Under the pieces are notes generated by a model. That model was given only the letters and a program-made list of their open reading frames with translations, was not told the DNA's origin and made no database searches. A DNA stretch of 34,067 nt from NCBI GenBank assembly GCA_020723345.1, contig DYJA01000051.1:13445-47511 (forward strand), written 5' to 3'. Position numbers and translations under genes: made by a program. Positions 1 through 34,067 of the stretch are shown in pieces. Origin of the DNA: Candidatus Aquidulcis sp. Lineage in GTDB: Bacteria > Chloroflexota > Anaerolineae > UBA4142. Within the stretch, counting starts at the first letter, position 1. The number at the start of each line of letters is the position of its first letter.

Positions 1-154
1 TTGACCAATCCCTGATTGACCGATTGACCAATCCCTGATTGACCGATTGACCAATCCCTGATTGACCGATTGACCAATCCCTGATTGACCGATTGACTGA
101 TCGCTGATTGACTGATTGACTGATCGCTGATTGACTGATTGACTGATTGACCAA
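1..154. repeat. 23-bp tandem repeat upstream of the V-ATPase A gene
   Basis: Four near-identical 23-bp units begin at 1, 24, 47 and 70. Two units of a diverged 23-bp version follow at 93 and 116, then a shorter decayed tail runs to about 154. Each unit is built from the words TTGACC/TTGACT and CTGATTGA. The units abut with no spacers, so this is not a CRISPR array. The block lies directly before the ribosome binding site of the first ATPase gene. No ORF or promoter is convincing inside it. Confidence 0.9.
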
Positions 155-178
155 TTGACTCACCAGCGAGGAACAGAA

Positions 179-2074
179 ATGCCAAGCATCATCATCCGCG
201 TCGCGGGTCCGGTCGTCGTCGCCGAGAATCTCGTCGGCGCGCAGATGTACGAAGTGATACGCGTCGGCGAACGCGGACTGATCGGCGAAGTGATTCGATT
301 GGAAGGCGACCGCGCCACGATCCAGGTTTACGAAGACACGTCGGGCTTGCGCGTGGGCGAACCTGTTCAAGCCACGGGCGCGCCGCTCCAAGTGGAACTC
401 GGTCCCGGATTGTTGGGCAGCATCTTCGACGGCGTGCAGCGACCGTTGCCGTTGTTGCGCGACCAGGCAGGCGATTTCATCGCGCGCGGCGTCACCGCGT
501 CGGCGATTGATCGGACGCGCACCTGGGAATTCACTCCGGCGGTGCGCGCGGGCGCAGTTGTCGAGCCAGGCGATCTCCTCGGCACGGTCCCCGAAACATC
601 GCACCTGGTTCATCGCGTTCTCGTTCCACCGACTCTGCGCGGCAGAATCGAAGAAATTCGCGCGGGCGCGTTCACGCTGGACGAAACGATCGGCGCGCTG
701 CGCGCGGACGGCGATCGTAACGCGCCGCTCGCGCTGAAACTCGCGCAAACCTGGCCCGTGCGGCGCGGGCGTCCCTACGCGCGCAAACTCGATCCTGATA
801 CGCCGCTGTTCACCGGGCAACGCGTGATTGATTCGTTTTTCCCGGTCGCGAAAGGCGGCACCGCGATCATCCCCGGCGGATTTGGATCGGGCAAAACGGT
901 CGCGGAGCAGACGCTTGCCAAGTGGGCGGACGCGGACATTGTCGTCTACGTCGGCTGCGGCGAACGCGGCAACGAGATGACCGAGGTGCTCGCGGAATTT
1001 CCACGCCTCACTGACGCGCGCACGAACGAGCCGCTGATGCGCCGCACGATTTTGATCGCGAACACATCAAACATGCCGGTCGCCGCGCGCGAAGCGTCCA
1101 TTTACACCGGCATCACGCTGGCGGAATATTATCGCGATATGGGCTACGATGTCGCGTTGATGGCGGATTCGACTTCGCGCTGGGGCGAAGCGCTGCGCGA
1201 AGTTTCGGGGCGGCTGGAAGAAATGCCCGGCGAGGAAGGTTATCCCGCGTATCTCGCCACGCGTCTTGCCGATTTTTACGAACGCGCCGGACGCGTCGTC
1301 GCGTTGGGCAAGGAGGCGCGCGTCGGTTCCGTCACCGTCGTCGGCGCGGTGTCGCCGCCGGGCGGCGATTTTTCGGAGCCGATGACGCAAAACAGTCTGC
1401 GCGTCGCGGGCGCGTTCTGGGGCTTGGACACCGGCTTGGCGCGGCGTCGCCACTTTCCCGCGATCAACTGGATTACGAGTTACTCGCTGTACGATTTGCG
1501 CCAATGGTTCGTGGATCACGTCGCCACCGATTGGGAAGCCCAGACCGGCGAGGCGCTCGCGCTCTTGCAAAAAGAAGCCGAGGTGTTGGAAATCGTCCAA
1601 CTCGTCGGCAGCGACGCGCTGCCCGAAACCGAAAAGGCGCTCCTTCGGATCGGGCAGATCCTGCGCGAAGATTACTTGCAGCAATTCGCGTTTCACGCGA
1701 TTGACGGCTTTTGCCCGCCGCAGAAACAGTACTGGATGCTGCGCGTCATTCTCACATTTTATCGCGAACTGGCGCGCGTGATCAAACGCACGCCCTCACT
1801 CGAGCGCGTGATCAAAACGAGCGCGGCAGTGACTCCGCCGATAGACAATCTCGTCCCGGCGAAAAAAGAGCGCGCCCCTAGCAAATCGGAAAACGCGGTT
1901 GAACCGGAAGGCGCAACTGCTCTGGCGGATCGCGGCACGCTGTTGGAACGCGCGATGGCGCTGCCGGTCGTCGCGGAAATTTCGCGGATGAAAGAGTGGC
2001 AGCACGCGCAAGCCGAAACGCGCGGGCGCGCGCTGATTGAGCAGATCGAACGCGAATTGGGAGCGTTGCGATGA
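179..2074 (+). CDS. atpA: V/A-type ATPase catalytic subunit A
   Basis: This is the nucleotide-hydrolysing or -synthesising subunit of the soluble V1/A1 head of a proton- or sodium-translocating ATPase. A Walker A loop, GGFGSGKT, lies at about residues 233-240. [11 protein letters not shown] and the [16 protein letters not shown] stretch, both typical of subunit A, follow. The non-homologous insert between the N-terminal barrel and the nucleotide domain is present (about residues 110-200). At 631 residues it is slightly longer than usual because of a charged C-terminal tail. ATG at 179 is chosen over an upstream in-frame TTG at 155 because GAGG at 167-170 is well spaced for it. The stop overlaps the next start as ATGA, so A and B are probably translationally coupled. 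Other subunits would lie left of the window. Confidence 0.96.
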
Positions 2075-3615
2075 GAATTCAAAATTCAAAACCCGTGGTG
2101 AGCGCAGACGAACCATTCGAAATTCAGAATTCGAATTACGAACTTCGAATTTCGAATTCATCCTTGCTCACCAAACAATATCGCACCTTGTCCTACGTTT
2201 CGGGTCCCCTGATTTTTGTCGAGCGCGTCCAGGATGTAGGGTACGGCGAAATCGTCGAGATCACCGGAGCGGACGGCGTCGCGCGACCGGGGCAGGTGCT
2301 GGAGGTGAACCGCGACCGCGCGATCGTCCAAGTGTTCACCGGCACGCGCGGATTGGACATGGACACGACGCGCGTTCACTTTACCGGCGCGGTCGCGCGG
2401 CTGGGCGTCTCAACCGAAATGCTGGGGCGGATGCTCAACGGCGCGGGCGAACCGCTCGACGGCGGTCCGGCAATCGTCCCGGAAACATTTCGTGACATCC
2501 ACGGCGAGCCGATCAATCCGTTCGCGCGCGATCATCCGTCGGAATTCATCCAGACGGGTCTCTCGGCGATTGATGGGTTGAACACACTCGTGCGCGGACA
2601 GAAACTGCCGATCTTTTCCGGTTACGGTTTGCCCGCGAACGAAATCGCCGCGCAAATCGCGACGCAAGCCCAAGTGCTCGGCACCGGCGAGCGCTTCGCC
2701 GTCGTGTTCGCCGCGCTCGGCATCACGCACCGCGAAGCGTCGTTCTTCATCCGCCGCTTCGAAGCGAGCGGCGCGCTGGATCGCACCGTGTTGTTTCTCA
2801 ATCTCGCCGACGACCCGACGATCGAACGCTTGATTACGCCGCGCGCCGCGTTGACGACTGCCGAATATCTCGCGTTCCAACACGATCTGCACGTGCTCGT
2901 CATCATCACGGACATGACGAATTACTGTGAGGCATTGCGCGAAGTTGCGACCGCGCGCGAAGAAGTGCCTGGGCGGCGCGGCTATCCCGGTTATATGTAC
3001 ACCGACCTGGCGACGATTTACGAACGCGCCGGGCGCATCAAGGGCAAGCCCGGTTCGATCACGCAAATCGTGATTCTGAACATGCCGGACGATGACATCA
3101 CGCACCCGATTCCCGATCTCACCGGCTATATCACCGAAGGGCAGATCGTCTTGTCGCGCGAGTTGCATCGCCGCGGCATCTATCCGCCGATTGACGCGCT
3201 GCCGTGTCTGTCGCGCTTGATGAACGCCGGCATCGGCGCGGGCAAAACGCGCGAAGATCATCGCGGCGTCGCCGATCAACTGTACGCGTTTTACGCGCAA
3301 GGGCGCGACCTGCGCCGCCTCGTCGCGATCATCGGCGAAGCCGCGTTGAGCGCGGAGGATCGCAAGTATCTCGCCTTCGCCGACAAGTTCGAACAAGAAT
3401 ATATCGGGCAAGGCAACACGAATCGCGCGATCGCCGAGACCCTGGAACTCGGCTGGCAATTGCTGAGCGAGTTTCCAGCGGCGGAATTGAAGCGCATCAG
3501 GCAAGAGCATATTGAGCGGTATCGAAAGGCGATTGGGCAATCGGGAATCGGGCAATCAGGCAATCGGGAATCGGGCGATCGGGAATCGGGAATCAGGCGA
3601 TCAGTGACCAGTTGA
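2071..3615 (+). CDS. atpB: V/A-type ATPase regulatory subunit B
   Basis: This is the non-catalytic nucleotide-binding subunit of the V1/A1 head, alternating with subunit A in the hexamer. It lacks a Walker A loop and has [16 protein letters not shown] in its place, as expected for subunit [26 protein letters not shown] and the GYITEGQI region are diagnostic. The canonical protein begins near [13 protein letters not shown], about 32 residues after the ATG. The extra N-terminus is encoded by intergenic-type AATTC/GAATT repeats, and the C-terminal tail after RYRKAIGQ comes from another repeat block. ATG 2071 is supported by GGGAG at about 2057-2061 and by the ATGA overlap with subunit A. A start at TTG 2164 would give a normal N-terminus but has no visible ribosome binding site. 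Confidence 0.95.
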
Positions 3616-3645
3616 CTGATTGACCGACTGCCTGATCGCCTGATT
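3538..3645. repeat. short-word repeat and hairpin at the B/D junction
   Basis: The words CAATCGGGAATCGGG are repeated with small changes from about 3538. They are followed by a perfect 14-bp inverted repeat, AATCAGGCGATCAG at 3591-3604 and its complement at 3632-3645. The block encodes the last residues of subunit B, contains its stop codon and runs up to the start of subunit D. No U-tract follows, so a terminator is unlikely. Confidence 0.85.
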
Positions 3646-3649
3646 GACT

Positions 3650-4300
3650 ATGGATTTTGCGACTATGGAAAACGTCAGCCCCACGCGCATGGAATTGCTC
3701 GCGGTCAAAGCGCAAGTCGGCTTGGCGGAACAGGGCCGCGATCTGTTGGAAGAAAAGCGGAACGCGTTGATGAAAGAGTTTATGAAGATCGCGGACGTGG
3801 TGATGCGGACCAGCGATGAATTGGAACAAGCCGCCGCCGACGCGCGCCGCGCGCTCACCCGCGCGGAAGCGCTTGACGGCCCCGAAGCCGTCCGCTCTGC
3901 CGCGTTCGCCGCGCGCGGCGAATTGTCGCTGTCAGTCGAGGGGACGTTCGTGATGGGGGTGCCCGTGCCGCTGATCGAACAAGCCAGCGCGGCGCGCGCG
4001 GTGATTGATCGCGGCTACAGTCTGTCCGGCACATCGGCGCGGATTGACGAAGCCGCCGAACGGTTCGAAGCGGAAGTGGACGTGCTGATCGAATTGGCGG
4101 CAAGCGAATTGCGGCTGCACCGGCTTGCCGAGGAAATTCGCAAGACGAGCCGCCGCGTGAACGCGCTCGATAATATTTTGATTCCGCGCCTGCACGCACG
4201 TCGCGCGTACATCGAAATGGTTCTCGAAGAACGCGCGCGCGAGGATTTGTTCCGCTTGAAAACGGTCAAGCGCGCGATGCTGAAAAAACGCGCCGCGTGA
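3650..4300 (+). CDS. atpD: V/A-type ATPase central stalk subunit D
   Basis: Subunit D is the rotor shaft that couples the catalytic head to the membrane ring. It has the signature N-terminus VSPTRMELLAVKAQ and the C-terminal NALDNILIPRL motif followed by a basic helical end (RLKTVKRAMLKK). Most of the protein is predicted to form long helices, as for other D subunits, and about 215 residues is a normal length. The start is uncertain: ATG 3650 and ATG 3665 are both in frame, with no good Shine-Dalgarno for either, and the family alignment favours a start close to VSPTRMELL. The A-B-D order matches bacterial V/A-ATPase operons, and the gene is apparently the last of the operon. Confidence 0.93.
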   Translation: MDFATMENVSPTRMELLAVKAQVGLAEQGRDLLEEKRNALMKEFMKIADVVMRTSDELEQAAADARRALTRAEALDGPEAVRSAAFAARGELSLSVEGTFVMGVPVPLIEQASAARAVIDRGYSLSGTSARIDEAAERFEAEVDVLIELAASELRLHRLAEEIRKTSRRVNALDNILIPRLHARRAYIEMVLEERAREDLFRLKTVKRAMLKKRAA

Positions 4301-4436
4301 AAAGTTCCTCCAGAACCGAAATCAGTTCTGCATTTCGGTCAGACGCTCCCCACAGACAGAAAAGACTACTGACATCCATTCTTGATTTCGTTTTTCCGTG
4401 TTCTCTTCGGTCAGTGGAGGAATGTCAATTGCCAAA
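4301..4436. other. convergent intergenic gap with nested inverted repeats
   Basis: The gap lies between the convergent subunit D and sirtuin genes. CCGAAAT and ATTTCGG (about 4317-4338) can pair, and so can the overlapping AGAAC and GTTCT, giving two mutually exclusive small stems. Neither has a following U-tract, so no terminator is called. Nothing coding is visible. Confidence 0.5.
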
Positions 4437-5201
4437 CTACTTTTGCTTGATCCTCTCCACAATCTTCGGCAGCGCGACGACGACATCTTCGCGCAGAACG
4501 ACCGCCGCCTGTTTGTCCATCGGCGTCGCGGCGTTGTTGACGATGATGATTTGCGCGCCGTGCCGCCGCGCGACGACCGGCAAATCCGCAACCGGCACAA
4601 CCTCCAACGACGAACCCGCGACGAGCATCACGTCGCACTTTTCTGATTCTTGCTGCGCTTCGTACAACACGCGCACAGGTGGCGTCTCCCCAAATAAAGT
4701 GACATTCGGCTTCAGCACGCCGCCGCAAACCGGACAGATCGGAATCGTCCCATCCGCGATAAATTTCTCGATGTACGGCTTGGCATCGACGAGATGATAG
4801 CAGCGAATACATGTCGCCTCGCGCAAATGCCCGTGTACTTCGAGTACGCGCTGGCTCCCCGCGCGCCGATGCAGATCGTCAATGTTCTGCGTGATGAGCG
4901 CGCACAAATGTCCCAGCATTTCGAGTTCCGCAAGCGCGTAATGCGCGGCATTCGGCTTCGCGTTCACCATCGTCTTCGACAGCGGTCGAATCCACTCGTA
5001 GAAACTTTGCGGATGTTCGATAAAACCCCAAATTGACGCGACCACCATCGGATCAACTTTCGTCCACAGTCCATTCCCGGTACCGCGAAAATCGGGAATG
5101 CCCGACCGCGTCGAGACCCCCGCACCCGTCAGCGCGATCGCGTGTTTGGCGTGCTTGATGAGTTCTGCCGCTTGAGAAATTTTTTTGTCGTTGCCGATCA
5201 T
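4437..5201 (-). CDS. cobB: Sir2-family NAD-dependent protein deacylase
   Basis: Sirtuins remove acyl groups from lysines using NAD+, giving nicotinamide and O-acyl-ADP-ribose. All core motifs are visible in order: GAGVSTRSGIPDFRG (NAD binding), TQNIDDLHRRAG, the catalytic His in EVHGHL, a zinc ribbon with two CxxC pairs (CIRC and CPVC), PNVTLFGE, GSSLEVVP and IIIVNNAATP. At 254 residues it has the usual bacterial length. Its start lies 21 bases after the endonuclease V stop on the same strand, so the two are probably co-transcribed. The ribosome binding site is weak. Substrates cannot be told from sequence. Confidence 0.95.
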   Translation of the reverse strand: MIGNDKKISQAAELIKHAKHAIALTGAGVSTRSGIPDFRGTGNGLWTKVDPMVVASIWGFIEHPQSFYEWIRPLSKTMVNAKPNAAHYALAELEMLGHLCALITQNIDDLHRRAGSQRVLEVHGHLREATCIRCYHLVDAKPYIEKFIADGTIPICPVCGGVLKPNVTLFGETPPVRVLYEAQQESEKCDVMLVAGSSLEVVPVADLPVVARRHGAQIIIVNNAATPMDKQAAVVLREDVVVALPKIVERIKQK

Positions 5202-5220
5202 AGCAAACTCGCAGTCGCCT

Positions 5221-5297
5221 TGTCATTTCGAGCGGCGGTTTTTGCCGCGAGAAATCTCGTCGCCGCACATCGGAGATTTCTCGCTCCGCTCGAAATG
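5221..5297. repeat. dispersed-type palindromic repeat (CATTTCGAGCGG element)
   Basis: The outer arms CATTTCGAGCGG (5224-5235) and CCGCTCGAAATG (5286-5297) pair perfectly over 12 bp. The inner arms GCGAGAAATCTC (5247-5258) and GAGATTTCTCGC (5273-5284) pair as well. From memory, this CATTTCGAGC...GAGAAATCTC sequence is a common dispersed element in several bacterial phyla; that is recollection, not a search. It forms the last codons and stop of the endonuclease V gene, whose tail reads HFERSEKS. Confidence 0.8.
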
Positions 5298-6014
5298 CCA
5301 AGAGGCAGAGTGATTGAACAAACTCGCTTGAAACGAATCGAGATCGAGTGTTTCGCCGCCCGCGACGCGATGCGCGTACCGCGTCGTCTCGGGCAGACGA
5401 TAGCCCTTGCAACAGCGCAGTACGATGTCAATCGCGCGCGGCAAACTGACGCGATGACCGACGCTGACGTACACCGGCGCGACGCCGACGCGCGTTCGTG
5501 CCGCCGCGCCGATTTGCTCGCCGCGATCCATCAACGGCGACCACGCGCCGACGCGATTGGCTGGCTCCTTCGCCGCGCCGCAGAGGATCGATTTCGCGCA
5601 TCCGATTGTCGCGCGGTCGAGCAACACGCCCAGATGGCTCGCAATGCCAAGACGGCGCGGATGCGCGCGACCTTGTCCGTCCACGATGAGCACATCGGGA
5701 TCAGTCTTGAGATGTTCTAACGCGCGTAAAACGACAGGGATTTCGCGGAACGCGAGTAAGCCGGGGATGTACGGAAACGTCACAGGCAAACGCGCAATCG
5801 CGCAATCAAGGGGGACAAGTTCGGGGAATTGGAGGACGACGACCGCCGCGCGCGCCGTCGCATTATTCGCGCCTTCAAAGCCAACGTCGACGCCGGCAAC
5901 CGAATGCACATCGCCCGGCGCGTCCTGTTCGCTCACGCGCGCGGCTAACTCGCGCTGAATCTGCATTGCCTCCGCGGGGGTCACATCCCAGCGCGATGTT
6001 GTGGGTATCTGCAT
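5223..6014 (-). CDS. nfi: endonuclease V (deoxyinosine 3' endonuclease)
   Basis: Endonuclease V nicks DNA one base 3' to deoxyinosine in the repair of deaminated adenine. Recognisable motifs are AGVDVGF (first catalytic Asp), YIPGLLAFRE, DGQGRAHPRRLGIASHLGVLLD and GCAKSILCG. The start at 6014 is chosen because AGGAGGAG lies about 9 bases upstream; an in-frame ATG at 6068 falls on top of the promoter. The normal protein would end near the RYAHRVAGGE region. The last 40 or so residues are non-family sequence, partly the translated palindromic repeat described separately, so the original stop may have been lost. The substitution RAHPRR for the more usual IAHPRR is minor. Confidence 0.93.
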   Translation of the reverse strand: MQIPTTSRWDVTPAEAMQIQRELAARVSEQDAPGDVHSVAGVDVGFEGANNATARAAVVVLQFPELVPLDCAIARLPVTFPYIPGLLAFREIPVVLRALEHLKTDPDVLIVDGQGRAHPRRLGIASHLGVLLDRATIGCAKSILCGAAKEPANRVGAWSPLMDRGEQIGAAARTRVGVAPVYVSVGHRVSLPRAIDIVLRCCKGYRLPETTRYAHRVAGGETLDLDSFQASLFNHSASWHFERSEKSPMCGDEISRGKNRRSK

Positions 6015-6039
6015 TGAAACCCGGCTCCTCCTTTTTTCC

Positions 6040-6068
6040 ATTATAGCGCGTTCGACGCGGCTTGACAA
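6040..6068 (-). promoter_or_regulatory. sigma70-type promoter for nfi-cobB
   Basis: On the minus strand, TTGTCA (6068-6063) and TATAAT (6045-6040) are separated by 17 bases. Initiation would fall about 20 bases before the nfi start codon. The -35 box occupies the same bases as the -35 box of the divergent arsR-side promoter. Confidence 0.75.
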
Positions 6069-6089
6069 GCGAACGATTTCAAGTAATAT
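6062..6089 (+). promoter_or_regulatory. sigma70-type promoter for the arsR-lipid operon
   Basis: TTGACA at 6062-6067 and TAATAT at 6084-6089 have a 16-base spacer. The box overlaps the opposing TTGTCA of the nfi promoter by five bases, so polymerase binding in the two directions should be mutually exclusive. Confidence 0.7.
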
Positions 6090-6110
6090 ATAAGCGAGTG
6101 TTTATATATT
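6085..6110. promoter_or_regulatory. candidate ArsR operator palindrome
   Basis: AATATATAA (6085-6093) and TTATATATT (6102-6110) form an AT-rich inverted repeat across the -10 box and start site of the promoter of the regulator gene. Size, AT-richness and placement fit the imperfect palindromes bound by ArsR/SmtB-family dimers. Binding is inferred only from position. Confidence 0.5.
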
Positions 6111-6131
6111 CTGGTGCCAACGAATGTCGAA

Positions 6132-6181
6132 CGAATAAACGAATGAGAATCCTGTTTATGCGTCGCGCATTCGTTGATTCG
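6132..6181. repeat. hairpin repeat in the arsR leader
   Basis: CGAATAAACGAATG (6132-6145) pairs with CATTCGTTGATTCG (6168-6181) with one mismatch. It sits in the 5' untranslated region just before the regulator start codon. Confidence 0.7.
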
Positions 6182-6189
6182 CTGATGTT

Positions 6190-6474
6190 ATGGATATTCG
6201 AGGATTGAAAGAACTGCGCGGCTATTATCGTACTTTGAGCGACGCGACGCGCTTGCGGATTCTGGGGCAGTTGGCGCGGCGCGAACTCACCGTCACTGAA
6301 ATCGCGCGCGGCTTGCGGATGAGCCAGCCGCTCGTCTCGTGGCATCTTCATCGCCTGAAACAGACAGGGTTGATTCACATGCACCGCGCGGGACGCGAGG
6401 TGCATTGTTCGTTGGATCACACGCGCCTGCACGACTACGAACGCCAATTTCAATCGCTCATCGCGAGTCAATGA
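6190..6474 (+). CDS. ArsR-family winged-helix regulator
   Basis: This is a small DNA-binding protein of 94 residues. LSDATRLRILGQLARRELTVTEIARGLRMSQPLVSWHLHRLKQTGLI is a textbook ArsR-type helix-turn-helix, with residues 17-63 spanning the recognition helix, followed by the wing (HMHRAGREVHCSL). No cysteine pair typical of arsenic or cadmium sensing is present in the helix; the single Cys is in the wing strand. The signal is therefore probably not a thiophilic metal, though other metal sites cannot be excluded. It is first in the lipid operon and divergent from nfi-cobB. A palindrome over its promoter suggests autoregulation. No strong Shine-Dalgarno precedes ATG 6190. Confidence 0.88.
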   Translation: MDIRGLKELRGYYRTLSDATRLRILGQLARRELTVTEIARGLRMSQPLVSWHLHRLKQTGLIHMHRAGREVHCSLDHTRLHDYERQFQSLIASQ

Positions 6475-6496
6475 CGCACAAGGAGTTTTGTCGCGA

Positions 6497-7423
6497 GTGA
6501 TCGCACTCTATTGGATCTGGCGCATCGGTATGTTTTTGGCGAACGCGACCCCGCGTCGGCTAAGTTTGGCGGCGGCGAATTGGATGGGCACGGGCGCGTA
6601 CTATCTGATGCCGCTCCGCCGCCGCGTCGCCCGGGAGAATTTCGCCCACGTACTCCGCAAGCCGCTCAACGATCTCGAAGTCGGTCGCGTCACCCATCGC
6701 GCGTTCCGCAACTTTGCGCGCCTCTTGCGCGACGTGATGCTCTACCCCAACATGTCCGTGCGCGATTTGGAAGAACGCATCACGATCCTTCACGGCGAAT
6801 ATTTCGAACAAGCGTTAGCGCATGGCAAAGGCGCCATCGTCGTCAGCGCGCATTTTGGCAACATGGATTTGCCGAGCGCGCTCCTCGCGCACCGCTACGC
6901 GCCCTTCACGCTCGTCAGCGAAACACTGCGCCCGCCGCAATTGATGGATCTCCTGACGCGCATCCGCCAAGACAAAGGAATCTTTCTCTACCCGTACGAC
7001 AGCGCGCCGCGCAAAATCATTCAGGCACTGCGGCGCAACGAGATGACCGCGTTCCTGCTCGATTTTGGCGTCACACATCATTTCGACATCGCGACCGTGC
7101 CTGTCACCTTTTTCGCGACCGCGACGAATTTTCCCTCGGGACCCGCGCAACTCGCCTTGCTGACCGGCGCGCCGATCATTGTTGGGCATACGCACGTCCA
7201 GCCCGACAGTCACATCGAACTCGTCGCGACGCCGCCGATCATCGTGCAACCTTCCGGCGACCGGCGTCACGACATTCAAACGACGATGCAGGAAATCGCG
7301 CGGCGGATGGAAAATTTCATTCGCGCGCACCCGGAACAATGGTACATTTTTCGACCGATGTGGAGCGAGAACGCGAGCGCCAAGCGCAAGATTCCCAGTC
7401 TCAGCAAAGCACCCAATACCTAA
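6497..7423 (+). CDS. lysophospholipid acyltransferase, LpxL/PatA (LPLAT) family, first copy
   Basis: This is a membrane-associated acyltransferase that moves a fatty acyl chain onto a glycolipid or lipid precursor. The catalytic HX4D motif is visible as HFGNMD near residue 121. The N-terminal hydrophobic anchor (IALYWIWRIGMFL) and the C-terminal PEQWYIFRPMW match the LpxL/HtrB and actinobacterial PatA families. The start is uncertain: GTG 6497 is used, with AGGAG at 6481-6485. An in-frame TTG at 6488 lies only two bases from that site. A PimA-like glycosyltransferase and a PIP-synthase-like gene in the same run argue for a PatA-type role over lipid A synthesis, since no lipid A genes are visible. 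The acceptor is not known. Confidence 0.85.
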   Translation: MIALYWIWRIGMFLANATPRRLSLAAANWMGTGAYYLMPLRRRVARENFAHVLRKPLNDLEVGRVTHRAFRNFARLLRDVMLYPNMSVRDLEERITILHGEYFEQALAHGKGAIVVSAHFGNMDLPSALLAHRYAPFTLVSETLRPPQLMDLLTRIRQDKGIFLYPYDSAPRKIIQALRRNEMTAFLLDFGVTHHFDIATVPVTFFATATNFPSGPAQLALLTGAPIIVGHTHVQPDSHIELVATPPIIVQPSGDRRHDIQTTMQEIARRMENFIRAHPEQWYIFRPMWSENASAKRKIPSLSKAPNT

Positions 7424-7439
7424 CCCAAACGAGCCTTTC

Positions 7440-8306
7440 ATGACCTATTACCTTTTCCGATTTGCCGGTTGGGTCTGTCCGCGATTGCCCGTCCGTTTTG
7501 GATATTGGCTGTTCGCGCGTTTCGGCGATTTGATGTTTCTGTTCACCGCCAAAAAGCAGACGACCTACTTTGCCAACCTGCGCCGCGTCTTGGGCAATTC
7601 GGCGACGCCCGCGGAAATGAACGCCGTCGCGCGGCGCGCGTTTCAGAATCTCTTGAAAAATTATTTCGATCTCTTTCGCGGGCACGCCTTGACGCCAGAA
7701 AAGATTCGCGCGCAACTCGCCAGCGTCCACGGGATGGAGCATCTCGAAAACGCGATGAAGCAGGGCAAAGGGTTGATCGCCGGATCAGCGCACTTTGGCG
7801 CGTGGGATATCTTCATTCACCTCGCCGCCATCCATTTGAATACGCGCGTCGTCGTCCCGAACGAACGCCTGGAACCCGAAAAACTGTTCCAGTACATTCT
7901 CGATCTGCGCGCGAGCACGGGCATCGAAATGGTGCCGCTCGACGTTGCGCCGCGCGCGCTGATCAAAGCGCTGCGCGCCGGGCAAATCGCCGGGCTGGCT
8001 TTCGATCGCGACATTACCAAGACCGGTCCCGTCGTCGATTTTATCGGCGCGCCGGCGCAAATGCCGGATGGCGGCATCCAACTCGCGCTGAAATTCGGCG
8101 CGCCGGTCGTCATCGCGTTCTCGGTGCGCTGCCCGGACAATCGCAGCCAAGTGTTCATCGAGCCGCCGCTCGAATTCGCCAAGACCGGTGACACCGCGGG
8201 CGACATTCGCGAGGGCGTGCAACGCCTGGCAAACATCATGGCAAAATATATTCGCCGGTACCCGGATCAGTGGCTGATGTTTCAACCGATCTGGAATTCG
8301 GAATAG
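7440..8306 (+). CDS. lysophospholipid acyltransferase, LpxL/PatA (LPLAT) family, second copy
   Basis: This is a second acyltransferase of the same fold as the preceding gene, 16 bases downstream. The HX4D motif is HFGAWD at about residue 119. It also has a conserved C-terminal PDQWLMFQPIW and an N-terminal hydrophobic segment (YYLFRFAGWVCPRLPVRFGYWLF). The two neighbours are clearly diverged, so this looks like an old tandem duplication with possible acceptor specialisation. One copy could acylate a sugar and the other a further position. Length (288 residues) is normal. ATG 7440 is chosen because the family similarity begins there; the longer open frame upstream overlaps the first copy. Confidence 0.85.
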   Translation: MTYYLFRFAGWVCPRLPVRFGYWLFARFGDLMFLFTAKKQTTYFANLRRVLGNSATPAEMNAVARRAFQNLLKNYFDLFRGHALTPEKIRAQLASVHGMEHLENAMKQGKGLIAGSAHFGAWDIFIHLAAIHLNTRVVVPNERLEPEKLFQYILDLRASTGIEMVPLDVAPRALIKALRAGQIAGLAFDRDITKTGPVVDFIGAPAQMPDGGIQLALKFGAPVVIAFSVRCPDNRSQVFIEPPLEFAKTGDTAGDIREGVQRLANIMAKYIRRYPDQWLMFQPIWNSE

Positions 8307-8317
8307 CGGATTGGAAA

Positions 8318-8373
8318 TTGCGAATTAGGAATTGCGCCCTTACGGAAAGCCATTCGCAATTTGTAATTCGCAA
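8318..8373. repeat. hairpin repeat between second acyltransferase and PHP gene
   Basis: TTGCGAATTAGGAATTGCG (8318-8336) and CGCAATTTGTAATTCGCAA (8355-8373) pair with 17 of 19 positions matching. No U-tract follows, so transcription probably continues. Confidence 0.8.
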
Positions 8374-8387
8374 TTGGTAATTGGAAA

Positions 8388-9128
8388 ATGGGTAAAGCCG
8401 ATATTCACATTCACACGACGCACAGCGACGGAATGGCATCCGTGCAGCAAGTGTTCGATTTCGTCGAAAATGAAACCGACCTCGATCTGATCGCAATCAC
8501 GGATCACGACATGTTCGACGGCGCGGACGAGGCGCGCAATCTCGCCGCGCGGCGCAACTATCGTTTTCAAGTTTTGACCGGCATGGAAGTGACGACGATT
8601 GAAGGTCATCTGCTCGTACTCGGGATCGACAAGCCGGTGCGTTCGCTTCAAGGTCTCGACAAAACGATCGCGCAAGTCCACGCGCAAGGCGGCGTCGTCA
8701 TCGCGCCGCATCCGATGAGTTGGATGATTCGCTCGATTGGGCGCAATGGCTTGATGCGGATCCATCGCCACCCACACGACGAAGTGTACTTTGACGGGTT
8801 TGAATCGCTCAATCCCTCGCTCGCCGGACGCGTCGTCGCGCAACAAGCGCGCGCGTTGAACGCGCGCGTTCTGCAACTCGCCGAAACCGCCGGGAGCGAT
8901 TCGCACGTCCTGCCGACGATTGGCAGCGCGGCAACGATTTATCCCGGCGCGTCCGCCGACGATTTGCTGCGCGCGTTGAAAGAAAAACAAACGACGATTG
9001 AGGGACATTATTGGACGGCGGAGGAAATGAAATACCTCGCGCGCATCGGTCCCGCGCAATTGTGGCAAAGTCTCGTCAAGTTGCCCGCCAAGCACATTCG
9101 GCGTCATTTCTGGTCAGTCCGTAAATAG
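8388..9128 (+). CDS. PHP-domain metal-dependent phosphoesterase
   Basis: The PHP (polymerase and histidinol phosphatase) fold hydrolyses phosphoesters with two or three metal ions. Metal ligands are visible in order: HIHTTHSDG at the N-terminus, ITDHD, the Glu of TGMEVTT, APHP and GSDSH. The 246-residue stand-alone form resembles the YciV/RNase AM and polyol phosphatase group. Its position between acyltransferase and glycosyltransferase genes suggests a phosphatase step. Removal of the phosphate of phosphatidylinositol phosphate would fit the neighbours but is only a guess. A nuclease role is equally possible. Confidence 0.88.
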   Translation: MGKADIHIHTTHSDGMASVQQVFDFVENETDLDLIAITDHDMFDGADEARNLAARRNYRFQVLTGMEVTTIEGHLLVLGIDKPVRSLQGLDKTIAQVHAQGGVVIAPHPMSWMIRSIGRNGLMRIHRHPHDEVYFDGFESLNPSLAGRVVAQQARALNARVLQLAETAGSDSHVLPTIGSAATIYPGASADDLLRALKEKQTTIEGHYWTAEEMKYLARIGPAQLWQSLVKLPAKHIRRHFWSVRK

Positions 9129-9135
9129 AAGTTTT

Positions 9136-9179
9136 CGATTTTCGATTTGGACAGCGCATCAATCAGCAATCGAAAATCG
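9136..9179. repeat. hairpin repeat before the glycosyltransferase
   Basis: CGATTTTCGATT (9136-9147) and AATCGAAAATCG (9168-9179) are perfectly complementary. Another copy of the word follows up to the start codon at 9195, leaving no visible Shine-Dalgarno. Confidence 0.8.
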
Positions 9180-9194
9180 GCAATCGAAAATTCA

Positions 9195-10436
9195 ATGAAA
9201 ATCGCTCTCGTCTCTCCTTATGATTATCCCTATTCCGGCGGCGTGAATGAGCATATCACCGCGCTCGATCAACATTTTCGCGCGCTGGGTCACGATACGC
9301 GCATCATCGCCGCGTCGAGCGCGGACGAAAATGGACTGTGCGATCACGTCATCAAGGTGAGCGGCGCGATTGTCCCCGTCTCCTTCAGCGGTTCGACGGC
9401 GCGCATCGCGTACGCGCCCGCGGTGTATCGCCGCGTCAAAGACATTTTGAAACGCGAAAACTTTGACATCGTCCACGTCCACGAACCCGCCGTGCCGATG
9501 CTGTCGCTCGCCGTCTTGCGTCACTCGCACGCGATCAACGTCGGCACGTTTCACGCGTATCGCGAGAAAAATATGCTGTACGACGTGGGCAAGCAATTGT
9601 TGAAGCGCGCCTTTAATCGACTGGATGGGCGCATTTTCGTTTCCGATGCGGTGCGCGAATACGTCACGCGCTATTTCCCCGGCGAGTACACCTTGATCCC
9701 CAATGGAATCGATTGCGCGCGTTTCAGCGATCCGAGCATTGCGCCCATCGAAAAATTCGACGATGGTCGCCCGAACATCTTGTACGTCGGGCGAATGGAC
9801 AAACGCAAAGGATTTCGCTATTTGATGCGCGCGTTTCCAAACATCAAACGCGCTGTCCCCGACGCGCGCCTGATCATCGTCGGCGCGTTCAACGACAAAG
9901 ACAAAGCGCCGTTCGTGCGATACACGCGCGCACTTCATCTGCGGAGTGTGCACTTCATCGGACCCGTTTCGCGCGAGGACTTGCCGCGCTATTATCGTAC
10001 CGCGACCGTGTTCTGCGCGCCTTCCACCGGCTTTGAAAGTTTCGGCATGATTTTGCTCGAAGCGATGGCAAGCGGCGTCCCGATTGTCGCAAGCGACATT
10101 GCCGGATATCGTTCCGTCGTCGAAAACGGTGTGGAGGGTTTACTGGTGCCACCGAAAGACGAACAGACGCTTGCCCGCGCCGTGATCGATTTACTGCGTG
10201 ACCCGGCGCGGCGCGCGACGATGAGCGCGGCGGGCAAATGCAAAGCCGCGCAGCACGATTGGGATTTGATCGCGCAACGCGTGCTGGCGTACTACGACCA
10301 ACTGATCGCTGCGCGACGCGCGCGACCTGCCACAACGCGTTCCACCGGCAAACGCCGCATGGCGCGCGTACGGCAAATGCTGCGCTTGCCGCGTCGTCCG
10401 AAAAAATCTGGGCGCGCGAGCGAGGCGAGTGCATGA
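9195..10436 (+). CDS. GT4-family glycosyltransferase, PimA-like
   Basis: This GT-B retaining glycosyltransferase probably mannosylates a phosphoinositol lipid at the cytoplasmic membrane face. The N-terminal SGGVNEHI loop, SFSGSTARIAYAPA and FDIVHVHEPAVPMLSLAVL closely follow the pattern of mycobacterial PimA (recalled, not aligned). The nucleotide-sugar site shows VGRMDKRKG and the EX7E motif in ESFGMILLEAMASG. The C-terminal about 45 residues are strongly basic (RRARPATTRSTGKRRMARVRQ), which could aid binding to anionic lipid. ATG 9195 begins the family similarity; the upstream 16 codons are repeat sequence. The stop overlaps the next ATG. Confidence 0.88.
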   Translation: MKIALVSPYDYPYSGGVNEHITALDQHFRALGHDTRIIAASSADENGLCDHVIKVSGAIVPVSFSGSTARIAYAPAVYRRVKDILKRENFDIVHVHEPAVPMLSLAVLRHSHAINVGTFHAYREKNMLYDVGKQLLKRAFNRLDGRIFVSDAVREYVTRYFPGEYTLIPNGIDCARFSDPSIAPIEKFDDGRPNILYVGRMDKRKGFRYLMRAFPNIKRAVPDARLIIVGAFNDKDKAPFVRYTRALHLRSVHFIGPVSREDLPRYYRTATVFCAPSTGFESFGMILLEAMASGVPIVASDIAGYRSVVENGVEGLLVPPKDEQTLARAVIDLLRDPARRATMSAAGKCKAAQHDWDLIAQRVLAYYDQLIAARRARPATTRSTGKRRMARVRQMLRLPRRPKKSGRASEASA

Positions 10437-11569
10437 GCCGCATCATTGCCGATGTGATCATCGTCGGCGCGGGCATCGTCGGATGCAGCGCGGCGTTTCA
10501 TCTCGCGCGGCGCAAAGGACTGCGCGTCCTCGTCGTCGAAAAAGGTCCGCTGGCATCCGGCATGACCAAGCGCAGCGGCGCGCTGATTCGCGCGCAGTAC
10601 GCCCACCCAACCGAAGCGCGACTCGCCGTCGCGAGCGCGCCTTTCTTCCAAAATTGGAAGGAGATCGTCGGCGGCAATTGCGGCTTTACGCAGACCGGGT
10701 TCGTCGTCGTCGCGGCGGAAGCGGACGCGTCGCGCTTGCGCGCTCAGGTCGCGCAGTTGCAAACGCTCGGCGCGAATACGCGCGTCCTCTCGCGCGGCGA
10801 ATTGCGCGATCTACAGCCCGCGACGCGCGTCGACGACATCGCGCTGGCGGCGTACGAGCCGGGCGCCGGTTTCGCCGATCCCGTTTTGGCGACGCAAACG
10901 CTTGCCGCGCGCGCGAAAGAATTGGGCGCGACATTCCGAACGGGCACGATGGTCAAAAGTATTCGCGTGGACTTTGGGCGCGTCGTCGGCGTGGACACAA
11001 ACATCGGACTGATCGAGACGCTCAACGTCGTGATCGCCGCGGGACCTTGGACGGATCGCTTGCTCAAGCCGCTCCAAGCCGAGATCGACATTCGCGCGCA
11101 ACGCGCGGAGGTCGCCTTCTTCGACCGTCCGGCAGAATTAAAAGCCGGGCATCTCGCATTCGAAGATTGGACGACCGACGCGCATTTTCGCCCGCACACG
11201 TTCGGTTTGACGATGGCAGGATTGAACGCGCCACAATCAAATGGCGAGACGAATCCTGATTCGTTCGACGAATCGATCGCGCCAAGTTACGTCGCCGATT
11301 TGCAGCAACGACTCACCACGCGCATTCCGGCGATGGCGCACGCGCGTTACACGCGCGGACACGCGGGCGTGTACGATATGAGCCCAGACGGTCACACCGT
11401 CCTGGGTCGCGTGCCGGGCATCACCGGCTTGTTCGTCGCGGCGGGATTCAGCGGCATTGGCTTTGCGATTGCGCCCGCGGTTGGCGCGTGCGTGAGTGAA
11501 CTAGTCGCGGACGGCGAAGCGCGGACGGTGAGCGTGAGCGCGCTGGGGATAACGCGGTTCAAGCCGTGA
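10433..11569 (+). CDS. FAD-dependent amine/D-amino-acid oxidase-like protein
   Basis: The N-terminal Rossmann motif VGAGIVGCSAAFHLARR and the acidic end of the second strand (VVEK) define a DAO/glycine-oxidase/sarcosine-oxidase-beta type flavoprotein. The C-terminal SPDGHTVLGRVPGITGLFVAAGFSGIGFAIAPAVG is the usual FAD-closing segment. It is 378 residues long. ATG 10433 overlaps the glycosyltransferase stop as ATGA, with GAGG about 9 bases upstream, so it is co-translated within the lipid operon. No known PIM-pathway step needs such an enzyme, and the substrate is unknown. A short palindrome (11249-11264) lies in a weakly conserved loop of the coding region. Confidence 0.82.
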   Translation: MSRIIADVIIVGAGIVGCSAAFHLARRKGLRVLVVEKGPLASGMTKRSGALIRAQYAHPTEARLAVASAPFFQNWKEIVGGNCGFTQTGFVVVAAEADASRLRAQVAQLQTLGANTRVLSRGELRDLQPATRVDDIALAAYEPGAGFADPVLATQTLAARAKELGATFRTGTMVKSIRVDFGRVVGVDTNIGLIETLNVVIAAGPWTDRLLKPLQAEIDIRAQRAEVAFFDRPAELKAGHLAFEDWTTDAHFRPHTFGLTMAGLNAPQSNGETNPDSFDESIAPSYVADLQQRLTTRIPAMAHARYTRGHAGVYDMSPDGHTVLGRVPGITGLFVAAGFSGIGFAIAPAVGACVSELVADGEARTVSVSALGITRFKP

Positions 11570-11619
11570 TGCGTGAAACGTGATGATGCGTGATTTACGG
11601 GTCACGTATCACGCATCAC
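11566..11619. repeat. hairpin repeat overlapping the oxidase stop codon
   Basis: GTGATGCGTGAAACGTGA (11566-11583) and TCACGTATCACGCATCAC (11602-11619) are complementary with one mismatch. The left arm contains the oxidase stop codon. Confidence 0.85.
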
Positions 11620-11642
11620 ATCCTATCGGACGTGAGGAACTC

Positions 11643-12251
11643 GTGTTGAGCAACTTGATTCGACAACGCGCGCAAGCCGTCTTGAATATCATCGCGCGCG
11701 GACTGGGCGCACTCGGCTTGACGCCGAACGCGCTGACGCTCATCGGCTTTGGATTCATGTGCGTGATCGGCGCGGTGTTGGCGACCGGCAATTTCGCGCT
11801 CGGCGGCGCGCTGATTATCGCGGCAGGGATTTTTGACGCGCTCGACGGCACGCTCGCGCGGCTGACGAATCGCGTCACCAAGTTCGGCGCGTTTCTCGAT
11901 TCAACCACAGATCGATTCGCGGAAGGCGCGATTTTTTTTGGAATGCTGTACGCGTTCATGCAGCGCAACATGACCTTCGTCGCATATCTGATTTTCTTCG
12001 CGCTGCTCGGCTCGCTGATGGTCAGTTACGCGCGGGCGCGCGCGGAAGGCATCGGCGTTCCGTGCAAAGAAGGAATGCTGACGCGTTTTGAACGGATCGC
12101 GCTGATCGTCATCGGCTTGATCGTCACCGCGTTTTTTGGCGACGCGCCGATCCTGATCGTCCTGGGTTTTCTCGCGATTTTTACGAACGTGACAGCCGTT
12201 CAGCGAATGTGGCTGGTCTATCGCGCGACGCGCACTGATGCGCCCAAATGA
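11643..12251 (+). CDS. CDP-alcohol phosphatidyltransferase, PIP-synthase-like
   Basis: This multi-pass membrane enzyme exchanges CMP of CDP-diacylglycerol for an alcohol or alcohol phosphate. The full family signature DX2DGX2ARX8GX3DX3D is present (DALDGTLARLTN...FGAFLDSTTD). The SYARARAEGIGVP segment is the counterpart of SYxKARAEA in phosphatidylinositol-phosphate synthases, a feature I recall for that subfamily and not for glycerol-phosphate enzymes. Several hydrophobic helices follow. The start is GTG 11643 (or TTG 11646), with GAGGA at 11634-11638. Together with the PimA-like and PatA-like genes it suggests inositol-lipid synthesis. PgsA (glycerol-phosphate) activity is the main alternative. 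Confidence 0.85.
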   Translation: MLSNLIRQRAQAVLNIIARGLGALGLTPNALTLIGFGFMCVIGAVLATGNFALGGALIIAAGIFDALDGTLARLTNRVTKFGAFLDSTTDRFAEGAIFFGMLYAFMQRNMTFVAYLIFFALLGSLMVSYARARAEGIGVPCKEGMLTRFERIALIVIGLIVTAFFGDAPILIVLGFLAIFTNVTAVQRMWLVYRATRTDAPK

Positions 12252-13051
12252 CGACGCCTTCCTATCGCTACTCACTCCGCTTGTTAATTCCCTTTCTGCG
12301 CGCGCTCGGCGGCGTACGATCGTCGATGAGCGCGGACTCGGCGCTGCTCTTGCGCGGCGCGCATCCTGCGCCGCGCGTTCTGACTCCCGAAAATATTCCG
12401 GCTGGCTCGCCTTTCATTTTGACCGTCAATCATTACGACCGCCCCGGCTTGGGCGCGTGGTGGGCAGTCGCCGTCATCGCGACGACGATTGCCGCGCGGC
12501 GGACGCGCGAACCGCGCGAAATTCATTTTGCGATGGCGCGCGAATGGTGGTACCCACGCGGCTTTGGCAAACTTGTCAAGCAGCCATTGACGCGCTGGTT
12601 CTTTGGGCAAATCGGCAAAACGTACGGCATGATTTTGTTGCCGCCCGCGCTCGACAGCGGCGAATTTCGCGGACAGGCGACGTTCGCGATCCGCGGCGCG
12701 CTCGCGTTGACGCGCGGCGAAAACCCAGCATTGATCGGGATTGCGCCGGAAGGACAAACCGGCGCGGGGTTTTGCTTGCGCCAACCGCCATCGGGCGCGG
12801 GCTTGTTTCTGCTCTTGCTCACGCACGACAGAATTCCGATCCTGCCTGCCGGAATATTCGAGGATGATGATCGCGCGCTCACCCTCCGCTTTGGCGCGCC
12901 ATTCGATTTGCGCGTGCCGCGCGATCTGCCGCGCGATGAGCGCGACGCGCAAGTCGCGCGCCAAGTGATGATCGCGATCGGCAGATTATTGCCGGAAAAA
13001 ATGTGGGGCGCGTATCGCGCGGAGGTTCGCGCGGCGTTAGAATTGCATTAG
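12248..13051 (+). CDS. PlsC-like 1-acylglycerol-phosphate acyltransferase-family protein
   Basis: This is probably an acyltransferase acting on a lysophospholipid or glycolipid. The substrate-phosphate motif appears as APEGQTG (usual EGTRS) and the ILPAGIF block matches the family's fourth motif. The expected catalytic NHX4D reads NHYDRPG: the His is there but the residue at the catalytic Asp position is Gly, while an Asp sits two residues after the His. Activity is therefore uncertain, or the site is rearranged. The ATG overlaps the previous stop as ATGA. It is the last gene of the operon, and no terminator is visible in the 20 bases before the next promoter, so read-through into the riboswitch unit is possible. 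Confidence 0.75.
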   Translation: MTTPSYRYSLRLLIPFLRALGGVRSSMSADSALLLRGAHPAPRVLTPENIPAGSPFILTVNHYDRPGLGAWWAVAVIATTIAARRTREPREIHFAMAREWWYPRGFGKLVKQPLTRWFFGQIGKTYGMILLPPALDSGEFRGQATFAIRGALALTRGENPALIGIAPEGQTGAGFCLRQPPSGAGLFLLLLTHDRIPILPAGIFEDDDRALTLRFGAPFDLRVPRDLPRDERDAQVARQVMIAIGRLLPEKMWGAYRAEVRAALELH

Positions 13052-13072
13052 AAAAAAAGAACAAAAAATCTA

Positions 13073-13101
13073 TTGACAGCAACTCAAGATCTCCGTAAAC
13101 T
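13073..13101 (+). promoter_or_regulatory. sigma70-type promoter of the orphan riboswitch RNA
   Basis: TTGACA (13073-13078), a 17-base spacer and TAAACT (13096-13101) predict initiation near 13108, just before the first aptamer. Confidence 0.75.
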
Positions 13102-13109
13102 GTAGGTGG

Positions 13110-13200
13110 TCTGAAAAAGCAAACCCGGCGAAAGCCGGGGACGCAAAGCCAACGGGTCTAAAGTCTCGCACGCGGAGACCAAGACGGCTGGGCTACCGCG
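13110..13200 (+). promoter_or_regulatory. cyclic-di-GMP-I (GEMM-I) aptamer 1
   Basis: This unit shows the full class I pattern: GCAAACC, a CGGC-GAAA-GCCG tetraloop stem, GGGACGCAAAGCC, GGGTCTAAAGTC, a second stem (GTCTC with GAGAC) and GGCTGGGCTACCG. By my alignment to the Vibrio Vc2 aptamer, the ligand-contacting positions are retained: G before CAAACC, the middle A of GCAAAGC and the first C of TACCG. The G at the first of these favours c-di-GMP over cGAMP. Confidence 0.88.
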
Positions 13201-13205
13201 AAGGG

Positions 13206-13286
13206 GGAATAAGCAAAGCCAGCAAGCATGGCAGCGCGAAGGTGCCGTAAATCCCAGGAGTCCTGGGAACTAGGTCTACCGATTCC
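13206..13286 (+). promoter_or_regulatory. degenerate middle GEMM-like aptamer
   Basis: This unit lies between the two clear aptamers and keeps their order of elements in altered form: closing stem GGAAT/ATTCC (13206-13210 with 13282-13286), GCAAA, a GCCA/TGGC stem, GCGCGAAGG in place of ACGCAAAGC, a CCCAGGA/TCCTGGG stem and CTACCGA. The GAAA tetraloop is missing, so normal docking may be lost. It could be a decayed aptamer or one with changed ligand preference. Confidence 0.45.
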
Positions 13287-13295
13287 ATCCGACGA

Positions 13296-13388
13296 GAAAA
13301 AGCAAACTCGGCGAAAGCCGGGGGCGCAAAGCTAACGGGTCTAAAATCCGCCGTGGGGATCATGACCGCCAAGCCGCCAAAGAACCAG
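13296..13388 (+). promoter_or_regulatory. cyclic-di-GMP-I (GEMM-I) aptamer 3
   Basis: The first 53 bases are nearly identical to aptamer 1, including the GAAA tetraloop and GCGCAAAGC. The 3' part differs: GACCGCCAAGCCGCC replaces GACGGCTGGGCTACCG. The usual TACCG closing strand is thus not seen. This may be where the aptamer exchanges pairing with the expression platform, since the terminator begins two bases later. Confidence 0.75.
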
Positions 13389-13389
13389 T

Positions 13390-13425
13390 ACCTCCTCCAA
13401 GGAACACTTGGAGGAGGTATTTTTT
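13390..13425 (+). terminator. intrinsic terminator of the riboswitch RNA
   Basis: A perfect 12-bp stem, ACCTCCTCCAAG (13390-13401) with CTTGGAGGAGGT (13407-13418), has a five-base loop. It is followed by A and six T at 13420-13425. On the opposite strand no U-tract follows the stem, so it is directional for the plus strand. Confidence 0.93.
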
Positions 13426-13432
13426 CTGAACC

Positions 13433-14419
13433 TCAAAATAAATACGTCGTGCCGACGAGCGATTGCGAAAACGCGTCGGGTATATGCGCGGCGAATTGCG
13501 CCATCGCCGCGAAACCCGTGCAATGCGTCGGCGCGATCAGTTTCGGCTGGAGGTTTTTGATTTCGGCGATCGTGCGCTGAATTTCGTCATCCTTCGCGCG
13601 TCCCAAGTGAAACCCACCGATGATCGCGTACACTTGATCCACGCCGCTGATTTCGCGCGCGCAATTCACCGTGTTGACGATGCCCGAGTGCGCGCAACCC
13701 GACAAGACGATCAAGCCCTTGTCTTTGACATTGAAGACGATGGCTTGATCGTCTTCGATTTGATCGGGCAGAAATTCACCGCCCGCGCGATAGCGGAGCG
13801 TCGCCGCAACACCAACGGACTCGAAACTACGCCGCGGGATCGCGCCGGTCGTCCAAACGCCCGGCGCAAGTTGATGCGGTTGATCAGTCAAGACGACTTG
13901 CGCGCCGAGCGATTCCCATTCGCCGCGCGGCGGCGGCTGAACGGGTCCATAGCGCGTACCGTCACGCGCAAAATTCCAGCGCTCGCGGAACGCGGCAGGA
14001 TGCGCGACGAGCGAAACGCGCTGACCTTCTGCCCCGCGCGCCATCTCGTCCAGCGTCGCGTTCGCTTCCCATTTGCGCGGCAGCGGCTTGAGATTCATCA
14101 TTTGCAACACGTCGGTCACCGCCGCAGTGTGATCGCCGTGTCCGTGACTGAGCGCGATCAGATCGAACGTCGCGGGATCGATCTTCAGGCGGCGCAGATT
14201 TTCGGGGAGCGCGACGCGCGTGAGTCCGGCGTCCCACAGAATCGTGATCTTGCTCGTTTTCAGATGAACGCGCGCGGCGAATCCGTGTTCGGCAAGCAGT
14301 GGCTCATCTTTGAAACGCTTGACCGTTTCAGTGGACTCGACGAGCAAATCTGTTCGATTGTCGACGAGAACTGTGATCGCGACGTCTGGCGTCTCGCCGA
14401 AATTTTCGATGGCGGGCAT
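13433..14419 (-). CDS. metallo-beta-lactamase-fold hydrolase (COG1237-like)
   Basis: The metal-binding signature SHGHGDH is near residue 90, and SGCAHSGIVNTV, IIGGFHLG and APTHCTG follow in the order seen in the COG1237 family. Members are often annotated as dihydropterin-related phosphate synthases. The real substrate is unknown. ATG 14419 is chosen because AGGAGGT lies 5-6 bases upstream; a longer frame to 14506 overlaps GlpD. The gene starts 8 bases after the GlpD stop and is the last of the minus-strand lipid operon. The plus-strand riboswitch transcript converges on its 3' end, so read-through would be antisense to it. Confidence 0.88.
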   Translation of the reverse strand: MPAIENFGETPDVAITVLVDNRTDLLVESTETVKRFKDEPLLAEHGFAARVHLKTSKITILWDAGLTRVALPENLRRLKIDPATFDLIALSHGHGDHTAAVTDVLQMMNLKPLPRKWEANATLDEMARGAEGQRVSLVAHPAAFRERWNFARDGTRYGPVQPPPRGEWESLGAQVVLTDQPHQLAPGVWTTGAIPRRSFESVGVAATLRYRAGGEFLPDQIEDDQAIVFNVKDKGLIVLSGCAHSGIVNTVNCAREISGVDQVYAIIGGFHLGRAKDDEIQRTIAEIKNLQPKLIAPTHCTGFAAMAQFAAHIPDAFSQSLVGTTYLF

Positions 14420-14427
14420 AGCACCTC

Positions 14428-15987
14428 CTACGCTTTGAACGCGTTCATCGCGTCCACGTTGTCTTGATACGCGCGCAACTCGTTTTCGACGCGCGCCTTG
14501 TCCCACTCTAGGAATTCCGCGAGGTATTGCGCGACACGCGGCGCAGCCGCAACGCCGTTGTCGCGCGCTTCGGTGAACAAATGCAATCGGCGTTCGAGTA
14601 CATCGGTCAGCGTCAGCGCCATTTCATTTTCCAGCGCGTACGGCACTTGCGCCCAAATGTACGGCAAGCCGTCGACGATGCGCTCCGCGAGTTTGGGATC
14701 ACTCTGCGCGAATTGCGCGACGCGCGCCGTCTGCGCTTCCGCGTCTTCGCCGAGCGGCGTGCGCGCGGTCGAGCACGAACGCCGCGCGACGATGTTGAAT
14801 TGTTCGCGCAGTTGTTTCGCGACAACGTCAACCAATTCTTCCGCCATCGAGCGATACGTCGTCAGTTTGCCGCCCGCAATCGTCACCAAGCCGGACGGCG
14901 TCGTCCAAATTTCGTGCTCGCGCGAGGTTTTGCTCGCGCTCTTGCCGCTCTGCGCGACGAGCGGTCGCAAGCCCGCGTACGTGCTGACGACATCGGCTTT
15001 GCTGATCGGCGTCGTCGGGAACGCGTGATTCGCCGCGGCGATGACGTACTCCACGTCGGTTTGGTCCGCATAGACGCGATCATAATCGCCTGCGAAATCG
15101 GTGTCGGTCGTGCCGACGAGCGTGAGTTTTCCCCAGGGCAGCGCGAACATCAAACGCCCATCGGCGACATTGGGAAACGCGACCGCGCTATCGCACCCAA
15201 TTTTTTCGCATGGAACGAGAATGTGAATGCCCTTGGTCGGACGCATCCGCGCGGGCGCGCTGGGTTCGTCCATTTGCGTCAGCGTATCCGTCCACACGCC
15301 CGTCGCGTTCACGACGACGCGCGCGCGAATCTCGATCTTGTCGCCGCGTAGCGCGTCGTGCGCGTTCACGCCGACAACCCGACCGCGCTCTTTGATCAGC
15401 GAATCGACCTGGACGTAATTCGCAATTGCCGCGCCGTGCCGGTGCGCCGCGCGAATCGTTTCGAGAGTGAGTCGCGCGTCGTCCACTTGACCATCGTAAT
15501 AATGCGCGCCGCCGCTGATATTCCGCGTGTCCAAGCCGCGCACGCGCCGCGCGATTTCGCCGGTGGACAACCATGCGTGGTTGCGATAATTACGAAAGAG
15601 CGCGAGCGCGTCGTACATCCACAAACCCAGATTGATCATCCAGCCGCGCAATTTCGAATCGCGATACGCGGGGAAAAGAAAGGGGAGCGGTCGCGCGAGA
15701 CCGGGCGCGATGTTCCACAACACGCGGCGCTCGCGGCTCGCTTCGAACACCAAGCCGAACTCGAACGATTCGAGATAGCGCACGCCGCCGTGGATCAACT
15801 TGGACGATTTCGACGACGTGCCGCTAGCGAAATCGCCTTTGTCGATCAGCGCGGTCTTGAAACCGCGCAGCGCGGCGTCGCGCGCAATTCCCGCGCCGGT
15901 GATTCCGCCGCCGACGACAAGGATGTCGAACGGCGCGCGCGATTGCAAAATCGATTGTCGAGTTCGCACGGAAAATTCGATTGTCAT
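14428..15987 (-). CDS. glpD: aerobic-type glycerol-3-phosphate dehydrogenase
   Basis: This FAD enzyme oxidises sn-glycerol-3-phosphate to DHAP and passes electrons to quinone at the membrane. Visible features are the FAD Rossmann motif VVGGGITGAGIARDAALRG, the DFASGTSSKSSKLIHGGVRYLE block diagnostic of GlpD, PTKGIHILVP, TLVGTTDTDF and TIAGGKLTTYRSMAEELVD. A C-terminal helical domain ends the 519-residue protein. It lies 61 bases downstream of glpC. Having both GlpD and GlpABC in one operon is redundant on its face. They may serve aerobic and anaerobic electron transfer, as the two systems do in enterobacteria. Confidence 0.95.
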   Translation of the reverse strand: MTIEFSVRTRQSILQSRAPFDILVVGGGITGAGIARDAALRGFKTALIDKGDFASGTSSKSSKLIHGGVRYLESFEFGLVFEASRERRVLWNIAPGLARPLPFLFPAYRDSKLRGWMINLGLWMYDALALFRNYRNHAWLSTGEIARRVRGLDTRNISGGAHYYDGQVDDARLTLETIRAAHRHGAAIANYVQVDSLIKERGRVVGVNAHDALRGDKIEIRARVVVNATGVWTDTLTQMDEPSAPARMRPTKGIHILVPCEKIGCDSAVAFPNVADGRLMFALPWGKLTLVGTTDTDFAGDYDRVYADQTDVEYVIAAANHAFPTTPISKADVVSTYAGLRPLVAQSGKSASKTSREHEIWTTPSGLVTIAGGKLTTYRSMAEELVDVVAKQLREQFNIVARRSCSTARTPLGEDAEAQTARVAQFAQSDPKLAERIVDGLPYIWAQVPYALENEMALTLTDVLERRLHLFTEARDNGVAAAPRVAQYLAEFLEWDKARVENELRAYQDNVDAMNAFKA

Positions 15988-16001
15988 CTGTATCGGGCAA
16001 A

Positions 16002-16045
16002 CCAGAAACCCGTTTTCTCGCCTTCGACGGAAAACGGGTTTCTGG
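16002..16045. repeat. perfect 16-bp inverted repeat between glpC and glpD
   Basis: CCAGAAACCCGTTTTC (16002-16017) and GAAAACGGGTTTCTGG (16030-16045) are exactly complementary with a 12-base loop. No run of T follows on the minus strand (GGTTTGCCC), so it may stabilise mRNA or cause partial termination, but is not a clear terminator. AGAAACCCG-type palindromes are a recurring dispersed repeat as far as I recall. Confidence 0.9.
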
Positions 16046-16048
16046 CAT

Positions 16049-17311
16049 TTACTTTTGGATCAATCGCCGTTTGTCCAAATCGTACAAGCCGTACGCTGCC
16101 GCAAAAATCTCGATGGGCGCGCGGCAATCTTTGTGCGTGCCGTGTTCCAATTGCCAGCGACAAATTTCGGAATCGGACGTCGTAAACCGCACGTCATCGC
16201 CTTGCGCGCGGACAAAACGAAACGCCTCTTCGCCGACCTTCATCGCGATGTCGTACTTTTCCGCTTTGTAGCCGTACGTCCCCGCGAGTCCGCAACATTT
16301 CGCGTTTCCTTCGCGCACATCCAACCCAGGAATCAGCGTCATCACATCGAGCGAGGGGCGTCCCATGCGATGCGCGCGCGCCTGACACGAGACATGATAA
16401 GGCACGATCATTTTCAATTCGCGAAAGTTCGTGTCGAGTTCGCCGCGCTCGAGCAGATCGCGCAACCACTCCGACATATCCCACAGCGCGTTTCGCAATC
16501 GCCGCGTCTCGTCGTTTTCGATGTCAAGCATCTCCGATGCTTCTTCGCGCAAAACTAAAACACAGCTGACGCTCGTGCCGACAATCGGCAAACCCTGATC
16601 AGCGTACGGCAGCAGTTTGGCGATGTTGCTGCGATACAATTTTTCAGCCGCGCGAAATTCGCCGTTGTTCAGCATTGGCAGCCCGCAGCAATTCTGCGGC
16701 GGCACGATCACTTGGTATCCAAGATGCTCCAGCACCGCGACTGCCGCTTTGCCGACTTGCGGCTCGTAATAATTCGTCGAGCAGCCGTGAAAGTACACGA
16801 CTTTTTTGTCCGATTTCAAACGCGGCGTGCGGCGAAACCACGCGCCGAAACTTCCTGCGGTGCTCCAGTGCGGAATCGGCGCGTGCCGCGCGACGCCCAT
16901 GATTTTTTCCGCCATGAATCGGCTGAAAGGATTGTGAAATCCCAGGTTCGCGATCTGCGGCGCGATGCTCCCGATCTTGCCGAGTTGTTCGTTGCGTCCA
17001 AAGAACCAGTTGCGTATCGGAATGCCGCGATCCGCGACGATTTGCGCTTTAGCGCGCGCGTTGATCTCCGCGATCTTGACGCCACTCGGACACACCTCAT
17101 TGCAAACGCGACACGCGGAGCAATAGTCCACCGAAATATCGGGTGATTTCAGTTGCCCGCATTCGCGAAATCGCTGCGCTTGCGGTCCGACATATTTGGG
17201 TCCAGGAAACTTATCGGTGACCGCCGCGACGGGACAATAAGTTGTACAGACATTACATTTGATACATTCATCCAGCGTCATACCGACGGAATGCCAGGAG
17301 GCAGTGTGCAT
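16049..17311 (-). CDS. glpC: anaerobic glycerol-3-phosphate dehydrogenase iron-sulfur subunit
   Basis: GlpC carries electrons from GlpAB to the membrane quinone pool. Two ferredoxin-type [4Fe-4S] motifs are near the N-terminus, CIKCNVCTTYCPV and CSACRVCNEVCPSG. Two CCG domains follow, with NCCGLPM and KCCGLAGTYG plus upstream GCSTNYYEPQVG. At 420 residues the length is normal. ATG 17311 is preceded by CTGGAG at a good distance. It lies downstream of glpB with a hairpin in the gap. Confidence 0.95.
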   Translation of the reverse strand: MHTASWHSVGMTLDECIKCNVCTTYCPVAAVTDKFPGPKYVGPQAQRFRECGQLKSPDISVDYCSACRVCNEVCPSGVKIAEINARAKAQIVADRGIPIRNWFFGRNEQLGKIGSIAPQIANLGFHNPFSRFMAEKIMGVARHAPIPHWSTAGSFGAWFRRTPRLKSDKKVVYFHGCSTNYYEPQVGKAAVAVLEHLGYQVIVPPQNCCGLPMLNNGEFRAAEKLYRSNIAKLLPYADQGLPIVGTSVSCVLVLREEASEMLDIENDETRRLRNALWDMSEWLRDLLERGELDTNFRELKMIVPYHVSCQARAHRMGRPSLDVMTLIPGLDVREGNAKCCGLAGTYGYKAEKYDIAMKVGEEAFRFVRAQGDDVRFTTSDSEICRWQLEHGTHKDCRAPIEIFAAAYGLYDLDKRRLIQK

Positions 17312-17323
17312 TATAACTCCAGA

Positions 17324-17376
17324 GTTCAGTGTTCAGTATTCAGTGCTCGCCGACTGAACACTGAACACTGAATACT
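17324..17376. repeat. hairpin repeat between glpB and glpC
   Basis: The word GTTCAGT/ATTCAGT is repeated on the left and its complement ACTGAACACTGAA on the right. The inner arms AGTATTCAGTG (17335-17345) and CACTGAATACT (17366-17376) are perfect. The right arm includes the glpB stop codon. Confidence 0.85.
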
Positions 17377-18631
17377 ATTTCACGGCGCGTCGCGCTGCTG
17401 CGATACCGGTCGCAATCGCTAACCCTTCGAGCGAGCGTTCCAAGATCGGATCGGCGTGCGCGAGCAGATTGCCCGCCGCCCACACGTTGGCGTAGACGCG
17501 CGCGCCTTGCGCGTCAATCGGCTGAAATTCGCGATTGACCGGCACGCCCGCGCGGAAAATTGGATGACCCGCCGGATCGAAAAAGCGCGCGCGGAACCAT
17601 TGTTCGCGCTCGCGCGGCACGGCGAGCGGCAAATCGAACACGCGCTCCCACACCTTGCCGGTGTGATCGCTGTCGATGCCGCCGCCTAAGATTCCACCGG
17701 TCGCCAGCAAGAATTTTTCCGCGCGATGTTTCAACGGGCGACCACTCGCGTCGCTTTCGATCCACAGCACGCGATCCTTTTCCGCGTGAAAGCCAATCAC
17801 ATCCGCGTTGATCTCGACGCGCACGCCAAGTTGGCGCAAGTGATTGCGGAGCGCGTTCGTCAAGCGTACGCCCGGCACGCTCGGCGGCAAGGTGGGAATT
17901 TCAAAGATCGCCGCGCCGGTCTGCGCTTGCAAATCGTCGAGCGCCGCCGCGTGCGCGTCCATCCCCAGGATCGCGGGTATGCCGATCCGTTCGCCCGGCT
18001 GCGCGAGTTGCTTCAACGCGGCGGCAAGTTTCGCGCGCCGCGTCGGATCGTCGAGCGCGGACGCGAGTTGCGCGGTGTTGCTGTCGCGGCGGTCGGTAAT
18101 GAGATCGAGCGGCAGAAACGCCGCGCGCGCGCGCTGCCCTTGCTTGCTCAAGTTTTCCGCAATCAACTCTGGATAAAAATCGCGCATCCCGCGCAAGCCG
18201 ACGATCAGCATCGGCGCAGCGCGGCGCAGATCACCGGCGAGTTGCGCGCGCGGCGCGGGAAATGTCGGTCGTGCCGCGCCGACGGGCGAGGGCAACCACA
18301 GATTATCGCCGGAGTTCGGCGCGCCGGCGTACGGCAAACCGAGTTCGCGCGTCAACGACGCAAAGTTTTCGAGCGCGTCAGAAAGTGTACCATCCAGAAT
18401 CGCGTATGGATGCTGCGGACGCGCGCGCGTCAAATCGTGAAGCGTTTCTAGCGGTCGCATCACAGGTGTTGCGTCGTCTGGATAATAACCCAGGACATCG
18501 ATGCTGCCGGCGTGCCAATGCGTCGCGCCCAAACCTTTCGTCACGATTTTGACTTGCTTGCCTGCGCGCGCGGCGGTGTACGCGGCGATCAAACCGCAGA
18601 GTCCCGCGCCGATTACAATGAGATCACTCAT
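17375..18631 (-). CDS. glpB: anaerobic glycerol-3-phosphate dehydrogenase subunit B
   Basis: GlpB is the FMN/FAD-containing partner of GlpA in the GlpABC complex. The N-terminus has VIGAGLCGLIAAYTAARAGKQVKIVTKGLGATHWHAGSIDVLGY, a GlpB hallmark. The middle region IGIPAILGMD and the C-terminal NVWAAGNLLAHADPILERSLEGLAIATG also fit. The start overlaps the GlpA stop as ATGA, and AAGGAGG precedes it, indicating tight coupling. Length (418 residues) is typical. Confidence 0.94.
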   Translation of the reverse strand: MSDLIVIGAGLCGLIAAYTAARAGKQVKIVTKGLGATHWHAGSIDVLGYYPDDATPVMRPLETLHDLTRARPQHPYAILDGTLSDALENFASLTRELGLPYAGAPNSGDNLWLPSPVGAARPTFPAPRAQLAGDLRRAAPMLIVGLRGMRDFYPELIAENLSKQGQRARAAFLPLDLITDRRDSNTAQLASALDDPTRRAKLAAALKQLAQPGERIGIPAILGMDAHAAALDDLQAQTGAAIFEIPTLPPSVPGVRLTNALRNHLRQLGVRVEINADVIGFHAEKDRVLWIESDASGRPLKHRAEKFLLATGGILGGGIDSDHTGKVWERVFDLPLAVPREREQWFRARFFDPAGHPIFRAGVPVNREFQPIDAQGARVYANVWAAGNLLAHADPILERSLEGLAIATGIAAARRAVK

Positions 18632-20376
18632 GGCGCGCCTCCTTGATCGGCAGTTGCAGAGATGCCGGGACGCGAATAAAAATCGCTCAGCGGACTCGTC
18701 GCGTTTTCGTCAGGCAAATGATCCGCGTTCATCAAGCAGAGATAGATCAGTTCATCCAAGCGTTCTTGCTTCAGTTGGCGTCCCCACAAAATCGGGAGCA
18801 AACCCTTCCAGCGTTCCTGGAGAAAATCGCGCAACAAAAGATTCGGCGATTGGTGATTCGTAATTCGTGATGCGTGTTGCGTGTTGCGTGATTGGGCGTT
18901 GTGCGCCGGTGACTGCATATACGCGACACTCCACTCTTCCAACTGTTCACTGTTCACTGTTAACTGTTCACTGTTCACTTGCATTTCATGGAGAATTCCC
19001 GCCGCGCGGTACGTGCAAAAGCCGCCTTGACACGGTCCCATCCCCAAACGCACATCGCGGCGCAAATCGTCGAGCGTGAGCGTCGGATTGCTGCGCGCCG
19101 CGTTCTCCAACATCGCGCGCGTGACCAATTCACATTCGCAAACGAGTTCGCTTTGCAAATGATTCTCTTCAACTTCATGCAAGCGATGACCGAGCCAGTA
19201 ATGTCCCTGCTCGACGCCGGGCACAACCGTTTGCGCGGTGAGACACGGTTTGCACGCGCCGAGATATTCGCACGCCTTGTCCAGCGTGACCTGCGCCATC
19301 AGCCGGAACGTCGTCCACTTGCCGCCCAGGATTGTCAAGAATCCCGCGACGCCATCGCGCGTTTTGTGATCGAGCAAGGTCAAATCGCGCGTCGCATCGC
19401 GACTCGCGCCGGAGTAATGCTCTTGATAAAGCGGTCGCACGCCCGCCCACGCACGCACGAATCGCGCGCGACTGACGCCGGGGATCAGTTTATCGCCCTC
19501 GCGCAAAAGCAGTTCGACTTCCCAGGGTTCAATCGTCAGATGCTCCGGGTCCTGCACGCGTTCGTCCGTCGTGCCGATCACGGCGACGGTATGAATCGGC
19601 ACGATGATGTCGCCGTCGTCCGGCATTTTGCAGCGATTCAACACCGTGTTGACGACGCGATGATTCACCGCGAGCATCGTCCCTTTGCCGGGGATGACGT
19701 CGACGCGCACGCCCGCGGTCTGCGCGACGACGCCCGACCACGCGCCCGCCGCGTTGATCGTCATGCGCGCGCGAATTTCGACATCCTCGCCGCGCGCCAC
19801 ATCGCGCACGCGCGCGCCGACCACGCGACGATCACCCTCGCCACCTTTCACGATGAGTTGAACAACTTCGTGATAATTCAAAATCTGCGCGCCCGCCTGC
19901 CGCGCGGCTTGCGCGGTCGAGTGCGTCGCTTGAAAACTGTCCGCCGCGCCGTCGGGCACGACGAAAACGCGGCGCGCGTGCGGATTCATTAGCGGCTCAC
20001 GTTTGAGCGCGGCAGCGACGGAAATTTCTTCGCACGGGATTCCGATGTGCGCGCACGCGGCTTTGAATTGATCAGGATAATCGTTGTCGTCTTCCGGCGT
20101 TGCGACGAAAAAGCCGCCTGTATCTTCGATGCAATGCGCGTGTGTTTTGCGGAGAATCCGATTTTCCGCGATGCATTCCGCCGCGCTGTGCGGGTCTTTG
20201 ACGACGTAGCGTCCGCCGCTGTGGAGCAAACCGTGATAGCGCCCGGTCGTGCCGTGCGTCAGATCGCGTTTCTCGACGAGCACGACGCGCAAACCGCGCA
20301 GCGCGGCGTCCCACGCGATCCCTGTTCCCGTCGCGCCGCCGCCGATCACCAGAATTTCAGTTTCGATTTGTTTCAT
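18628..20376 (-). CDS. glpA: anaerobic glycerol-3-phosphate dehydrogenase subunit A
   Basis: GlpA is the catalytic FAD subunit converting glycerol-3-phosphate to DHAP. It has VIGGGATGTGIAWDAALRG, the TTGRYHGLLHSGGRYVV block, ILGGKWTTFRLMAQ and a C-terminal BFD-like [2Fe-2S] region (CECELVTRAM and GMGPCQGGFC). Between the BFD region and the conserved LRDFLQERWKGLLPILWG end lies a linker of about 45 residues. Its DNA (about 18848-18984) consists of repeated words such as ACTGTTCACTG, so an intergenic-type repeat is translated in frame. ATG 20376 overlaps the preceding stop as ATGA; a longer frame to 20391 overlaps it further. Confidence 0.94.
   Translation of the reverse strand: MKQIETEILVIGGGATGTGIAWDAALRGLRVVLVEKRDLTHGTTGRYHGLLHSGGRYVVKDPHSAAECIAENRILRKTHAHCIEDTGGFFVATPEDDNDYPDQFKAACAHIGIPCEEISVAAALKREPLMNPHARRVFVVPDGAADSFQATHSTAQAARQAGAQILNYHEVVQLIVKGGEGDRRVVGARVRDVARGEDVEIRARMTINAAGAWSGVVAQTAGVRVDVIPGKGTMLAVNHRVVNTVLNRCKMPDDGDIIVPIHTVAVIGTTDERVQDPEHLTIEPWEVELLLREGDKLIPGVSRARFVRAWAGVRPLYQEHYSGASRDATRDLTLLDHKTRDGVAGFLTILGGKWTTFRLMAQVTLDKACEYLGACKPCLTAQTVVPGVEQGHYWLGHRLHEVEENHLQSELVCECELVTRAMLENAARSNPTLTLDDLRRDVRLGMGPCQGGFCTYRAAGILHEMQVNSEQLTVNSEQLEEWSVAYMQSPAHNAQSRNTQHASRITNHQSPNLLLRDFLQERWKGLLPILWGRQLKQERLDELIYLCLMNADHLPDENATSPLSDFYSRPGISATADQGGAP
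18848..18984. repeat. short-word repeats inside glpA
   Basis: GTGATTCGTAATTCGTGATGCGTG-like words (18851-18895) and five close copies of ACTGTTCA (about 18940-18980) lie inside the glpA reading frame. The frame stays open through them, and they encode the low-complexity linker with VNSEQLTVNSEQL. Confidence 0.8.
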
Positions 20377-22136
20377 CTTGGCAAATTCCAAAAACGTTCT
20401 TGATATTCAATCGCCGCGTCGACTGAACCGGACGCGGGGCGCGCCGCGAGCCATTTGCCCGGATTCATCACGTCGTGCGGATCGAGCGCGTGCTTCACCG
20501 CGCGCAGCGCGTCCATTCCGACCGCGCTATTTTCGCGATCTATCCACGCGGCGTGTTCGTAGCCGACGCCGTGATGGTGCGATAGCGCGCCGCCGTTCGC
20601 GACGATACATTCCGTCGCCGCGCGTTTGATCGTTTCCCACTGCTCGATCTCTTTGCCGCGCGCCATGCGCGCCAAAAACGTCACGTACAAACTTGCGCCA
20701 TCGCGATAGCAGTGCGAAACGTGCGTCATCACGAGCGCGCGCGCGCCTGTTTGCGCGGCAGCATCGGCAATCGTCACCGCTAATGTCTTGTGTAACTGCT
20801 CCAAGTTGCTCCACGTCGTCGCGGTTTCGAGCGTATCAACCAGAACGCCGTGATCCATCAGCACATCGCGCAAGTACGGCGTCTCGTACCGATCGCGCAG
20901 CCACACTTCGGCGATGCCGCGACCCAGATCGAACGCGCCGTGCGATTTACAAATTGCCTGCCCGGCTTTTGCGCCCGCCGCGTCATCCTCGAAACCGAGA
21001 ATCATCAACGCGCCGCGCTCAAACGAGTAGCCGAATCCGCCCAGCACACGCAAATAGACGCGCGCAACAACCTCCATCCAGGCAGGCGATTCTTCGCGCA
21101 GCGAAAAGAAACTACGCGTCTCGTCCTCGTCGGACAGCCGCACGACTGCCGGGACGATGTCGCTTTGCAGCAGCGCGCGCGTCGCGGCGACGCCATCGGC
21201 GAAACTCTTGAAGAGCAGCGCGCGGTAATCTTTCGTCTTGGGTAACCGACGAATCCGCATCGTCGCGCGCGTGATGACGCCAAGCGCGCCTTCGCTGCCG
21301 ACGAGCAATTGCAAGAGCGACGAACCGGTCGCGGTTGCAGGGACCGCGCGCGTTTCGACGATGCCGCGCGGGGTCGCGACGCGCACGCTTTGCGTCAGCG
21401 CTTCGATTTTGCCGTAACGCGTCGACATCAAGCCCGCGCCGCGCGTCGCGATCCAGCCGCCGAGCGTCGAAAACTCAAACGATTGTGGAAAATGTCCGAG
21501 CGTGAATCCGCGCGCGTTCAACTCGCGTTCGAGATCGGGACCGCGCATGCCCGCTTCAATCGTCGCGGTCTGCGAAACCTCGTCAAGCGCGACGACGCGA
21601 TTGAGCCGCGCGAGATCGAGCGCAATCGTCACGCGGTCTGATGCAGCATCACGAGGGGTAACTGTGTTGGATTCAGAAACATTGATGCCTCGTGATGATG
21701 CATCATCGCTCGCTTCCACGCCGCCGACGACGGACGAGCCGCCGCCGAACGGAATGAGCGCAGCATCGTTCTGCGCGCAAAACGCGATGACGCGCGCGAC
21801 CGCGTCTTCGTTCGCAGGATAAACGACCGCGTCCGGCGGACACGGAATTTCGCCGCGCCGCAAACGAATCAGATCGCGGTACGATCTGCCGTACGCGTGC
21901 AAAACGCGCGCGCGCGTGTCGGTTTTCGTTTCGGGGACGATTTGACGCAGCGCGTCCAATTGCGCGCTGGTCAAGCGCGGCGCGCGCAACCGAATCGAAT
22001 CGAAATCGCACGCGGGCAATGTTTCGTCGCCGCGTAGGTCGAGCGCGGCGCGCAAGAAATTCCACGCGGCGGGACGCTGATCGAGCGAATAGGTTTTGTC
22101 GGCGTAGCCCCAGCCGTACCAGCGAAGGTCTGTCAT
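20373..22136 (-). CDS. FAD-linked oxidase, alkyl-dihydroxyacetonephosphate synthase-like
   Basis: Alkyl-DHAP synthases replace the acyl chain of acyl-DHAP with a fatty alcohol, making the ether bond of ether lipids. The PCMH-type FAD site shows PFGGGSSVVGGVE, EAGMRGPDLERELNARGFTLGHFPQSFEFSTLGGWIATRGAG and VGSEGALGVIT. The C-terminal GGALSHHHGVGYEH supplies the His-rich catalytic motif of AGPS. The N-terminal RWYGWGYADK also fits that family. The protein is 587 residues long. An insertion after GGVEASDD (about 25 residues, DNA 21640-21704) is encoded by an inverted repeat. The stop overlaps glpA, which makes DHAP, so chemistry and context agree. A D-lactate or glycolate oxidase is less likely given the HHH motif. 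Confidence 0.85.
   Translation of the reverse strand: MTDLRWYGWGYADKTYSLDQRPAAWNFLRAALDLRGDETLPACDFDSIRLRAPRLTSAQLDALRQIVPETKTDTRARVLHAYGRSYRDLIRLRRGEIPCPPDAVVYPANEDAVARVIAFCAQNDAALIPFGGGSSVVGGVEASDDASSRGINVSESNTVTPRDAASDRVTIALDLARLNRVVALDEVSQTATIEAGMRGPDLERELNARGFTLGHFPQSFEFSTLGGWIATRGAGLMSTRYGKIEALTQSVRVATPRGIVETRAVPATATGSSLLQLLVGSEGALGVITRATMRIRRLPKTKDYRALLFKSFADGVAATRALLQSDIVPAVVRLSDEDETRSFFSLREESPAWMEVVARVYLRVLGGFGYSFERGALMILGFEDDAAGAKAGQAICKSHGAFDLGRGIAEVWLRDRYETPYLRDVLMDHGVLVDTLETATTWSNLEQLHKTLAVTIADAAAQTGARALVMTHVSHCYRDGASLYVTFLARMARGKEIEQWETIKRAATECIVANGGALSHHHGVGYEHAAWIDRENSAVGMDALRAVKHALDPHDVMNPGKWLAARPASGSVDAAIEYQERFWNLPR
21640..21704. repeat. inverted repeat inserted in the AGPS-like coding sequence
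   Basis: GATGCAGCATCACGAGG (21640-21656) and CCTCGTGATGATGCATC (21688-21704) match at 16 of 17 positions. The insertion keeps the frame and falls between two conserved strands of the FAD domain. Confidence 0.85.
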
Positions 22137-22157
22137 TTTCGATTTAGGGTTTTCAAT

Positions 22158-23621
22158 TTAGGATTTAGGATTTGCCGACGGCGCATCACGTTTTGCGTAC
22201 GGCTCGGCATGAATCACGACGCGCCCCAAGCGCGGAAATTCGCGCCGCAAACGGTTTTCCATTTCCTCGGTTGCGCTGTGAACATCGGCGATCGACAAAT
22301 CGGTATCCATCTGCATGTGAAACGCGAGATACACTTGACCGTCGAGTTGCTGAACGTCGATGTCCTGACACGCGCGGACGTGCGGAATTTCGCCGCAGTA
22401 CGCGCGAATCTGCCCGACGTACTTTGCCGCTTCGCTTGGCGCCAGTTCGTTTCCTTTGATCAGTTCTTCCGCGCGCGGCTCGATGTGAATGTTGATGTCG
22501 GCGATGCGCTGCGAATCTTTGGACGCGCCGAGTTCGGCGTGCAGCCGCGTTTCCAAATCGGTCGCAATCGCGTGCGCCTTGTCGAACGTGATGCTCGGAT
22601 CCACTTCGAGATCGAGATCGATCCACATTCCCTTTTTCGTCAGGTGCGTCGAAATGTTGTGGATCGCAAAATGACCGCGCGCGGCAATGGATTGAATCGT
22701 CTCGAAGATACCTTCGTTCTCCGCGATTGGCACCGGCGTGACGACGACATCGGCATTCGGCGAAACGGAATGTACGGCGCCGCGAATCTGGTGCGTGATT
22801 TCGTGGCTCTCCTCGAACGACAAGTGGCGCGGCACGGCGACGCGCAATTCTACGAAAACCTGACTGCCCGAACCGCGCACACGCGTGCGCTGGACGCGCT
22901 GCACATCGCTAACCCGAGACACCGCCGCCGTGATTTGTTCGGCAAGTCCGTGCGGCGCAGTATCGAGCAGCGCGTCAATCGTCCGCTTACCTAACTGCAC
23001 GCTGACCCAGATCACGATCAGCGCGACGATGAACGCGGCAATCGCGTCCGCGCGGACGAACATTTCTTTTTGTCCGATTTGTTCGCCGAGCCACACAAAC
23101 CCCAAGCCGATCAAGACGACAATCGAACTCCAAATGTCGGTGCTAAAGTGGAGCGCGTCCGCCTCGAGCGCCTGGCTCTTGTACTTTTTCGCCGTACGTC
23201 CAAGCAAGTTCGAATTGAAATAATTGACGACGATAGAAATGCCCATCGTTACAAACGCCCAGATACTCGGATCCACTTCGACGGTCTCGAAGAAGAGCCG
23301 CTGGATCGCTTCGTAAATGATCCAGACACACGTGACGAGCAGCAAAATCGTTTCCGCGAGCGCGCTCAAATTTTCGACTTTGCCATGCCCGTACAAGTGC
23401 GTCTCGTCGGCGGGGCGATCGCTGACGCGCACCGCGAAAAACGTGATCAGCGCGGCAGCCAGATCCAAACCCGAATGTGCGGCTTCGGCGAGAATGCCGA
23501 GACTGCCCGTCCAAATGCCGATCCCAATTTTCAGCGCGGTGAGAAAGATCGCCGACACGACTGACCACGAGGCGGCAAAACCCTTTTCGTGCGCTTGTTG
23601 TTCGGAGATTGTCATCGTCAT
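22158..23621 (-). CDS. CDF-family cation efflux protein with extended C-terminus
   Basis: Cation diffusion facilitators export Zn2+, Fe2+ or Mn2+ in exchange for protons. About six membrane segments lie in residues 15-205, with the transport-site pairs HSGLD (helix 2) and HFSTD (helix 5). The cytosolic part is far longer than the usual about 90 residues: roughly 280 residues that look like three successive ferredoxin-fold dimer domains. Each has an HxI or HxE ending, as in DVVVTPVP, DINIHIEPRAEEL and RVVIHAEPYA. ATG 23621 follows the patatin stop directly (TGA then ATG). A second in-frame ATG lies at 23615. The metal is not deducible. Confidence 0.9.
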   Translation of the reverse strand: MTMTISEQQAHEKGFAASWSVVSAIFLTALKIGIGIWTGSLGILAEAAHSGLDLAAALITFFAVRVSDRPADETHLYGHGKVENLSALAETILLLVTCVWIIYEAIQRLFFETVEVDPSIWAFVTMGISIVVNYFNSNLLGRTAKKYKSQALEADALHFSTDIWSSIVVLIGLGFVWLGEQIGQKEMFVRADAIAAFIVALIVIWVSVQLGKRTIDALLDTAPHGLAEQITAAVSRVSDVQRVQRTRVRGSGSQVFVELRVAVPRHLSFEESHEITHQIRGAVHSVSPNADVVVTPVPIAENEGIFETIQSIAARGHFAIHNISTHLTKKGMWIDLDLEVDPSITFDKAHAIATDLETRLHAELGASKDSQRIADINIHIEPRAEELIKGNELAPSEAAKYVGQIRAYCGEIPHVRACQDIDVQQLDGQVYLAFHMQMDTDLSIADVHSATEEMENRLRREFPRLGRVVIHAEPYAKRDAPSANPKS

Positions 23622-24512
23622 TCAGTTTCCGTTTTTGCGGCGCATCCGACGCCAGGTTTTCTGAATCCGCTCGCGAAAAGTCGGATGCAAAACCTTTGCG
23701 AGTTGCGGCAGCGCGTCGCGCATTGCCGTTTCGCCTGCCGCGACCGAAAGGTCGATCAAATCGAAATCGAGCAAGCCGATCTTTTGTACGTCAGGATAGA
23801 TCGTCAGATCGGGCGGCGCGTCCATCGCCTTGAGCGCGCGCGCGGGCTTGGTCATAATGCCAATCGTGCGCGCGGCGACGCGAAAGATTTTTTGCTGCGT
23901 CGCCGTAAAAATAAAGCGAAACAAGAGCGCTTCGGGACGGTGCAGCGCCGGATCCGCGGTAAAGGTCGGCTCGTCCGCGGCGAGATCGACCGCCAGCACG
24001 AAATCCGCGCCCATGCGCCACGCGACGTCGAACGGGACGGGGTTGAGCAAGCCGCCGTCGAGATAAGCGTGTCCGCCGACTTGCGCTGGCGCAAGCACAA
24101 TCGGAAACGCGCAACTCGCGCCGACCGCATCGGCGACGCCGCCGGAATCGAATACGACTTCTTGCTGCGAATCCATGTCGGTCGCCACGGCAGCGAACTT
24201 GAGCGGCAAGTTTTCGATGCGCGCGCCCGCGCCGATCTCGGATTCAATCACGCGGCGAAAACCGTCGGTGCTGAAAAAGCCCATCCCGGTCTTGTCGCGC
24301 GCGAGCCAGTCGCGCAAACTTAGGCGGCGCATCAATCGTTCGATGTCGTCCGGTGATTTGCCCGCCGCGTACAGCGCGCCGATGATCGCGCCCGCGCTGG
24401 TGCCGGTCACGAGGCTGATCGGCGCGCGCGCGGCGTCCAGCGCGCGCAATACGCCGATGTGCGCCAGCCCTTTCGCGCCGCCGCCGCCTAACGCGATTCC
24501 CAGTTTCATCAT
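23622..24512 (-). CDS. patatin-like phospholipase
   Basis: This is a serine lipid acyl hydrolase with a Ser-Asp dyad. The oxyanion loop GGGGAKGLAHIGVL opens the protein, followed by the nucleophile elbow GTSAG and the catalytic Asp in LDGGLLNPVP. At 296 residues with no signal peptide it resembles the RssA-like cytoplasmic group. GGAG at 24521-24518 is well placed for ATG 24512 or ATG 24509; a longer open frame upstream runs through the terminator hairpin and is rejected. It is the first gene of the operon and lies just behind an attenuator-like terminator. Confidence 0.9.
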   Translation of the reverse strand: MMKLGIALGGGGAKGLAHIGVLRALDAARAPISLVTGTSAGAIIGALYAAGKSPDDIERLMRRLSLRDWLARDKTGMGFFSTDGFRRVIESEIGAGARIENLPLKFAAVATDMDSQQEVVFDSGGVADAVGASCAFPIVLAPAQVGGHAYLDGGLLNPVPFDVAWRMGADFVLAVDLAADEPTFTADPALHRPEALLFRFIFTATQQKIFRVAARTIGIMTKPARALKAMDAPPDLTIYPDVQKIGLLDFDLIDLSVAAGETAMRDALPQLAKVLHPTFRERIQKTWRRMRRKNGN

Positions 24513-24525
24513 CATGGCTCCGCGA

Positions 24526-24565
24526 TAAAAAGACCTCTCCGCCCCCTGGTGCGGAAGAGGTCTTG
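24526..24565 (-). terminator. attenuator-type terminator in the patatin leader
   Basis: On the minus strand AAGACCTCTTCCGC (24565-24552) pairs with GCGGAGAGGTCTT (24541-24529), with one bulge, and TTTTTA follows directly. It lies only about 14 bases before the patatin start codon and downstream of the promoter, so it would stop transcription before the operon unless overcome. Confidence 0.85.
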
Positions 24566-24576
24566 GCAACACAACG

Positions 24577-24648
24577 TCAAGCCGACTCGTCGAACAATCG
24601 AATCGGCACGCGCAATTGAAGCATCGCTGTTCGCAGGATGGGTTGCAT
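24577..24648 (-). CDS. 23-codon leader peptide ORF upstream of patatin
   Basis: ATG 24648 has GAGG about 8 bases upstream and opens a 23-codon frame, MQPILRTAMLQLRVPIRLFD and three more residues, ending with TGA 11 bases before the terminator stem. The order promoter, ribosome binding site, short ORF, terminator, gene is that of ribosome-mediated attenuation. The peptide is rich in Leu and Arg (five Leu, four Arg). No run of a single codon is seen, so the signal could be stalling on the peptide or by an inhibitor and not charged tRNA level. The function is inferred from layout only. Confidence 0.6.
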   Translation of the reverse strand: MQPILRTAMLQLRVPIRLFDESA

Positions 24649-24680
24649 TGAGATACCTCACCGAACGCGTTTACAAGATT

Positions 24681-24709
24681 ATGATAACACACTCCTGACC
24701 CTGTGTCAA
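24681..24709 (-). promoter_or_regulatory. sigma70-type promoter of the patatin-glp operon
   Basis: On the minus strand TTGACA (24709-24704) and TATCAT (24686-24681) are 17 bases apart. Initiation near 24674 places the leader ORF 25 bases into the transcript. Confidence 0.75.
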
Positions 24710-24776
24710 AAAAATGCTGCCGCGCCTGTTCGCACGGTCAACGGCCGATCACTCCAAATTGCCCCCCACAAAACTA

Positions 24777-24805
24777 TTGACCCTCCAAGTATTTAGTGAT
24801 AGAAT
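24777..24805 (+). promoter_or_regulatory. sigma70-type promoter of the kinase operon
   Basis: TTGACC (24777-24782) and TAGAAT (24800-24805) have a 17-base spacer, divergent from the patatin promoter. The leader to the kinase start would be about 590 bases and includes the degenerate sensor-domain region. Confidence 0.65.
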
Positions 24806-25009
24806 TTGATCGCTCGCAGAGGATCTGACAGGTTCGCGCAAAACTGTGTAGGCGATCCTTGGAGAACGGTCTTGAGTGGAGGATCAACAGACACCGACTT
24901 TTTTCACCGACTGGTTTAGCCGTCTGGCAGAGAGATTCCAAGCCCACGTCCACGACGACGCGAAACGGCGGCACGGGTTCTCTGACAGACTTGACCGGGA
25001 GCGCGCTCT
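24806..25009 (+). other. untranslated leader of the kinase operon, left part
   Basis: About 200 bases follow the promoter with no convincing gene. Several overlapping open frames exist but have no ribosome binding site or recognisable sequence. No riboswitch motif was seen. Confidence 0.4.
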
Positions 25010-25385
25010 ATGTCTCCGATAGACCACGCAGTCGCACACCAGAGTCAAACAAGCAGTGTGGAGACTCCTTCCATCAGTTATTTGATCCAAGTCGGATTCC
25101 TCGTTTCCGCGTACGGGGTTTCCGCTCGGCTTGGATGTGTGCTTGCTTTTTGGCAGCCCCAGGCGATACCGCTCTGCTCCCGCCGCAATTGGGTCCGCGA
25201 TCGCGCTTTGGGATTCGCGCGATCAACCCGCGACCACCCCGCAGACATTTCTTCCCCATACTCGAACCATAGCCGCGCCAAGATACGCGATTCTGGCGTC
25301 CATCGGCGGGGCGTCTTGGCACGCTACAGTCTGGCGGCGTTTTCTCGACGCGGGCAAGATTCGACTTGAGGCGACGAGGACATGA
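25010..25385 (+). pseudogene. possible frameshifted membrane sensor-domain remnant (MASE1-like)
   Basis: ATG 25010 has a plausible ribosome binding site (GGGAG). It encodes YLIQVGFLVSAYGVSARLG then CVLAFWQPQAIPL, a hydrophobic pattern like the start of a MASE1 domain. After a frame change the expected continuation appears as APAAIGSAIALW, and near the end of the same frame [20 protein letters not shown] resembles the later MASE1 segment. The fragment is much shorter than the domain and ends just before the kinase start. This reading rests on pattern memory; the alternative is plain non-coding leader. Confidence 0.3.
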
Positions 25386-25404
25386 TCCCGGGAGAGAAGA
25401 TCAA

Positions 25405-28400
25405 ATGAAAAAGCGAATCGCTGAACGTAAAGCCGTTAAAGATGAGTTGAGGAAACAGCAGTCCACTCTGAGTAGTATCATTAATGGCATTGATGCGCTC
25501 ATCTTTTCACTAGATCGACAATATCGGTACACCAGTTTCAACCAGGAACACGCCACCGTGATGCGCGCGCTCTACGGCGCAGAAATCGAACTGGGTCACA
25601 GTCTGCTCGACTATATGACCGTGGCAGAAGATCGTACCATCGCAAAAGGCAACCTCGACCGCGCGCTAGCGGGCGAACAGTTAGTGGAAGAAGGGTATTC
25701 CGGTGAAGAACTACGCTCGCGACGCTACTTTCGAGTATCCCATAGCCCCATCAAGAGTGAACAAGGAGACGTCATCGGCGTGGCGGTACTCGCGCAGGAC
25801 TTGACCGAGCGCAAGCAGGCAGAGGAGACACTGCGCCACCTGAATCGCGAATTGCGCGCCATCAGCATCTGCAACCAAACGCTGTTGCGCGCGGTCGACG
25901 AGCAGATGCTGCTCGAAGACATTTGCCGGATCATTTGCGACGAAGCCGGTTACCGCATGGCGTGGGTCGGCTATCTGGAACACGACGACGCCAAGACCGT
26001 GCGCCCGGTCGCCTGGGCGGGCTTTGAGGACGGGTACCTCGCAACGGTAAACATCACCTGGGCTGACGTGGAACGCGGGCAAGGGACCACCGGAACCGCG
26101 CTTCGAAATGGCAAACTCGTCTATACCCAGGATTTCGCGACGGACCCGCGATTCGCTCCCTGGCGCGCCGACGCCTTGCAGCGCGGTTACCGGTGCAACA
26201 TCGCGCTGCCGCTCAAAGACGAAAACGCCCACACCTTCGGCGCGCTCACGATCTATTCCGCGCAGCCAAATGCTTTCACCCCGGACGAAATCCGGCTCTT
26301 GGAGGAATTGGCAGGCGATTTGGCGTTCGGCGTCACCACACTCCGCACGCGCGCCGAACACAAGCGGGCAGAAGCGTCGTTGTGGGAAACATCGCAAATG
26401 CTGAAGCTGGTCCTGGACAACATGCCCGCGTTTGTATTCTGGAAAGATCGCAACAGTGTCTATCTGGGCTGCAACCGTCTCTTTGCCGCAAATGCAGGAT
26501 TTAGCTCCCCACAGGAAATCGTCGGCTTGACCGATCTGGATTTGCCGTGGAAAGACGCCGAGGCAGAGAGCTACCGCGCCGACGACCGGCGGGTCATGGG
26601 AACCGGTCTTCCGAAACTCAACTACGAAGAGACACAGTTGACAGCCGATGGCCGCGTCACTGCCGTGCGAACAAGCAAAGTCCCCCTGCGGAATCCCGCC
26701 GGAGACGTCATCGGCGTGCTAGGCACATTTGAAGACATCTCCGCGCGCAAGCAGGCGGAAATGCAACTCCGCGCCAGCGAGCAACTCTTTCGCGCCCTGG
26801 TGGAGAACTCGCCCGACTCTATCGCCCGCTATGACCGGCAATTTCGTCGCATCTACGTCAACCCTGCCATTCAGAAACTGTTCCCAAGTCCAGCGGCAAG
26901 TGTGCTCGGCAAGACGCCCGCCGATCAATCGCCGCTTTACGCTCCGCAGATCTACATCGATCACCTGCGGCAGGCCATCGAGGCCGCCGCCGAAAGCACA
27001 TTGGAAATACCATACCGCACTGCTCAGGGTGAGATGCGCTGGGGCCAAATCCGGTTTGTTCCGGAATTCGATCCGGACGGCAAGGTGGCTTCTGTCCTTG
27101 CCATCGGGCGCGATATTCACGAAATCAAGGAAAATGAGCGACGCTTTCGGATGCTGGCAGAAAACTTTCCCGACTTTGTCGTTCGATTCGACCGCGACGG
27201 TCGATTCACCTACGTCAACCCTGCCGTCGAAAAAGCATTCGGTCTCACAGCCGAAACAATGATCGGCAAAACGTTGCAGGAATTACCGCCGCGCAGCAAG
27301 CCGGAACAGAACGATGCGCTCTTGGCGCTGATCCGCCGCGCGGTTGACGAGGGCGTCGCCAACGAATCCGAAGCATACTGGGAAATCGAGACAGGCGCGC
27401 GTATCTTTGAAACTCGCCATGTGCCGGAGAAAGACGCAACCGGAAACGTCGTCAGCGTGCTCAGCATTACCCGCGACATCACGGACCGCAAACGCGCGGA
27501 AGAAGCTCTGCGAGACAGCGAGCGCAGACTTGCCGAAGCCCAACGCATCGCGCATGTCGGTTACTGGGAACGGAACTTTGACGTGTGCCGCATCATTCTC
27601 TCCGATGAAGCCTGCCGCATTTTTGGTCTATCGCCGCAGGAGGTCCCCCTGAACCTGGAGCAGTGGCACCAACGTTGGCTGGAATTGATCCATCCGGAAG
27701 ATCGGCCGCGATTGGTTCAGGCAGTCGTTGATGCGTTGGGGGACGGTCCGCCGTACAATGTGGAATATCGCATTGTCAAGCCCGGCGGCGAGGTGCGGTT
27801 CATTCATAGTGAAGCGAGCGTCAGGCGGGATGAATCGGGTCGCCCGCGCTATATGCTGGGCATGATGCAAGACATCACCGAGCGCAAGCGCGCAGAGGAG
27901 GCGCTGCGCGAATCAGAAGATCTGCTCCGGGTCACGCTGGAAAACATCTCCGATCCTGTGTTCATCACCGATGATGCGGGGGCGTTCACCTTCATCTGCC
28001 CCAACGCTCCGCATATCCTTGGTTATACACTGGAAGAATTCGAGGCAATGGGGAACGTCTCCAAACTTTTCGGGGCAACGCTCTTTTCGCCGGAGGAATT
28101 GGATCGCCGGGGAAAAATCGAAAATATCGAGTGTAAAATTGCTAGAAAGGATGGCGATCGACGCGATTTTCTCGTAACGGTCAAGCGCGTAGCCATTCAC
28201 AAGGGCACTGTTCTCTACACTTGTCATGACATCACCGACCGCAAACGCGCGGAGGAAGCATTGCGCGAAAGCGAAGACCGCTATCGGATGCTCTTTAACG
28301 TCATGGACGAAGGCGTCGCCATCAATGAAATTGCCCGGGATGAAAAAGGCGATGTGGTGGATTATACAATCTTGGAAGTCAATCCCGCGTTCACGAAAAA

Positions 28401-29391
28401 TTCGCATTACACACGCGAGCAGGTCTTGGGCAAACACGCAACCGACCTGTATCACATGAGTCCCGAATACATTCGTGATTGGTGGCAGAACCACACGGGA
28501 ATGCAACAAGTAGCGCACACCGAATTCTATCACGCGCCGTCAAATCGTTGGTTTCATGTCACCACCACGCCGCCGCAAGCCAATCGGTTTGCGACATTTT
28601 CAGTGGACATTACCGAACGCAAGCGCGCGGAGGAAGAAATCCGCAAACTCAATCAAGAACTCGAACAACGCGTGGCGGAGCGCACCGCGCAACTCGAAGC
28701 GACGAATAAAGAACTCGAGGCGTTCGCCTACTCCGTCTCACACGACCTGCGCGCGCCCCTCCGCCATATCGACGGCTTTCTGGAGTTGCTCCAGAAACGC
28801 ACGGCTGATTCGCTCGACGCGCCAAGCCAGCATTACATGGCGACGATCGCCGAATCGGCAAAGCGCATGGGCGCGTTGATCGACGATCTGCTCTCCTTTT
28901 CCCAGATGCGCCGTTTCGAAATGTCCAAACTGCAAGTGGACCTCAATGCTTTGGTTCAGGACGTGCTCCGGGAACTCGCGTCGGAAGCCGCCGGGAGAAA
29001 CATCAAATGGCGCATCGCCGATCTGCCGATGGTCACCGGCGACCGCGCCATGCTGCGAATTGTCCTGACCAACCTGATCTCGAACGCCTTGAAATTCACG
29101 CGTCCGCGCGAGCAAGCCGAAATCGAGATCGGCTGTCTACCCGAACAGGAAAAGGAGACGGCGATCTTTATTCGTGACAACGGGGTTGGGTTTGATCCGA
29201 ATTATGCCGACCAACTCTTTGGGGTCTTTCAGCGCCTGCACCGGGCAGAGGAATTTGAAGGTACGGGGATCGGCTTGGCGAGCGTGCGCCGGATTATCAA
29301 TCGGCACGGCGGTAGAACGTGGGCAGAAGGCGAACTCAATCGCGGCGCGACGTTTTACTTTTCGTTGCCGCGAAAATTGGAGGAGGCATAA
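25405..29391 (+). CDS. multi-PAS/GAF sensor histidine kinase
   Basis: This is a 1328-residue soluble kinase with no membrane segment. Reading along: PAS1 (about 25-140), GAF (147-310), PAS2 (331-450), PAS3 (462-575), PAS4 (578-700), PAS5 (707-830), PAS6 (840-950), PAS7 (957-1075), a coiled coil, HisKA with phospho-accepting His at about 1113 ([12 protein letters not shown]) and HATPase. The N box is [11 protein letters not shown]1 DNGVGFDP and G2 [15 protein letters not shown] modules are joined by [15 protein letters not shown] linkers, suggesting internal duplication. The kinase end resembles phytochrome-type kinases that pair with Rcp1-like regulators, which is what the next gene is. ATG 25405 follows GGAGAG. 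No receiver domain is fused. Confidence 0.94.
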
Positions 29392-29393
29392 TC

Positions 29394-29846
29394 GTGGAAG
29401 AAATCAAACGCATTCTCTTGGTCGAAGACGACCCGCGCGACGTCGAGCTGATCCTCAGCACGCTGTGCGAATACAACCTCGCCAACGAAATAGCCGTCGC
29501 GCGCGATGGCGTGGAAGCGCTCGATTATCTGTACCGGCGGGCGGCATTCGCGCAACACCCCGCAGGCAACCCCATCGTCATTCTGCTCGATCTCAAGATG
29601 CCGCGATTGGATGGCGTCCAGGTTGTGCAGCAACTCAAAGCGGATGAGTCAATGCGCCTGATCCCCATCGTCATTCTGACCTCTTCGCGCGAAGCGCGCG
29701 ACCTGGACGAGTGCTACAAACTCGGCGTGAACGCGTACGTTGTCAAACCAGTTCGCTTTACCGAATTTGTCGAAGCGATCAAACAGGTGGGCGTATTTTG
29801 GGCGTTGATCAACGAACCGCCGCCGGGCAGCGTAAAGAAACAATGA
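29394..29846 (+). CDS. single-domain response regulator (Rcp1-like)
   Basis: This is a CheY-like receiver of 150 residues with no output domain. It has the acidic pair in LLVEDDPRD, phospho-acceptor Asp66 in LLDLKMPRLDG, the Thr/Ser switch in ILTSS and the Lys in VVKPV. The GTG start at 29394 is preceded by GGAGGAGG (29379-29386), two bases after the kinase stop, so it is co-translated with the kinase. The long alpha4-side insert matches regulators that partner with phytochrome-like kinases. It may relay phosphate or interact directly with the next protein. Confidence 0.93.
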   Translation: MEEIKRILLVEDDPRDVELILSTLCEYNLANEIAVARDGVEALDYLYRRAAFAQHPAGNPIVILLDLKMPRLDGVQVVQQLKADESMRLIPIVILTSSREARDLDECYKLGVNAYVVKPVRFTEFVEAIKQVGVFWALINEPPPGSVKKQ

Positions 29847-29888
29847 TCACCACACTCTATGTTCGACACGCACAAGGAAAGACTCAAG

Positions 29889-32597
29889 ATGGATCAATCA
29901 ATCCACATTCTGCACCTGGAAGACGACGCGGCAGACGCAGAACTCGTGCAGGCAGCGCTCGCGGCGGCAGAGATGAATTGCCAGATCGCCTGCGTCCAAA
30001 CGCGCGATGAATTCACCGCCGCCGCGCAACAGTGCCAATACGACATCATTCTCGCAGACTTTCGGCTGCCGATGTTCGACGGCGTGTCCGCGCTGCGGAT
30101 CGCGCAGGAACACTGTCCCGACATTCCGTTTATCTTCGTCTCTGGAACGATCGGCGAGGACGCGGCAATCGAAGGATTGACGCGCGGCGCAACCGATTAC
30201 GTGCTCAAGCAGAAATTGTCGCGGCTTGCGCCCGCCGTCAAGCGCGCGCTGAGCGAAGCCGAAAACCGGCGCGCGCGCCGGCGCGCCGAGCAAGCCCTGC
30301 GCGAAAGTGAAGACCGTTTTCGCCGCCTTGCCGAGAATGCCCAAGACGTTATCTACCGTTACCGATTCGTGCCTCAGCCCCACTTTGAATACGTCAATCC
30401 CGCGGTGGAAAAGATGCTGGGGTACGCGCCGGAAGAGTTCTACGCCAATCCGATTTTGTTCTTGCAGATTCTACATCCCGACGATCAGCAGTTGGTGGAT
30501 GCGGTCATGCGCGGAGAGAGCGGACTAGAACAACTCTCCATTCTCCGCTGGGTCCACAAGGATGGCTCGACTGTCTGGACCGAGCAGCGACATATCCCGA
30601 TCTTCGATCAAGCCGGCAATTTTGTTTCGATTGAGGGCGTCGCGCGCGACATCACCGAGCGCCGACAAGCCGAAGAGCGTCTGCATCTGCAAAGCACCGC
30701 GCTGCAAGCCGCGGCGAATGGGATCGTGATCACCGACCGCGCGGGAAGCATTCTCTGGGCGAATCCGGCTTTTACGCGACTCACCGGTTATACCGTCGAG
30801 GAGATCATCGGTCGAAATCCGCGCGTGCTCAAATCAGGCAAACACGACCCGACCTTCTACCAAAATCTCTGGGAGACGATTCTGGCGGGCAGAGTCTGGC
30901 ACGGCGAGATCGTCAATCGGCGCAAAGATGGCGGACTGTATACCGAAGAAATGACCATTGCGCCGGTACGCCAGCCGTCCGGCGAAATCAGCCACTTTAT
31001 CGCGATCAAACAGGACATCAGCGAACGCAAGCAGCACGAGATCGAACACGAAGCGATCATCACGATTTCGAATGCGCTGCGGACTGCGCCGACGCGCGCC
31101 GAAATGCTGCCGGTGCTGCTCGATCAGATGAACGATCTGTTCAACGCGGAGGGCGCCATGCTCGCCATGCGCGACCTGGCAAGCGCCGAGACGGTCGTCG
31201 AACTGGGACGCGGTCCGGTCGGCGCGAAATTCTCCGGCGTGCGCTTGGCGCCCGGCGAAGGAGTCAGCGCATGGGTGATTGCCAGCGGGCAACCGTATTG
31301 GAACAATAACGTCCGGCGCGAATTGCTGGGTGACGCGAACGCCGTCGCCTGCGCCCCGCTCATCGCGCGGGAACAAACTATCGGCGCACTCTGGATCATG
31401 CGTCGGAAGGATATTGCGGAAAATGAAGTGCGTTTGCTCACCGCAGTCGCCGACATCGCCGCCAACGCAGTTTTTCGCGCGACGCTTCACGAGCAAACCG
31501 CGCGCCAGTTGCGCCACTTGACCGCGCTGCACGAAATCGATATGGCGATTAGCGCGAGTCTAGATTTGCGGATCACGCTCGACGTGCTGCTCGATCACGT
31601 GATCGCCCAACTCGGCGTGAACGCCGCCGATGTGCTGTTGCTCAACCCGGAAAGCCAAATTCTCAACTACGCGGCAGGACGCGGCTTTCGCACGCGCGAA
31701 ATCGAACACACCCATTTGCGGCTGGGCGAAGGACAAGCCGGCGCCGCGGCGCGCGACCGCCGCACCATCAGTTCGCTGGATATGGCGCGCTCTGAAATCG
31801 CGCTGGCGCGTTCGCCGCTCTTTGTGGAAGAGGGATTTATCTCGCATTTTGTTGCGCCGCTCATCGCCAAAGGGCAAGTCAAAGGTGTGCTCGAAATCTT
31901 CCACCGCACGCGGCTCGATCCGGACGTCGAGTGGTTTGACTTTTTCGAAACGCTCGCCATGCAAGCCGCCATCGCAATAGACAACGCGACTCTATTCGAC
32001 AATTTGCAGCGCTCGAACATCGAACTGACCATGGCGTACGACGCGACCATCGAAGGTTGGTCGCGCGCACTCGATCTGCGCGACCGCGAAACCGAAGGGC
32101 ACACGCAGCGCGTTACCGCAATGACCATCGAACTCGCGCAAGCCCTCGGCGTCGGCGCGACTGAAATGGTTCACCTTCGCCGCGGCGCGTTGCTGCACGA
32201 CATCGGCAAGATGGGAATTCCCGATGGGATTCTGCTCAAACCGGGTCCCCTCGCGGAAGAAGAATGGGTGCTGATGCAACTCCACCCGCGTTACGCCTAT
32301 GAGCTCCTCTTTCCCATTCCTTATCTACGCGCGGCGCTGGACATTCCATATTGCCATCATGAGAAATGGGATGGTACGGGATATCCACGCGGCTTGCGGC
32401 AGGAAGCGATCCCGTTGATGGCGCGCATCTTTGCGGTGGTGGATGTGTGGGACGCGCTGCGGTCGGAGCGACCGTACCACGCGCGGTGGGACGATACGAG
32501 AGCGATCACGTACATTCGCTCGCAGGCAGGCAAACATTTCGATCCTGCCGTGGTTGAAATGTTTCTCAAAACTTTCGTCGAAACGCGAGAGGATTGA
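29889..32597 (+). CDS. REC-PAS-PAS-GAF-GAF-HD-GYP response regulator, probable c-di-GMP phosphodiesterase
   Basis: This 902-residue protein is expected to hydrolyse cyclic di-GMP under control of phosphorylation and ligand sensing. The receiver spans 1-125 with Asp57 in ILADFRLPMFDG. PAS domains are at about 139-255 and 262-385, and GAF domains at about 392-540 and 546-700. The HD-GYP domain covers about 715-900: EGHTQRVT, LLHDIGKMGIPD (HD pair) and HHEKWDGTGYPRGL (GYP motif) are intact, so catalysis should be possible. ATG 29889 is supported by AAGGAAAG; an upstream in-frame ATG at 29859 is weaker. It is the third gene of the kinase operon. No GGDEF synthase is in the window. Confidence 0.93.
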   Translation: MDQSIHILHLEDDAADAELVQAALAAAEMNCQIACVQTRDEFTAAAQQCQYDIILADFRLPMFDGVSALRIAQEHCPDIPFIFVSGTIGEDAAIEGLTRGATDYVLKQKLSRLAPAVKRALSEAENRRARRRAEQALRESEDRFRRLAENAQDVIYRYRFVPQPHFEYVNPAVEKMLGYAPEEFYANPILFLQILHPDDQQLVDAVMRGESGLEQLSILRWVHKDGSTVWTEQRHIPIFDQAGNFVSIEGVARDITERRQAEERLHLQSTALQAAANGIVITDRAGSILWANPAFTRLTGYTVEEIIGRNPRVLKSGKHDPTFYQNLWETILAGRVWHGEIVNRRKDGGLYTEEMTIAPVRQPSGEISHFIAIKQDISERKQHEIEHEAIITISNALRTAPTRAEMLPVLLDQMNDLFNAEGAMLAMRDLASAETVVELGRGPVGAKFSGVRLAPGEGVSAWVIASGQPYWNNNVRRELLGDANAVACAPLIAREQTIGALWIMRRKDIAENEVRLLTAVADIAANAVFRATLHEQTARQLRHLTALHEIDMAISASLDLRITLDVLLDHVIAQLGVNAADVLLLNPESQILNYAAGRGFRTREIEHTHLRLGEGQAGAAARDRRTISSLDMARSEIALARSPLFVEEGFISHFVAPLIAKGQVKGVLEIFHRTRLDPDVEWFDFFETLAMQAAIAIDNATLFDNLQRSNIELTMAYDATIEGWSRALDLRDRETEGHTQRVTAMTIELAQALGVGATEMVHLRRGALLHDIGKMGIPDGILLKPGPLAEEEWVLMQLHPRYAYELLFPIPYLRAALDIPYCHHEKWDGTGYPRGLRQEAIPLMARIFAVVDVWDALRSERPYHARWDDTRAITYIRSQAGKHFDPAVVEMFLKTFVETRED

Positions 32598-32609
32598 ATC
32601 ATCTGACAA

Positions 32610-33416
32610 TCAGCGGTATGCCAGAAAGACGATCGCCGCGAACGCGCTGACAAAAGCCACTTCGACGTAACCGAGGCGCGGCACGTTCAGACGCGCCGGA
32701 CGCGTCAGAACGCCGACGACCACTTTGCACATCGGCAGCACGAACGCGACCGGGATCAGCGCGGGCACCCAGCCGATCAGCGCAGATAACGTGACGACGA
32801 CGACCACGAGCGCGTGATACCCGACGGTCACGCGCCCTGCCCAGAGTCGCGACGCCAGATCGCGCGGCGCGCTCGCGCGCGGTTGCTCGCGGACTTTGAA
32901 TTTGATATAGGCGATCGTGCCGCCAAAGTACAAGACGTTCAGCGCGTAGAGCGCGCCCGCCGTTTCGTTCAGCGCGCGCGTCGCGACGAGGTACGCGCCG
33001 GGCGCGCCGAGCGCGAGTCCCGCCACGCCGATCCATTCGCCCACCGTCGTCATTTCCGCGCGCCGCGCGGCGAGCCACAGGTACAGCGCGAGCGAAAGCG
33101 CGCCGAACGCGCCGAGCGGAATCAAGAGCCAGAGTCGCGTCGCGAGCCAGAGCGCGACGCTGCCCGCGCAGGTGAGTCCGCCGTACAGCGCGCTCCAGCG
33201 CAACGCCTCGGCGCGCGCGTCCGCCTGGCGGCTTTTGATCGCAAGCACGAGCGGATAGCGCAGCAAAAAGAATCCGAATGCGACGAACGCGAGCAACCAG
33301 AACGCCGGAGGGAACGTCTCCGCCGCGCTGACGCCAACGAGTAGCGGAACGATCAACATCGCCCACGCGCCGTGTTCGCGCGGAAGAGGAATTCGAATAT
33401 TTTTCGGTAAAGCCAT
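32610..33416 (-). CDS. YwiC-like integral membrane protein
   Basis: The N-terminal PLPREHGAWAMLIVPLLVG is the signature of the YwiC-like family, whose function is not established. About eight hydrophobic helices fill the 268-residue protein. The GTIAYIKFKVREQPR segment in the centre is a charged loop, reminiscent of prenyltransferase-like membrane proteins, though no DXXXD motif is seen. ATG 33416 is chosen for its TTGGAG eight bases upstream; a longer frame to 33548 crosses the promoter. It converges with the HD-GYP gene with a 12-base gap and no terminator between. Confidence 0.85.
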   Translation of the reverse strand: MALPKNIRIPLPREHGAWAMLIVPLLVGVSAAETFPPAFWLLAFVAFGFFLLRYPLVLAIKSRQADARAEALRWSALYGGLTCAGSVALWLATRLWLLIPLGAFGALSLALYLWLAARRAEMTTVGEWIGVAGLALGAPGAYLVATRALNETAGALYALNVLYFGGTIAYIKFKVREQPRASAPRDLASRLWAGRVTVGYHALVVVVVTLSALIGWVPALIPVAFVLPMCKVVVGVLTRPARLNVPRLGYVEVAFVSAFAAIVFLAYR

Positions 33417-33494
33417 CGTGCGCAACTCCAAGTAATCAAGCCACTGAGACGATAGGGACGCAAAGAAATTCTGGTCGCGTCCAGCGGCAGTTGT

Positions 33495-33523
33495 ATTGTA
33501 GCACGACATGTACAACGAGGCAA
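33495..33523 (-). promoter_or_regulatory. candidate promoter of the ywiC-like gene
   Basis: On the minus strand TTGCCT (33523-33518) and TACAAT (33500-33495) have a 17-base spacer. The -35 box is poor, the -10 box good. Confidence 0.5.
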
Positions 33524-33541
33524 TGACAAAAGTCGTATGAG

Positions 33542-33612
33542 TAGTCAATCAATCGGCAATCGGTCAATCGGTCAGTTGGTCAACTGGTTGACTGGTTGAC
33601 TGGTTGACGAAT
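33542..33612. repeat. short-word repeat near the right end
   Basis: Words CAATCGGT, GGTCAACT and ACTGGTTG repeat, including a CAGTTG-GT-CAACTG palindrome (33573-33586). The words recall those at the left edge of the window (TTGAC, CAATC) without being copies. Confidence 0.75.
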
Positions 33613-33627
33613 CCCTTGGAACCTGTT

Positions 33628-33655
33628 TTGACAATTCAAGCTGATAGGATATACT
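33628..33655 (+). promoter_or_regulatory. sigma70-type promoter upstream of the partial recombinase
   Basis: TTGACA (33628-33633), a 16-base spacer and TATACT (33650-33655) make a near-consensus promoter. About 280 bases of leader separate it from the next start codon. Confidence 0.7.
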
Positions 33656-33761
33656 TGCCAGCGTAAGACTGCCTCTTGGAAATTGGTTCTCGTTCGACTC
33701 GCCGGTGTGAGGGAGAAGATGAACGCAGCCCAGAGAGTCCGAAATCTTGACGAACGTCAAA

Positions 33762-33838
33762 GCACTTGCCGTTGACGCGTGTCCTGAGCAACCCTGAGCA
33801 AAGCCGAAGGGCGAAGGACGCGCGTTGGCGGTAGGTGC
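33762..33838. repeat. imperfect hairpin containing a CCTGAGCAAAGCCGAAGGG-type dispersed repeat
   Basis: Arms at 33762-33784 and 33816-33838 pair at about 18 of 23 positions. The loop holds two CCTGAGCAA copies and a GCCGAAGGGCGAAGG segment. From memory, CCTGAGCGAAGTCGAAGG-type sequence is a dispersed repeat in many genomes. It lies in the leader of the partial gene at the right edge. Confidence 0.7.
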
Positions 33839-33849
33839 TTGTTGCTTTG

Positions 33850-33940
33850 GGGCGCGAAAGGGCGCGAAAGAAACGCGAAAGGGAACTGAGGGAAATGAGG
33901 GAACTCGGAAGTGAGGGAACTCGGGAACTCTGGGGAACTT
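33850..33940. repeat. purine-rich short-word repeat before the partial gene
   Basis: GGGCGCGAAA occurs twice and GAGGGAACTC-like words four times, ending in GGGGAACTT directly before ATG 33941. The last copy may serve as a ribosome binding site. Confidence 0.7.
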
Positions 33941-34067
33941 ATGGCGACGCTGAAGATTGAACCGGGATCGGATGGCAGAATGTGGGTTTCGCGGACGCGC
34001 TTTTCGTCGGAGGATTTGGCGCGGCTCAAAGAGATTCCGGGACGGCGGTGGAATCCGGAGCGGAAAC
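33941..34067 (+). CDS. partial CDS, N-terminus of a probable tyrosine recombinase
   Basis: The frame from ATG 33941 stays open to the window edge (42 codons). It begins MATLKIEPGSDGRMWV and contains FSSEDLARLKEIPGRRWNPE followed by RK. The pattern IPGRRWNPERK is one I associate with the N-terminal region of some phage-integrase-type recombinases (IPGARW...W). SNF2/HARP-like proteins carry a related pattern, so the call is tentative. A GGGG-rich purine stretch precedes the ATG, and a near-consensus promoter lies 280 bases upstream. Confidence 0.5.
   Translation, partial: MATLKIEPGSDGRMWVSRTRFSSEDLARLKEIPGRRWNPERK

Follow-up and report, generated by a model that had tools for sequence, protein, structure and literature searches.

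Within a stretch of 34,067 nucleotides from a Candidatus Aquidulcis sp. genome of the class Anaerolineae, phylum Chloroflexota (referred to here as the window), class I cyclic-dinucleotide riboswitch aptamers (GEMM-I) lie in a row between a promoter and a terminator, and the question is what such an array does when no gene follows it on its own strand. A sequence-only reading had proposed an orphan transcript with two clear class I c-di-GMP aptamers and a third degenerate one, acting as a small RNA or a ligand sink or surviving as a relic. We followed up these proposals by computational analysis of the window and of related genomes, many of which are metagenome-assembled genomes; genes were called simply, from coding statistics, and names of proteins neighboring the arrays were read from their sequences.

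Two intact aptamers and a degenerate domain in one array

The features of the unit and its immediate neighbors, in window coordinates, are listed below.

12248..13051, plus strand: upstream gene, 267 amino acids, no Pfam match
13058..13063, plus strand: AGAACA element, 14 nt before ATTG
13073..13101, plus strand: sigma-70-type promoter, TTGACA-N17-TAAACT
13108..13200, plus strand: GEMM-I aptamer 1 (RF01051, 70.6 bits)
13202..13283, plus strand: probable degenerate GEMM-I-like middle domain (9.8 bits with a clade model; minimum free energy [MFE] topology; Rfam negative)
13291..13381, plus strand: GEMM-I aptamer 2, the third domain (RF01051, 62.7 bits)
13387..13425, plus strand: intrinsic terminator, 15-bp stem at 13387-13421 followed by a U-run
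13433..14419, minus strand: convergent gene for a metallo-beta-lactamase-fold protein, the first of an eight-gene minus-strand run

The two class I aptamers were borne out by their Rfam matches, both of which exceed the RF01051 gathering score of 35 bits, while the middle domain falls below it. With the clade model, which was built from 41 aptamers of relatives, the outer aptamers score 68 to 69 bits and lie within the range of gene-linked GEMM-I aptamers. They are 77% identical to each other, and double changes in P3 (GUCU/AGAC versus AUCC/GGAU) preserve the pairing, which argues for structural selection after duplication. The array spans approximately 283 nt, with steps of 94 and 89 nt between domains.

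The third aptamer is only probable. The middle domain had no Rfam match, even with lax settings on 107 bases alone. The clade model gave 9.8 bits, with an E value of 0.006 in 651 nt that becomes 0.32 over the whole window, where five chance matches score better, and a model of the middle domains of arrays elsewhere (R3) recognized it no better (5.0 bits). The unconstrained MFE structure is nevertheless a GEMM-I-like three-way junction, in which P1 is followed by GC-AAA-P2-AGC-GC and then by a P3 (UCCCAGG/CCUGGGA) with an internal loop; the fold energy is ordinary (z = -1.3). We regard it as a probable, although not proven, decayed GEMM-I domain. Its P2 has lost the tetraloop, and because the P2 loop is not of the GNRA type, ligand binding by this domain is doubtful.

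A promoter of the GEMM-I type and an apparently independent terminator

The packing between a promoter (13073-13101) and a terminator (15-bp stem at 13387-13421) proved correct, as did the limits of 13073-13425 for the unit, and transcription is expected to start near 13108. The spacing of the upstream AGAACA element matches that of other GEMM-I promoters ([AG]G[TA]AC-N9-ATTG-N20-TANNNT) and of triple arrays in Anaerolineales (AGAAC[AG]). The former pattern was found at 14 of 48 GEMM-I promoters of the order versus 0 of 308 other sites in these loci that share the -35/-10 pattern, a comparison that carries a mild bias from a scan favoring matches with the element. AGAACA or AGAACG also occurs at an identical or almost identical offset in the 14 array loci displayed, and the AGAAC form of the window promoter is the array form. 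The element supports the promoter as real and ties the unit to GEMM-I loci. Promoters with the upstream element are seen, for example, at L082, L105, L119, L124, and 13058-13101 of the window, and an activator or sigma factor common to GEMM-controlled genes and RNAs is possible.

The whole transcript folds better than its shuffled versions (z = -5.95). The 5' arm of the terminator reads CCUCCUCC; none of the aptamer core pairs involves the stem, which is present in the MFE structure of the full-length RNA, and so no switching partner for it is apparent among the aptamers in these folds. The same arm invites the reading of a trans-acting small RNA, in which CCUCCUCC, an anti-Shine-Dalgarno sequence, would be exposed by a ligand-dependent refold and repress mRNAs. 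Candidates for riboswitch-gated noncoding RNAs with a C-rich loop do exist in the same order. The motif is, however, locked in the 15-bp stem. The Anaerolineales arrays do not retain it, their terminators having GGGATGAC or CCTGCCG instead, and we consider this reading very improbable.

No target gene follows the array

The claims that no plus-strand gene follows the array and that its neighbor is convergent both held. No plus-strand gene was called between 13427 and the next one at 25405 (approximately 12 kb), and the convergent gene ends 8 nt past the terminator U-run. The minus-strand run (13433-24512) encodes the metallo-hydrolase, then a FAD-dependent glycerol-3-phosphate-dehydrogenase-like protein and Fe-S proteins. 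On the other side, the upstream gene product looks like a 1-acyl-glycerol-3-phosphate-acyltransferase-type protein, judging from its sequence and a CDP-alcohol phosphatidyltransferase neighbor. The array is the sole gene-less GEMM-I locus in its genome; the other loci have a plus-strand gene 67 to 148 nt downstream (241 nt where the locus is the first of two in tandem). Unlike a GEMM-I riboswitch in a 5' leader, the window unit thus has a convergent neighbor and no plus-strand gene for 12 kb.

Target genes directly downstream of the unit in relatives were sought and not found. In a genome of the same genus, a NUDIX-type gene directly follows the upstream gene and the junction is without GEMM, and no GEMM was detected around either neighboring gene in the syntenic regions of relatives. 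The junction carrying the array is therefore specific to this genome. This speaks for a relic, a former leader with tandem riboswitches that lost its target gene, or had it displaced, when a rearrangement brought in the minus-strand operon, and so does the decay of the middle domain. For the unit as a whole, however, a relic is quite improbable: the promoter and terminator are intact, the outer aptamers retain their scores and the P3 pairing through two-sided changes, and gene-less triple arrays are conserved elsewhere.

The convergent gene raises another alternative, since 13433..14419 would be antisense to any read-through transcript of the unit. An antisense-acting riboswitch would have its ligand control termination at 13387-13421, with the read-through RNA opposing the metallo-hydrolase gene and the glycerol-3-phosphate-dehydrogenase-like operon. 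The distance of 8 nt suits this arrangement, and of all riboswitch families the c-di-GMP class shows the strongest enrichment in antisense orientation (152 versus 2,554 sense; PMC9943018). What looks like one strand of the outer helix, immediately 3' of aptamer 2, also overlaps the 5' arm of the terminator; the window outer helix is an energy-based duplex of -10.9 kcal/mol without covariation support. Like the published antisense-acting riboswitches (PMC9943018), the unit faces a convergent gene within 500 nt; unlike them, it shows no ligand-dependent read-through in its sequence, and its neighbors are not conserved. The position of the terminator stem outside the aptamer cores and its presence in the full-length fold count against such control, as do the unrelated downstream genes, in either orientation, of triple arrays elsewhere. 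The hydrolase gene is also missing from most relatives, and the pairing is thus unlikely to be old. Overall, we consider antisense control improbable.

The family of the window genome has a further gene-less GEMM at L123 (G004:C277, approximately 3001-3100), where a GEMM-I match truncated in its 3' half runs into a terminator and a convergent gene lies 30 nt beyond.

Packed triple arrays recur in other Anaerolineae

The proposal of an orphan stand-alone transcript is supported by comparison, as the gene-less architecture recurs in many Anaerolineae. Class-wide searches found packed triple GEMM-I arrays with a promoter and a single terminator, and of the 400 genomes searched in the order of G046, 53 matched an array query, mostly near full length and in some cases partially. 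Thirteen arrays located just before ruvB measure 267 to 289 nt, with steps of approximately 80 to 95 nt and without an internal terminator. RNAalifold applied to these 13 arrays returned 65 pairs, 29 of them with double compensatory changes, comprising one helix that closes all three aptamers together with P2 and P3 of each. Seven array loci were checked with Rfam, and each had two or three RF01051 matches, the middle aptamer usually being unlisted; the middle aptamer of the Anaerolineales arrays is divergent or has A at the position equivalent to Vc2 position 20 (A20).

The commonest neighbor of the arrays is ruvB, and TATAAT was found 9 to 10 nt before its ATG in the first eight array loci checked (8/8). 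In a wider set of ruvB genes, TATAAT precedes the ATG wherever the start is readable, whether the array is present or absent. Since ruvB thus retains a promoter of its own in either case, the array is not a ruvB leader. Other downstream neighbors include genes for a lysozyme-like protein and a response regulator, and the upstream neighbors include those for an HlyD-like protein, IMP dehydrogenase (IMPDH), a histidine kinase, and a CarD-like protein, among others. At least four of the arrays face a convergent gene 41 to 197 nt away, as in the window. The promoter, three domains, and terminator remain constant while the neighbors change, which indicates that the unit behaves as an RNA gene rather than a leader.

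The window unit likewise has three head-to-tail GEMM-I domains, the third of them only probable, with one terminator after them and none internal. It resembles the Anaerolineales arrays in architecture, length, promoter type, and A20, and differs in belonging to another order, in its flanking genes, and in a far more decayed middle domain. Full-length similarity to the window array was absent among 60 relatives and 396 genomes of the class, in which only aptamer-sized DNA matches appeared, and an exact degenerate pattern of the window aptamers had no match in a collection of genome contigs. A search with a loose pattern of two cores gave mainly noise, judging from its control, and only its GEMM-like rows were followed. 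Because architecture, length, promoter type, and A20 are shared without full-length sequence, the window copy belongs only probably to the same kind.

Two loci among these searches stand apart. At L383 (3128-3239), a TPP riboswitch follows a triple GEMM-I array on its strand at a distance of approximately 180 nt. At L284 (G366:C169), a packed triple array on the minus strand near a contig end has 85-nt steps and G20 in all domains; it is not beside ruvB, and the end of the contig truncates it downstream.

Pocket residues and the ligand

That the aptamers are of class I held, but c-di-GMP as their ligand is not assured, because all three window domains carry an A directly before the first base pair of P2 (13118, 13212, and 13301), the equivalent of Vc2 position 20. 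This position corresponds to A14 in the numbering of the c-AMP-GMP riboswitch (PMC6274999). A20 goes with c-AMP-GMP binding and a change from A to G shifts selectivity to c-di-GMP (PMC6456294, PMC9481103), although the base is a selectivity factor and not a hard filter (PMC9262584). At the outer aptamers (13118 and 13301), A20 is accompanied by the equivalents of A47 and C92, while the middle domain combines A20 with a G at the position 47 equivalent.

A20 is found in 5 of 64 GEMM-I matches of the order and in 22 of the 39 aptamers of the 13 arrays, including every middle aptamer (13/13). Fisher's test for the enrichment in arrays gave P = 9e-8, a value that overstates independence as the arrays are related. 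The window aptamers share the A at Vc2 position 20 with the Geobacter GEMM-Ib (c-AMP-GMP) riboswitches (PMC6456294, PMC9481103). Unlike those gene leaders, the window unit is without a gene, and no Hypr (GHxxGS) GGDEF was recognized in its genome, where the 13 readable GGDEF motifs are all GHxxGD and three are unreadable. A source of c-AMP-GMP is thus not evident. The ligand may be c-AMP-GMP, c-di-GMP, or both.

Known systems and other GEMM-I arrangements

The closest published case is merRNA of Bdellovibrio bacteriovorus, a gene-less c-di-GMP-riboswitch RNA proposed as a ligand reservoir (PMC3627812) and the sole gene-less c-di-GMP RNA found in the open-access literature searched. It is 445 nt long, with one c-di-GMP riboswitch reported, and its authors found it only in Bdellovibrio (PMC3627812). 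Like merRNA, the window unit has its own promoter and terminator and no conserved open reading frame downstream; unlike merRNA, it has three packed domains and A20 aptamers and is recurrent in Anaerolineae. Three class I aptamers in a row are also known from Bc3-5 of Bacillus thuringiensis, where the 5' untranslated region of a gene contains three complete riboswitches that each have a separate terminator platform (PMC4759541), and from a survey of c-di-GMP-I tandems that counted 347 doublets and 12 triplets (PMC9481103). In contrast to those of Bc3-5, the window aptamers are in contact or almost so, have a single terminator in common, and are not followed by a gene.

Other arrangements of GEMM-I were encountered in the same searches. 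Tandems of riboswitch, terminator, and riboswitch before a gene (L169, L171 to L174, L176, L282, and L283), in many cases a gene whose product looks secreted, have a spacing of 165 to 185 nt, near the distance between the two good window aptamers. A GEMM-I aptamer and terminator also lie directly 5' of a small two-hairpin ncRNA at L105, L112, L118, L119 (sister family), L124, and L082, the last two from the same family as the window genome. This ncRNA has a C6 loop and a covarying terminator stem with the loop GGCCGGG, and double changes occur in 11 of 23 pairs. Six of its eight strong loci in the class have GEMM, and at L248 and L249 the promoter runs straight into the ncRNA without GEMM. It is a candidate for a noncoding RNA gated by a c-di-GMP riboswitch. 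The C-loop ncRNA was rejected as the basis of the window unit, its model having no match in the window genome.

A probable receptor RNA as the gene product

Collectively, we favor with fair confidence the explanation that 13108-13427 is a stand-alone noncoding RNA gene whose output is the cyclic-dinucleotide receptor RNA itself. A sigma-70 promoter of the GEMM-I-locus type would drive an RNA of approximately 318 nt. This RNA would consist of three head-to-tail class I cyclic-dinucleotide aptamer domains, the outer two intact and the middle one degenerate, and would end at a terminator independent of the aptamers. As a receptor, it would bind c-di-GMP and/or c-AMP-GMP. The RNA rather than a downstream mRNA would be the output, titrating or buffering its ligand or making ligand-dependent contacts in trans, two roles that cannot be told apart from sequence.

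More tentatively, and with somewhat less than even confidence, we suggest that Anaerolineae possess a widespread and previously undescribed class of stand-alone RNAs, in which three fused GEMM-I domains are closed by an outer helix and usually mix A20 (c-AMP-GMP-type) and G20 (c-di-GMP-type) pockets as a two-messenger receptor or buffer. The window unit would then be a divergent, all-A20 member from another order.

The standing assumption is that riboswitch aptamers belong to gene leaders, and here a gene-less triple-aptamer RNA covaries across dozens of genomes. The idea that an aptamer RNA is itself the output, as a sensor or buffer of second messengers, becomes testable by comparison and in culturable Anaerolineae, and an RNA that combines A20 with G20 pockets would be a natural two-messenger molecule.
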